Source: Chloroflexaceae bacterium (GTDB lineage: Bacteria; Chloroflexota; Chloroflexia; Chloroflexales; Chloroflexaceae). From it: a stretch of 48,358 nt of DNA. The stretch is taken from positions 1-48,358 of the forward strand of contig JANWYD010000024.1 of NCBI GenBank assembly GCA_025057155.1, in the 5' to 3' direction. This document shows positions 1 through 48,358 of the stretch, piece by piece (position 1 is the first letter of the stretch; each line of letters opens with the position of its first letter). The notes beneath the pieces were generated by a model. It searched no databases and was not told the DNA's origin. It saw nothing but the letters and a program-made list of their open reading frames with translations. A program made the position numbers and the translations under genes.

Positions 1-146
1 TTCCCCGTACCCCCAACCGGCGTTGGGGTCGCTGGCGCCGCCCGCGGGCAGGGGCGTGGGGAAACCCGGTTTCCCCGTACCCCCAACCGGCGTTGGGGTC
101 GCTGGCGCCGCCCGCGGGCAGGGGCGTGGGGAAACCCGGTTTCCCC
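1..146. repeat. Two perfect tandem copies of a 70-bp repeat
   Basis: Bases 1-70 and 71-140 are identical and a third copy starts (141-146) before the sequence diverges. Each unit ends in a self-complementary stretch, GGGGAAACC-C-GGTTTCCCC, that spans the unit junction. Related half-palindromes occur elsewhere in the window near 1737, 18403, 38465, 44195 and 46333, always between genes. The array may continue upstream of the window. It lies just before the gatB promoter and no gene is seen in it. Confidence 0.9.
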
Positions 147-182
147 GATGTTCAGGAGAGGCAAACCCTGCCTCTGGAACCG

Positions 183-191
183 TGCTACAAT
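183..191 (+). promoter_or_regulatory. Candidate extended -10 promoter element for gatB
   Basis: TGC-TACAAT with the -10 hexamer at 186-191 matches the extended -10 class (TGN before the hexamer). No convincing -35 is visible, which is usual for extended -10 promoters. It lies 30 bases before the gatB start codon. The same type of element recurs at 10515, 14354, 21781 and 36014. Confidence 0.5.
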
Positions 192-220
192 AAGCGAAAG
201 CAACGCATCGCAGGGAGCTT

Positions 221-1681
221 ATGCCGGAGTACATCGCCACGATTGGCCTGGAGATCCACGCCCAGGTGCGGACGGCCTCGAAGATGTTCGACGGGTGTAG
301 CGCCGACTACGCCGGCAGCGCGCCGAACAGCCGCGTGTCGGTGGTGAGCCTGGGGTTGCCCGGGGCGCTGCCGGTGGTCAACGCTAAAGCCATCGAGTAC
401 GCCGCCCTCTCGGGGCTGGCGCTGAATTGCACGGTCAACCAGCGGTCGATCTTCAGCCGCAAGTCCTATCCCTACCCCGATCTGCCGAAGGGGTTCCAGA
501 TCACCCAGTACGACGAGCCATTGTGTTCGGACGGCTGGATCGAGATCCGCCTGGCTTCGGGGGCCACCAAACGCATAGGGATCGAGCGGCTGCACATCGA
601 GGAGGACACCGGGCGCCTGATCCACGCCGACGACGGCTCCTCGCTGATTGACTACAACCGCAGCGGCGTGCCGCTGATGGAGATCGTCACCCGCCCCGAC
701 ATCGCCACCCCCGAGGAGGCGCGGCTGACCTTCGAGAAGATCCGCCAGATCCTGGTGTGGATCGGGGTGAACAGCGGCAACCTGGAGGAAGGCGCCCTGC
801 GCTGCGACGCCAACGTGAGCGTTCGTCCGGCAGACCAGGCGGCCTACGGGGCAAAGGTGGAGATCAAGAACATCAACTCGTTCCGCTTCGTGGAGCGGGC
901 GCTGGCCTTCGAGATCCAGCGGCAGATCGCGGTGCTGGAGGCCGGCGGCGTGGTGACCCAGGAAACCCGCGGGTGGGACGAGTTTCGCGGTGAGACCGTA
1001 GGGCAACGCTCAAAGGAGTACGCCCACGACTACCGCTACTTCCCCGAGCCGGACATTCCGCCGCTGGTGTTGAGCGCCGAGTGGATCGCGGCGCGGCGCG
1101 CCGAGTTGCCGGAACTGCCCGACGCGCGCCGGGCGCGCTTTGAAAGCGGGTATGGGCTGAGCTTCCAGGATGCCGACCTGCTCACCCTGGAGCGCCCGAT
1201 CGCCGACTACTTTGAGGCGGCGGTGGCGGCGGCGCGGGAAGTGGGCGGCACGCCGAAGGACGTGGCGAACTGGGTGTTGAACGAGGGCTTCCGGCTGCTG
1301 AAAGAACGCAACGAGCCGGCCCTGCGCCTGGTGGAGCGCATGCCGGTGGCCCACCTGGCCGCTTTGATTGACCTGGTGGCGAAGGGCAGCATCAATCGCA
1401 ATGTGGCCAAGCAGGTCTTCGAGGCCAGCTTTGACAGCGGGGCCGACCCGGCGCGTCTCGTGGCCGAGCGGGGGCTGACGCAGATCAGCGACAGCGCGGC
1501 CCTGGCGGCGGTGGCGCGCGAGGTGATCGCCGCCAACCCCAAAGTGGTCGCCGAGTACCGGGGCGGCAAAACCAGCGCCCTCCAGTACCTGGTCGGCCAG
1601 ATGATGCGCGCCACCCGCGGGCAGGCCAACCCGCAACTGGCCCGCGAGCTGCTGGAGGCGGAACTGGCGGCGGAGCAGTAG
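221..1681 (+). CDS. gatB: Aspartyl/glutamyl-tRNA(Asn/Gln) amidotransferase subunit B
   Basis: This 486-residue protein has the length and sequence of GatB, the subunit of the GatCAB complex that binds misacylated tRNA and transamidates Glu-tRNA(Gln) or Asp-tRNA(Asn) in the cytoplasm. The N-terminal start (IGLEIHAQ), the SYPYPDLPKG motif near residue 85 and the YRYFPEPD motif near 272 are GatB signatures. The C-terminal part (about 330-486) is the helical and YqeY-like tail. ATG 221 is preceded by AGGGAGC at good spacing. gatA and gatC are not in the window, so it is either a lone gene or the end of an operon that starts further left, although a candidate promoter lies directly upstream. The identification is secure. 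Confidence 0.97.
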   Translation: MPEYIATIGLEIHAQVRTASKMFDGCSADYAGSAPNSRVSVVSLGLPGALPVVNAKAIEYAALSGLALNCTVNQRSIFSRKSYPYPDLPKGFQITQYDEPLCSDGWIEIRLASGATKRIGIERLHIEEDTGRLIHADDGSSLIDYNRSGVPLMEIVTRPDIATPEEARLTFEKIRQILVWIGVNSGNLEEGALRCDANVSVRPADQAAYGAKVEIKNINSFRFVERALAFEIQRQIAVLEAGGVVTQETRGWDEFRGETVGQRSKEYAHDYRYFPEPDIPPLVLSAEWIAARRAELPELPDARRARFESGYGLSFQDADLLTLERPIADYFEAAVAAAREVGGTPKDVANWVLNEGFRLLKERNEPALRLVERMPVAHLAALIDLVAKGSINRNVAKQVFEASFDSGADPARLVAERGLTQISDSAALAAVAREVIAANPKVVAEYRGGKTSALQYLVGQMMRATRGQANPQLARELLEAELAAEQ

Positions 1682-1734
1682 CGCAACCTTCCAGGTTGCG
1701 CGCCTTCCAGGTTGCGCGCCTTCCAGGTTGCGCA
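1682..1734 (+). repeat. GCAACC palindrome with three 16-bp tandem copies
   Basis: Immediately after the gatB stop, CGCAACCT-TCC-AGGTTGCG (1682-1700) forms an 8-bp hairpin. The right half is then repeated with a period of 16 bp (copies begin at 1687, 1703 and 1719). This is the first member of a dispersed GCAACC...GGTTGC hairpin family in the window. It probably also serves as the gatB terminator, though no T-run follows. Confidence 0.8.
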
Positions 1735-1759
1735 CCGGGGAAACCTGACCATACAAGCA

Positions 1760-2884
1760 ATGAGCACAGCCGACGACAATCGAACCCCCGGCCCCATCGA
1801 GTTGATCGAATCGGCGCGGACGAAGTATACCGCGGCCCTGGGGCGCCTTCGGCGGGGCTATCTGGAACTGGCGTTGCTGAGCTTCCACGGCAGCGTGGAG
1901 GACGCCCTGCGCGCCCACGGGCTGCGCCTGAACCTGCCCGCGGCCCGTGAGCCGTTTCCTGACCTGCTCGAGGCGTTAACGCAAGTGACGCTGGGGCCGT
2001 TGAGCCTCGCCGAGGCCGAGGGGGTGCGGCGCATGCACCGCCTGCGCGGGCGCATCGCCCACGGCGAGCAGGTGGTGGTGGCTGCCGAGACGATTGACGC
2101 CTACCGGCGCCTGGCGGCGCGGCTGTTGCCGCGCTACGGGGTCATGGTCACCCCGCCGGACGAGGAACCGGGGGCGACGCTGCTGGCGGGGAGTGCCCAT
2201 GTGGAGGAGCGTGAGGCGACGAGGGGGCGGGCCGAGGTGATGCTGCGGCGCGGGCCGCGCGACGCGCGCGTGGCGACAGTGGACAGCGGGCCGCGCCGGG
2301 AGCGCACCGTGTACCCCGACGCGGAGCTGGCGCGCTACGTGGGGCGGGTGCGGCCGAGTCGCGCCACGAGCGAGTTGCCCCTGGCGCGGCAGCTCAACCG
2401 TGGGCCGGAGGCTATGTGGAACGGCGCGCCGGTCTGGCTCTTGCCGACGCTGATCGTGCTCAGCATCTTCCTGGTGGGGGCGGTGATCTCCATCGGCCTG
2501 CAGCAGCGCAGCGCGGCCCCGCCGATGCCCACGGCGGTCCTGGCGCCGACAGCGGGCCTGCCAGGCAGCCTGGCACGTTCGCCCGTGGCCGTCCCGGCGC
2601 CGGGGGAGGAGGGCGGCGCGGCAGACGAGGCGCCGCCGACCGTGGCGGTGCTGCCTCCGTTCGCCCCGGGCCAGACGGTGTACGTGCGCGGGGACGTGGA
2701 GGTGTTGAGTGTGCGGGCCAACCCGGGCGCCGCCGCCGACAATGTGGTCATCTTTGGCCTGGGGCCGGGAACGGCGGTCGAGGTGCTGAGCGGCCCTGTC
2801 GAGGCGGACGGTTACACCTGGTGGCAGGTACGCAGCCCGCTGGGCGAGGGCTGGTGCGCGGGGCAGTATCTGGAGGCGCGGTAG
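1760..2884 (+). CDS. Single-pass membrane protein with C-terminal SH3-like domain
   Basis: A 374-residue protein of unknown specific role. Residues about 1-125 form a helical, charged cytoplasmic domain that I cannot assign to a family. A basic linker follows, then one hydrophobic segment near residues 235-255 (PVWLLPTLIVLSIFLVGAVI), a Pro/Ala-rich stretch, and a C-terminal domain (about 305-374) resembling bacterial SH3 domains, with the typical V-R-x-x-P-G and W-W-x-V-R elements. The topology is probably N-in/C-out, with the SH3 domain binding cell-wall or extracellular ligands. I chose ATG 1760 because earlier in-frame starts lie inside the tandem GCAACC repeat; no strong ribosome-binding site is visible. 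It is downstream of gatB, but the hairpin repeat between them argues against simple co-transcription. Confidence 0.75.
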   Translation: MSTADDNRTPGPIELIESARTKYTAALGRLRRGYLELALLSFHGSVEDALRAHGLRLNLPAAREPFPDLLEALTQVTLGPLSLAEAEGVRRMHRLRGRIAHGEQVVVAAETIDAYRRLAARLLPRYGVMVTPPDEEPGATLLAGSAHVEEREATRGRAEVMLRRGPRDARVATVDSGPRRERTVYPDAELARYVGRVRPSRATSELPLARQLNRGPEAMWNGAPVWLLPTLIVLSIFLVGAVISIGLQQRSAAPPMPTAVLAPTAGLPGSLARSPVAVPAPGEEGGAADEAPPTVAVLPPFAPGQTVYVRGDVEVLSVRANPGAAADNVVIFGLGPGTAVEVLSGPVEADGYTWWQVRSPLGEGWCAGQYLEAR

Positions 2885-2888
2885 GGGC

Positions 2889-3030
2889 GTGTGGAGGTGT
2901 GGAGGTGTGGAGGTGTGGAGGTGTGGAGGTGTGTCCGGTTGATGTCTTGAACATTTTGTGAATTCGATTATCGGCGGTATTTTTACATCTCCACAGCTCT
3001 ACATCTCCACACCTCCACATCTCTACGGCA
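2889..3030. repeat. GTGTGGAG microrepeat and its inverted counterpart
   Basis: Five copies of the 8-mer GTGTGGAG occupy about 2889-2929. About 60 bases later (roughly 2988-3027) the opposite-strand version appears as repeated CATCTCCACA-like units, so the two blocks could pair into a long imperfect hairpin. The same 8-mer appears at about 18382-18398 next to a GGGGAAACC palindrome. No gene is seen. It lies between the SH3 protein gene and the tRNA. Confidence 0.7.
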
Positions 3031-3054
3031 CCACAGCGCTCTGCGCGGAAATGG

Positions 3055-3140
3055 GCCGGAGTGGCGAAATGGCAAACGCTGCGGTCTTAAAAACCGCTGG
3101 GGGCAACCCCTTACGGGTTCGAGTCCCGTCTCCGGCACCA
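3055..3140 (+). tRNA. tRNA-Leu, anticodon UAA
   Basis: This is an 86-nt class II tRNA with a 7-bp acceptor stem (GCCGGAG at 3055-3061 pairing with CTCCGGC at 3130-3136), discriminator A and an encoded CCA end at 3138-3140. The anticodon stem GCGGT/ACCGC encloses the loop CTTAAAA, giving anticodon UAA at 3088-3090. The long variable arm TGGGGGCAACCCCTT is typical of tRNA-Leu. The T-arm GGGTTCGAGTCCC is canonical. It reads UUA, and UUG by wobble. Confidence 0.97.
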
Positions 3141-3190
3141 GGTAGAATGCACAGGACCGCGTGATCTCACTCCTTGAGCGGCTTGTTGTC

Positions 3191-3230
3191 CGCCACACCA
3201 TTTCGTCACGAATGACGAAATGGTGTGGCG
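3191..3230 (+). terminator. Perfect 18-bp hairpin downstream of tRNA-Leu
   Basis: Bases 3191-3208 and 3213-3230 are exact reverse complements separated by the tetraloop CGAA. No T-run follows, so it is not a textbook intrinsic terminator, but its place 50 bases after the tRNA suggests transcript end formation or processing. Confidence 0.6.
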
Positions 3231-3287
3231 GCGTCTTGTGGCTCCTGAAATCGAGGTGAGCCGGAAGCAGTGGTTAGATTAGAATGG

Positions 3288-3602
3288 ATGACGCAAAGGT
3301 GCCAGGGCGCAAAGAGTTTTGCCACTGATTTAAGCGCCCATACCGGCAGCCGTCTGCTCCAGGCGCTGGTGGTCGGGGTGGCGGCGCTGAGCTACTGGTC
3401 GCGTCTGGCGCTGCTCGCCCCGTTCACCCTGGCGGGCGCGGCGCTGGCGTTCCTGTTCAGGCGCGGCTTGCCCGCGCTGTGGGCAATCCATCGCGAGCTT
3501 GCCGCGGTTCATCCGGTGCTCTTTGCGAGGCTCACCCGGGGCGCTGCGATGAGGCCACACGGCTGCCCCGCGTGCCTGGCCAGGGCGTTATTAGAGTGCT
3601 GA
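3288..3602 (+). CDS. Possible small membrane protein, unrecognised
   Basis: An open frame of about 104 codons from ATG 3288. It contains two likely membrane segments (QALVVGVAALSYWSRLALLA and FTLAGAALAFLF) followed by a basic C-terminus. No family is recognised and there is no clear ribosome-binding site. The sequence around the start (GCAAAGGTGCCAGGGCGCAAAG) looks like interspersed intergenic repeat rather than a designed leader. It could be a decayed fragment of a membrane protein or a chance frame, so it is a weak call. Confidence 0.25.
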   Translation: MTQRCQGAKSFATDLSAHTGSRLLQALVVGVAALSYWSRLALLAPFTLAGAALAFLFRRGLPALWAIHRELAAVHPVLFARLTRGAAMRPHGCPACLARALLEC

Positions 3603-3999
3603 CCGAAATATCCACTGTGGACACTGAGCCGTGTGGCTCGTCGCACTCGCGCCGCTATCATTTCGGGTCAATCTTTTCGAGAAACGCTATTAGTAGTCTG
3701 AAAACAAAGTCTTTCGCTGAACCGCCGCCCCTCCCTAACCCTCCCCCGCTGGGGAAGGAGCCCGGCGTCTCCCTCCAACAGGGGGAGGCTGGGAAGGCGG
3801 CGGAAATGCCAGGAAACGTAGTTCACAGACTTCTATCGTCTGTGAATGAAGTGTTTCGGCAATTAACTGTCACCTCCTCACTCCTCCTCTCTGGTGGAGA
3901 GTTCTTCAACCAAGAACGGGTTTTCGGCATCCCGGCGCGGTGCGACGGCGCTCCTTCGCCGCCCTGTCTCCGCCCACAGCAGCGTCACCTTCGCGGTCA
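3603..3999. other. Non-coding, decayed stretch with short palindromes
   Basis: No credible gene is seen. The stretch holds pyrimidine-rich repeat-like DNA (3722-3800, CCCTCCCTAACCCTCCCCC followed by its near complement) and a 9-bp hairpin (3822-3830 with 3838-3846). A segment near 3908-3935 resembles the interspersed GGTTTTC repeat seen elsewhere in the window. Confidence 0.5.
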
Positions 4000-4302
4000 T
4001 CAATCCTCTTCGTGAGATAGACGCGCACTGACCATCTGCTTGCTGAGCTCGGCGCACCCGAAGAGCGCCACCGCGTTGGCGCAGGTCCAGAGCTGGAGCG
4101 CCAAGAGCGTTCCGATGGCGCCGTACAGGTTGCGCGCGCTGAAGAAGCGGATGTAGAGGCCGAGGCCGTAGGTCGTGAGCAGCACGGCCACGGCGCAGAC
4201 CAGGCCGGGGAACCAGATCGCGCTCCAGCTCAGGCGCACCGGCGGCAGCGCCCAGAGCAGGAGAATGTAGATCCCCGCACGTACTGAGAAGCTATCCAGT
4301 CA
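4000..4302 (-). pseudogene. C-terminal remnant of a YihY/BrkB-type membrane protein
   Basis: Read leftward from an in-frame stop at 4300-4302, about 99 codons encode three hydrophobic stretches. They match the last third of the YihY/virulence factor BrkB family (UPF0761), including the characteristic LYGAIGTLLALQLW segment followed by a helix ending in GCAELS. Full-length members are about 280-330 residues, so the N-terminal two thirds are missing. The break falls directly at the stop codon of the ASCH gene (4304). GTG 4239 is the only internal start and would give a 79-residue product. A truncated, probably inactive gene is the best reading. Confidence 0.7.
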
Positions 4303-4303
4303 T

Positions 4304-4834
4304 CTACTCGCGCAGCGCCCCCCGGGCGCGCAGCACCACCCAGGCGCGGCGATCACGTTTGGGGACCCATAGCGGCGCGATCGGGCTGACCTGGCTTACC
4401 CAGATGAGCGTCGCGTAGCGGGCCGTGGCCCGCTGGCGCCAGAAGCGGGGATCGTCAACGCAGAGCTCGTTGGCGTACCGGGTCCGCAGGTCGTCCAGAT
4501 CCTCCGGAGCAAGCGCCAAACAACGGACCCGGTCAACCCGTCCGATGCCAAGGATTGGTCCGCTGGAACGTTTCAGCAGGAGCACATCGTCGGGGTGCAC
4601 CTGTTCAAACGGCGCGCGGCGGTGAACGGAGAAGCGCGCCTCGATGCGCTTCTGCCCGGCGAGGATCAATCCCATGTAGGGTTCGACGAGAATGGCGAGG
4701 TGCAGGGCGCGCGGCGCCGGATCGGCGGCCAGCACGGCGTCCAGGCTGGCGCTCCAGAAGGGATCGTCCGCGACCGCGGCGCGCAAGGTCTCTGGCTCAA
4801 GGTAAGGGAGAGGCATGCCGGGCGCCATCTTCAT
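4304..4834 (-). CDS. ASCH domain protein
   Basis: A 176-residue protein. The central part (about residues 44-110) fits the ASCH fold, a PUA-like RNA-binding domain: LHLAILVEPYMGLILAGQKR, then an IEAR motif near 64-67 and the GD-V-L-L-K element. ASCH proteins are proposed RNA-binding or RNA-modifying factors; one relative hydrolyses N4-acetylcytidine. The start ATG 4834 overlaps the stop of the upstream LuxR gene (ATGA), so the two are translationally coupled and probably share a transcript. The function here is not known. Confidence 0.8.
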   Translation of the reverse strand: MKMAPGMPLPYLEPETLRAAVADDPFWSASLDAVLAADPAPRALHLAILVEPYMGLILAGQKRIEARFSVHRRAPFEQVHPDDVLLLKRSSGPILGIGRVDRVRCLALAPEDLDDLRTRYANELCVDDPRFWRQRATARYATLIWVSQVSPIAPLWVPKRDRRAWVVLRARGALRE

Positions 4835-7620
4835 GCGAGAAGACCGAGGGCGCGGGCGCGGGCAACGGCGTGGGTCCGGTCGCGGGCGGCGAGTTTGCCG
4901 TACAGGTGGTGCAGGTGGGTCTTTACCGTGCCGACGCCGACGACCAGCAGGTCGGCGATCTCCTGGTTGGAGCGACCCTCGGCGATCAGATGCAGGATCT
5001 CCTGCTCGCGGGCGGTTAATGGCTCCTGCAGAGGTTCGAGTGGCGTGGTGTCGGGGGGCGGTACGGACGCGCCGTATGTCGCCGGGAGATCGACGGGGGC
5101 GTGCGGAGCCGGGCCGGGCCGCGCCTTTGAAAGCGCGGCCGCGGCGTCGAGGAAGATGCGCCGGGCGCACATAGGCGCCGCGATGCGGCGCGCTTCGTCG
5201 AGGGCGCCCGCCGCCGTGGGTCGCCCGAGGGTGTGCTCCGCCTGCGCCCGCAGGACGGACAGTTCAAGCATGAGCCGCGCGTCTCCGCTCGCCGCGGCCT
5301 GTGGCAGCCGCGCGATGATCCAACCCAGCGCCTCCTCGGCGCGCCCCGCGGCAATCCCCACCTGCAGCCAGGTGGCGAACACGAACGCTTCCGATAGAAA
5401 CAGGGGGCCAGCCGGAGGCGTGTAGCGTCGCGCCCATTGCTCCGCCGCCGCCAGGTCGCCCTGGAGCAGGGCCAGCCGCGCGGCGACCGCCCGGGCGTAG
5501 GTTGCCACCAGGGGGAGCTTGAGGCTCTCGGCGGCGAAGCGCAGAAACCGATCGCTGACGGCCCGGGCCTCGGCGGGCCGGCCCTCGGCCTGGCGCAGCA
5601 ATGCCAGCGCCGCGTAGCCGAACGGGAGGGCGTCGCGCACCTCGCCCTGCTCCGCCAGGGCGATCCCGGCCTCGAGGCGCCGGGTGGCCTCCGCCAGTTC
5701 ATCGCGCTCGTATGCCAGCGTGCCCAGGCCGATCATCGCCCAGCCCGCGACGGGCAGGAGCGCGACGGAGGCGCCTGCGGCGGGCCGCGCGCGGGCCAGC
5801 GCCTCGTCGTAGGCCGCGCTCGCGTCCTCCCAGCGCCCGAGGCTCTGGTAGAGCAGCCCGGCCAGGCACCGCGTGGTGATCGCGGTGTGGCGGTCATCGG
5901 CGTCGAGCAGGTGCAGCGCCTCGCGGTAGGGTTCGACGGCCGCGGCAAGCTCACCGCCCATGTGCAGCGCGAGCGCCAGGCCCATCGTCGCGAAGCCGCG
6001 CAGGGTCGGTTCGCCGGCGCTGATGAGCGCGCGGGCCTCGCGCGCCCGCGCGATCGCCTCGGCGTACTGGCCGCGAACGCGAAGCATGTGGCTGTCAAGC
6101 GCAACGATCCAGGCCCGCAGCGCGCGGCGCTCGTCCTCCGCAAGGTCCGCCGCGGGGAGGGCCGCCGCCGCCGCGTCGAGAAGGGGCGGCACGGCGTCCG
6201 GCTCGGCGCGGCCGAAGCGCGCCCGGGCCAGCAGGATGGCGAGCGCCGGCGACGCCTCCACCCGCCCCGGCGGCAGGGCCTGGATCAGGGTGGCAAGCCG
6301 CGCGAAGGCGCCGTGGCGCAGCAGCGTCTCGCCCGAATCCTCGATGAGACCGGCGGCCCGCTCGTCGTCGCCGCCGGCGAGCGCGTGGCGCACCGCCGCA
6401 TCGAGCCGCGCGGGGCCGTCCACCGCCACCGCGCGGGCGTACCAGGCTGCTGCGCGGCGGTGGAGCGTTGGGGCCGCCTCCGGCGCCAGTTCATACAGCC
6501 GCGCCCGCAGGACCTCGGCAAACAGATGGTGGTAGCGGTACCAGCGTCGCTGGTCGTCAAGCGGAACCAGGAAAAGGTTCTTGCGCTCTAACTCCCGAAG
6601 AAGGTGCTGGCTGAAGCTGGCGCCGGAATCGCCGGCGGAGGCGCCTGGCGCCCGGCTTTCCGCCGCGATACCGAGGACTGCGTCGCAGAGCGAGCCGCAG
6701 AGCTCATCGAGGATCGCGGTTCGGAGGAGAAACTCCCGGATGTGGAGCGGCTGCTGCGCGAGCACCTCGTCGGCCAGGTAGTCAATGATGTAGCGGTGAC
6801 TCCCGGCAAACGCGGCGACAAATCTGTTTGGGTCGGGCTGATCGCTGAGGGCCAGGGCAGCCAGTTGCAGGCCGGCGGCCCAGCCCTCGGTGCGCGCCTC
6901 CAGCGCCTCGATGGCGGCCTCGTCCAGACGGAGACCGGTCGCGGCGGCAATGAGTTCGCGCGCCTCGGCAGTGGTAAAGCGCAGATCCGCGGCGCGCAGT
7001 TCCGTCAGCAGCCCGCGGGCGCGGAGCCGGGCCAGCGGCAGGGGCGGGTCGGCGCGAGCGGTGATCGCCAGATGGACCTGGGGCGGCAGCCGCTCGATCA
7101 GTTGGATGAGCGAGGCGTGAATATCCGGATTCTCGATGAGGTGATAGTCGTCGAGCACCAGCGCGTAGGGCCGCTCGGGACCGGTGACGGGGGGCAGGGC
7201 GGCCAGGCTGTTGATCAGCGTCGCCACGATGACCGGGAGCGGGGCGGGCTGGGGCGCCCGCGCGAGCGAGAGGGCCGCCGCGCCCGCCCCGGGCGCCAGC
7301 CGCTCGCAGGCGGCGCAGACATAGCTCCAGAACAGCGCCGGGTCGTTGTCTTCGGCGTCGAGGGAGAGCCAGGCGAAGCGTTCGAGCGATTGCGGGTCCG
7401 CCGGTCGCGCTTCCAGCAGCCACGTGCTCACGGCCGTCGTCTTGCCGGCGCCTGCGGGCGCGGAAATCAGGGTCAGCGGACCCTGCTGCCCCTGGCGCAG
7501 CTTCGCGACCAGCCGTTCACGGGTGATGATCTGTTGTCGCCGCGGCGGGCTGAGCAGCCTGGTCGCGAGGAGCGTATCGGGTGGCCGCCGCCCGGCCTCC
7601 GCCTGTTCTTCCGCCGCCAT
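4831..7620 (-). CDS. MalT-type LuxR family transcriptional regulator (LAL)
   Basis: This 929-residue protein has the architecture of large ATP-binding LuxR regulators. An N-terminal STAND NTPase has the Walker A motif SAPAGAGKTT near residues 53-62 and the Walker B-like ALVLDDYHLI near 150. A winged-helix segment and a long helical TPR-like sensor region (about 400-800) follow. The C-terminal LuxR helix-turn-helix (about 865-925) contains LTAREQEILHLIAEG and VGVGTVKTHL. Such proteins multimerise on binding an inducer plus ATP and activate target promoters. The inducer cannot be inferred. The gene overlaps the ASCH gene by 4 bases; no other likely target lies nearby apart from the divergent operon at 8332, about 710 bases upstream. 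Confidence 0.93.
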   Translation of the reverse strand: MAAEEQAEAGRRPPDTLLATRLLSPPRRQQIITRERLVAKLRQGQQGPLTLISAPAGAGKTTAVSTWLLEARPADPQSLERFAWLSLDAEDNDPALFWSYVCAACERLAPGAGAAALSLARAPQPAPLPVIVATLINSLAALPPVTGPERPYALVLDDYHLIENPDIHASLIQLIERLPPQVHLAITARADPPLPLARLRARGLLTELRAADLRFTTAEARELIAAATGLRLDEAAIEALEARTEGWAAGLQLAALALSDQPDPNRFVAAFAGSHRYIIDYLADEVLAQQPLHIREFLLRTAILDELCGSLCDAVLGIAAESRAPGASAGDSGASFSQHLLRELERKNLFLVPLDDQRRWYRYHHLFAEVLRARLYELAPEAAPTLHRRAAAWYARAVAVDGPARLDAAVRHALAGGDDERAAGLIEDSGETLLRHGAFARLATLIQALPPGRVEASPALAILLARARFGRAEPDAVPPLLDAAAAALPAADLAEDERRALRAWIVALDSHMLRVRGQYAEAIARAREARALISAGEPTLRGFATMGLALALHMGGELAAAVEPYREALHLLDADDRHTAITTRCLAGLLYQSLGRWEDASAAYDEALARARPAAGASVALLPVAGWAMIGLGTLAYERDELAEATRRLEAGIALAEQGEVRDALPFGYAALALLRQAEGRPAEARAVSDRFLRFAAESLKLPLVATYARAVAARLALLQGDLAAAEQWARRYTPPAGPLFLSEAFVFATWLQVGIAAGRAEEALGWIIARLPQAAASGDARLMLELSVLRAQAEHTLGRPTAAGALDEARRIAAPMCARRIFLDAAAALSKARPGPAPHAPVDLPATYGASVPPPDTTPLEPLQEPLTAREQEILHLIAEGRSNQEIADLLVVGVGTVKTHLHHLYGKLAARDRTHAVARARALGLLA

Positions 7621-7751
7621 AAGGTTTCCGTCGTTCGCCTGCTACGAGCCTGTACGGATGGCCCCTTCGGGCGCGTCCGGGCGGGCTTTGCCCTACCAGG
7701 AAAACGCTTGCTCCGCTCGTTGGGAGGATGGGGAACCCGGGGGGACCCACC

Positions 7752-7925
7752 TCTCAGGTGTAGGGTTTTTGGGGCGAGCAGGGGTTTTCGGCATTCCAAT
7801 GCGCTTACGGTCCTCACCCCCCTGCCCCCCTCTCCACCTACGGTGGAGAGGGGGGAGTTGGGCGTCCCAATGCCCCGGATGGCGAATGCGACGCGAGGAT
7901 GTGTCGGAAAACCCTACACCTGAGA
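7752..7925. repeat. Nested inverted-repeat element, 174 bp
   Basis: An 18-bp sequence at 7752-7769 recurs as its exact reverse complement at 7908-7925. Inside it, 7825-7838 and 7842-7855 form a perfect 14-bp hairpin with a TAC loop. The flanks also show GGACCC/GGGTCC complementarity. The outline (terminal inverted repeats around a non-coding palindromic core) resembles a MITE or a large REP-like element. No coding capacity is seen. Confidence 0.75.
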
Positions 7926-8331
7926 ACGGCCCGAGGGGCGGGTCCGAGAGGGCGTAGCCCCCGGAACCCTATAGGACACCCGGGGTGTTCGGACGGGTTT
8001 GCCTCTCCCAACGGCAACGCCGGAATGCGCCATGCCTGCCATTCATACTCAAGGCAGGCATTATACGGCGCGCGGAGAGGCGGCGCAACCCGGTGGCGTC
8101 GTGTTTTGCGCGACCCCCTCGCCAGCATACCCGTTGGGTGGTTGTGCGCCACTACTCGGGTTCTATCCCCAGGTGGAGGCCACGCGGCGCGAGGTTCCCG
8201 GCCCGGCTCTACCGCGGGCTCTATCGCGCGATAGAGGCGCTTTGCCCCGCCGGCGAGCGATACTGTCGGCAATAAGCAGCGGCACGGCCCCGTGGAGAAG
8301 GCGGCCGCATCTGAGCAAGGATACCGTGGCG
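7926..8331. other. Intergenic DNA before the 8332 operon
   Basis: No protein in any frame looks real here. There is a perfect 18-nt palindrome at 8219-8236 (CTCTATCGCGCGATAGAG). The stretch separates the leftward LuxR regulator from the rightward three-gene operon, so it should contain promoters, but none is clear by eye. Confidence 0.4.
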
Positions 8332-8568
8332 ATGGCTCATTACATCATCCGCGTGGGCGGACACCTGGCGGCCCGCTGGTCAGTCTGGCTGGCTGGCATG
8401 GAGTTGCGCCATGAGGCCGACGGCACGACGACGCTCTCCGGCGCCCTGCCGGATCAGAGCGCGCTCTTCGGCGTGCTGACGAAGATCCGCGATCTGAATC
8501 TCCCGCTGCTCGCCGTCGAACGCGCTGGCGAGACGACAGTAGACGAGTGCTACGGAGGAAGACAATGA
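8332..8568 (+). CDS. Small conserved protein, unknown function
   Basis: A 78-residue soluble protein beginning MAHYIIRVGG. The pattern (a beta strand, a W-S-x-W segment, HEADGTTTLSG, then an A-L-x-x-x-L-x-x-I-R-D-L motif) is one I recognise from small uncharacterised proteins of actinobacteria and Chloroflexota, often beside membrane proteins. No catalytic motif is evident. The gene overlaps the next by 4 bases (ATGA at 8565-8568), which indicates translational coupling to the CPBP protease gene. Confidence 0.7.
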   Translation: MAHYIIRVGGHLAARWSVWLAGMELRHEADGTTTLSGALPDQSALFGVLTKIRDLNLPLLAVERAGETTVDECYGGRQ

Positions 8569-9332
8569 ACAACTCCATGACCGGCGCCATCGGGCGGACC
8601 CGCACCTGGCGCGCCATTCTCACGACGGCCCTGGCGCGGCGCCCGGTCCCCGCGGCCCTGACGATCGCGGCGGGTGATGTCCTTATCCGCGTGGCCCTGC
8701 AACTGGGGGTGCAGGCCCTGCTCGGCCCGCGCTGGGCCGAACTGGTTACCCTCGTCATCCTGACGGGGCTGACGCTCGGGCTGATCGCCTTGCTCGGCTG
8801 GTGGGGCCCGGCGGGCTTCAACCGGCCCGCGGCCTGGCGCTCACCCGGCTTGCTCTGGCTGCCGGCAGCGCTGACCTTCGTCCTGCCGTTCGTGGCCGGC
8901 TTCCGCAGCACCGAATTGCCCATGGCCGGCGTGTTCGCCGTGGCCTACCTGCTGGTCGGGTTACGGGAGGAGGCGCTGTTCCGTGGCGTCGTGCTGCGGG
9001 CGCTTGAGCGCCTGGGGCCGATGGGCGCGGCCACACTCACCAGCGTTCTGTTCGGGCTCACCCACCTCGCGAACCTGTTCTTTCGCGAGAGCCCAGGGCT
9101 GGTGCTGGCCCAGGTGGTAGGGGCAATGACCACTGGCTTTGGCTACGCCGCCCTGCGACTGCGCACCAACACCCTCTGGCCGCTGATCGTCCTGCATGCG
9201 TTTGAGGATCTCACGCTCCACTACAGCCATCTGCCGGTCATCCCTATCCAGGTGATCCGCGGCGTGACGCTGGTGATCTATGGAGCATGGCTGCTCCGCG
9301 GTTGGAGCGTAGAGGATCAGGAGGAAGCGTGA
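8565..9332 (+). CDS. CPBP family intramembrane metalloprotease
   Basis: A 255-residue multi-pass membrane protein with about seven hydrophobic segments. The CPBP (Rce1/Abi) signature is present: an EE pair in LREEALFRG near residues 138-146, and FGLTHLANLFF near 165-175, whose His is a metal ligand. A third conserved His-rich helix (LIVLHAFED) follows near 208. Family members are membrane-embedded glutamate proteases acting in prenyl-protein processing, bacteriocin immunity or stress signalling; the substrate here is unknown. ATG 8565 is chosen because GGAGG lies 6 bases upstream and it overlaps the previous stop. Its own stop overlaps the next start (TGATG). Confidence 0.88.
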   Translation: MNNSMTGAIGRTRTWRAILTTALARRPVPAALTIAAGDVLIRVALQLGVQALLGPRWAELVTLVILTGLTLGLIALLGWWGPAGFNRPAAWRSPGLLWLPAALTFVLPFVAGFRSTELPMAGVFAVAYLLVGLREEALFRGVVLRALERLGPMGAATLTSVLFGLTHLANLFFRESPGLVLAQVVGAMTTGFGYAALRLRTNTLWPLIVLHAFEDLTLHYSHLPVIPIQVIRGVTLVIYGAWLLRGWSVEDQEEA

Positions 9333-10003
9333 TGGCGGCCCACGACGCACGGGGCGCGACGGCGCCGTTGACGGATCACATCGGGTTGGAGCGGCTGATC
9401 TTCTTCAGCGACGCGGTGTTTGCGATTGCGATCACCTTGCTCGCCATCGAGATCCGGCTCCCGGCCGGCGAGTATGGCGATAACGCGGCCCTGCTAAACG
9501 CCCTGATCAGCCTCTGGCCGCGCTACCTGAGCTATGGCGTCAGCTTTTTGGTGATCGGCAGTTTCTGGCTGGCCCACCACCGTATGTTTCGCCACATCGT
9601 TCGCTACGACCGGCGCCTGCTCGGGCTGAACCTGGCGCTGTTGCTCGGCATCGCCTTTGTCCCTTTCCCCACGGCCGTGCTGGGCGAGTCGGACAGCGTG
9701 GTGGCGACGAGCTTCTACGCCCTGACCATGGCGGCGACGGGGCTGTTGAGCGCCGGTCTGTGGTGGTACGCCAGCAACCGCGGGCGGCTGCTCAAGGCGC
9801 CGATGGCGCCGCATGCCCTGCGGGCATCCCGCTGGCGGGCCCTGACGCCGCCGGGGGTCTTTCTGCTCTCCGTGCCTATCGCCTGGTGGAGCAGCGACCT
9901 GGCCCGGTTCTCCTGGCTGCTGATCGCGGTGGGGTTGCTGGTCCAGGCGCCCGGTCGGGACGAAGCGTTGCGTGGCGCCGGGGCGCCCGTGGCCGGTGAC
10001 TGA
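9332..10003 (+). CDS. TMEM175-like (DUF1211) potassium channel family protein
   Basis: A 223-residue integral membrane protein with six hydrophobic helices. The first carries RLIFFSDAVFAIAITLL, the RxxxFSD motif that defines the bacterial TMEM175 family of K+ channels. In this family the first helix lines the pore and four subunits assemble. ATG 9332 is preceded by AGGAGGAAG and overlaps the CPBP gene stop, so the three genes from 8332 form a tightly coupled operon. The C-terminus is short and Ala/Gly-rich. K+ selectivity is inferred from the family only. Confidence 0.87.
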   Translation: MAAHDARGATAPLTDHIGLERLIFFSDAVFAIAITLLAIEIRLPAGEYGDNAALLNALISLWPRYLSYGVSFLVIGSFWLAHHRMFRHIVRYDRRLLGLNLALLLGIAFVPFPTAVLGESDSVVATSFYALTMAATGLLSAGLWWYASNRGRLLKAPMAPHALRASRWRALTPPGVFLLSVPIAWWSSDLARFSWLLIAVGLLVQAPGRDEALRGAGAPVAGD

Positions 10004-10016
10004 CGCTGCCATATGA

Positions 10017-10084
10017 GACCTGACCGGCAGGCCCGCGGCCCCGTGGTGTGAACACAGATGGCCTGCGCGCCTGCCGGTCAGGTC
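10017..10084 (+). terminator. 16-bp inverted repeat after the 8332-10003 operon
   Basis: Bases 10017-10032 (GACCTGACCGGCAGGC) are exactly complementary to 10069-10084, with a 36-nt apical region that can itself fold partly. It starts 14 bases after the stop codon and is followed by TTT. It is likely the operon terminator or a related palindromic repeat. Confidence 0.65.
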
Positions 10085-10129
10085 TTTGCGTCATCTCACC
10101 CAGCGATTGTTGCACCGTACCTTCCCTCC

Positions 10130-10363
10130 ATGGCTTACAACTTCCACCTCTCGCCGGCCTACCGGCTGATGATGCTCGATGACGCCGAGGAGGAACAGCC
10201 TGCCACGCTGGCGCGCGAATGGCAACCCCGCTTCCAGGCCGCGGACGATCCGCTCGCCTTGACGCCGCCTCTGCTCACCGGCTTCGATGACATGACCCGC
10301 TCCGTGCCCCTCGCGGAGGCGCAAACCCTGATGAGCCGCCGGCCGACGAGGAGAGCGAGGTGA
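10130..10363 (+). CDS. Possible small hypothetical protein
   Basis: A 77-codon frame beginning MAYNFHLSPAYRLMMLDD. It is acidic in the first half and ends in a basic RRPTRRAR tail. There is no recognisable family or ribosome-binding site. The composition is not obviously that of a shadow frame, but the evidence is thin. Confidence 0.25.
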   Translation: MAYNFHLSPAYRLMMLDDAEEEQPATLAREWQPRFQAADDPLALTPPLLTGFDDMTRSVPLAEAQTLMSRRPTRRAR

Positions 10364-10514
10364 ACGCGGCGATGAAGGACGGGCGCGGCCAGACTGCGTT
10401 GTCGGGACTGCCTGGTCTGGCATTTACCGCAGAGACGCAGATGATGCGGAGAGGTGCAGAGGCGGTCCGGGGCCGCGCATTTGCGATCTCGCGAAGCTAC
10501 GCCCGGCGTTTCTG

Positions 10515-10523
10515 TGCTATACT
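10515..10523 (+). promoter_or_regulatory. Extended -10 element upstream of the carboxylase operon
   Basis: TGC-TATACT (hexamer 10518-10523) lies 250 bases before the start of the biotin carboxylase gene. The long leader between them holds a repeat-like segment (about 10560-10690) also found, inverted and degenerate, at about 21280-21400. No riboswitch is recognised. Confidence 0.45.
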
Positions 10524-10559
10524 TGCCCCCACATTTTAAACCTGGACATGGTTCATACC

Positions 10560-10690
10560 CGCGTAGCGGCTGGAGGAGACGAAGGTGCAGCCTCCCCGCA
10601 TTCCCCCTTCCGCGCGCGGCAGGTGCGCGTCCGGTCGAAACGCGGGCGTGTCTGCCGCCGCGGGCCGAACAGGCAGAGGCTGCAGCCCTC
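10560..10690 (-). repeat. Dispersed repeat copy (opposite orientation to 21280-21400)
   Basis: The reverse complement of this stretch shares a series of blocks with 21281-21400, in the same order: AGGCACnGAGGnnGCAGCCT, then GCCCGCGGC-AGAC, GTTTCG, GCGCGC and CTGCCGCG. Both copies sit in 5' leader or intergenic DNA. The overall identity has not been computed. Confidence 0.5.
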
Positions 10691-10773
10691 CGTGCCTCCC
10701 CCGACTGTCACCTCACAAGGCCGCGTAGCGAAACCATGGCTCGGCACTACTGAATGCCAGAGGCGAGGTCCGT

Positions 10774-12228
10774 ATGCAACGCACCATCCACAAAGTGCTT
10801 GTGGCGAACCGCGGCGTTCCGGCGGTGAGGATCATGCATACCTGCCGTGACCGGAAGATCCCCACGACCGCGGTGTACAGCACGCCTGATCGGCTGGCCT
10901 ATCACGTCTTTATGGCCGACACGGCCATTCATATCGGCGATGCGCCGCCGATTAATTCGTATCTGAACGGGGATCGGATCATCGAGGCCGCTCTGGCCAG
11001 CGGCTCGAACGCCATCCATCCTGGCTGGGGGTTTCTGGCGGAAAATGCCGACTTTGCCCAGAAGGTCATTGACGCCGGTCTGATCTGGATCGGCCCCAGG
11101 CCGGAGGTCATCCGCATGATGGGCGACAAGATCCAGGCCAAGGAGATTGCCCGGCGCTCGAATGTGCCGACCATCCCCGGAATCGAAAACGTCACCCGCC
11201 CCGAGCAGATAACCGAATGGATGTGCGAGCAGGACATCGCCTTTCCGATCATGATCAAAGCTGCCTCCGGCGGCGGCGGGAAGGGCATGGTTCGCGTTGA
11301 CACGCCCGAGCAGATCCCCGGCGCGCTGGCCCAGGCCCGTTCCGAGGCCAGGAAATCCTTTGGCGACGATACGGTCCTCGTAGAAAAGTATATCGAGCAT
11401 GGCCGGCACATCGAGGTGCAGGTGGTGGCCGACGAGTACCGGCACGTCGTCCACCTCTTTGAGCGCGAGTGCACCCTTCAGCGCCGCAACCAGAAGATTA
11501 TCGAGGAAGCGCCTTCGACCCTGGAAAATGACCTGCGCCAGGAGATCTGCGTCACTGCGGCGCGCCTGATGCGCCGGATCGGCTATACTTCGGCCGGCAC
11601 CGTGGAGTTCATCTTCGACCCCGCCACCCAGAGTTTCTACTTCCTCGAGGTCAACACCCGGCTCCAGGTCGAGCACGGCATCACCGAGCTCATCACCGGC
11701 CTGGACATCGTCAGCATCATGCTTGATGTCGCCGAGGGCAAGCCCCTGCCGATCAAGCAACTTGATGTCGTCCCCAACCGCTGCGCGCTCGAGGTGCGCC
11801 TGAACGCCGAGGACCCCAAGACCTTCGGCCCTTCGTTCGGCAAGATTACCCGTCTGCGCACGCCCCTCGGCCCTAATGTGCGCGTCCTGCTCGGCGCGGC
11901 GGAGGGCGAGGACATTCCGCCGTACTACGACTCGCTCTTCATGCTTCTGATGACTTCGGGCGCCGACCGGGCCGACGCGCTGCGGGTGATGGACCGGGCG
12001 CTCACCGGCGACCTGCGCATTGAGGGCATCAAGACCCTCGCGCCCCTGCTGCTGAGCATCATCAGGCACCCCAAGTTCATCGCTGGCGACTTCTCGACCA
12101 AGTTCATCGAGCAGCACCTGCCGGAGCTTGTCTCCGGCTTCCGCGAGCGCACCAGCGAGGACGAGATGCTCCGGGTCGCCCAGTACGTGGCCGAGATCTC
12201 CGCCCTGGGCCCGCAGAGCTGGATGTGA
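10774..12228 (+). CDS. Biotin carboxylase subunit (pyruvate/acyl-CoA carboxylase type)
   Basis: This 484-residue protein is the ATP-grasp biotin carboxylase that carboxylates biotin using bicarbonate and ATP. The glycine-rich ATP loop KAASGGGGKGM (near 165-175), the EVNTRLQVEH catalytic segment (near 292-301) and LEVRLNAEDP (near 343) are intact. Deviations from the usual consensus are visible: ANRGVPAVRI instead of ANRGEIAxRI at the N-terminus, RRNQK where RRHQK is usual, and YDSLFMLLM in place of YDSLLAKLI. The gene is 8 bases upstream of the carboxyltransferase/biotin-carrier subunit, so the two form a two-subunit carboxylase resembling PycA/PycB. GAGGTCCGT precedes ATG 10774, giving only a moderate ribosome-binding site. 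Confidence 0.88.
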   Translation: MQRTIHKVLVANRGVPAVRIMHTCRDRKIPTTAVYSTPDRLAYHVFMADTAIHIGDAPPINSYLNGDRIIEAALASGSNAIHPGWGFLAENADFAQKVIDAGLIWIGPRPEVIRMMGDKIQAKEIARRSNVPTIPGIENVTRPEQITEWMCEQDIAFPIMIKAASGGGGKGMVRVDTPEQIPGALAQARSEARKSFGDDTVLVEKYIEHGRHIEVQVVADEYRHVVHLFERECTLQRRNQKIIEEAPSTLENDLRQEICVTAARLMRRIGYTSAGTVEFIFDPATQSFYFLEVNTRLQVEHGITELITGLDIVSIMLDVAEGKPLPIKQLDVVPNRCALEVRLNAEDPKTFGPSFGKITRLRTPLGPNVRVLLGAAEGEDIPPYYDSLFMLLMTSGADRADALRVMDRALTGDLRIEGIKTLAPLLLSIIRHPKFIAGDFSTKFIEQHLPELVSGFRERTSEDEMLRVAQYVAEISALGPQSWM

Positions 12229-12236
12229 GGTGAACC

Positions 12237-14294
12237 ATGGCAACCATCACTGTCTCCCCGCCGGCCGCCGTTCAGGAAGATTACGTTTTTGTGCGGCCAG
12301 GCATGACCGCCCGCGAGATCGTCCAGGCGGTGCGCAATCTGCAGGGCGTCTGCCTGACGTCGGTGAGCATGCGCGACTCCGGGCAGTCCGACTTCAAGAA
12401 TCGCCACCGGATCTACGATCTGAAGACCCTGGCCCCGATGTACAACCAGATGGGCCTCTTCAGCGCCGAGTGTCACGGCGGCGCACGCTGGCACGTCGGG
12501 ATCATGAACCGCCGCGAGAGCCCGTTTGAGGAGATCCAGATCCTGCGCCAGTTGATGCCCAACGTCCTGCTCCAGACCCTGGTCCGCGAGACGAACCTGT
12601 GGGGCTACCGGCCTTACCCCCGGAACGTTATCGAGTACGCCGTCTCACAGGTGGATATTGATGTCTGGCGCTGTTTTTCGTTCCTCAACGATGTGCGCAA
12701 TATGCGCGCGGTAGCCGAAGTGGTGATGAAGCGCGGACGGCTGTTCGAGCCGGCGATCTCGTTTACGGTGGCCGACTGGGCCACCGATGCGTACTATCTG
12801 GGTGTGGTCCGCGAGATCGTCGCCCTTGCCGGGGGCGTTGATGAGATTATCCTCTGCATCAAGGATATGGCCGGCGTCGGCAACCCGGTGCGCATCGGCC
12901 AGCTGGTGACGACAATCAAGGAGCACTACCCCGAGTTGCTGGTCCACTACCACCGCCACGTCACCGACGGGCTGGCTGTGCCGGCGCTGTTCGCCGCCGC
13001 CCAGGCCGGGGCCAAGATCGTTGATGTCCAGGAGGACGCCCTGGTGCGTTTCTACGGCCACTCGCCCATCCTCGGGGTGCAGGCCTACTTCGAGGAGGGC
13101 GGCATCCACGTGCATCTCAACCGGTCGGCTGCGGAGCAAGCCAACCAGCAGGTGCGCGAGTGGATCGGGCACTACGAGTGGGCCGAGTCGCCGTTCAAGG
13201 GTTACGATCACGGCGTGACCCGACACCGTATGCCCGGCGGGGCCTTTCCCAGCTCATTTGAGCAGGCCGAGAAAGGGGGGTTCCTGCACCTCATGCCGGC
13301 GATCCTGCGCGTCATGTCCCTCTATAACCAGATCGTGCGCTACTTCGACGTGACTCCGGGCTCGCAGATCACCTGGGTGACGTGCAGCGGGATCGTCAAC
13401 CGCTATGCGAAGGAGCAGGGCGAGGCCGGCGTCCGGCGGCTCATCGCGCTGCTCAGCAAGTTCGTCGAGGAGCAGGGGCAGGATATGGAGGCCATGAGCG
13501 AGGAGGAGCGCGAGGAGCTCCTGCAACTGTTCCGCAACGCTTCCGGGGATTTCAAGAACCTGCTTGTGGGTGGCTACGGCAGGCTGCCAGTCGGCTGGCC
13601 GGCCGACTGGGTGTACCAGAGCGCCTTCGGCGACGAGTGGCAGGCGAAGATCCAGGCGCGCACCGACCTCTCGCCCCTCGATACGCTCAAGGACGACAAT
13701 CTCGACAAGCTCCGCCAGACCTTGAGCGAGGCCATCGGGCGCGCGCCGACGGAGGAGGAGTTCATTCTCTACCTGATGCATCCCAAAGATGCCCTCAGCT
13801 TCATCGAGTTCCGCGAGCGCTACGGCATGGCGCCCCTGGTGCTGCCGACGGATGTCTGGCGCAACGGCCTGCGGCGCAGTGGCGATAAGGTTGATTTCGA
13901 GCTTGATGGCAAGCCATGCTGTATCGAGCTCGTATCAGTCGGCGCCGAACACGAGGGTGTCATCCACGTGGTGCTGAAGGTCAACAATGTGACCCGAGTC
14001 TACCCGGTGACGACGCCGCGGGCCAGGAAGGCGGAGATACGGATGGCAAAGGGCCCCAATGAAATCGGCGCTCCAATCAACGGCAACGTATGGCGCATCG
14101 GCAACCCGCAGCGCGGCCCGATCCATGTCGGCGATGTTGTGCACAAAGGCGAGGAGGTGGCAAACCTCGAGGCAATGAAGATGGAAAACGCCATTCTCGC
14201 CCCCTTCACCGGCCGTATTGCCGAGGTCTGCATCAAGCTGAACGACGTGGTGAAGGAAGGGCAGTTGCTGTTCGTGCTGGAGAAGGAAGCCTGA
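12237..14294 (+). CDS. Carboxyltransferase with C-terminal biotinyl domain (pyruvate carboxylase B-like)
   Basis: A 685-residue protein made of an HMGL-like TIM barrel (about 30-330), a conserved carboxylase linker (about 330-600) and a biotinyl domain. Lys648 in the motif EAMKMEN is the biotin attachment site. The metal/carbamate lysine motif KDMAG is present (Lys209) and the His pair lies at 239/241. Substrate-binding Gln (GQS, residue 50) and Arg (LVRETN) are kept, but the usual DAHQS reads DSGQS and HTHDTSG reads HRHVTDG. The likely reaction is pyruvate to oxaloacetate, although a decarboxylase, transcarboxylase or other 2-oxoacid role cannot be excluded. It would supply C4 acids alongside the 3HP bicycle. 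Confidence 0.85.
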   Translation: MATITVSPPAAVQEDYVFVRPGMTAREIVQAVRNLQGVCLTSVSMRDSGQSDFKNRHRIYDLKTLAPMYNQMGLFSAECHGGARWHVGIMNRRESPFEEIQILRQLMPNVLLQTLVRETNLWGYRPYPRNVIEYAVSQVDIDVWRCFSFLNDVRNMRAVAEVVMKRGRLFEPAISFTVADWATDAYYLGVVREIVALAGGVDEIILCIKDMAGVGNPVRIGQLVTTIKEHYPELLVHYHRHVTDGLAVPALFAAAQAGAKIVDVQEDALVRFYGHSPILGVQAYFEEGGIHVHLNRSAAEQANQQVREWIGHYEWAESPFKGYDHGVTRHRMPGGAFPSSFEQAEKGGFLHLMPAILRVMSLYNQIVRYFDVTPGSQITWVTCSGIVNRYAKEQGEAGVRRLIALLSKFVEEQGQDMEAMSEEEREELLQLFRNASGDFKNLLVGGYGRLPVGWPADWVYQSAFGDEWQAKIQARTDLSPLDTLKDDNLDKLRQTLSEAIGRAPTEEEFILYLMHPKDALSFIEFRERYGMAPLVLPTDVWRNGLRRSGDKVDFELDGKPCCIELVSVGAEHEGVIHVVLKVNNVTRVYPVTTPRARKAEIRMAKGPNEIGAPINGNVWRIGNPQRGPIHVGDVVHKGEEVANLEAMKMENAILAPFTGRIAEVCIKLNDVVKEGQLLFVLEKEA

Positions 14295-14303
14295 TGCGGT
14301 ACG

Positions 14304-14344
14304 GCAGGGCCGAAGCAGTGGCGTAGCCACTGCTTCGGCCCTGC
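14304..14344 (+). terminator. Perfect 19-bp hairpin after the carboxylase operon
   Basis: Bases 14304-14322 and 14326-14344 are exact reverse complements with a GTA loop, 10 bases after the carboxyltransferase stop codon. No T-run follows. It separates the carboxylase operon from the histidine kinase promoter at 14354. Confidence 0.8.
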
Positions 14345-14353
14345 GCTGCCGTG

Positions 14354-14362
14354 TGCTACAAT
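14354..14362 (+). promoter_or_regulatory. Extended -10 element upstream of the histidine kinase
   Basis: TGC-TACAAT (hexamer 14357-14362) is identical in sequence to the element before gatB. It lies directly after the carboxylase terminator, about 230 bases before the kinase start, implying a long 5' leader. Confidence 0.45.
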
Positions 14363-14590
14363 ACCGTGGCTATTGCCATTCGATCCTCCCTCTATCTTCC
14401 AGGAGAGGACAAAGTGCGACGCATTCGCAGTTCATCGCGCCTGCCGTGCCCTGGCCGCTGTCCGACCGCGCGATCGCAGGCCCGCATACGTAGGGAATAG
14501 CAGCGGAGCGAAGGCGCCGGCAGGAGAGCCGCCGCTGGCCGCAGTCCTGCATAATCAGGGAATGACGAGCCCGCCAGACCAGGCAAGCCC

Positions 14591-16732
<2,142 letters not shown>

Positions 16733-16769
16733 ACAACGCACGCCGCCGCGCGAGCCAACCAGCCTCTGC

Positions 16770-17074
16770 CCGGAGCGGTATCAGTTCATCTTCGGCACGC
16801 CCATTCCCGCCTACGCGGCGCCCCTCGACCAGGTGCTGCCGGTCGGGGTGCGGGCCATCTGAGCGGTGGAAAGTCTATGGCACACTTACGACGAACAAAG
16901 CCTGCCGGTCGCGGTGCTGATCTGGGCGCGCGTGCACGGGATGGTTTCGCTCGAAATCAGCAATCACTTCCGCCCCTGGGGCCGGATGGGGCCGCGCTCT
17001 ACGAGTGCGAGCTGGAGAACATCAAACGCCAGTTCATCGTTTCTGGAGAAGGAGAACTGCAATGCGCGTCGTGA
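16770..17074 (+). pseudogene. C-terminal remnant of a TetR family regulator
   Basis: Pieces of a TetR C-terminal (WHG-like) ligand domain appear in successive frames. 16770-16862 encodes PERYQFIFGTPIPAYAAPLD and ends in a stop. 16866 onward encodes ESLWHTYDEQSLPVAVLIWARVHGMVSLEI in another frame, and after a further shift 16980-17074 encodes DGAALYECELENIKRQFI. The segment order matches a TetR regulator, but the N-terminal helix-turn-helix is absent and at least two frame changes interrupt it. It lies immediately upstream of the double flavodoxin gene, which it may once have regulated. No one has annotated this from a single frame; the call rests on the residue patterns. Confidence 0.7.
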
Positions 17075-18372
17075 TCTTAAACGGCGCCGCTGCCGATGAC
17101 TCCCTCGGCGCACGAGTCGAACGCGCCGTGCTTGCGCACCTGGCATCGCAGGACCACAGCGTGCGAACCTTTACCCTGCGCGACAACAAAATTGGCAATT
17201 GCGCTGGCGATTTCTTCTGCTGGGTGCGCAGCCCCGGTCAGTGCATGGTCGCCGATGACAACCGTGAGATCGCCGCCGCCGTCGCCAATGCCGACCTGCT
17301 CATCTACCTCACCCCCATAACCTTCGGCGGGTACAGCTCTACCCTTAAAAAGGCCGTTGACCACCAGATCCAGAATATCTCGCCCTTCTTTGTTACCCTC
17401 AGCGGCGAGACCCACCACGCCAGACGCTACGCCCGCTACGCCGACCTCCTCGTCATTGGCTGGCAGCCCGAGCGCAACCCCGCCGCCGCGGCCATCTTCC
17501 GCCACCTGGTCTGGCGCAACAGTCTCAATCTGTATGCCCGGACCTGGCATTGCGAGATTGTGAGCGGCGATCCTACGGAAGCGGCGCTCGCCTTGCAGAT
17601 CGCCTTCGCCCTGGACATAATGGCGCGCGGCGAATCCGATCCTCGCCCAACCTTGCCAATCAATCAACTCGACCCGGATCAGGGTCGCGCTGCTCCCCGC
17701 AGCGCGCTGCTGCTCGTTGGCAGCCCGCGCACCAGCACCAGCACCTCGCACGCTATTGGCGACTACCTCATGCAGCAACTCGAGGCGCGTGGCGTACAAA
17801 CTGAAATCACCCACATCTACACGACGCTCAACAACCCGCACAAGATGCAACATCTGCTCGGCCAGATCGAGCGCGCCGACCTTACGGTGCCCGCTTTCCC
17901 TCTCTATTTCGACACCCTGCCCGCGCCCGTCATCCTGCTCCTGGAGCGGCTCGCCGCTCACCGCGCGGCGCATCCGGCCCCGGCCGCCGGCTTTGCCGCC
18001 CTGGTCAACTGCGGCTTCCCCGAACCGCAGCACAACGCCAATGCCCTCGCCGTCTGCGCCGAGTTCGCGCGCAGCGCCGGCTTCGCCTGGCTGGGCGGTC
18101 TGGCCCTCGGTGGAGGTGAAGGGGTAGTACACGGTACGCCGCTGACCGAACTGGACGGGCGCGCCAGGCCCCTGAAAAAGGCGCTCGCTCTGGCCGCCGA
18201 GGCTCTGGCGCGGGGGCGATCCATCCCCCCGGAAGCCCGGAAACTGATCAGCAGGCCGCTCATCCCCCCCTGGGCCTACCGGCTAGTTGGCACGTTCGGC
18301 TGGCGGCAGGCAGCCAGACGCTGGGGCGCGCACAAGCACCTGAAACGCCGGCCCTACCAGGCGGAGGAGTAG
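17062..18372 (+). CDS. Protein with two tandem flavodoxin-like (NADPH-dependent FMN reductase) domains
   Basis: A 436-residue protein. The first domain (about 1-205) begins MRVVILNGAAADDSLG and carries GNCAGDFFCWVRSPGQCMVADDN-type cysteines near 50-75 and YLTPITFGGYSS, as in WrbA/iron-sulphur-flavoprotein relatives. The second (about 215-390) begins ALLLVGSPRTSTSTS and repeats the fold, with FPLYFDTLPAP as the FMN-loop equivalent. A basic C-terminal tail follows. It should bind one or two FMN and act in cytosolic electron transfer or quinone/nitro reduction. ATG 17062 has a strong GGAGAAGGAG ribosome-binding site. The fused double-domain layout is less common than the single-domain form. Confidence 0.8.
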   Translation: MRVVILNGAAADDSLGARVERAVLAHLASQDHSVRTFTLRDNKIGNCAGDFFCWVRSPGQCMVADDNREIAAAVANADLLIYLTPITFGGYSSTLKKAVDHQIQNISPFFVTLSGETHHARRYARYADLLVIGWQPERNPAAAAIFRHLVWRNSLNLYARTWHCEIVSGDPTEAALALQIAFALDIMARGESDPRPTLPINQLDPDQGRAAPRSALLLVGSPRTSTSTSHAIGDYLMQQLEARGVQTEITHIYTTLNNPHKMQHLLGQIERADLTVPAFPLYFDTLPAPVILLLERLAAHRAAHPAPAAGFAALVNCGFPEPQHNANALAVCAEFARSAGFAWLGGLALGGGEGVVHGTPLTELDGRARPLKKALALAAEALARGRSIPPEARKLISRPLIPPWAYRLVGTFGWRQAARRWGAHKHLKRRPYQAEE

Positions 18373-18373
18373 A

Positions 18374-18425
18374 GCTGTGGGGGTGTGGAGGTGTGGAGGG
18401 GCGTGGGGAAACCTGGCTTCCCTAT
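18374..18425. repeat. GTGTGGAG plus GGGGAAACC palindrome between convergent genes
   Basis: After the flavodoxin gene stop, GTGTGGAG units (18382-18398) join a GGGGAAACCTGGCTTCCC palindrome. This combines two repeat types found separately elsewhere in the window. It sits between convergent genes (17062 plus, 18479 minus) and may help end transcription. Confidence 0.6.
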
Positions 18426-18478
18426 AGCGATGAGGCATGGGACGAGGGGGAAGGAACGGGATCCTGCCCGTTCCACTA

Positions 18479-19414
18479 TCACCTCCCCAGCGCCTCCTGC
18501 GGCGAGCGCGCAATCGTCACCCCCTCAAGGGTGATGCCCAGGTGGGTCAGGGTAAGCGCCACGCTGGCCGAGACGCCGGTAAGCACGACCTGACAACCGA
18601 GCAGTTCCAGGGCGCGGGTGGTATTGCCCAGCGCCAGGGCCACCTGGTCGTCCACCTGGGGAACCCCGCTAATATCGAGGATCACCCGGCGCGCCCGTTG
18701 CGCGCTGACCTCCTGGAGCAGGCGCGTGGTAAGCGCCTGGGCGCGGCGTTCGTCGAGCGCGCCGACGAGCGGCGCCAGCAAAATGCCCTCGGCCAGCCGG
18801 ATCACGGGGGTCTCCAGGGTGGCGACCAGTTCGAGCAGACGTTGTTGCTCCGCGTTGCGCCGCGCCAGTTCGGCAGCCTGGGCAACCAGGTCACGTTCAC
18901 GCTGTTCAGCCTGCGCGCGGGCCTCCTCCGCTTCGCGCTTTGCCGCTTCCAGACGCCATGCGTTGTCAACCGCCAGGCGACTGAAGGTCATCCCGCCGAT
19001 AATGAACAAAAAGGTGATGAGATCAAGCGGGTCAAGGTAGAGCGCGCCTATGCGATAGACAAAGGCAGCCAGCACCGCCAGCGCGCTCCCCAGCACCCAG
19101 AGGGGGCCGGCAAGCACCAGTGCCATTGCGGGAACGGCGTAGATCACGTGGTTAAAGCCGTCACGCAAAAACTCATCATCTGTTCCGACGGCGACAACCA
19201 CAGTCATGAAAACTAGCAGCGCGTAGCGGGCCTGATCCCAACCGCGCCAGTAAGCAAACCAGAGACCGCCACTGAGCGCAAGCGCCACGAGGGCCTGCGC
19301 GAGCACTTCCCAGTGAGGATAGAACAGGGAAACAAACACTAGCGTTATGGCTGACAGCGCGGTAGTCAGCCCGAACACGCCGTAATTGATCTGGCGCTGG
19401 GTGAGTTGGAACAT
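18479..19414 (-). CDS. Membrane protein with coiled coil and C-terminal STAS domain
   Basis: A 311-residue protein. About five to six membrane helices occupy residues 8-150, followed by a coiled coil (about 155-195, rich in AEEARAQAEQRERD) and a STAS domain (about 205-311) similar to RsbR/RsbS-type sigma-factor antagonists, with ILDISGVPQVDDQVA in the core. The residue after VILDISG that is often a phosphorylatable Ser/Thr is not obvious (V-P-Q-V-D). ATG 19414 has GGGAGG at about 7 bases. It lies downstream of, and is similar to, the next STAS protein in the same direction. It probably relays a membrane signal to a stressosome-like or partner-switch system. Confidence 0.83.
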   Translation of the reverse strand: MFQLTQRQINYGVFGLTTALSAITLVFVSLFYPHWEVLAQALVALALSGGLWFAYWRGWDQARYALLVFMTVVVAVGTDDEFLRDGFNHVIYAVPAMALVLAGPLWVLGSALAVLAAFVYRIGALYLDPLDLITFLFIIGGMTFSRLAVDNAWRLEAAKREAEEARAQAEQRERDLVAQAAELARRNAEQQRLLELVATLETPVIRLAEGILLAPLVGALDERRAQALTTRLLQEVSAQRARRVILDISGVPQVDDQVALALGNTTRALELLGCQVVLTGVSASVALTLTHLGITLEGVTIARSPQEALGR

Positions 19415-19459
19415 GCTTGTCCTCCCGTACTCGCTACCAGGAGCATCCAGCAGGTTCCT

Positions 19460-19606
19460 GGACACGAATGGTCGGGGAAGAGGGTTTCTGAAAGGGCGCA
19501 GTTCTCCCAGATCCTCCCATTCAAGAACTTGCCGAATGCGCCACGAATGCTGCAATGGCACGTCGTCTCCGCGGGGACGAAGGGGCGCAGCCTCTGCGTG
19601 GCTCTC
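19460..19606. repeat. Dispersed GGTTTC/GAAGGGCGCAG-type intergenic repeat
   Basis: The segment about 19466-19515 (GGGGAAGAGGGTTTCTGAAAGGGCGCAGTTCTCCC in pieces) resembles stretches at about 23640-23690, 27497-27545 and 46590-46632. It occupies the leader between the two STAS genes. No gene is seen. Confidence 0.45.
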
Positions 19607-21178
19607 CTACAAGGATACGTGTCGCTGGAGTGCTAATGCGCTCTGCAAATCGCTTTCGGTGTGGATGTGGCTGAGGTCGAGCCCGAGGTTGACGATCGAT
19701 TGCGCGACCTCAGGGCGGACACCGACCAGAGTCGTACTGGCGCCAAGCAGACGCGCCGCCTGCACCACGCGAACCAGCCCCTGGGCTACCTGCGCGTCCA
19801 CGCTCGGCACCCCGGTAATGTCGAGCAACAGTCGGCGGGCACGGCTCGCTTCGATCCGCTTGAGGGCATGCTCCTGGACCTGCACCAGGCGGGCGCTATC
19901 AAGGACTCCGACCAGTGGCATAACCAGGGTGTCGTTACCAACCGGCAGAACCGGCACGCTCATCTCGCGAATTATGTCGCGTTGCTGCTCGATGGCGTTG
20001 AGCAATGCCGCCTGATCGGCGGCGTGTCGTTTGACATCTTCCAGCGCCAGGGCGAGTTCGGCGGTGCGCTGGTTGACGCGCCGTTCCAACTCGTGATTGA
20101 TCTGCTCCAGCATCCGTTGCGCCTGCATACTCTCCTGTCTGGCGAGTCGTTCGGCGCGGAGGGCCCGTTCCTGGCGTACAACCAGTACACCGGTGAGAAC
20201 TGTAGCGATGATGATCAACGGACTGTGTCCGATCTCCCAGTCTGCAACCGCAGAGACGAAAAAGACGCCGAACCCAAAGGCAATGGTCAGGTACGGCAGC
20301 CACGCCAACATATCGTGTGACGTGTTCGATACCGATGCGGTCACGGCCCCTGGCTCAGCAGCGTACCAGGAGTGATAGCACGCGCCTGCGATCACGGTGC
20401 AGTAGCTCAGTGACCAGAGCGCGTTGGGCCAGGAAGTGTAGTCGTAGAGTTCCCGGAGCAGAAGCGATGCGTAGCCTATGGAGGCAATAACCGAGGCGAC
20501 AAAAGCGATAATCAAGATCCGCAGGGTAAGCTGACCACCGCCGGTTGCACCACGCAATGCTGCAACGGCCAGGCCGAAGATCACGGCAAGATCGCCTAGA
20601 GGGTAAGCCAGGGCCAGGACGAGTAACTGCCAGTTTTCGCCACCCTGGATCAGTTGCGGTTCCAGGACGAAATACTACAATCCCATAGCGCTGCTGAGCG
20701 TCACCAGCGCAACATCTAGCCAGAATGCGATGCGTGCGTCACGTTGCTGCGCGGCGCCGGGAAAGGTCAGGAGCGCGGCGAGCGCAAACGGGTAGAAGCT
20801 CAGATACGCTGCGTCGGCCAGCGATGGTGAGGGCACTTCTCCGATGGCAAGGGTGTAGCCAGTGGACAGTATTTCACCCAGCAGGCTCGCGCCATAGGCG
20901 CAACTCAACAGCAGCCAGGTCCGCCGTGCGTGTGGATCGAACCGTTGAGAAACGCCAGTGCGCAGCGCGAGCCCGACAACAGCCAGGGCTAGAGGAACGA
21001 AAAACACCGTGCTGATCACTTCGTGAAAGGCGGGGTTGCCCCAGCGGAAGGCAAGCCAGTGCAGATGGATTCCGGACCATACAAATGCAGCCAGCATAAC
21101 CCGGCCTTCCCAGGTGTACAGGCTGCGGTGGAGAATGTTTTTCCAGGAGAAACTTCCTGTGATAAATGATGAGGCCAT
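19607..21178 (-). pseudogene. 7TM sensor with STAS domain, interrupted by an in-frame TAG
   Basis: Read leftward from ATG 21178, codons 1-167 encode an N-terminal membrane sensor of the kind found in Chloroflexota GGDEF/kinase proteins (PSLADAAYLSFYPFALAALL). Codon 168 is TAG (20677-20675). The frame then continues without shift through YFVLEP, more membrane helices, a coiled coil and a C-terminal STAS domain with LLLDITGVPSVDAQVA, ending at 19607. The total is about 523 codons. Relatives usually have W-Y-F-V-L here, so a TGG to TAG change is likely. The downstream part could restart internally (for example ATG 20584, 325 residues) but would lack half the sensor. Sequencing error or readthrough are alternatives. 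The start is uncertain, with no good ribosome-binding site. Confidence 0.75.
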
Positions 21179-21780
21179 AGTTTGTAGTTGCGCGTTGTCG
21201 CGTGAGCAGTGTATCTGGTCGTGTCGTCTGGACATGAGTTCGCTGCGCAGCCTGTTGCATACCCGTTGGGGTAGGCACAGAGGCCGCAGCCTTCGTGCTC
21301 CGTTGGTTCCGCCCGCGGCAGACTCCTCGTGGTTTCGCCGGGCGCGCGTCTGCCGCGGGCAGAACGGCGGTTGTGGAGAGGCGGAGCCTCCCCGCCAACG
21401 GTAGCGTGGAATGTAAAACATGACGAGACTGCGTCTCGGCGGCGAGGCGAGAGTCTGCCGCCCCTGGCACGGTTTTCCCGTTCAGTACGGCGCGGTGCGG
21501 CCGCACCGTACCGAACCGGAGCTTTCGGACGGGCAAAGCCCCTCGAAGCCTCCATGCCCCTGCTATTCAAAGACTTCTGAATCGATTTGCCGCTCAGATA
21601 GTATATGCCTGAGGGTGTACCAGGCCGTGACCCTGGATATGATTCGCACCCATGTCACTCTCCTGGAGGGGTGCAGGAAGGCGCAGTTGCCCTGCGACCC
21701 GCTCTCGAGAGCCAGATCGGCGCGGTCTCGATCTCCTTACGGAGCGTGGCGAAAACATTACGCTATTCGGACTTCTTTTC
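21179..21780. other. Intergenic region with repeat copy and palindromes
   Basis: No real gene is seen. It contains the 21281-21400 repeat copy, a hairpin-like CGAGAC-TGC-GTCTCG at about 21424-21438, and the perfect 16-nt palindrome CGGTGCGGCCGCACCG at 21493-21508. It separates the leftward STAS gene from the rightward baeRF3-like gene. Confidence 0.5.
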
Positions 21781-21789
21781 TGCTATACT
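21781..21789 (+). promoter_or_regulatory. Extended -10 element upstream of the baeRF3-like gene
   Basis: TGC-TATACT (hexamer 21784-21789) is identical to the elements at 10515 and 36014. It lies about 167 bases before ATG 21956. Confidence 0.5.
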
Positions 21790-21955
21790 AGCATGACACC
21801 GTCAGAAAGACGGCTCGCTGGCTGCCTTGCGGAAGGGGAGGCAGCCTGTTTGTGCGCCTCTGGGTTTCCACAACTGGCCGCGCGGCGGGCGGTGGCCACT
21901 GCGGGCCTGTTCGGCGCGGCGGCCGCAAGGTGGTGTGAAACGAAAGGAGGGCCTG

Positions 21956-23164
21956 ATGCTGGAGTATCTGACGCGCGATATGTTCCTGGATCTCGCCAGG
22001 CCGGCAGCAGAAGGGTGCCTCTCGATCTATCTGCCGGTAGGCGACGCGGGCGGGCGGGCCGCGGCCAGTCGTCTGCGGCAGATCCTGCGTGGATTTGAGG
22101 AACATCTCGATGCCCGCAGCGGCGCTCCGGCGATGGTGGCCAACCACTTACGCGCGGCGCGGGAGCTGGTAGAGGAGCTGGCGCGCCAGACCAACAATCA
22201 CGCGGCCTGCGTCCTGTTCGCCTGGCCTGATCGCTCGGTCACGTATCGCGTCCCTGGCCCCGTGCCGGAGCTGGTGGTGCTGGGCCAGTGGCCCCATCTG
22301 AAACCGCTGGCGCCGCTGGTCACGGATCGCGCCGCGTACTATGTGCTCAGCCTGGGCAAGGCAGGCGTGCAACTCTTTGCCGGCAACGGCGCCGCGCTGG
22401 AGCCGCGCGAACTTCCCGGCGCGCCGTCCGGGCTTGATGAATTGCTGCAGTATGACGATTTCGAACCGCAGCGCCAGTTGCACCCGGGCGTACCCGGCGC
22501 GGGCGGCGAACGGGGGCCGGTGTTCCACGGGCACGGCGATGCGGCCGATGAGCTCAAGTCGCAGATCCAGCGCTACTGCCAGCAGATTGACCGTGCGCTC
22601 CTGCGCACCGTGCCCGAGACGCGCACGCCGCTGGTCCTCTGCGGCACGGCCTATGTGCTGGCAATCTACCGCGCCGTCAGCCGTTATCCGGCAATTTGCG
22701 ACAACGCGATTGTCGGCAGCCCGGCCCGGCTGACTCTCACCGAATTAGGGGCGCGGGCGTGGGAGATCGTGCGTCCCGATCCAACGGAAGAGCGGCGCGC
22801 AGCGCGCGAACGCTACGAAGCCCTCGCGGCGCGCAACAATCACCGTGTCGCCGCGACCCTGCGCCTCGTTCTGCCGGCAGCCGTCGCCGGTCAGGTGGAT
22901 ACGCTGCTCGTGGCCCTCGATCGCGAGCAGTGGGGGCGGTACGATCCGCAGACGGGCGAAATGGCGTTCCACGCAAAGCAGGAGATCGGCGACGATGATC
23001 TGCTCAACCTGGCCGCGGTGCTATCCATGCAGTGCGGTGCAACGGTGCATGCGGCGCCTGCCGGCGAGGTGCCAGGCGACGAGGGTTGCGCAGCCATCCT
23101 GCGCCCGGGGGCGGCGCCTGCCGATACCGTTGTTCCGGTTGGCACAGGGTTGGAATCGGCCTGA
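21956..23164 (+). CDS. baeRF3-like archaeo-eukaryotic release factor family protein
   Basis: A 402-residue protein that matches the bacterial archaeo-eukaryotic release factor 3 (baeRF3) pattern: CLSIYLPV near the N-terminus, an ACVLFAWPDRSVTYRVPGPVP strand region, HLKPLAPLV with AYYVLSLGK near 120-135, and PLVLCGTAYVLAIYR near 222. The family is distantly related to eRF1/Pelota and is predicted to act on stalled ribosomes or in defence-related translation control; no biochemical role is established. The GGQ-type catalytic loop of true release factors is not seen. ATG 21956 has a strong AAAGGAGG site. It is a single gene ended by the hairpin at 23181. Confidence 0.75.
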   Translation: MLEYLTRDMFLDLARPAAEGCLSIYLPVGDAGGRAAASRLRQILRGFEEHLDARSGAPAMVANHLRAARELVEELARQTNNHAACVLFAWPDRSVTYRVPGPVPELVVLGQWPHLKPLAPLVTDRAAYYVLSLGKAGVQLFAGNGAALEPRELPGAPSGLDELLQYDDFEPQRQLHPGVPGAGGERGPVFHGHGDAADELKSQIQRYCQQIDRALLRTVPETRTPLVLCGTAYVLAIYRAVSRYPAICDNAIVGSPARLTLTELGARAWEIVRPDPTEERRAARERYEALAARNNHRVAATLRLVLPAAVAGQVDTLLVALDREQWGRYDPQTGEMAFHAKQEIGDDDLLNLAAVLSMQCGATVHAAPAGEVPGDEGCAAILRPGAAPADTVVPVGTGLESA

Positions 23165-23180
23165 TGGCCGGGGCAGCCCG

Positions 23181-23207
23181 GCAGGGCAACCCTCGGGGTT
23201 GCCCTGC
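23181..23207. terminator. GCAACC-type 12-bp hairpin between convergent genes
   Basis: GCAGGGCAACCC (23181-23192) pairs perfectly with 23196-23207 around a TCG loop. It sits between the plus-strand baeRF3-like gene and the minus-strand NifX-like gene, so it can serve both directions. Confidence 0.75.
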
Positions 23208-23216
23208 ATAGTTCTA

Positions 23217-23600
23217 TTAATGCACCAATTCCGGATGGTCGTCCAGCGTCCCTGCCAGGAAGGCGGCGATGGCCTCGTCCACGCTGAGGATGGGGGTGCA
23301 GATGAGTTGCAGCCCGGCCTGGCGCACGCGCTGGCTCATCGGCGCGCCGATGCCGTTGGCGATGACGACCGCGCAGTCGGCGATAGGCGCCAGTATAGCA
23401 TCATGGTCGTGACCATGCTGGCGCTCGCCAACCTCGTCGAGGCCGAGCACATGCTGGCTGTGGCCGTGGCGCGCAGGTTTGGCGCGAATTTCGCGGGCCA
23501 CCTCGCGCCCCTCCGCGATGGTTACCACCACGTAGCTCTGCGCGCGCCCGAAGTGACGGCTTATCCGGGTTCCGTCGTTGCTCACCAGGGCGATGTTCAT
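23217..23600 (-). CDS. NifX/NifB-associated dinitrogenase cofactor-binding family protein
   Basis: A 127-residue single-domain protein starting MNIALVSNDGTRISRHFGRA, the hallmark of the NifX/NafY/NifB C-terminal (Fe-Mo cofactor-binding) family. A His-rich loop (HGHSQHV, QHGHDHD) near residues 44-66 is unusual and could bind metal. The core strand AVVIANGIGAPMSQRV is typical. Full nitrogen-fixation clusters are absent here, and many such stand-alone proteins occur in non-fixing bacteria, so a metal-cluster chaperone role is plausible but unproven. GGAGGAG lies upstream of ATG 23600. The Rieske gene lies upstream in the same direction, about 320 bases away. Confidence 0.85.
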   Translation of the reverse strand: MNIALVSNDGTRISRHFGRAQSYVVVTIAEGREVAREIRAKPARHGHSQHVLGLDEVGERQHGHDHDAILAPIADCAVVIANGIGAPMSQRVRQAGLQLICTPILSVDEAIAAFLAGTLDDHPELVH

Positions 23601-23924
23601 TCACTCCTCCATACACAGAACATCCGGTCGCCAGACCGAGAAAGAGGGTTTCGTGGAAGGTGCGGCTCTCCTACACCTTCCCGTCCAGACACGCGCCGGA
23701 TGGACTACTTGTCACGACTGATGTATCGTCCATTTCCTGCGGTCAGGTGTAAGGCGATGTATCTGTTCCAGGGGTTGCTCTTCGGGTGGACCTGACGGCG
23801 CAGCCGCCAGAACCACCCGAAGGTTTGGGGCTTGCCCCGAGAACTTCGCTCGAGACCTGGCGCGCCCCCCTGAATTGAGAGGCGATTCTTGCCCGACGTC
23901 TATCAGACCTGTGCGGTCTACAGG
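23601..23924. other. Intergenic DNA with dispersed repeat
   Basis: No gene is supported. 23636-23692 (GAAAGAGGGTTTCGTGGAAGG and following) is a member of the GGTTTC/GGAAGGGCGC repeat family. The rest shows nothing recognisable. Confidence 0.4.
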
Positions 23925-24287
23925 CTACAGATCCACAAACACTTCGCCCTGCTCCTCGGTGACCGGATAGGTGGTCAGAGGGGTTGGCTCCTTGCCCAGG
24001 GCGATCAGCGCGCGCGACCAGCCAGGGAGGCGCATGCCGCCAAGCCCGCGCACCCAGTCCAGGTTCTTGCCAGTGGTCATATCGAACTGCGAACCATGCC
24101 AGGAGCATGTCAGGGTACTGCCCTCGAGATGGCTGCGGTTTAGCGGCAGGTTGAGGTGCGGGCACAGCCCGTGGGCCGCATAGATCTTGCCATTGATCCG
24201 GGCCGCCACCAGGTTGATGTTCTGGCCGGTTACCTCGACCAGAGTGGCCTCAGGAAAATCGGCCGATGTGCCTATTTTGACGCGCAT
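23925..24287 (-). CDS. Rieske [2Fe-2S] ferredoxin-like protein
   Basis: A 120-residue soluble Rieske protein. Ligands are Cys42 and His44 (CPH) and Cys61 and His64 (CSWH), with the following GSQFD typical of the family. It lacks a signal peptide or membrane anchor and so resembles small Rieske electron carriers of dioxygenase or nitrite-reductase NirD type, rather than a bc1 subunit. AGGAGG lies 6 bases before ATG 24287. No oxygenase partner is adjacent, so its redox partner is unknown. It lies 108 bases downstream of the CAP-domain gene in the same direction. Confidence 0.9.
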   Translation of the reverse strand: MRVKIGTSADFPEATLVEVTGQNINLVAARINGKIYAAHGLCPHLNLPLNRSHLEGSTLTCSWHGSQFDMTTGKNLDWVRGLGGMRLPGWSRALIALGKEPTPLTTYPVTEEQGEVFVDL

Positions 24288-24395
24288 AGCGTGCCTCCTA
24301 TCTGTTGATGCTTATGCTGTATTTATGTGGGACCAGCCCAGATGGTTGGTTCCAGAGGGGAACCTGCATTGTTGTGTCTTCCAGGCCAGAGGATG

Positions 24396-25361
24396 CTACT
24401 CCGAAACCGTCGTGGCGCTGCTTGAGACCGTAAACGACCAGGTGTGCGTTTGCCCGTTTGCAGTAACCGAAACCGTGTAGCTCATGCCGGGCGTAAGCGG
24501 GCTGCGGGGAATCACGATGACAGCATCGCGGGCGTCGAGAATGACCCGACCCAGGGCCTGCTGCGCAGAATCAGCGTTCACATAGCTCGTTTCGTCGAAC
24601 ACGCAATGTGGAAGCGGCGTAGTGCCCTGCAGAAACGCCGAAGCGGCAACTGCAGGCGTCCGATCTCCAGGGCCGAGTTGCAGGATTATCGGCAGGCCGC
24701 TTGGAAGGCTGTAGCCCGGACAACTGGCGAGCGGATCGGGGTACTCGCCTTGATGTGCAGTCAGCGGGACAATCGCGCCATCAGCCGGCCATTGCACGGG
24801 AAAGGTTACTGAAGAAGGACGCCTGCCCAGCCCGCGGATCACGTCTAGTCCCGCTCCCATTTGCAGGCCGCCATCGGCCTCGCGATAACTCCCATAACCG
24901 GACTGCAGCAATTCGGGGTCAATGATGCCGATGGCATGAAAGGGGCCCTGCATCCACCTGTCAATGGCCCACGCATCCGTTGCGTTGATATCAGAATGAG
25001 CCACAAGATTGCTGGATTGGGCGGCGGCCAGACCTTCGGGGGTGTACCAGGGGTTGCCCGGATCTTCGGTGTGTTCGACGAGATCGTTCTTAACCGTATA
25101 ACGGGCGTGCAGGGTATTGCCATAGCTCCAACTTGGATTCTCGGTAACCGGGGGCAGTCTGGCTGTGGCTCGATGATAATTAACATAATCGAGCCAACTT
25201 CCCCGCAACGGGTGGCGGATTACCAGCGGCAGATGCACGAAGCTTGCAGACGAGGGTTGTTCCGTGCCGAAGACAGCGCCGCCTGGCAGGAGCAGAAGCA
25301 GGGCAAGCAGAGCAAGGAACCACCCGGTCACAACGACAATTGATTGCCTGAACCGCTGCAT
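24396..25361 (-). CDS. Secreted CAP (SCP/PR1) domain protein
   Basis: A 321-residue exported protein. The N-terminus has a basic MQRFRQ start and a long hydrophobic helix (about 8-32), acting as a signal peptide or anchor. The CAP domain (about 58-190) opens with LDYVNYHRATARLPPV and contains HARY and an EH pair (VEHTEDPGNP), consistent with the bacterial CAP His/Glu cavity, and GLQMGAG in place of the usual CAP box. A C-terminal Ig-like, beta-rich domain (about 200-321) ends with YTVSVTANGQTHTWSF. ATG 25361 is chosen because AGGGAGG precedes it. The longer frame upstream runs through the minisatellite at 25579. Function unknown; extracellular. Confidence 0.82.
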   Translation of the reverse strand: MQRFRQSIVVVTGWFLALLALLLLLPGGAVFGTEQPSSASFVHLPLVIRHPLRGSWLDYVNYHRATARLPPVTENPSWSYGNTLHARYTVKNDLVEHTEDPGNPWYTPEGLAAAQSSNLVAHSDINATDAWAIDRWMQGPFHAIGIIDPELLQSGYGSYREADGGLQMGAGLDVIRGLGRRPSSVTFPVQWPADGAIVPLTAHQGEYPDPLASCPGYSLPSGLPIILQLGPGDRTPAVAASAFLQGTTPLPHCVFDETSYVNADSAQQALGRVILDARDAVIVIPRSPLTPGMSYTVSVTANGQTHTWSFTVSSSATTVSE

Positions 25362-25578
25362 TGGCCCTCCCTGGGTGTGAGAGAATGGGTCGCTGGCAAG
25401 TATAGCGTTCCTGTTGATGAGTCGCAATGCAACGAGAGGATAATTTTCCACGCGGCGTCCTTGTGTATGTGACCCACGGGCGCCGGTCGCGCCCACGAGC
25501 GGCCGAGATACGCGGGGGGTAGATGACGGGGCGGCGGGGGGGCGGTAGAGACGGCCCGCCGGGCCGTCTCTACCGCGC

Positions 25579-25696
25579 CGATGGGCGAAATGACCCCGCC
25601 GATGGGCGGGTTGGCCCCCCCGATGGGCGAAATGACCCCGCCGATGGGCGGGTTGGCCCCCCCGACGGACGGAATGACCCCGCCGATGGGCGGGTG
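25579..25696. repeat. 42-bp minisatellite made of two 21-bp half units
   Basis: Copies begin at 25579, 25621 and 25663. Each 42-bp unit is CGATGGGCGAAATGACCCCGC followed by a related half CGATGGGCGGGTTGGCCCCC. The first two units are identical; the third is diverged at its start and truncated. The period is a multiple of 3, so open frames cross it on both strands, but no gene there is credible. It lies between the divergent CAP gene and exchanger gene. Confidence 0.85.
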
Positions 25697-25780
25697 GGCC
25701 TGCGGGGCCGAACGGGTGCGCCACCAATGCCGAACGCGTCCTCGGATTTATGACGGTTGCACCACACTGAAAGGTTCGTC

Positions 25781-26788
25781 ATGCTCACCTGGCTACTGTT
25801 CATTCTCTGTAGCGCGGCTGTACTCGTCGGCGGGGTGCAACTCTCGAAATACGGCGACATTATCGCGGAGAAGACCGGCATGGGTCGGACCTGGATCGGG
25901 GTGATCCTGCTGGCCTCGGTGACCTCGTTGCCCGAACTCTTCACCGGGTTCAGCGCCGTGGCGGTCTACCGGGTTCCCGACATCGCCGTGGGCGACATCC
26001 TCGGCAGTTGCATGTTCAACATTTTGATCATCGCGCTTCTCGACGCCCTTGGCGGCGCGGCGCCGATCACCGCGCGGGTCTACCAGGGCCAGATCTTGAC
26101 TGCGGCCTTCGGCATTCTAGCACTGGCACTGGTGTGCATCAGCATCGTGGCTGCCGGGAGCATCCCGGCCATCGGCTGGCTCAGCGTGGCCAGCGTGGCC
26201 TTCTTCGTCATTTATCTCTTTGCAATGCGCACCATTTTCATCTACGAGCAGCGCCGCATCGCGGCCTTCGTTGAAGAAGTGGCCGAGGCGGTCAACTACG
26301 AGCACGTCACCTTCCGCTATGCCGTGACGCGCTTCAGCCTCAACGGGGCGCTGGTGATCATCGCCGCCACCTATCTGCCCGGTCTCAGCGCGGAACTGGC
26401 GGCCATCACCGGTCTGGGTCAGACCTTCTTCGGCGCCATTTTTGTCGCCCTGATCACGTCGCTGCCCGAAGTGGTCGTCGCAGTCGCCGCCCTGCGGATG
26501 AACGCCGTGGATATGGCCGTGGGGAATATCTTCGGCAGCAATCTGTTCAATGTCGGGCTAATCCTGGCCCTCGACGATCTGTTGTACACCCCCGGCCCGC
26601 TGCTGGCCGGGGTCTCTACGAGCCATATGCTCGCCGCCATCGGCGCCATCGCGATGACAGCGGTGGCGGTGGTGGGCCTGGTCTATCGCCTGGAACGGAA
26701 AGCGTTCCTGGTCGCGCGGGACTCGCTGGGGATCATTGCGATCTACGTAGTAACGACGGCGTTGCTGTACAACACCCGCGGCGGGTAA
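25781..26788 (+). CDS. Ca2+/cation antiporter (CaCA family, YrbG-like)
   Basis: A 335-residue membrane protein with ten or so hydrophobic helices and the two inverted alpha-repeats of sodium/calcium exchangers: SVTSLPELFTGF with GDILGSCMFNIL in the first half, and ITSLPEVVVAVAA with VGNIFGSNLFNVGLI in the second. The acidic residue in each S-L-P-E is the ion-binding site of the family. Likely role: cation/H+ or Na+ exchange across the cytoplasmic membrane. ATG 25781 is preceded by AAAGG. The upstream ATG at 25757 lacks a ribosome-binding site. The gene ends at an imperfect hairpin shared with the convergent DJ-1 gene. Confidence 0.9.
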   Translation: MLTWLLFILCSAAVLVGGVQLSKYGDIIAEKTGMGRTWIGVILLASVTSLPELFTGFSAVAVYRVPDIAVGDILGSCMFNILIIALLDALGGAAPITARVYQGQILTAAFGILALALVCISIVAAGSIPAIGWLSVASVAFFVIYLFAMRTIFIYEQRRIAAFVEEVAEAVNYEHVTFRYAVTRFSLNGALVIIAATYLPGLSAELAAITGLGQTFFGAIFVALITSLPEVVVAVAALRMNAVDMAVGNIFGSNLFNVGLILALDDLLYTPGPLLAGVSTSHMLAAIGAIAMTAVAVVGLVYRLERKAFLVARDSLGIIAIYVVTTALLYNTRGG

Positions 26789-26818
26789 CGCAACCCGGAG
26801 AGTTACGCTACCCGCCGC
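26778..26818. terminator. 17-bp imperfect hairpin between convergent genes
   Basis: 26778-26794 pairs with 26802-26818 with two mismatches (GCGGCGGGTAACGCAAC against the complement of GTTACGCTACCCGCCGC). It overlaps the exchanger stop codon and lies 45 bases from the end of the DJ-1/PfpI gene, so it is a likely bidirectional terminator. Confidence 0.65.
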
Positions 26819-26862
26819 AGGTAAGCGAGGCAAGGGCGGGTTCACCGCGCATCAACAAGCGC

Positions 26863-27441
26863 TCAGGCCTCGATCTTCGTTCCGAGCACGGCCAGGAACT
26901 GGGCCAGCCACGCCGGATGGGCCGGCCAGGCCGGCGCGGTGACCAGGTTGCCGTCGGTGACCGCGGCGTGCATGGGGATCCCGGCATACTCGCCGCCGGC
27001 CAGTTCCACTTCAGGGCCGACGGCGGGGTAGGCCGAGACCTTGCGGCCCTTCACCACGCCTGCCGCGGTGAGGATCTGCGCGCCGTGGCAGATCGCGGCC
27101 ACGGGCTTGTTGGCGTCGAAGAAGTGGCGCACAATCTCCAGCACGCGCGGGTTGAGCCGCAGGTACTCCGGCGCGCGCCCGCCCGAAATCACCAGCGCGT
27201 CGTACTCTTCGGGGTTGATCGTCGCGAAGGTGGCGTTCAGCGCAAAGTTGTGGCCGGGCTTCTCGCTGTAGGTCTGGTCGCCCTCAAAATCGTGAATGGC
27301 CGTGCGCACGGTCTCGCCGGCCTTCTTGTCGGGGCATACCGCGTGCACCGTGTGCCCGACGGCCTGCAGCGTCTGGAAGGGCACCATGACTTCGTAGTCT
27401 TCCGCGTAATCGCCGACGAGTTGCAGGATCTTCCTGGGCAT
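26863..27441 (-). CDS. DJ-1/PfpI family protein
   Basis: A 192-residue single-domain protein of the class I glutamine amidotransferase-like superfamily. Cys118 in [10 protein letters not shown] is the conserved nucleophile-elbow cysteine and [13 protein letters not shown] precedes it as usual. Members include PfpI proteases, glyoxalase-like and deglycase-like enzymes and stress proteins; the exact activity cannot be assigned. An AAGGAGG site precedes ATG 27441. It is a single-gene unit between the exchanger and the 3HP cluster. Confidence 0.9.
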
Positions 27442-27769
27442 AGCTGTCCTCCTTTGGCACTGTTATTCGGTTAGTCATGGGCTGCGCGCACTGCCGGGAT
27501 GAAAAACGGTTTTCCTGGGAGGGCGCGGTCTTCCCGAACCTTCCCCTCAGGAAAAGGAGGAGAGCATGGCGTTCCCCGTGTCGCGCGCAGCGCAAGATGA
27601 ACATCAGGACGCACCTGGAAGGGCTGCGCCCTTCCGGACCATCCTCCTGGCGAGGATGTAAAGAACCTTCGATACTTTTCACCCTCCTCTGCCTCGCCGA
27701 GCCGGGCGCATTTCCCACCCTCCGCTGAAGGTGGAGCGGAAGGGGGTAGGGGCGAGGACCACGATCTAT
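27442..27769. other. Intergenic region with dispersed repeat elements
   Basis: No gene is supported. 27497-27545 contains GAAAAACGGTTTTCCTGGGAGG (in pieces) of the dispersed family, and 27612-27640 a GGAAGGGCTGCGCCCTTCC palindrome. 27680-27745 holds pyrimidine/purine-rich DNA (CACCCTCCTCTGCC..., GGTGGAGCGGAAGGGGG). Confidence 0.45.
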
Positions 27770-28618
27770 TCACCCCAGTTCGGCCTCGGCGCTCATAGCC
27801 GTTTTGCCATCGGGGCCCTGGGCCTCCAGGCTTACCCGGTCGCCGTTGGGCACGCCGATCAGCCGGAACGGCGCCAGATCGAACAACGGCGCCTGGCCGC
27901 GAAAACTGAAGCCCACGACAGGGCGGTTGGTGTTGCGGCGCACCAGGTCGAGCAGCAAAATCGCTGTGAGCGGCCCGTGCACCACCAGTCCCGGATAGCC
28001 CTCCTCGTCGCGCGCGTAGGGCCGGTCGTAGTGAATGCGATGGGCATTGAAGGTGAGCGCCGAGAAGCGAAACAGGAGTCGTGTGTCGGGAACGATGGTG
28101 CGCGTCCAGGCGCCGTCGGGGGGCGGGGGCAGCTCGATCGGCGTCGGGGCCGGAACCGGCGGCCCCGGTTCGCGGTAGACGATGTCCTGCTCTTCTTCCA
28201 GGCAGAGCGTGTCGTTTTGATAAAAACGGTAGTTCACGGTAACGAAGGCCAGCGATCCGCTGCGCCCGGTCTTGGCGGTGACATTGCGGATCTCGCCCTC
28301 GCGGCGGGCCGGCTGGCCAAGGGTGAGCGGGCGGTGCAGCCGTAGCCGCGCGCCGGCAAACATCCGCCGCGGGTAGGGGATCGGCGGCAAGAAGTCGCCC
28401 CGCTGCGGATGTCCGTCCGTATCCAGGCGCGACTGCGGCGCGCGCGGCAGGAAGTAGAACCAGTGCCAGAGCAGGGGCAGCCCCGCGCCAGCGCCCAGGG
28501 GTGTGTGCGCGTCGTCGAGAGTTGCGGCGGCGGCCAGGGCCGGACCAACACACAGTTCGTCAGTGACCTGTTCCGTTCGACCGATCCACGCGGCGTAGGC
28601 GTTGCCTGGCTCCTCCAT
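27770..28618 (-). CDS. meh: Mesaconyl-C4-CoA hydratase
   Basis: A 282-residue hydratase with an N-terminal FAS1-like/MaoC-like half and a C-terminal hot-dog half containing NAHRIHYDRPYA (near 195-206) and GLVVHGPL. In the 3HP bicycle Meh hydrates mesaconyl-C4-CoA to (S)-citramalyl-CoA, which is then cleaved to pyruvate and acetyl-CoA by the trifunctional lyase. Identity rests on the family plus position: it diverges from smtA exactly as in Chloroflexus. ATG 28618 is preceded by AGGAGGCAGCT. A TATAAT on this strand at 28691-28686 is the likely promoter. Another FAS1-like dehydratase role is possible but less likely in this context. Confidence 0.87.
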   Translation of the reverse strand: MEEPGNAYAAWIGRTEQVTDELCVGPALAAAATLDDAHTPLGAGAGLPLLWHWFYFLPRAPQSRLDTDGHPQRGDFLPPIPYPRRMFAGARLRLHRPLTLGQPARREGEIRNVTAKTGRSGSLAFVTVNYRFYQNDTLCLEEEQDIVYREPGPPVPAPTPIELPPPPDGAWTRTIVPDTRLLFRFSALTFNAHRIHYDRPYARDEEGYPGLVVHGPLTAILLLDLVRRNTNRPVVGFSFRGQAPLFDLAPFRLIGVPNGDRVSLEAQGPDGKTAMSAEAELG

Positions 28619-28665
28619 AGCTGCCTCCTGGTCTGCTCGGGTTTTTTGCGCATCGTATAACAAAC

Positions 28666-28695
28666 TTTACAAATACTCCGGCACTATTATACAAT
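28666..28695. promoter_or_regulatory. Overlapping divergent promoters for meh and smtA
   Basis: An AT-rich island. On the plus strand TTTACA (28666-28671) is followed after 16 bases by TATACA (28688-28693), or after 18 by TACAAT. On the minus strand TATAAT occupies 28691-28686. The -10 boxes overlap, so firing in one direction may block the other. An inverted repeat GGGAGA-N5-TCTCCC at 28782-28798 could be an operator or leader hairpin. Confidence 0.45.
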
Positions 28696-28876
28696 TGACT
28701 CGCTCCCAGAATTGTGTGAATCATCACTGCTCCGAAATCTGTCGTAGCCTGCCAACCTGGTTAATATTGCGGATCGTTGCCGGGAGACGTCATCTCCCCC
28801 GCTTCCTCCCCTGTATGACCAGGCCGGCTCGATAGGGTGTACGGAGATGGAGAAGCTGTGCACCGGAGGCCAGACT

Positions 28877-30247
28877 GTGACAAGACGATCCCGTGCGAGT
28901 GCAACTGAACAGGTCGCCCCTCACGACGCCGCCAACGATGCCGGGCAGGCTGAGGCGCAGCCCCAACCCGAGGGAAGCGAGCGTCCCTCATATGAGGACG
29001 TTACGCCTGTGCTCCAGTCCGATCTGCGTGGACGCGAACCCGACCGCGAGCGCCTGCCGCTGAGCGGTGTGCGGGTGATTGACGTGGGCAACTTCCTGGC
29101 CGGTCCCTACGCTGCCTCGATCCTGGGCGAGTTTGGGGCCGAGGTGCTCAAGGTCGAGCACCCGATTGCCGGGGATCCCATGCGCCGCTTCGGTACGCCT
29201 ACCAAGCGCCACGATGCCAGTCTGGCCTGGTTGAGCGAGGCCCGCAACCGCAAGTCGGTAACGATTGACCTGCGGCAGCCCGAGGGGGTGCGACTCTTCC
29301 TGAAGCTGGTCGAGCGCTCCGATGTGCTCATCGAGAACTTCCGCCCCGGCACGATGGAGGAATGGGGCCTGGGCTGGAACCAGGTGCGGGAAGCGAACCC
29401 GCGCCTGGTGATGCTGCGCGTTTCGGGCTATGGGCAGACAGGCCCCTACCGCCGGCGGTCGGGCTTTGCCCATATCGCCCATGCTTTTGGCGGGCTGTCC
29501 TATCTAGCTGGTTTTCCCAACGAAACTCCCGTGCTGCCAGGGAATGTGCCCCTGGGGGACTACATCGCCAGTCTCTACGGGGCGGTGGGCGTGCTGATCG
29601 CCCTGCGCCACGCCGAGCGCACTGGCGAGGGCCAGGTGATTGACATTGGCATCTACGAGGCCGTCTTCCGCCAGCTCGACGAGATCGCCGCGGCCTATGG
29701 CCTGTTCGGCAAGATCCGCGAGCGCGAGGGGGCCGGCAGCTTCGTGGCCGTGCCCCATGGCCACTTCCGCACCCGCGATGACAAATGGGTGGCAATCGCC
29801 TGCACCACTGACAAGATGTTCGAGCGCCTGGCCGAGGCCATGGGGCAGCCCGAACTGGCCTCCACCGAGCTGTACGGCGAGCAACGCAAGCGCCTGGCCG
29901 CCCGCGACAAGGTTAACAAGATCGTCATTGACTGGGTCGGCTCGCTCACCCGCGATGAGGTGATGGCCATCTGCCTGGCGAAAGAGGTGCCCATCGGCAA
30001 ACTCAACAGCATCGCCGACATTTTCGAGGACGAACACTTTCAGGCCCGCGGCAACCTGGCCCGCATCTACGAGGAAGGGGTCGGCGAAGTGGTGGTGCCC
30101 GGCGTGGTGCCGACGCTCTCTGAAACCCCCGGCCGTATCACCAACCTGGGACCGCCCCTGGGCAATGCCACCTACGAGGTGATGCGCGAAATGCTCGGCC
30201 TCACGCCCGATGACATCAAGTACCTTCGCCAGCGGAAGATCATCTAA
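28877..30247 (+). CDS. smtA: Succinyl-CoA:L-malate CoA-transferase subunit A
   Basis: A family III (CaiB/BaiF) CoA-transferase of 456 residues. With SmtB it transfers CoA from succinyl-CoA to L-malate, activating malate for Mcl. The catalytic Asp is predicted as Asp228 in PLGDY, aligned with Asp169 of formyl-CoA transferase. [21 protein letters not shown] and GYGQTGPY are family motifs. Residues about 1-60 form a polar extension absent from SmtB. I prefer GTG 28877 (GGAGG 7 bases upstream) over ATG 28847, which has no spaced site. It is first of five plus-strand genes. A GGGCAACCC hairpin separates it from smtB. Confidence 0.9.
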   Translation: MTRRSRASATEQVAPHDAANDAGQAEAQPQPEGSERPSYEDVTPVLQSDLRGREPDRERLPLSGVRVIDVGNFLAGPYAASILGEFGAEVLKVEHPIAGDPMRRFGTPTKRHDASLAWLSEARNRKSVTIDLRQPEGVRLFLKLVERSDVLIENFRPGTMEEWGLGWNQVREANPRLVMLRVSGYGQTGPYRRRSGFAHIAHAFGGLSYLAGFPNETPVLPGNVPLGDYIASLYGAVGVLIALRHAERTGEGQVIDIGIYEAVFRQLDEIAAAYGLFGKIREREGAGSFVAVPHGHFRTRDDKWVAIACTTDKMFERLAEAMGQPELASTELYGEQRKRLAARDKVNKIVIDWVGSLTRDEVMAICLAKEVPIGKLNSIADIFEDEHFQARGNLARIYEEGVGEVVVPGVVPTLSETPGRITNLGPPLGNATYEVMREMLGLTPDDIKYLRQRKII

Positions 30248-30275
30248 ACATAGCAGAGGTGCAACCGAACCTGTA

Positions 30276-30296
30276 GGGCAACCCTCCGGGTTGCCC
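30276..30296 (+). repeat. GCAACC hairpin between smtA and smtB
   Basis: GGGCAACCC (30276-30284) pairs with 30288-30296 around a TCC loop. This is another family member. Within an operon it could partly attenuate or stabilise transcripts. Confidence 0.7.
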
Positions 30297-30319
30297 GGCA
30301 GCCTGAAGAGGAGAGAAAC

Positions 30320-31543
30320 GTGACCCACCAACCGGACGAGGACAAATTGCCCCTTGCGGGCATTAAGGTTATTGACGCCGCGACAGTCATCGCCGCGCCA
30401 TACTGCGCGACCATCCTGGGCGAGTTCGGAGCCGAGGTGATCAAGGTGGAGCATCCCCTCGGCGGTGATGCGCTGCGGCGCTTTGGCACCCCGACGGAAC
30501 GCGGCGATACCCTGACCTGGCTGAGCGAGTCGCGCAACAAGAAATCGCTCACCCTTGATTTGCAGCGTCCCGAGGGCAAGGAGATTTTCAAGCAACTCGT
30601 GGCCCGCTCCGACGTGCTCTGCGAGAACTTTCGCACCGGCACCCTCGAAAAGTGGGGGCTGGGCTGGAATGTGCTCCACGAAATTAATCCCCGCTTGATC
30701 ATGCTGCGCGTGACCGGCTATGGTCAGACCGGCCCCTACGCTGATCGTCCTGGTTTTGCCCGCATCGCTCATGCCGTCGGCGGCATCGCCTATCTCGCCG
30801 GCATGCCCAAGGGCACGCCGGTTACCCCCGGCTCGACCACCCTTGGCGATTACATGACCGGCATCTACGGCGCCATTGGCGTGCTCATGGCCCTGCGCTA
30901 CCGCGACCAGACCGGCTGCGGCCAGTACATTGACGCCGCGCTCTACGAGTCGATCTTCCGCTGCACCGATGAACTGGCTCCGGCCTACGGCATGTACGGC
31001 ATCGTGCGCGAGCGCCATGGCCCCCATCACAACGATTTCGCCTGTCCCCACGGCCATTTCCCCACCCGCGACGGCAAGTGGGTCGCCATTTCGTGCGCCA
31101 CCGACAAGCTCTTCGCGCGGCTGGCCCGGGCCATGAACCGTCCCGAACTGGCCTCCTCCAGCATCTACGGCGAGCAGAAGGTGCGCCTGGAGCACTGCAA
31201 TGACGTGAACGAGATCGTGCGCGACTGGTGCGGCTCGTTGACCCGCGAGGAGGTGCTTGAGCGCTGCTACGCCACCGGCACGCCCGCCGCGCCCCTCAAC
31301 AACATCGCCGACATCTTCGGCGACCGGCAGTTCCACGCCCGCCGCAACCTGGTGGCGATGGACGTGCCGGAGACTGGCGAGACGGTGATTATCCCCACAG
31401 TGATCCCCAAACTCTCGGCCACCCCCGGCCGGATCAAGCATCTCGGCCCGCGCCTCGGCGAGCATACCGACGAAGTACTGCGCGACGTGCTCGGTCTCAG
31501 CAATGAAGAGATCGCGTCGCTACGCGAGAAACGGGTGATCTGA
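30320..31543 (+). CDS. smtB: Succinyl-CoA:L-malate CoA-transferase subunit B
   Basis: A 407-residue family III CoA-transferase, close in sequence to SmtA without the N-terminal extension. Predicted catalytic Asp177 lies in [22 protein letters not shown] and GYGQTGPY are shared with SmtA. The two proteins form the active malate CoA-transferase of the 3HP bicycle. Start GTG 30320 follows GAGGAGAG. The gene's TGA overlaps the ATG of mct (TGATG at 31541-31545), implying translational coupling. Confidence 0.92.
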
Positions 31544-32766
31544 TGACACAAGGACTGCTCTCCGGTCTCCGGGTCGTCGAAGGTTCGGCCTTCGTCGCCG
31601 CGCCCCTCAGCGGCATGACCCTGGCGCAACTCGGCGCCGATGTGATCCGCTTCGACCCCATCGGCGGCGGCCTGGATTACAAACGCTGGCCCGTCACCCG
31701 CGACGGTCACCACAGCTTGTTCTGGGCCGGCCTGAACAAGGGCAAGCGCTCCATCGCCGTGGATATTCGCCATCCCCACGGCCAGGAGTTGCTCACGCGC
31801 CTGATCTGCGCCCCCGGCGACGGCGCGGGGCTGTTCATCACCAACTTTCCCGCCCGCGGCTGGCTCAGCTATGAGGCCCTGCGCGCCCACCGCGCCGATC
31901 TGATTATGGTCAACTTCCTGGGGCGTCGCGATGGCGGCTCGGAGGTGGATTACACTGTCAACCCCCAGCTTGGCCTGCCCTTTATGACCGGTCCCGAAGG
32001 CATTGCCGACCCGGTCAACCACGTCTTCCCGGCCTGGGATTTTATCTCCGGGCATCTGATTGTCGTGGGTCTGCTCGCCGCCGAGCGCCACCGGCGTCTC
32101 ACCGGCGAAGGGCAACTGGTGCAGCTCTCGCTTAAAGACGTGGGCCTGGCCATGCTCGGCAACTTTGGCATGCTCGCCGAGGTGATGATCAACAACGAGG
32201 ATCGCCCGCGGCAGGGCAACTACCTCTACGGGGCCTTCGGACGCGACTTTGTGACCCTCGACGGCAAACGGGTCATGGTGGTGGGGCTGACCGACCTGCA
32301 GTGGCGCTGTCTGTGCAACGCCACGGGGCTGGCCGGGGCCTTTGCCGATCTTGGCAACCGCATGGGCCTCGACCTTAATCAGGAAGGCGACCGCTTCCGC
32401 GCCCGTCGCGCGATCGCCCAGCTCCTCGAGCCGTGGTTCCACGCCCGCACCTTCGACGAAGTGCGCCGCGCTTTTGAAGAGCACCGCGTGACCTGGGGAC
32501 CGTACCAGACCGTGCGTGAGTTGATCGCCGGCGATCCCGATTGCTCAACCGCCAATCCGATGTTTTCCATGCTTCAACAGCCTGGCATCGGCGCCTACCT
32601 GGCCCCGGCCACGCCGCTATCCTTCAGCCAGGTGGAACGCCTGCCGGCTCAGCCCGCGCCGCGCCTCGGCGAGCATACCGACGAGATTCTGGCCGAGTTG
32701 GGGCTGAGCGATGGTGAAATTGCCCGGCTCCACGACGAAGGCGTTGTTGCCGGACCAGCAGCCTGA
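31543..32766 (+). CDS. mct: Mesaconyl-CoA C1:C4 CoA transferase
   Basis: A 407-residue family III CoA-transferase more distant from SmtAB. It carries out intramolecular CoA migration from C1 to C4 of mesaconate, without free CoA intermediates. The predicted catalytic residue is Asp166 in PAWDFISGH, replacing the LGDY context of Smt[21 protein letters not shown] is the N-terminal CoA-binding motif. It overlaps smtB by one base and is followed 14 bases later by mcl with a GGGAGG site. The identity is strengthened by its position between smtB and mcl. Confidence 0.9.
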
Positions 32767-32780
32767 CGGGAGGAACCGCT

Positions 32781-33824
32781 ATGAAACTGCCCTACAATTT
32801 TTATCGGCCCCTGGCCATTGGCGCGCCTGAACCTCTGCGTGAGATTCCTGTGCGCCCCGAACGCATGATCCACTTCTTCCCGCCCCATGTTGAGAAGATC
32901 CGCGCCCGTCTGCCTGAAATCGCCCGCCAGGTGGACGTGCTCTGCGGCAACCTCGAAGACGCCATCCCCATTGACGCCAAAGAGGCCGCCCGCGCCGGCT
33001 TTATCGAGGCGGTGCAGTCCAATGATTTCGGCGATACCGCTCTCTGGGTCCGCGTCAACGCCCTCAACAGCCCCTGGTTCCTCGATGATATGACCGCCAT
33101 CATCGAGGCGGTTGGCAATCGCCTCGACGTGATTATGATCCCCAAGGTCGAAGGACCGTGGGACATTCACTTCGTTGACCAGTACCTCGCTCTCCTCGAA
33201 GCCAGGTACAGGGTGCAAAAGCCCATACTCATTCACGCTCTGCTCGAAACCGCCCAGGGCGTGATGAATGTCGAGGCGATTTGCGGCGCCAGCCCGCGCA
33301 TGCACGGCTTGAGCCTCGGCCCCGCCGATCTGGCCGCCTCGCGCGGTATGAAGACCACCCGCGTCGGCGGCGGCCATCCTTTCTACGGCGTGCTCGCCGA
33401 TCCCCAGGAGGGCAGCACCGAACGGGCCTTCTTCCAGCAAGACCTGTGGCACTACACCGTCGCGCGCATGGTTGACGCCTGCGTCTCTCACGGTCTGCGC
33501 GCCTTCTACGGGCCGTTTGGCGACCTGAAGGACGAAGCCGCCTGCGAGGCCCAGTTCCGCAACGCCTTCCTCATGGGCTGCACCGGGGCCTGGACCCTGG
33601 CGCCCAACCAGATCCCCATCGCCCGTCGCGTCTTCAGCCCCGACGTTAACGAGGTGCTCTTTGCCAAGCGCATCCTCGAAGCCATGCCCGACGGCAGCGG
33701 CGTGGCGATGATTGACGGTAAGATGCAGGACGATGCCACTTGGAAGCAGGCCAAAGTGATCGTTGATCTGGCCCGGATGGTGGCAAAGAAAGATCCTGAA
33801 CTGGCCCAGCTCTATGGTCTCTAA
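32781..33824 (+). CDS. mcl: L-malyl-CoA / beta-methylmalyl-CoA / citramalyl-CoA lyase
   Basis: A 347-residue HpcH/HpaI (CitE-like) TIM-barrel lyase. The putative Mg2+ ligands are Glu156 (LLETAQG) and Asp183 (LGPADL). [13 protein letters not shown] near 56-68 and the RVNA strand near 75 are also conserved. In the bicycle it cleaves L-malyl-CoA to acetyl-CoA and glyoxylate, condenses glyoxylate with propionyl-CoA to beta-methylmalyl-CoA, and cleaves citramalyl-CoA to pyruvate and acetyl-CoA. ATG 32781 follows GGGAGGAACC. It ends before a GCAACC hairpin at 33855. Confidence 0.93.
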
Positions 33825-33854
33825 CCCCTGTAAGGAAGTCTGGTCTCCATTCCA

Positions 33855-33883
33855 TGTGGAGCAACCCTCCAGGTTGCTCCACA
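33855..33883 (+). repeat. GCAACC hairpin (12-bp stem) between mcl and mch
   Basis: TGTGGAGCAACC (33855-33866) pairs perfectly with 33872-33883. It belongs to the dispersed GCAACC family and could reduce readthrough into mch or mark a promoter gap (140 bases) before it. Confidence 0.7.
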
Positions 33884-33966
33884 CATCAATGAAGATGCTA
33901 TCTGCCGGTCAAAGGGATGGGACAACACGGCTTCCCCAAAGACACCTCAGTTTACAGGAGTAAACA

Positions 33967-35022
33967 ATGGCTTCAAAAACCACCCGCGGAAACTTCTTTG
34001 AGGATTTCCGCCTGGGTCAGGAATTGATCCATGCCACGCCCCGCACGGTTACCGAGGGTGACGTGGCCCTGTACACCGCTCTGTACGGGTCGCGCTTCGC
34101 CCTGAACTCGTCGGCGCCCTTCGCCGCCAGCCTGGGGTTGCCTCAGGCCCCTCTGGATAGCATGCTCGTGTTCCACATTGTCTTCGGCAAAACTGTGCCG
34201 GACATCTCTCTCAACGCCATCGCCAACCTCGGCTATGCCGCCGGGCGCTTCGGCCAGCCGGTGTTTCCCGGCGATACCCTCAGCACCACCTCGACCGTCA
34301 TCGGCCTGCGTCAGAACAAGGATGGCAAGAGCGGTGTGGTCTACGTGCGCTCCATTGGAACCAACCAGCGCGGCGAAATGGTGGTAGACTACATTCGCTG
34401 GGTCATGGTGCGGAAGGGCGATCCAGACGCGCCCGCCCCCGAAACGGTGGTGCCCGATCTGCCAGAGGCGGTTCCGGTGAGTGAACTGGTGGTCCCCTAC
34501 CGCGTTGACCGCGGGAGCTACGATACCGCGCGCGCCGGCAGTCCCTTCCTGTGGGACGATTACGAGCCAGGCGAGCGGATTGACCATGTTGATGGCATGA
34601 CCATCGAAGAGGCCGACCATATGCTGGCGACGCGCCTGTACCAGAACACCGCGCGTGTGCACTTTAACCAGCACGTGGAACGGGAGGGGCGCTTCGGGCG
34701 GCGGATCGTCTACGGCGGGCACATTATCAGCCTGGCGCGGGCGCTATCCTTCAACGGCCTGGCCAATGCCCTGAGCATCGCCGCGATCAACGGCGGGCGC
34801 CATACCAATCCCAGCTTTGCCGGCGACACCATCTATGCCTGGTCCACCATCCTCGACCGTATGGAACTTCCCGGTCGCGATGATATCGGGGCGCTGCGGG
34901 TACGCACGGTGGCGACCAAGGATCGGCAATGCGCCGATTTCCCCGATAAGTCGGACGATGGAAGCTACCCGCCATCAGTGGTGCTCGACTTCGACTACAC
35001 CGTGCTGATGCCGCGGCGCTGA
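33967..35022 (+). CDS. mch: Mesaconyl-C1-CoA hydratase (beta-methylmalyl-CoA dehydratase)
   Basis: A 351-residue protein of two fused MaoC-like hot-dog domains. The first (about 10-165) has GYAAGRFGQPVFPGDTL, and the second (about 190-350) has VHFNQHVE and RRIVYGGHIISLARALS. It dehydrates erythro-beta-methylmalyl-CoA to mesaconyl-C1-CoA, the substrate of Mct. ACAGGAG lies 7 bases before ATG 33967. It ends the 3HP block. All five glyoxylate-assimilation functions encoded here (Smt, Mcl, Mch, Mct, Meh) are thus adjacent. Confidence 0.93.
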   Translation: MASKTTRGNFFEDFRLGQELIHATPRTVTEGDVALYTALYGSRFALNSSAPFAASLGLPQAPLDSMLVFHIVFGKTVPDISLNAIANLGYAAGRFGQPVFPGDTLSTTSTVIGLRQNKDGKSGVVYVRSIGTNQRGEMVVDYIRWVMVRKGDPDAPAPETVVPDLPEAVPVSELVVPYRVDRGSYDTARAGSPFLWDDYEPGERIDHVDGMTIEEADHMLATRLYQNTARVHFNQHVEREGRFGRRIVYGGHIISLARALSFNGLANALSIAAINGGRHTNPSFAGDTIYAWSTILDRMELPGRDDIGALRVRTVATKDRQCADFPDKSDDGSYPPSVVLDFDYTVLMPRR

Positions 35023-35135
35023 GAAAGCGTCTCGAGGCGCCCGGCAGCCGGTCTGGGGTGCGGGTGGGGAAAGCGGGTTTTCCATATTCCGGCCTACAGG
35101 ATGGCCAGGAGGCGAAACCCTCAGGTAATACACCT

Positions 35136-35885
35136 ATGTCTCCTCATCCCCTCCTCAGCAGAGGCTGGATCCTGAAGCACCTCTTTGCGCTGGCCATCTT
35201 TCTCAGCTTTATCAGCCTGGGCTTCTGGCAACTGGCCCGTCTGGAGGAGCGCCGCGCCCTCAACGCCGCCCGGCTGGCGGTGCTGGATGACAATCCAGTC
35301 GCCCTCACCGGGCGCGAACCTGATCTGGCGGCCCTGATCGGGCGCAAGGTGCGCGTGACGGGGACCTATCTCAACGAGGCCAGCGTCGTGTTGCGCGGCC
35401 AGCGCTCCGACAGCGGCGTGCAAGGCGCGCACCTGCTCACGCCCCTGCGCATCGCCGGGAGTGAGGCGGCAGTCATCGTTGACCGCGGCTGGATCCCCGC
35501 CCCGCGACCCGAAGCGGCGGATCTCGCCGCCTATGCCGTGACCCGCGAGGTGATGGTCGAGGGCCTGGCCCGCGCCCCTCAGGCCCGCCCCAACTCGCCC
35601 CTGGCTCCGCGTGACCTGCCGCTGCCCGGCCAGGAGCGGATCAACGCCTGGGTGCGCGTGGATGTCGCTCGCTTGCAACGTCAGGTGGCCGCGCCGTTGC
35701 TGCCGCTATACATCGAGCAGTTCCCCTCCGGGAACGGCGCCACCCTGCCCCGCCCGCGTGACCCGCGGCAACTCGACGAAGGCCCGCACCTGAGCTACGC
35801 TATCCAGTGGTTCGCCTTCACGGCTATCCTGGCGGTGGTCTACGCCGCGCTCCTGCGCCAGCAGGTACGGGAGGCCGGAAAGTGA
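35136..35885 (+). CDS. SURF1 family cytochrome oxidase assembly protein
   Basis: A 249-residue protein with two membrane helices, one near the N-terminus (KHLFALAIFLSFISLGFWQLARLEER) and one at the C-terminus (HLSYAIQWFAFTAILAVVYA), enclosing a soluble periplasmic domain. This is the standard SURF1 layout. SURF1 helps insert heme a during haem-copper oxidase assembly, so the organism probably also respires oxygen. ATG 35136 is chosen by homology; the ribosome-binding site is weak. The upstream segment (35040-35090) carries a GGGGAAAG-C-GGGTTTTCC repeat. No oxidase genes are next to it. Confidence 0.9.
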   Translation: MSPHPLLSRGWILKHLFALAIFLSFISLGFWQLARLEERRALNAARLAVLDDNPVALTGREPDLAALIGRKVRVTGTYLNEASVVLRGQRSDSGVQGAHLLTPLRIAGSEAAVIVDRGWIPAPRPEAADLAAYAVTREVMVEGLARAPQARPNSPLAPRDLPLPGQERINAWVRVDVARLQRQVAAPLLPLYIEQFPSGNGATLPRPRDPRQLDEGPHLSYAIQWFAFTAILAVVYAALLRQQVREAGK

Positions 35886-36013
35886 ACGCGAGTCTCGCGT
35901 CGGAAGACGGGGAACGGCTGCTCCTTCCCGGAAAGATCCTCGTGCATCGCCCCGGTGTGCAGGACAGCCGCGCAGGGTCTAACAACTCTCTTGCAGACGG
36001 TCCGGCGGAAGTC

Positions 36014-36022
36014 TGCTATACT
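36014..36022 (+). promoter_or_regulatory. Extended -10 promoter for cnoX
   Basis: TGC-TATACT, with hexamer 36017-36022. A TTGCAG at 35991-35996 could be a -35 with a long 20-base spacer. It lies about 57 bases before the cnoX start, making this one of the better-placed promoters. Confidence 0.55.
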
Positions 36023-36078
36023 GGGGCAGGGTATCGGACGCTGCGCTCCGCTAATACGTCGTTCCAGGAAAGGTTGTA

Positions 36079-36933
36079 ATGATGATCGGTGAAGTGAAAT
36101 CAAGCGGGACGCCGACCGCGAAGGCCGGTGTCATCGAGGTTCATGAGCGGAACTTCGATCAGGAAGTGCTCGCGCGCTCACAGAGCGTCCCGGTCGTGAT
36201 TGACTTCTGGGCGCCCTGGTGCGGGCCCTGCCGCACGCTGGGGCCGCTGCTCGAACGGCTGGCCGCCGAGGCCCGCGGCGCCTGGATCCTGGCCAAGGTC
36301 AATGTTGATGAGAATCCGCGCCTGGCCCAGGCTTTTCGGGTGCAGAGCATCCCCGCGGTGATGGCGGTGCATCAAGGCAAGATTGTGGATCAGTTTGTGG
36401 GGGCCTTGCCTGAGTCGCAGGTGCGGGCCTGGCTCAAGCGCTTTGTTCCCGAACCCTCATCGTCGCTCCTCGAGGCTGCGAAGGCGCTCGAAGCCCGCGA
36501 CCCCGAAGGGGCTATCGCCCGCTACCGGCTGCTCCTCGGTGAAGATCCGGAGAACGCCGAGGCGCTGTTCGCCCTGGGGCGCCTGTTGTTGCTGCGCGGC
36601 GACTCGGAGGGGGCGGCGACCCTCAAGCAGGTGCCCGCCAGTTCGCCACTCTTCGCCCGCGCCCAGGCTGCCCTGCCGCTGGTCGAACTGCTCGCGGCGC
36701 GCGATGCCTCCGCCGAAGGCGAGCTCGACCGGCGCTATCGCCAGGCGGCCCACGCGGTCGCCGGCGGCGACTACGCCCAGGCGATTGATGAGTTGCTCGC
36801 GATCGTCGCCCGTAATCGGACCTATCGCGACGATGGCGCGCGCAAGGCCCTGCTGGCATTGTTCGCCGCCCTCGGCGATGAGCATCCCCTGGTGCCCGGC
36901 GCCCGCCGTCGCCTGGCGAACACGCTGTTCTGA
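36079..36933 (+). CDS. cnoX: CnoX/YbbN-type thioredoxin with TPR domain
   Basis: A 284-residue protein with an N-terminal thioredoxin fold (about 18-125) carrying WCGPC (Cys48 and Cys51) and cis-Pro in SIPAVM, followed by TPR-like helices (about 130-280). This is the chaperedoxin layout of CnoX/YbbN, which protects proteins from oxidation and hands clients to GroEL. E. coli CnoX lacks the full CxxC motif; the present one keeps it, so disulphide exchange is possible, as in Caulobacter CnoX. AAAGG precedes ATG 36079; ATG 36082 is an equal alternative. The stop is followed by a bidirectional hairpin. Confidence 0.88.
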   Translation: MMIGEVKSSGTPTAKAGVIEVHERNFDQEVLARSQSVPVVIDFWAPWCGPCRTLGPLLERLAAEARGAWILAKVNVDENPRLAQAFRVQSIPAVMAVHQGKIVDQFVGALPESQVRAWLKRFVPEPSSSLLEAAKALEARDPEGAIARYRLLLGEDPENAEALFALGRLLLLRGDSEGAATLKQVPASSPLFARAQAALPLVELLAARDASAEGELDRRYRQAAHAVAGGDYAQAIDELLAIVARNRTYRDDGARKALLALFAALGDEHPLVPGARRRLANTLF

Positions 36934-36939
36934 GCTAGG

Positions 36940-36972
36940 GCCGTGGCGCAACCTTCCGGGTTGCGCTACGGC
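36940..36972. terminator. GCAACC hairpin between convergent cnoX and GH57 genes
   Basis: GCCGTGGCGCAACC (36940-36953) pairs with 36959-36972 with a single G-T pair. It covers the GH57 stop codon and lies just past the cnoX stop, so it can end transcription from both sides. Confidence 0.7.
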
Positions 36973-38423
36973 GCAAAAATACGAAAGTTCAGATTCGGAA
37001 AAACTCCATCAAGTTCCTCTAATTGCTCCAACAGAAACAGATCGCCAGGGCTGGCCCGTTCCTGTTGCGCCATCGCGGCAAGCTGTTCAAAACGGTCGAG
37101 GTACACGCGCCAGCGTCCAGTCCATTCGTCCGTTGCTCCCGCGCTCAGCCGCCCCGCCCAGTCGCCTGTCTGGGCAAGCATGAGCTCGCGGGCGGCCTGG
37201 TTGAGGACCCGCTCGCGGTCACCCTCGGCGCCGGGGTAGGCCCCGGCGAGTTGCACCATGCGCTCCTCAGCGGCGTGGAGCGCCCGCCAGTACGCTTCAG
37301 CGGCGCCCCCCTGCCAGCCGGCATGCCCTCCCACTGACCACGAGCCTTCACGCAGGGCGACCTCGATGTCCGGACGATGCGCGCGCAGATAGGCCCCTGG
37401 CGTGGTGAGGGTCAGAGCGCCATGGGTGGCGCAGTGGGTCAGCACGGCCTGGAGCCAGGTGCCGCCCTCGACCCAGGTCGGGCCGATCTGGCCGGCATGG
37501 AGCAACACCAGGGCCAGATCGCGCGTCCCGCGACGGCGCGCCTCGATGACCAGGGCCGTGGTGAAGTGGTTGGCATGCTCCTGCGCGCGCCGCAAGGCGT
37601 GATAGGGATCGTAGGGTGCGCCGCTGCGGGAGAGAATGCCCCGCGCATCGGCGGGATCACGGTACACAGGATCGCCGGGATACCCCAGCTCCTCCGACCA
37701 GACATGCCGCGCCAGATCCTCATCGGGAAAGACGGCGGCTACGCGGCGTCCGGCCAGCCAGAAGGGTTGTGGCGCCAGCGTGGGCGGGAGCGAACTCGGG
37801 TCGGCCACCAGGTAGCGTAGCCCGGCGTCGGCGGCTATGCCCTCAACGCCGGGGCGCCAGCCGGCGCCAGGCAGCCAGAGGCCCTCGGGGCGTCCGAGGT
37901 GGCGGCTGATCTGGAGCACGCCCTGCTCGATCTGCGCCCGCACTGACTCCTCTCGCCCCAGGAGAGGAAGATAGGCGTGGGTCGCTGGCACGGCCAGCGG
38001 CTCGATCACCCGTGCCGTGGTCAGTTCGCGGATGGCCCGCGCCAGGTTACGCTGGAAGCGCTGCTCAAAGCTGCGCAGCCGCTGCCAGCCCCATTCCAGA
38101 TAGAACCGCTCCAGATACGCGGCGTGATGGTCGCCATTGCGCTCAGCGACGGCCAGTTCCGCTTCGCGGCGGGCCAGCACATCGTGCATCCAGAGCACGA
38201 AGTGTTTCTGAACCACCGGGTCGGCCAGTTGATCCGCCAGGAGCGGCGAGCACGCCAGAGCGATCCGCGGACGCAGGCCGCTGCTGTGCAGATCGCCCAG
38301 CAATTCCAGCAGCGGCAGCAAACCCTGGGCCGCCAGCGTGTGCAGGGCCTCTTCGCCGAGGGGGCGCCGCCCCGCTCGGCGCACATATGGCACATGGGCC
38401 AGCACCAGAAAGGCGACGTGCAT
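36966..38423 (-). CDS. GH57 family protein, apparently without catalytic residues
   Basis: A 485-residue protein with the GH57 branching-enzyme layout: an N-terminal barrel starting LAHVPYVRRAGR, an insertion of helices, and a C-terminal helical domain (about 395-485). Active GH57 branching enzymes carry a nucleophile Glu in W-L-P-E and an acid/base Asp in Y-D-x-E-L-F-G-H. Here the sites read WLPG (Gly186) and HAGQIGP (His309), so both carboxylates are missing, as is the catalytic-site His-Trp-Trp. It may be a carbohydrate-binding or regulatory pseudoenzyme. The reading frame is intact. No ribosome-binding site is clear. Confidence 0.82.
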   Translation of the reverse strand: MHVAFLVLAHVPYVRRAGRRPLGEEALHTLAAQGLLPLLELLGDLHSSGLRPRIALACSPLLADQLADPVVQKHFVLWMHDVLARREAELAVAERNGDHHAAYLERFYLEWGWQRLRSFEQRFQRNLARAIRELTTARVIEPLAVPATHAYLPLLGREESVRAQIEQGVLQISRHLGRPEGLWLPGAGWRPGVEGIAADAGLRYLVADPSSLPPTLAPQPFWLAGRRVAAVFPDEDLARHVWSEELGYPGDPVYRDPADARGILSRSGAPYDPYHALRRAQEHANHFTTALVIEARRRGTRDLALVLLHAGQIGPTWVEGGTWLQAVLTHCATHGALTLTTPGAYLRAHRPDIEVALREGSWSVGGHAGWQGGAAEAYWRALHAAEERMVQLAGAYPGAEGDRERVLNQAARELMLAQTGDWAGRLSAGATDEWTGRWRVYLDRFEQLAAMAQQERASPGDLFLLEQLEELDGVFPNLNFRIFAP

Positions 38424-38441
38424 AGGTTGCAGTTACAGTAG

Positions 38442-38505
38442 CGCAACCTTCCAGGTTGCGTGCAGGGGGGAAACCGGCTTTCCCCCTACCCCTGCCCCGT
38501 CCGCG
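38442..38505. repeat. GCAACC hairpin plus GGGGGAAACCGGC palindrome
   Basis: 38442-38460 is CGCAACCT-TCC-AGGTTGCG, as at 1682. It is followed by GGGGGAAA-CCGGC-TTTCCCCC at 38465-38485. Both repeat families lie in one 80-base gap between two minus-strand genes (kinase end at 38508, GH57 start at 38423), so they may also terminate the kinase transcript. Confidence 0.7.
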
Positions 38506-38507
38506 CC

Positions 38508-40130
38508 CTACGGCGAGGGGATCACCGGCGTCACCACCGTGGGCGAACCGAGGATCGGCGGCTCATCGGTTGGCGTAGGCGTCGGCGAGGCTGTTGCGGT
38601 GGCGGTAGGCGTGCTGGTTGCCACCGTGGGCGTTGGCGTAGGCTCGGGTGTACTGGTTGCAGTGGCCGTTGCTTCTTCCGGCGTAGTGGTTGGCGGCGGC
38701 GGCGCAGTGGGCGGGATGGTCGCTGGCAGCGGCGCGGTAGGCGGTGGCGGCGGCACGGTAACCGGTGGTGGCGGCAGGGTCGGTGAGCCGAGGGTCGGCG
38801 CCGGTGGGGCAACCGTACCGTCGGGGATGGTCGGCGTGGCGGGCGCCGCTGTTGGCGGCGCGGGGCTGGGCGGGGCCGGGCTGGGCGTTGGAATCTCCGG
38901 TGGCGGTTGAAGCGGGGGAACACTCGCCATGCCGCGCGCCACGATGAAGATGAACGCCGCCGTCACCATTACCAGCACCGCTCCAAGCAGCAGCAAGGGC
39001 AGTGCGCTTCCGTCGCCGGCCTGCCTGGGACGACCAGGCTCTCCGGGGCGCGACAGCCCGTCGGACGTCGGCGGGCGAGGGGCCGGCGGAGTGGCAGGGA
39101 AGCGTGTGGCAGGCGTGGTCGGCGCGTTGCCGGTCGCGACGGGCGCCGGTTGCGGCGCGGCGACGGCGGACGGCAGCGACCCGACCGGGGGCCGCCCGCG
39201 CGGCGGCGGCGCGGGAATGGCCTGTGGTATCGGAGGGCGGGGTGTTACCCCCACGGGATTAGCCAGAGCCGCCAGTTGCTCGCGAGTAGCCAGCGGCATC
39301 CCGTGGCGTGCGGCTACGGCACGCAGGGCCTCTACCAGATCCAGGCCGCTTGCAAAGCGCTCTTCGGGCCGCTTCGCCAACCCTTTCGCCAGAACATCGT
39401 CAAGTTCCTTCGGCAGGTGCGGCAGGATGCTCGATGGCGGCGGCGGAGGGAGTTGGGCGTGGGCGACGATTAGTTGCGGCGCCGTGCCGGTAAAAGGCGC
39501 CCGCCCGGTGATGATCTCATACGCCACCACCGCCAGGGCGTAGAGATCGCTGCGCCCGTCCACTCGTCGCGCCTCGGCCTGTTCGGGCGAAATGTACTCC
39601 GGCGTGCCCATGAACAGCCCGGTGCGCGTGAGCCGCTCGCCGTCGGAGTCGGGCGTCTGGGCGATGCCGAAGTCCGTCAGCAGCACCCGGCCATCGTGGT
39701 CTATGAGAATGTTGTGGGGCTTGATGTCGCGATGCACCGCGCCCAGGGCGTGAGCGTAATCCAGGGCGCGGGCCACCGGGTCGAGGATGCTCACCGCATA
39801 GCCCAGGCCCAGAGTAGTGCGCTCCTCGAGCACGGCATACAGGCTGCGCCCGGAGATATACTCCATGGCGATGTAGTGCAGCCCGTCTTCCTCACCCACA
39901 TCGTAGATCGTCACAATCGCGGGGTGGTGCAGATTGGCCGCAGTGGTCGCCTCGCGTTCAAAGCGCCGGATGTATTCGGGGTCAAGGCTCAGTTGCGCCG
40001 CCAGGATCTTGATTGCCACGGGCCGCTGAAGCTGCGTGTCCACTGCGCGGTACACGCGGGCCATGCCCCCGCGACCAAGCTCGGCGCGGATCTCGTAGCG
40101 CCCCAGGCGGCGTCCGATCAGGCTGGTCAC
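38508..40130 (-). CDS. Transmembrane Ser/Thr protein kinase
   Basis: A 540-residue Hanks-type kinase. The kinase domain (about 10-275) has glycine loop LGRGGMARVY, ATP-binding Lys in VAIKIL, catalytic HRDIKPHN (Asp135), DFGIA and the APE-like SPEQ. One membrane helix lies at about 376-399, followed by an extracellular tail of about 140 residues that is almost all Pro/Thr/Ala. No PASTA domain is present; the tail looks like a cell-wall spanning stalk. I prefer GTG 40130 with AAGGAGAG upstream; the earlier ATG 40235 lies upstream of a TATACT-like box. It diverges from the FHA regulator gene, a likely phospho-substrate. Confidence 0.9.
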   Translation of the reverse strand: MTSLIGRRLGRYEIRAELGRGGMARVYRAVDTQLQRPVAIKILAAQLSLDPEYIRRFEREATTAANLHHPAIVTIYDVGEEDGLHYIAMEYISGRSLYAVLEERTTLGLGYAVSILDPVARALDYAHALGAVHRDIKPHNILIDHDGRVLLTDFGIAQTPDSDGERLTRTGLFMGTPEYISPEQAEARRVDGRSDLYALAVVAYEIITGRAPFTGTAPQLIVAHAQLPPPPPSSILPHLPKELDDVLAKGLAKRPEERFASGLDLVEALRAVAARHGMPLATREQLAALANPVGVTPRPPIPQAIPAPPPRGRPPVGSLPSAVAAPQPAPVATGNAPTTPATRFPATPPAPRPPTSDGLSRPGEPGRPRQAGDGSALPLLLLGAVLVMVTAAFIFIVARGMASVPPLQPPPEIPTPSPAPPSPAPPTAAPATPTIPDGTVAPPAPTLGSPTLPPPPVTVPPPPPTAPLPATIPPTAPPPPTTTPEEATATATSTPEPTPTPTVATSTPTATATASPTPTPTDEPPILGSPTVVTPVIPSP

Positions 40131-40284
40131 ACGGCGCTCTCCTTGCGGCAGCAGGCGCGGTGGCGTTTTTGCCGTTGCAATACAGTATACACGATCAGGA
40201 ACCGTAGAGGATGCGGAGGGTTTCAAGTGGTCCATCCTCTGCGCCCTCCACGGTGTGCCTGAACGGGCGCGCCGAAAGCGCGGA

Positions 40285-40313
40285 TTGAGTTTAGGCGATG
40301 CTAATGGTATAAT
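40285..40313 (+). promoter_or_regulatory. Promoter for the FHA-aroA operon
   Basis: TTGAGT (40285-40290) and TATAAT (40308-40313) with a 17-base spacer, and TGG directly before the -10. It is the best sigma-70-type promoter in the window. The leader to ATG 40391 is about 70 bases. Confidence 0.75.
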
Positions 40314-40390
40314 CAGCCAAAGTATGCTGTAAGTTTGTCAGGATAATACGTAGTTAAGCAATTTTCTAACCCCGTCCGGAGGAACGCGGC

Positions 40391-41044
40391 ATGCACGCTG
40401 TTCCCGCTCCCAAACTCGTCATAAAGCGCCAGGGTGGTCAGTTGCGCGAACTGGAGTGGACCGCCGATGTGATCACCATCGGGCGCGATGGGTCAAACGA
40501 TGTGATTATTGACCATCCGCAGGCGTCGCGACGCCATGCCCGTCTCGAACGCACGGAGGACGGCTTCGCGGTGCGCGACCTTGATAGCACGAACGGCACC
40601 TTCGTCAACCAGGAGCGGATCGCCGGGCTTTATGTGCTCCATAATCAGGACCAGATCATTATCGCCGATACGGTGATCGTCTTCCACGATCCCGAGGCCA
40701 CCGTCAAAGGCGCCCTGCCGCCCGAGGTGCTGCGCGCGGTGCGGGAAGAGTTGCGGGTGGATAGCCGCGCTAAAGAAGTGTATATCAAGGGCCAGTTGCT
40801 CAGGCCGCCGCTGACGGTCAAAGAGTTCCAACTGCTGGAGTTGCTCTATGAGCGCCGGGGACAGGTGGTGAGCAAAGATGAGATTGCCCGCAAAGTGTGG
40901 GATTACGAGGTTTTTGACTACAACGCGATTGACGCGCTGGTCTACCGCTTGCGGCAACGCATCGAGCCCGATCACAGCAATCCGCGCTACCTGATTACCC
41001 AGCGAGGTTTCGGATACAAGCTGGTGACCACGCCCGAAGGCTAA
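40391..41044 (+). CDS. FHA domain fused to OmpR-type winged helix
   Basis: A 217-residue regulator. The N-terminal FHA domain (about 25-100) has the conserved G-R, S-x-x-H and N-G elements (IGRDGSNDVII, SRRHARLE, DSTNGTFVN), which bind phosphothreonine peptides. A C-terminal OmpR/PhoB-type winged helix (about 115-213) has LTVKEFQLLELLYERRGQVVS and RYLITQRGFGYKL. A receiver domain is lacking, so input is likely Thr phosphorylation, for instance by the divergently encoded kinase. GGAGGAA lies 7 bases before ATG 40391. aroA follows 3 bases after its stop. Confidence 0.9.
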   Translation: MHAVPAPKLVIKRQGGQLRELEWTADVITIGRDGSNDVIIDHPQASRRHARLERTEDGFAVRDLDSTNGTFVNQERIAGLYVLHNQDQIIIADTVIVFHDPEATVKGALPPEVLRAVREELRVDSRAKEVYIKGQLLRPPLTVKEFQLLELLYERRGQVVSKDEIARKVWDYEVFDYNAIDALVYRLRQRIEPDHSNPRYLITQRGFGYKLVTTPEG

Positions 41045-41047
41045 TCC

Positions 41048-42346
41048 ATGACCAGCATTTCCCTGAGTGCTCCCCGGCGGCTGCGTGGCGTTGTGCAGGT
41101 TCCGGGCGACAAGTCGATTTCCCATCGCGCGGTGATCCTGAACGCCGTCGCCGCGGGGCCGGCCCGCATCACCAATTTCCTCGCTGGCGCGGATTGCCTC
41201 TCCACCATCGCCTGTGTGCGCGCCCTGGGAGTTACGGTTGAACGCGAGGGCGCCGAGGTGCAGGTGCACGGTGTGGGCCTCCACGGGCTGCGCGAACCCG
41301 CCGATGTGCTTGACTGCGGCAATTCCGGCACCACGCTGCGCCTGCTCGCCGGCCTGGTCGCCGGCGCCCCCCTCTTCGCCGTGCTGACCGGCGATGCCTC
41401 GCTGCGCTCCCGCCCGCAGCGCCGCATCGTGGCCCCGCTGCGGGCCCTCGGCGCCTGGCTCGACGGGCGCGACCACGGCGACCGCGCCCCGCTCGCCGTG
41501 CGCGGCGTCCGCCTCAAGGGCGGCGATTACGCCCTGCCCATCGCCTCGGCCCAGGTCAAGTCGGCCCTGCTCCTCGCTGCGCTCGCTGGTGAAGGGCCGC
41601 TCACGCTCACTGGCCAGATCGCTAGCCGTGACCATACCGAGCGTATGCTCCAGGCCATGGGGGTGGACCTCCAGGTGAGCGCCGAGCAGCTCGTCCTGAA
41701 TCCGCCAACCGATCCGCTTCGACCCTTTCCGCTCTCGCTGCGCGTGCCGGGCGATCCCTCCTCTGCGGCGTTCTGGTGGGTCGCCGCCGCCATTCATCCC
41801 GACGCCGAGTTGACGACGGTCGGCGTTTGCCTCAATCCCACTCGTACCGGGGCGCTCGACGCGCTGCGGGCGATGGGCGCGGCGATCGAGATCACCGATG
41901 AACGCTTTGAGGGGAGCGAGCCGGTGGGCAATGTCACCGTGCGTTCCTCGGCGTTGCGTGGCGCCACCATCGGCGGGGATCTCATCCCCCGCCTGATTGA
42001 TGAGATCCCCGTCCTGGCCGTTGCCGCCGCCTGCGCCAAAGGCGATACGCTCATCCGCGACGCGCAGGAACTGCGCGCCAAAGAGACCGACCGTATCGCT
42101 ACTGTCGCCGCTGGCCTCGCCGCCCTGGGGGTCGCCGTTGAGCCCACTGCGGATGGCATGGGCATCGTGGGCCGTGGCGGCCCTGCCCTGGCGGGGGCCG
42201 AGTTGCACAGCCACGGGGACCACCGGCTCGCCATGGCCTGGGCTATCGCCGCTCTCGTCGCCTCTGGCACAACGGTGATCCACGATCCTGAAGCAGTGGC
42301 CGTTAGCTATCCAGGGTTCTGGGAGACGCTCGCGGAGCTGCAATGA
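41048..42346 (+). CDS. aroA: 3-phosphoshikimate 1-carboxyvinyltransferase (EPSP synthase)
   Basis: A 432-residue enzyme of the shikimate pathway that joins phosphoenolpyruvate and shikimate-3-phosphate. PGDKSISHRAV near 19-29, LDCGNSGTTLRLLAG near 90-103, and SSAAFWWVAAA and KETDRI near the C-terminal half are typical. The GNSGTT form is the Gram-positive-like type. The gene starts 3 bases after the FHA regulator and overlaps the next gene by ATGA. Its place in a kinase/FHA locus is unexpected for a housekeeping enzyme. Confidence 0.96.
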   Translation: MTSISLSAPRRLRGVVQVPGDKSISHRAVILNAVAAGPARITNFLAGADCLSTIACVRALGVTVEREGAEVQVHGVGLHGLREPADVLDCGNSGTTLRLLAGLVAGAPLFAVLTGDASLRSRPQRRIVAPLRALGAWLDGRDHGDRAPLAVRGVRLKGGDYALPIASAQVKSALLLAALAGEGPLTLTGQIASRDHTERMLQAMGVDLQVSAEQLVLNPPTDPLRPFPLSLRVPGDPSSAAFWWVAAAIHPDAELTTVGVCLNPTRTGALDALRAMGAAIEITDERFEGSEPVGNVTVRSSALRGATIGGDLIPRLIDEIPVLAVAAACAKGDTLIRDAQELRAKETDRIATVAAGLAALGVAVEPTADGMGIVGRGGPALAGAELHSHGDHRLAMAWAIAALVASGTTVIHDPEAVAVSYPGFWETLAELQ

Positions 42347-42948
42347 GCGAACAATACACGTTTACCGTCGAAGTCTATACCGACGCGCTGGTGGTCGCCG
42401 GGAGCTACGATCTGCCGCTCTACCGCCGGGTGAGCGACGCGCTCAACAGTGGTTTGCACCGCTTCATTACCCTGCGCGACGCCAGCGTAGCTCCCCCTGG
42501 GCGCCTTCAACAGGCCCGGCGCGTTCCCCAGATCCTGGTAGACTGGAGCGGCGCCCTGCTCGTCGCCACGATTGCCGAGCCGCCGCCGCCCCCCGATTTC
42601 CACGTTCCCAACCCTCCGCGCGATACCCAGACAATGATGTTTTTTACCTCACAGTTCGCCCTGCGCGCGGATTTCTTCAAGCGTGGCGATGTGGAACTGA
42701 TCGTCATGCTCAGCGAAATGACCGATGAGTTCGTTCCCCTCAGCGCGGTGACGATCTACCCCTTGCAGGGCGGCGCGCCCTTTCATCGCGAGTCCGTCTG
42801 CCTCAACCGGCGCCGGGTGCAGGCGCTCTATGCCATCGGCGCGGAGATTGCCCATGGTCCCCTGCCCGCGCCGAACCCCGAAGCATTCGCGCCTCCCGTC
42901 GTTCCGACCCCTCCCTCTCCCGCCGCAGCTGAGCCGCCTCAGGGTTGA
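42343..42948 (+). CDS. Conserved hypothetical protein coupled to aroA
   Basis: A 201-residue protein of unknown family. Residues 1-170 look globular and beta-rich (YTFTVEVYTDALVVAGSYDL, then LNSGLHRFITLRDASV and ADFFKRGDVELIVMLSEM). The tail (171-201) is Pro/Ala-rich and disordered. No signal peptide or catalytic motif is seen. Its ATGA overlap with aroA argues for co-translation and co-regulation. A role linked to the upstream regulator is possible, but nothing in the sequence shows it. Confidence 0.75.
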   Translation: MSEQYTFTVEVYTDALVVAGSYDLPLYRRVSDALNSGLHRFITLRDASVAPPGRLQQARRVPQILVDWSGALLVATIAEPPPPPDFHVPNPPRDTQTMMFFTSQFALRADFFKRGDVELIVMLSEMTDEFVPLSAVTIYPLQGGAPFHRESVCLNRRRVQALYAIGAEIAHGPLPAPNPEAFAPPVVPTPPSPAAAEPPQG

Positions 42949-43027
42949 TTGCCGGGGGCAAGCTGGAAGGTTGCCCCTCCTGGAGATTTGTTTAGTCAAT
43001 CTTCATCCATGTCTGGTATGACTCCGC

Positions 43028-43036
43028 TGGTACAGT
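43028..43036 (+). promoter_or_regulatory. Possible extended -10 element for galE
   Basis: TGG-TACAGT with hexamer 43031-43036, about 50 bases before galE. It is a weaker match than the other extended -10 elements listed. The gap upstream (42949-43027) also contains a GGGGCAA...TTGCCCC inverted pair. Confidence 0.35.
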
Positions 43037-43085
43037 GAGGGTGGCAGGCCCTTCTTGCCGCCGTTTGTTCCAAGGAGCCTTACCA

Positions 43086-44084
43086 ATGAAAATCCTTGTC
43101 ACCGGTGGAGCTGGATATATTGGCTCCATTACCACTGCCGAACTGATCGCCGCCGGACATCGGGCCATCGTCTTCGACAACTTCTACCAGGGCCACGCCG
43201 CCGCCGTTCCGCCGGAAGCGGAATTGATCGAGGGCGACCTGTCCGATATCGCCAGCGTGCGCGCCGTCTTCGCCGCCCATCCCGACATTGACGGGATCAT
43301 GCACTTCGCGTCCTATACGCTGGTTGGCGAGAGTATGGAGAAACCGCTGCGCTACCTGCGCGACAACATCGTCACCGCGGGCAATCTGCTCGAAGTGGCG
43401 CTTGAAGCCGGGGTGCGGCGCTTCATTCTCTCTTCTACTGCTAATCTCTTCGATGAGCCGGAGAAGATGCCGATCAAAGCCGATAACAAAATTGTCCCCG
43501 GTTCACCATATGGCGAGTCAAAGTTTTTCATTGAGCGCATGCTGCACTGGTGCGAGCGCATTTATGGTCTGAAGTACGCGTGTCTGCGCTACTTTAACGC
43601 CGCTGGCGATACCCCGCACCGTGGCGAGGATCACGATCCTGAGACCCACCTGATCCCCCTGGTGCTCCAGGTGGCCCTCGGCCATCGCCCTCACATTACT
43701 GTCTTTGGCGATGATTATCCCACCCCCGACGGCACCTGCATTCGGGACTACATTCACGTGGTGGATCTCGCCCAGGCGCACATCCTGGCGATGGAGGCCC
43801 TGGACCGTCTCGGCTCGCGCAAGTACAACCTGGGCAATGGGAATGGCTTCAGCGTGCTCGAGGTGATTGAGGCCGCCCGCAAAGTGACCGGCCACCCCAT
43901 TCCCCACGTGATTGGCCCGCGGCGCCCCGGCGATCCGGCGGTGCTGATCGCCTCCTCTGAGGCCATCCGCGCCGAGCTGGGCTGGCGGCCACGCTTCCCG
44001 GACATCGAAACTATCGTTGCCAGCGCCTGGGAGTGGCACCGCAATTATCCCCACGGCTATCCGCGGAAGGGCGCGGGGAGGTGA
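43086..44084 (+). CDS. galE: UDP-glucose 4-epimerase
   Basis: A 332-residue extended short-chain dehydrogenase. The NAD+ loop GGAGYIGS is at 8-15, and the catalytic Tyr/Lys pair is in YGESK near 141-145. A Ser/Thr triad member sits in SSTAN near 119-123, where SSTATV-Y-G is more usual. The SDR C-terminal segment [12 protein letters not shown] and DYIHVVDLA are GalE-type. It interconverts UDP-glucose and UDP-galactose for polysaccharide synthesis. AAGGAGCC precedes ATG 43086. Other NDP-sugar epimerases (e.g. UDP-GlcNAc) are possible. Confidence 0.88.
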
Positions 44085-44090
44085 CGAATC

Positions 44091-44164
44091 TGGTACAATG
44101 AGGGTCCGTTGCGCCTGTCTCCTCTCACGGCAAAGGCCCCGGGCGCAACCCAACGGGTTGCGCC
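44091..44164 (+). promoter_or_regulatory. Extended -10 element and GCAACC hairpin before the kinase gene
   Basis: TGG-TACAAT (hexamer 44094-44099) lies just after the galE stop codon. A 10-bp hairpin, GGCGCAACCC (44142-44151) with 44155-44164, follows in the leader, and a GGGGCGCGG...CAAACCCGGTTTCCCC repeat extends to about 44212. The promoter would drive the kinase/zinc-finger gene at 44251. Confidence 0.4.
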
Positions 44165-44250
44165 TGGCTTGCTCCCGCAGGCAGGGGCGCGGACAAACCC
44201 GGTTTCCCCTGATCGTGCCTTCATTGGTGCGGCGAAGCCGCTTGACCTCT

Positions 44251-46245
44251 ATGAACGTTCCGCGCCGGATCGGCAACTACATGCTGGAGCATCCGCTGGG
44301 TCGCGGCGCGTCCAGCCAGGTCTGGCTGGCGCGCCATCACGAACTCCGCGACCATGTGGCGGCCGTCAAGGTGCTGATGAACCAGGCTCCGGAGGCAGTG
44401 CGACGCTTTCAGCGCGAGGCGGCCATCGCCGCGCGGCTGCGGCATCCCCACATCGTCCAGATCTACGATTACGGGTCCCTTCCGCCGTTTCACTACGCCG
44501 TTCTGGAATACATTGACGGCGTATCGCTGCGCGAACGTCTCGCGCGGCAGGGGCGCCTGCCGTTGCCCGAGGCGCTGGCAATCTTCCGGCAAATCGCGCA
44601 GGCCCTCGACTATGCCCATAGCCTCAATATCGTTCACTGTGATGTCTCACCGGCGAACATTCTTATCACCCGCCAGGGCAACCGGGCAGTACTGACCGAT
44701 TTCGGCGTCGCCCGCGACGGCGACGCGCCCGTGGCCGGGCAGCTCGTAGTGATGGGCACGCCAGGCTATCTCTCTCCAGAGCATACCAACCCGGCTGCCA
44801 GTGTCACCCATCTGTCCGACATCTACTGCCTGGGGGTGGTGTTCTACCATATGCTCGCCGGCGCGCTGCCCTGGCCCGAACCGCCCGGCCTGCCAGATGG
44901 GCCGCCCTTTGGCCCGCCCGCGCCGCTCAGTTCCCACAGAGTGGCCGGTGTGCCGGCCACGATTGATGGCGTGTTCACCCGCCTGCTCGCCCTTGACCCC
45001 GCGCATCGCTTCCCTTCCGCCGGGGCGGCGGTCGAGGCCCTCGATCTGCTCTTTCAGCGCCATGACCAGCCTACCCAGGTGCTCGACACCGGCGTCCAGG
45101 CCTCTGCCCGCCCGGTCGAACTGGAAACCGCGGACGCGGAACCGGCCCCGGTCGAGGTGGTGCTGGGGCCCGAGCTGGCCCCTGAGCCACTGCGCCGCGC
45201 CGCGCAGCGAGCTGCCCGGCTGCGCGATCCGGCGACCCTCTGCGACATTCTGAATGCATATGCCGCCGAGGGGCGTTTTGGTCTGCGCCGGAAGTGGCTC
45301 GGACGGCTGGCCCGCTTCCACAAGGTGGCCAGCCGCAACGTGTTTTTTTACCGGCTGCGCGTGCTCTACGAGCGCCGGAGCCAGCTTGAAACCGACGAAG
45401 AGCCGGATCGCAAGGCGGCTGATTACCCCCTTAAGGCGCCGATGGAGCGCTGGGCTGTACCATTGCCGCCGGTGCGCGAGTTTGCCGATCAGGCCGGCGG
45501 GCGGGTGTTTGTCCCCGGTTCTGCCAGGGTGGTGACATGCGACACGTGCGCCGGCGCGGGGGTGATCGTCTGCGCGCAGTGTGAGGGCCGGCGACGGGTG
45601 TACGCGTCCCGCCCCGCCGCCTCACTGGCCGTCGGGTCTGCGGGCGGGAGCGATACGCGGCCGGAACCGCCAGCGGCTGACCGGCGCCCGCCCGTGCCCT
45701 TGTCGGCTGGCGGCGCGGCGGGAGCGATCCTCGTGCCCTGCCCGGCCTGTGATGGGCGTGGCGGCAACGCCTGTAACCGCTGCGCCGGCACGGGGCGCCT
45801 CGTCCAGCGCCAGGCCTTCCGCTGGAGCCGTCAGGCGCGCGCCTTCGAGGGCCAGGACGAGCATCCGGCCCTCGATGTGCAGTGGTTGCTGCGCACCTGC
45901 GCCCCCGAGGTGGTCTACTGCCAGGCGCAGGCTGGCGCTCCGCGCCCCGAATGGTCGCTCGTGCCGCCCCTCGCCGCCCTGCTCGCCGAAGCTCGCGCCG
46001 CCGAGAACGATGAGACGCGCATCGCACTCGCCGAGGTTACTGTGAGCTTCGTGCCCGTCACGGATGTGGTCTTCGACCTCGGCCAGCCCGGTGACGCCGG
46101 GTTGTACCGTCTGACCATCTACGGCTTCGACAATCGTATTCCCCCCGACTGGCGCTTCCTCAACTGGGAACGGGTGATCTTTGTCTGGATCATTGTGTTT
46201 CTCGTGGTAGTGGCGCTGATCCTGGGTGTGTTTGCGGTAACCTAG
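44251..46245 (+). CDS. Ser/Thr kinase fused to a DnaJ-type zinc finger, tail-anchored
   Basis: A 664-residue protein. Residues 8-270 form a Hanks-type kinase (LGRGASSQVW, VAAVKVL, HCDVSPANIL with Asp131, DFG Asp150); the usual Lys after the catalytic Asp is Ser (DVSPAN). After an unassigned helical region come four CxxCxGxG-type repeats (Cys430 to Cys514: CDTC, CAQC, CPAC, CNRC), as in the DnaJ zinc finger, with a disordered Gly/Pro insert between pairs. The C-terminus is one membrane helix (about 640-662) with no tail, suggesting a membrane-anchored cytoplasmic kinase. ATG 44251 has no clear ribosome-binding site. It may sense or bind unfolded clients; that is inference. Confidence 0.8.
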   Translation: MNVPRRIGNYMLEHPLGRGASSQVWLARHHELRDHVAAVKVLMNQAPEAVRRFQREAAIAARLRHPHIVQIYDYGSLPPFHYAVLEYIDGVSLRERLARQGRLPLPEALAIFRQIAQALDYAHSLNIVHCDVSPANILITRQGNRAVLTDFGVARDGDAPVAGQLVVMGTPGYLSPEHTNPAASVTHLSDIYCLGVVFYHMLAGALPWPEPPGLPDGPPFGPPAPLSSHRVAGVPATIDGVFTRLLALDPAHRFPSAGAAVEALDLLFQRHDQPTQVLDTGVQASARPVELETADAEPAPVEVVLGPELAPEPLRRAAQRAARLRDPATLCDILNAYAAEGRFGLRRKWLGRLARFHKVASRNVFFYRLRVLYERRSQLETDEEPDRKAADYPLKAPMERWAVPLPPVREFADQAGGRVFVPGSARVVTCDTCAGAGVIVCAQCEGRRRVYASRPAASLAVGSAGGSDTRPEPPAADRRPPVPLSAGGAAGAILVPCPACDGRGGNACNRCAGTGRLVQRQAFRWSRQARAFEGQDEHPALDVQWLLRTCAPEVVYCQAQAGAPRPEWSLVPPLAALLAEARAAENDETRIALAEVTVSFVPVTDVVFDLGQPGDAGLYRLTIYGFDNRIPPDWRFLNWERVIFVWIIVFLVVVALILGVFAVT

Positions 46246-46711
46246 CTGTGGTCTTCACCCTCCCCCCGGTCTCCTCTCCCTCCACCTGCGGCAGAGAGAG
46301 GGGGCGTCGAGCGCAGCGAGACGGGGGAGGCGCAAACCGGCTTTCCTCGCCTCCCTGCTTCGCCGAGCGACCGCGGGTTCCCCGCGCCTGCGCCCTCGAA
46401 GGGCCTTTTTCTTGGGCGCTTTGAGCAGCCATAGCTCCTCTGGAAAAAAACCTCTCTGAAGATCACCAGATCGGGCTTGAAAGAGTCCTTTTACTGGAAA
46501 CATCCTGGTAATCCCGACAGTATATCGTATCTCTCAGCGCCAGGCTACATATTACCGATGCCTGGAAAAGTTCCCGCGACGCGTCGCTCTGAATTATCGG
46601 GAAAGTCTGGAAGGGCGCAGCCCTCCCAGCATAGCTCTTTTTCATTCCATGGTTGGGCCGCGAAGCCCCACAGGGCCTGGCAGGCGAAGCTATCAGCAAG
46701 GAGCGTAGGGC
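46246..46711. other. Intergenic region with repeats and leader of the terminal gene
   Basis: No gene is seen. 46262-46345 has pyrimidine-rich DNA followed by its near complement (CTCCCTCCACCTGCGGCAGAGAGAGG). 46325-46350 has a CAAACCGGCTTTCC palindrome, and 46590-46632 is a member of the GGGAAAGTCTGGAAGGGCGCAG repeat family. Confidence 0.5.
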
Positions 46712-48358
46712 ATGGACCACGCACACGGACAATCACGCCACCTGCATGTCTTGACGCGAAGACCGAGGCTGTTCGGGGGCCTGCTGGCCCTCGTAGCGTT
46801 ACTCCTGGGGATCGCAGGGGCCAGCGCGCTTCTCGCCAACCCCATCGTGACGGTGCAGTTGCAGGGCGCAAGTATCCCGGAGGGGAACAGCGGGACCTCG
46901 ACTGCCACCTTCACCGTGAACCTCTCCCAGGCCCTTGGCTCCGGACAGCAGATTGTCCTGGGAGTGACGACCGATGCCGGTCCCTCCAACCAGGCCACGG
47001 CGGGCGCCAGTTGCGGCCCCGGGGTTGATTATGTGAGCAACTTGGCTACCCTGACCTTCAATCCCGGCGATGTTTCCCAGACCTTCGCGGTGACTATCTG
47101 TGGCGATACCGTTGACGAGCTCAACGAGTCGTTCATTGTGCGCGTTACCGTGCAGAGTTCGACCGTGGGCACGGTCCAGCCGCCAGTGGGCCAATCCACC
47201 CAGGTTGTTGCAATTATTACTGATGATGATAATCCGACTGTCCAGAGCATCAGCGCACCTACGGCGCTGGAGCATGCCGGCCCGCTGAACTTTGTGGTGA
47301 CCCTGAGCGCCGTGCCAATCGAGAATGTCGTGATCGCCTATTCGACCGGCGCCGGCGGTGATACGGCGACAGCGACCACTGCTTGTCCTGCCGTTGGTGA
47401 CGCAACTCAGGATTATGTCGGCGTCGCGAATGGAACGCTGGTGATCCCCGCGGGCCAGCAGACGGGCACGATCGCCATCCAGGTCTGCGATGATGCGATC
47501 CCGGAGCCTCCTGGCACCGAGACGATGACCCTCGTGCTGGATCCGCTGAATTCCTTTAGCGTGAATCTTCCCTTCCAGCAGACTACCGCCACCGGTACGA
47601 TCCAGGACTCGAACGCGGCGCCGGCGATACCCGCCGGGCAGACCTTCAATGTGAATGAGAACAGTCCGGTTGGCACGGTGGTCAATCCGGCGCCGGGCCA
47701 GATTACGGTCAATGACCCCGACGGTCCCGGAACCACCTTCACGGTGACCGGCGGCACCGGCCAGGGCCTGTTCAACGTAAATGCCGCAACCGGGGCCATT
47801 TCTACGAACCAGGTCTTCAACTTTGAGACCCCGCCCACCAGCTATACTCTGACGGTGCAGGTCTGCGATGGCGGTACGCCCAACCGTTGCGCAAGCGGAA
47901 CGGTGACGATCAATATCAATGATGTGAACGACCCGCCGACGGTGACGGGAGCGACCTTCAGCATCGCCGAGAACAGCCCGGCGGGCACGGCGGTGGGAAC
48001 GGTGACGGCGACCGACCCGGACCTGCCGCCGCAGACGCTGACCTACAGCATCACCGCGGGGAACACGGGGGGCGCCTTCGCCATCAACGCCGGCACGGGG
48101 CAGATCACGGTGGCCGGGGCGCTGGATTTCGAAACGACGCCCAGCTACGCCCTGACGGTGCAGGTCTGTGATACTGGCACGCCCAGCCAGTGCGGCACGG
48201 GCACGGTGACGATCAACGTGACCGACGTGAACGAGGCGCCGACGGTGACGGGAGCGACCTTCAGCATCGCGGAGAACAGCCCGGCGGGCACGGCGGTGGG
48301 AACGGTGACGGCGACCGACCCGGACCTGCCGCCGCAGACGCTGACCTACAGCATCACC
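46712..48358 (+). CDS. Large secreted Calx-beta/cadherin repeat protein (partial)
   Basis: Open to the end of the window (549 codons so far). The N-terminus has a basic start and a hydrophobic helix (about 22-44, FGGLLALVALLLGIAGASAL), acting as a signal peptide. Two Calx-beta domains (about 48-175 and 180-305) follow, then cadherin-like repeats from about 310 with the ENSPAGTAVGTV and DFETTPSYALTVQVCD motifs. These domains bind Ca2+ and typically make adhesins. AAGGAG lies 8 bases before ATG 46712. The last repeats have a 303-bp (101-residue) period and are almost identical in DNA (47938 onward and 48241 onward), suggesting recent duplication. Confidence 0.9.
   Translation, partial: MDHAHGQSRHLHVLTRRPRLFGGLLALVALLLGIAGASALLANPIVTVQLQGASIPEGNSGTSTATFTVNLSQALGSGQQIVLGVTTDAGPSNQATAGASCGPGVDYVSNLATLTFNPGDVSQTFAVTICGDTVDELNESFIVRVTVQSSTVGTVQPPVGQSTQVVAIITDDDNPTVQSISAPTALEHAGPLNFVVTLSAVPIENVVIAYSTGAGGDTATATTACPAVGDATQDYVGVANGTLVIPAGQQTGTIAIQVCDDAIPEPPGTETMTLVLDPLNSFSVNLPFQQTTATGTIQDSNAAPAIPAGQTFNVNENSPVGTVVNPAPGQITVNDPDGPGTTFTVTGGTGQGLFNVNAATGAISTNQVFNFETPPTSYTLTVQVCDGGTPNRCASGTVTININDVNDPPTVTGATFSIAENSPAGTAVGTVTATDPDLPPQTLTYSITAGNTGGAFAINAGTGQITVAGALDFETTPSYALTVQVCDTGTPSQCGTGTVTINVTDVNEAPTVTGATFSIAENSPAGTAVGTVTATDPDLPPQTLTYSIT
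47938..48358 (+). repeat. Near-identical 303-bp cadherin repeat units
   Basis: The first 118 bases of the unit starting at 47938 differ from those of the unit starting at 48241 by one silent base (GCC against GCG). The second unit is cut by the window end. The preceding repeat (before 47938) is much more diverged. Confidence 0.85.

Follow-up and report, generated by a model that had tools for sequence, protein, structure and literature searches.

What does a GH57 protein do once both of its catalytic carboxylates have gone? The window analyzed here, the whole stretch of 48,358 nucleotides of contig JANWYD010000024.1 (assembly GCA_025057155.1, a Chloroflexaceae bacterium), encodes on its reverse strand (36966–38423) a branching-enzyme-like protein of 485 amino acids that the first-pass annotation had described as a pseudoenzyme, with an intact frame and its C-terminal domain kept. 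The frame begins with ATG and contains no internal stop codon; the Glyco_hydro_57 domain (PF03065; residues 6–351, 37371–38408, reverse strand) scores 60.9 bits against a Pfam cut-off of 21.2, and the BE_C C-terminal domain (PF09210; residues 382–483, 36975–37280, reverse strand) scores 79.7 bits against a cut-off of 25, confirming the annotation on both counts. The combination of a GH57 barrel with a helical C-terminal domain, a feature of GH57 branching enzymes (GBEs), is present by both Pfam and predicted fold. The solved structures that match the protein by sequence all belong to GH57 (5WU7, 3N8T together with 3N92 and 3N98, 1UFA, 3P0B and 2B5D), and its AlphaFold2 model (mean pLDDT 91.6, pTM 0.91, built with 20 aligned sequences) superimposes on 1UFA with Z = 45.4 and an rmsd of 2.0 Å over 463 aligned residues (Foldseek TM-score 0.88 over the query), and on the five listed GBE/AmyC structures with Z values of 42–45. 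Outside GH57, the fold matches of the model include GH38 mannosidases and polysaccharide deacetylases. The protein is thus predicted to adopt an intact branching-enzyme fold, shared with the Thermus enzyme over almost the full length; no signal peptide was recognized by eye.

The TT1467 GBE of Thermus (1UFA, 3P0B) shares this fold, and its E184, D353 and H9 are replaced in the window protein by Gly, His and Leu. In HMMER alignments, the window's WLPG186 lies opposite WLPE of the Thermus enzyme and its H309 opposite the Asp of PYDAELFGH; counting positions along these alignments equates Gly186 (codon GGC, 37866–37868, reverse strand) with E184, the nucleophile of CSR-3, and His309 (codon CAT, 37497–37499, reverse strand) with D353, the acid/base of CSR-4, roles that are given in Table 1 of PMC6616209. 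Leu8 (codon 38400–38402, reverse strand) stands in the place of the His that polarizes the acid/base in GH57 GBEs, according to the same table. No substitute carboxylate takes either catalytic place, the neighboring residues reading LWLPGAGWRPG and LVLLHAGQIGPTW. The first-pass annotation had asked whether a correct alignment would put carboxylates elsewhere in the site; a shifted alignment that conceals one is ruled out, as HMMER and MAFFT agree and the flanks (WLP before, W.EG after) are in register.

The wider active site is also heavily altered. Taking the T. kodakarensis active-site set as 16 positions (the nucleophile, the acid/base and the 14 further residues in Table 1 of PMC6616209), alignment mapping finds five kept in the window protein (H12, W270, W407, W416 and D467), with E183, D354, the polarizer H10, R261, S466, W28, W22, F24, F285, W361 and F470 all changed. 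The R261 counterpart is present in none of the 27 Chloroflexaceae copies described below. The W22 counterpart is missing in seven of seven planctomycete rows and the F24 counterpart is His in ten of ten long Chloroflexota rows, despite kept carboxylates in both groups, and Table 1 of PMC6616209 gives no W28 counterpart for T. thermophilus. The flexible catalytic loop with a Tyr at its tip is absent from more than 90% of the GH57 GBEs analyzed in PMC10346327; as a comparison of span only, the distance from R190 to G247 is 57 residues in the window protein, 62 in all seven planctomycete rows and 73–110 in the ten long Chloroflexota rows. Thermotoga maritima AmyC (2B5D), a short-loop GH57 GBE that the window model matches with Z = 42.6, is active with its short catalytic loop and, unlike the window protein, keeps the nucleophile, acid/base and polarizer (PMC6616209). 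In our view the window protein is very probably devoid of glycoside hydrolase and branching activity, and the alignment, the predicted fold and the purifying selection described below all support its reading as a pseudoenzyme.

The protein was found in 27 of 41 genomes of the family, the window's included, without in-match stop codons in any of them; matches were obtained in 89 of 149 genomes in the class-wide search and in 51 of 251 in the search of the phylum. The named records that it matched were Chloroflexaceae, uncultured Chloroflexales, Chloroflexi/Chloroflexota, Oscillochloris, Chloroploca and Chloroflexus, plus seven Planctomycetota.

The best lead on what the pseudoenzyme may do is the pairing of its gene with that of a protein kinase, which the first-pass annotation does not mention. 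In the window, a Ser/Thr protein kinase gene (38508–40235, reverse strand; Pkinase 158.3 bits) lies directly upstream of the pseudoenzyme gene on the same strand, 84 bases away; its product has a hydrophobic stretch, probably a membrane segment, and ends in a T/P-rich tail. The kinase sequence contains HRDIKPHN and DFG, which we take to be the motifs of an active kinase, and Pfam recognized no folded sensor domain in it. The tail is a repeat region that varies in length, the listed paired kinase ORFs comprising 483–647 amino acids. Divergent from the kinase gene is one whose product joins an FHA domain to an OmpR-type winged helix (40391–41044, forward strand; FHA 75.4 bits, Trans_reg_C 78.7 bits), in which Pfam recognized no receiver domain; this FHA–winged-helix protein occurs in 37 of the 41 family genomes. 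Of the 27 genomes that carry the pseudoenzyme gene, 26 have the kinase gene, or the part that encodes its tail, immediately upstream in the same orientation, a count that includes junction fragments (G002, G025), the pair in G003 and kinase tails upstream in G001 and G017. The exception is G035, where 2.5 kb upstream of the copy contains no kinase gene and the kinase is on another contig. When the ORFs of 34 loci and the window were clustered, the kinase and GH57-like genes adjoined in 20 rows (19 genomes, L032 and L100 being the same), separated by −16 to 171 bases or, in one case, by 505; the FHA gene cluster was on the other side of the kinase in 16 of these 20, and the genes on the far side of the pseudoenzyme gene varied between genera. 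Among the 14 family genomes in which no copy was detected, six (G005, G019, G020, G023, G028 and G039) possess the kinase without an adjoining GH57 gene, so the kinase does not need this partner; in the other eight the contig ends at the locus, or the kinase or FHA gene was not found. The almost fixed pair of a pseudoenzyme gene with a membrane-type Ser/Thr kinase gene is new here.

Three other families carry short copies of the GH57 gene: f4, which we take to be Roseiflexaceae (Roseiflexus-like), f3, and f2, presumably Herpetosiphon-like. The kinase cluster is at none of their 14 loci compared (eight f4, four f3 and two f2), so that the f4 loci, with the kinase beside the GH57 gene in none of the eight, are unlike the window. 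Other neighbors were observed there. A gene for a DUF2270 membrane protein lies upstream of the short f2 copy L075, with a PP2C-type phosphatase gene downstream (5605–6378 and 7795–8595), and the same two clusters flank L076; a gene for an APH-fold protein (L099, 8151–9110) is directly upstream of a Glu-keeping f4 copy, its cluster recurring in L063 and L065. One protein each of the PP2C-like and APH-like neighbors was scanned for these assignments.

That a class of catalytically disarmed GH57 proteins exists has already been catalogued, and the window clade is an example of it under purifying selection. PMC6037648 describes 'like' groups within GH57, including 60 bacterial branching-enzyme-like sequences of 520 residues on average; with some exceptions, the 'like' proteins lack one or both catalytic residues and are considered very unlikely to function as typical members of GH57, their analysis being deferred. 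Compared by description, the window protein is of this kind (bacterial, GBE-related, with its catalytic residues replaced). The passages of PMC6037648 available to us give neither genomic context nor function for the GBE-like proteins, and words beginning Chloroflex or Roseiflexus do not occur in its main text. The first-pass annotation knew of no described function for a dead GH57 branching-enzyme-like protein; this holds for the literature searched, a scope outside which most subscription papers fall, where neither such a function nor a paper on the kinase pair was found, even though the group itself is published.

Linkage in nearly every family genome that has the gene suggests a signaling partner rather than a catalyst. 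Our best explanation, to which we give an even chance, is that a GH57 branching-enzyme fold without catalysis has been kept for another job: it would serve the kinase as a partner or substrate without activity of its own, and may bind glucan. Gene order likewise leads us to consider the pseudoenzyme a functional partner of the Ser/Thr kinase with evenly balanced confidence. Against partnership, gene order within one family can result from shared descent alone; moreover, the Asp kept at the acid/base position in most copies is not predicted by a purely structural role. The exception in G035, the six genomes whose kinase lacks a GH57 neighbor and the sister-family loci devoid of the kinase cluster also weigh on this side.

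Glucan is a tentative candidate ligand, one that we hold at somewhat below even probability from the pattern of conserved residues. By alignment, the window protein retains three of the four aromatic gatekeepers of the T. kodakarensis GBE, as Trp242 (37698–37700; counterpart of W270/W274), Trp362 (37338–37340; W407/W404) and Trp370 (37314–37316; W416/W413), all on the reverse strand, and each of the 19 family copies outside genus g4 has the same three. Within g4, whose copies match the named Chloroflexus records, the W407 counterpart persists in one of eight copies, that of W270 in five and that of W416 in six, so that two of the three are clearly eroded and glucan binding may not extend to the whole clade.

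The same residues would serve a glucan binder that has nothing to do with the kinase, one that holds glycogen or maltodextrin as a scaffold or chain-end protector for GlgB and GlgX, the adjacency to the kinase being merely inherited order. The 19 copies with all three Trp residues speak for this, as do the glycogen genes of the window's genome, which carries a GH13 GlgB (over cut-off in 38 of the 41 family genomes), two GlgX and a glgA_Coryne-type synthase, the last two also over cut-off. It must be set against the changed counterparts of W28, W22, F24, F285, W361 and F470 in the window and the eroded gatekeepers in g4, and it leaves the kinase linkage in 26 of 27 genomes unexplained; we judge it unlikely, though deserving of serious weight. 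Classical glgA (TIGR02095) is over cut-off in eight of the 41 family genomes, the window's not among them, and the window's genome encodes a second GH57 protein, of 854 amino acids. The idea that branching has been left to the pseudoenzyme is rejected on the presence of GlgB in this genome, as branching need not rely on it. Elsewhere in the window, 30320–35022 encodes a CoA transferase, a 2-methylfumaryl-CoA isomerase (over cut-off), a CitE/malyl-CoA-lyase-like lyase and a mesaconyl-CoA-hydratase-like protein, a block that we take to be 3-hydroxypropionate-cycle genes.

Comparison across the family separates the fates of the two carboxylates. The nucleophile column of the 27 Chloroflexaceae copies contains Gly in 25, Ala in one and Asn in one, with Glu in none, versus Glu in every one of the 17 rows from the Planctomycetota and long-Chloroflexota groups, a difference that makes the loss more than chance; the polarizing His follows the same division (0 of 27 versus 17 of 17). 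The acid/base column, in contrast, retains Asp (GAT or GAC) in 24 copies, with Asn in two (L025 and L027, both of genus g4) and His in the window alone. The idea that the changes seen by the first-pass annotation might be conserved in a clade therefore stands for the nucleophile and falls for the acid/base: loss of the nucleophile, together with the polarizer, is the mark of the clade, three copies lack the second carboxylate as well, and loss of both carboxylates across the clade is ruled out.

Such a solitary His309 could be a sequencing or assembly error that conceals an Asp. The window's CAT is one base from the GAT of its two congeners, both of which have Asp in proteins 84–86% identical to the window's, and no other row of the 27 has His in this column. 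The Asn in the two g4 copies nevertheless indicates that loss of the acid/base is tolerated, and we consider an error distinctly improbable.

Glycine at one catalytic position in 25 of 27 copies and Asp at the other in 24 would also fit an enzyme of changed chemistry, which, like a glycosynthase, would catalyze inverting transfer from an activated beta-configured donor, His309 acting as the base in the window. Glycosynthases have mostly been made from retaining glycosidases and use activated donors, for example glycosyl fluorides, and two of the engineered variants, E235G and E335G, are themselves Glu to Gly substitutions (PMC6151457). However, the Gly is replaced by Ala or Asn in two family copies and the Asp by Asn or His in three, the polarizer His and the R261 counterpart are lost in 27 of 27, and second-shell columns evolve fast. 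We know of no natural activated donor for the reaction, and hold it to be very unlikely.

Returning to a fold retained without catalysis, the sister families bear on how the catalytic machinery was lost. In f4, Glu is present in ten of 12 rows (Ser replaces it in L066 and Ala in L067) and Asp in all 12; in the four f3 rows the Glu is replaced by Ser, Gly, Gly and Ala, the Asp being kept; and two of the three short f2 copies keep both carboxylates, the third, L076, having Asp for Glu and Gln for Asp. The f4 copies are 42–46% identical to the window protein over the eight Glu-keeping rows measured. The polarizer is other than His in 11 of 12 f4 rows (L067 has His), four of four f3 rows and one of three short f2 rows, as it is throughout the Chloroflexaceae. 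As it is gone from most f4 rows while Glu and Asp stay, the catalytic machinery may have started to decay ahead of the loss of the nucleophile. Two isolated cases were also seen: L096 (G086, family f6), a long Chloroflexota copy with Glu but with Ala instead of the acid/base, and, in an f4 genome, a copy interrupted by two stop codons (G067:C59:18156–18652).

A tree of 63 rows was built after removal of the catalytic columns; from the class search it includes 12 f4, four f3, three short f2 and ten long copies, a subset of all class matches. Left out ahead of the counts were L001 (the genome's other GH57 protein), L002, L003 and L030 (duplicates and a fragment), L031–L042 (12 loci scoring identically to loci with G handles), L059, L081–L091 and L100 (duplicates) and L098 (a fragment). 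The Chloroflexaceae copies form one group (support 100/100), all short copies group together (100/99), as do the long ones (97/90), and f4 is the sister group of the Chloroflexaceae copies, with support for f4 of just 92/77. Parsimony requires at least three changes between Glu and not-Glu and five between Asp and not-Asp, and by our own count there were four losses of Glu if it was never regained: in the Chloroflexaceae copies, L066/L067, f3 and L076. These counts come from a tree with long end branches (L079, L076, L067, L096, L066, L061 and L020), long branches meeting at L076 and odd letter make-up in six rows. A single nucleophile loss for all short copies of the order is disfavored by the tree; that short copies within one order have lost it repeatedly is the second new finding here.

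The pseudoenzyme is under purifying selection. Nei-Gojobori dN/dS is 0.04–0.18 in 11 close pairs, the window compared with its two congeners giving 0.15 and 0.16, and no consistent difference between residues 1–351 and 352–485 was found across the 11 pairs. Columns 187, 311, 315 and 316 have undergone nine or ten changes in the 27 family rows, where 86–90% of the 485 columns change less, versus none or one in 24 intact rows; the acid/base column, with three changes, is mid-range (39–52%). Unchanged in all 27 (window numbering) are H10, W183, W189, R190, Y248, G250, Y254, Y271, H283, W317, E319, W323, D421 and W422, of which Trp189 and Arg190 close the motif WLPGxxWR (residues 183–190; 37854–37877, reverse strand), and the position of W189 is occupied by Tyr or Phe throughout the 24 intact rows. 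This intact set omits L096 and also L068, L069, L074 and L075, which keep both carboxylates and have lost the CSR-2 His; were the omitted rows added, some columns would no longer count as invariant. The column changes point to a catalytic centre that has relaxed while the fold and some neighboring residues are held. Although repeated loss of site residues, the broken relative in G067 with its two stops and the failure to detect a copy in 14 of 41 family genomes could suggest a decaying gene without present function, the low dN/dS, the frames free of stops in all 27 copies and the 95 of 485 columns that are invariant over rows with pairwise identities as low as 43% disfavor a pseudogene and make decay exceedingly unlikely.

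If retained for the sake of the kinase, the pseudoenzyme would act in the cytosol, as a regulator or a substrate of it. Alpha-glucan chains would perhaps be bound via the kept Trp residues, linking glucan state to phosphorylation, and the FHA–winged-helix protein is a candidate reader of that phosphorylation. In its fullest form, which we consider rather improbable, the dead enzyme would be the intracellular glucan-sensing subunit of a three-gene phospho-signaling module composed of the membrane kinase, the pseudoenzyme and the FHA–winged-helix regulator. If this is true, glucan-chain occupancy of the pseudoenzyme would control the kinase, and the status of the carbon store would set transcription in the Chloroflexaceae. 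For annotation, the family-level label 'GH57 branching enzyme' will here name proteins without catalytic residues. In this clade the loss can be mapped phylogenetically, as most copies in the sister family keep Glu and Asp, and there are named Chloroflexus copies and a concrete candidate partner gene, so that the role of a dead GH57 protein could be learned here.
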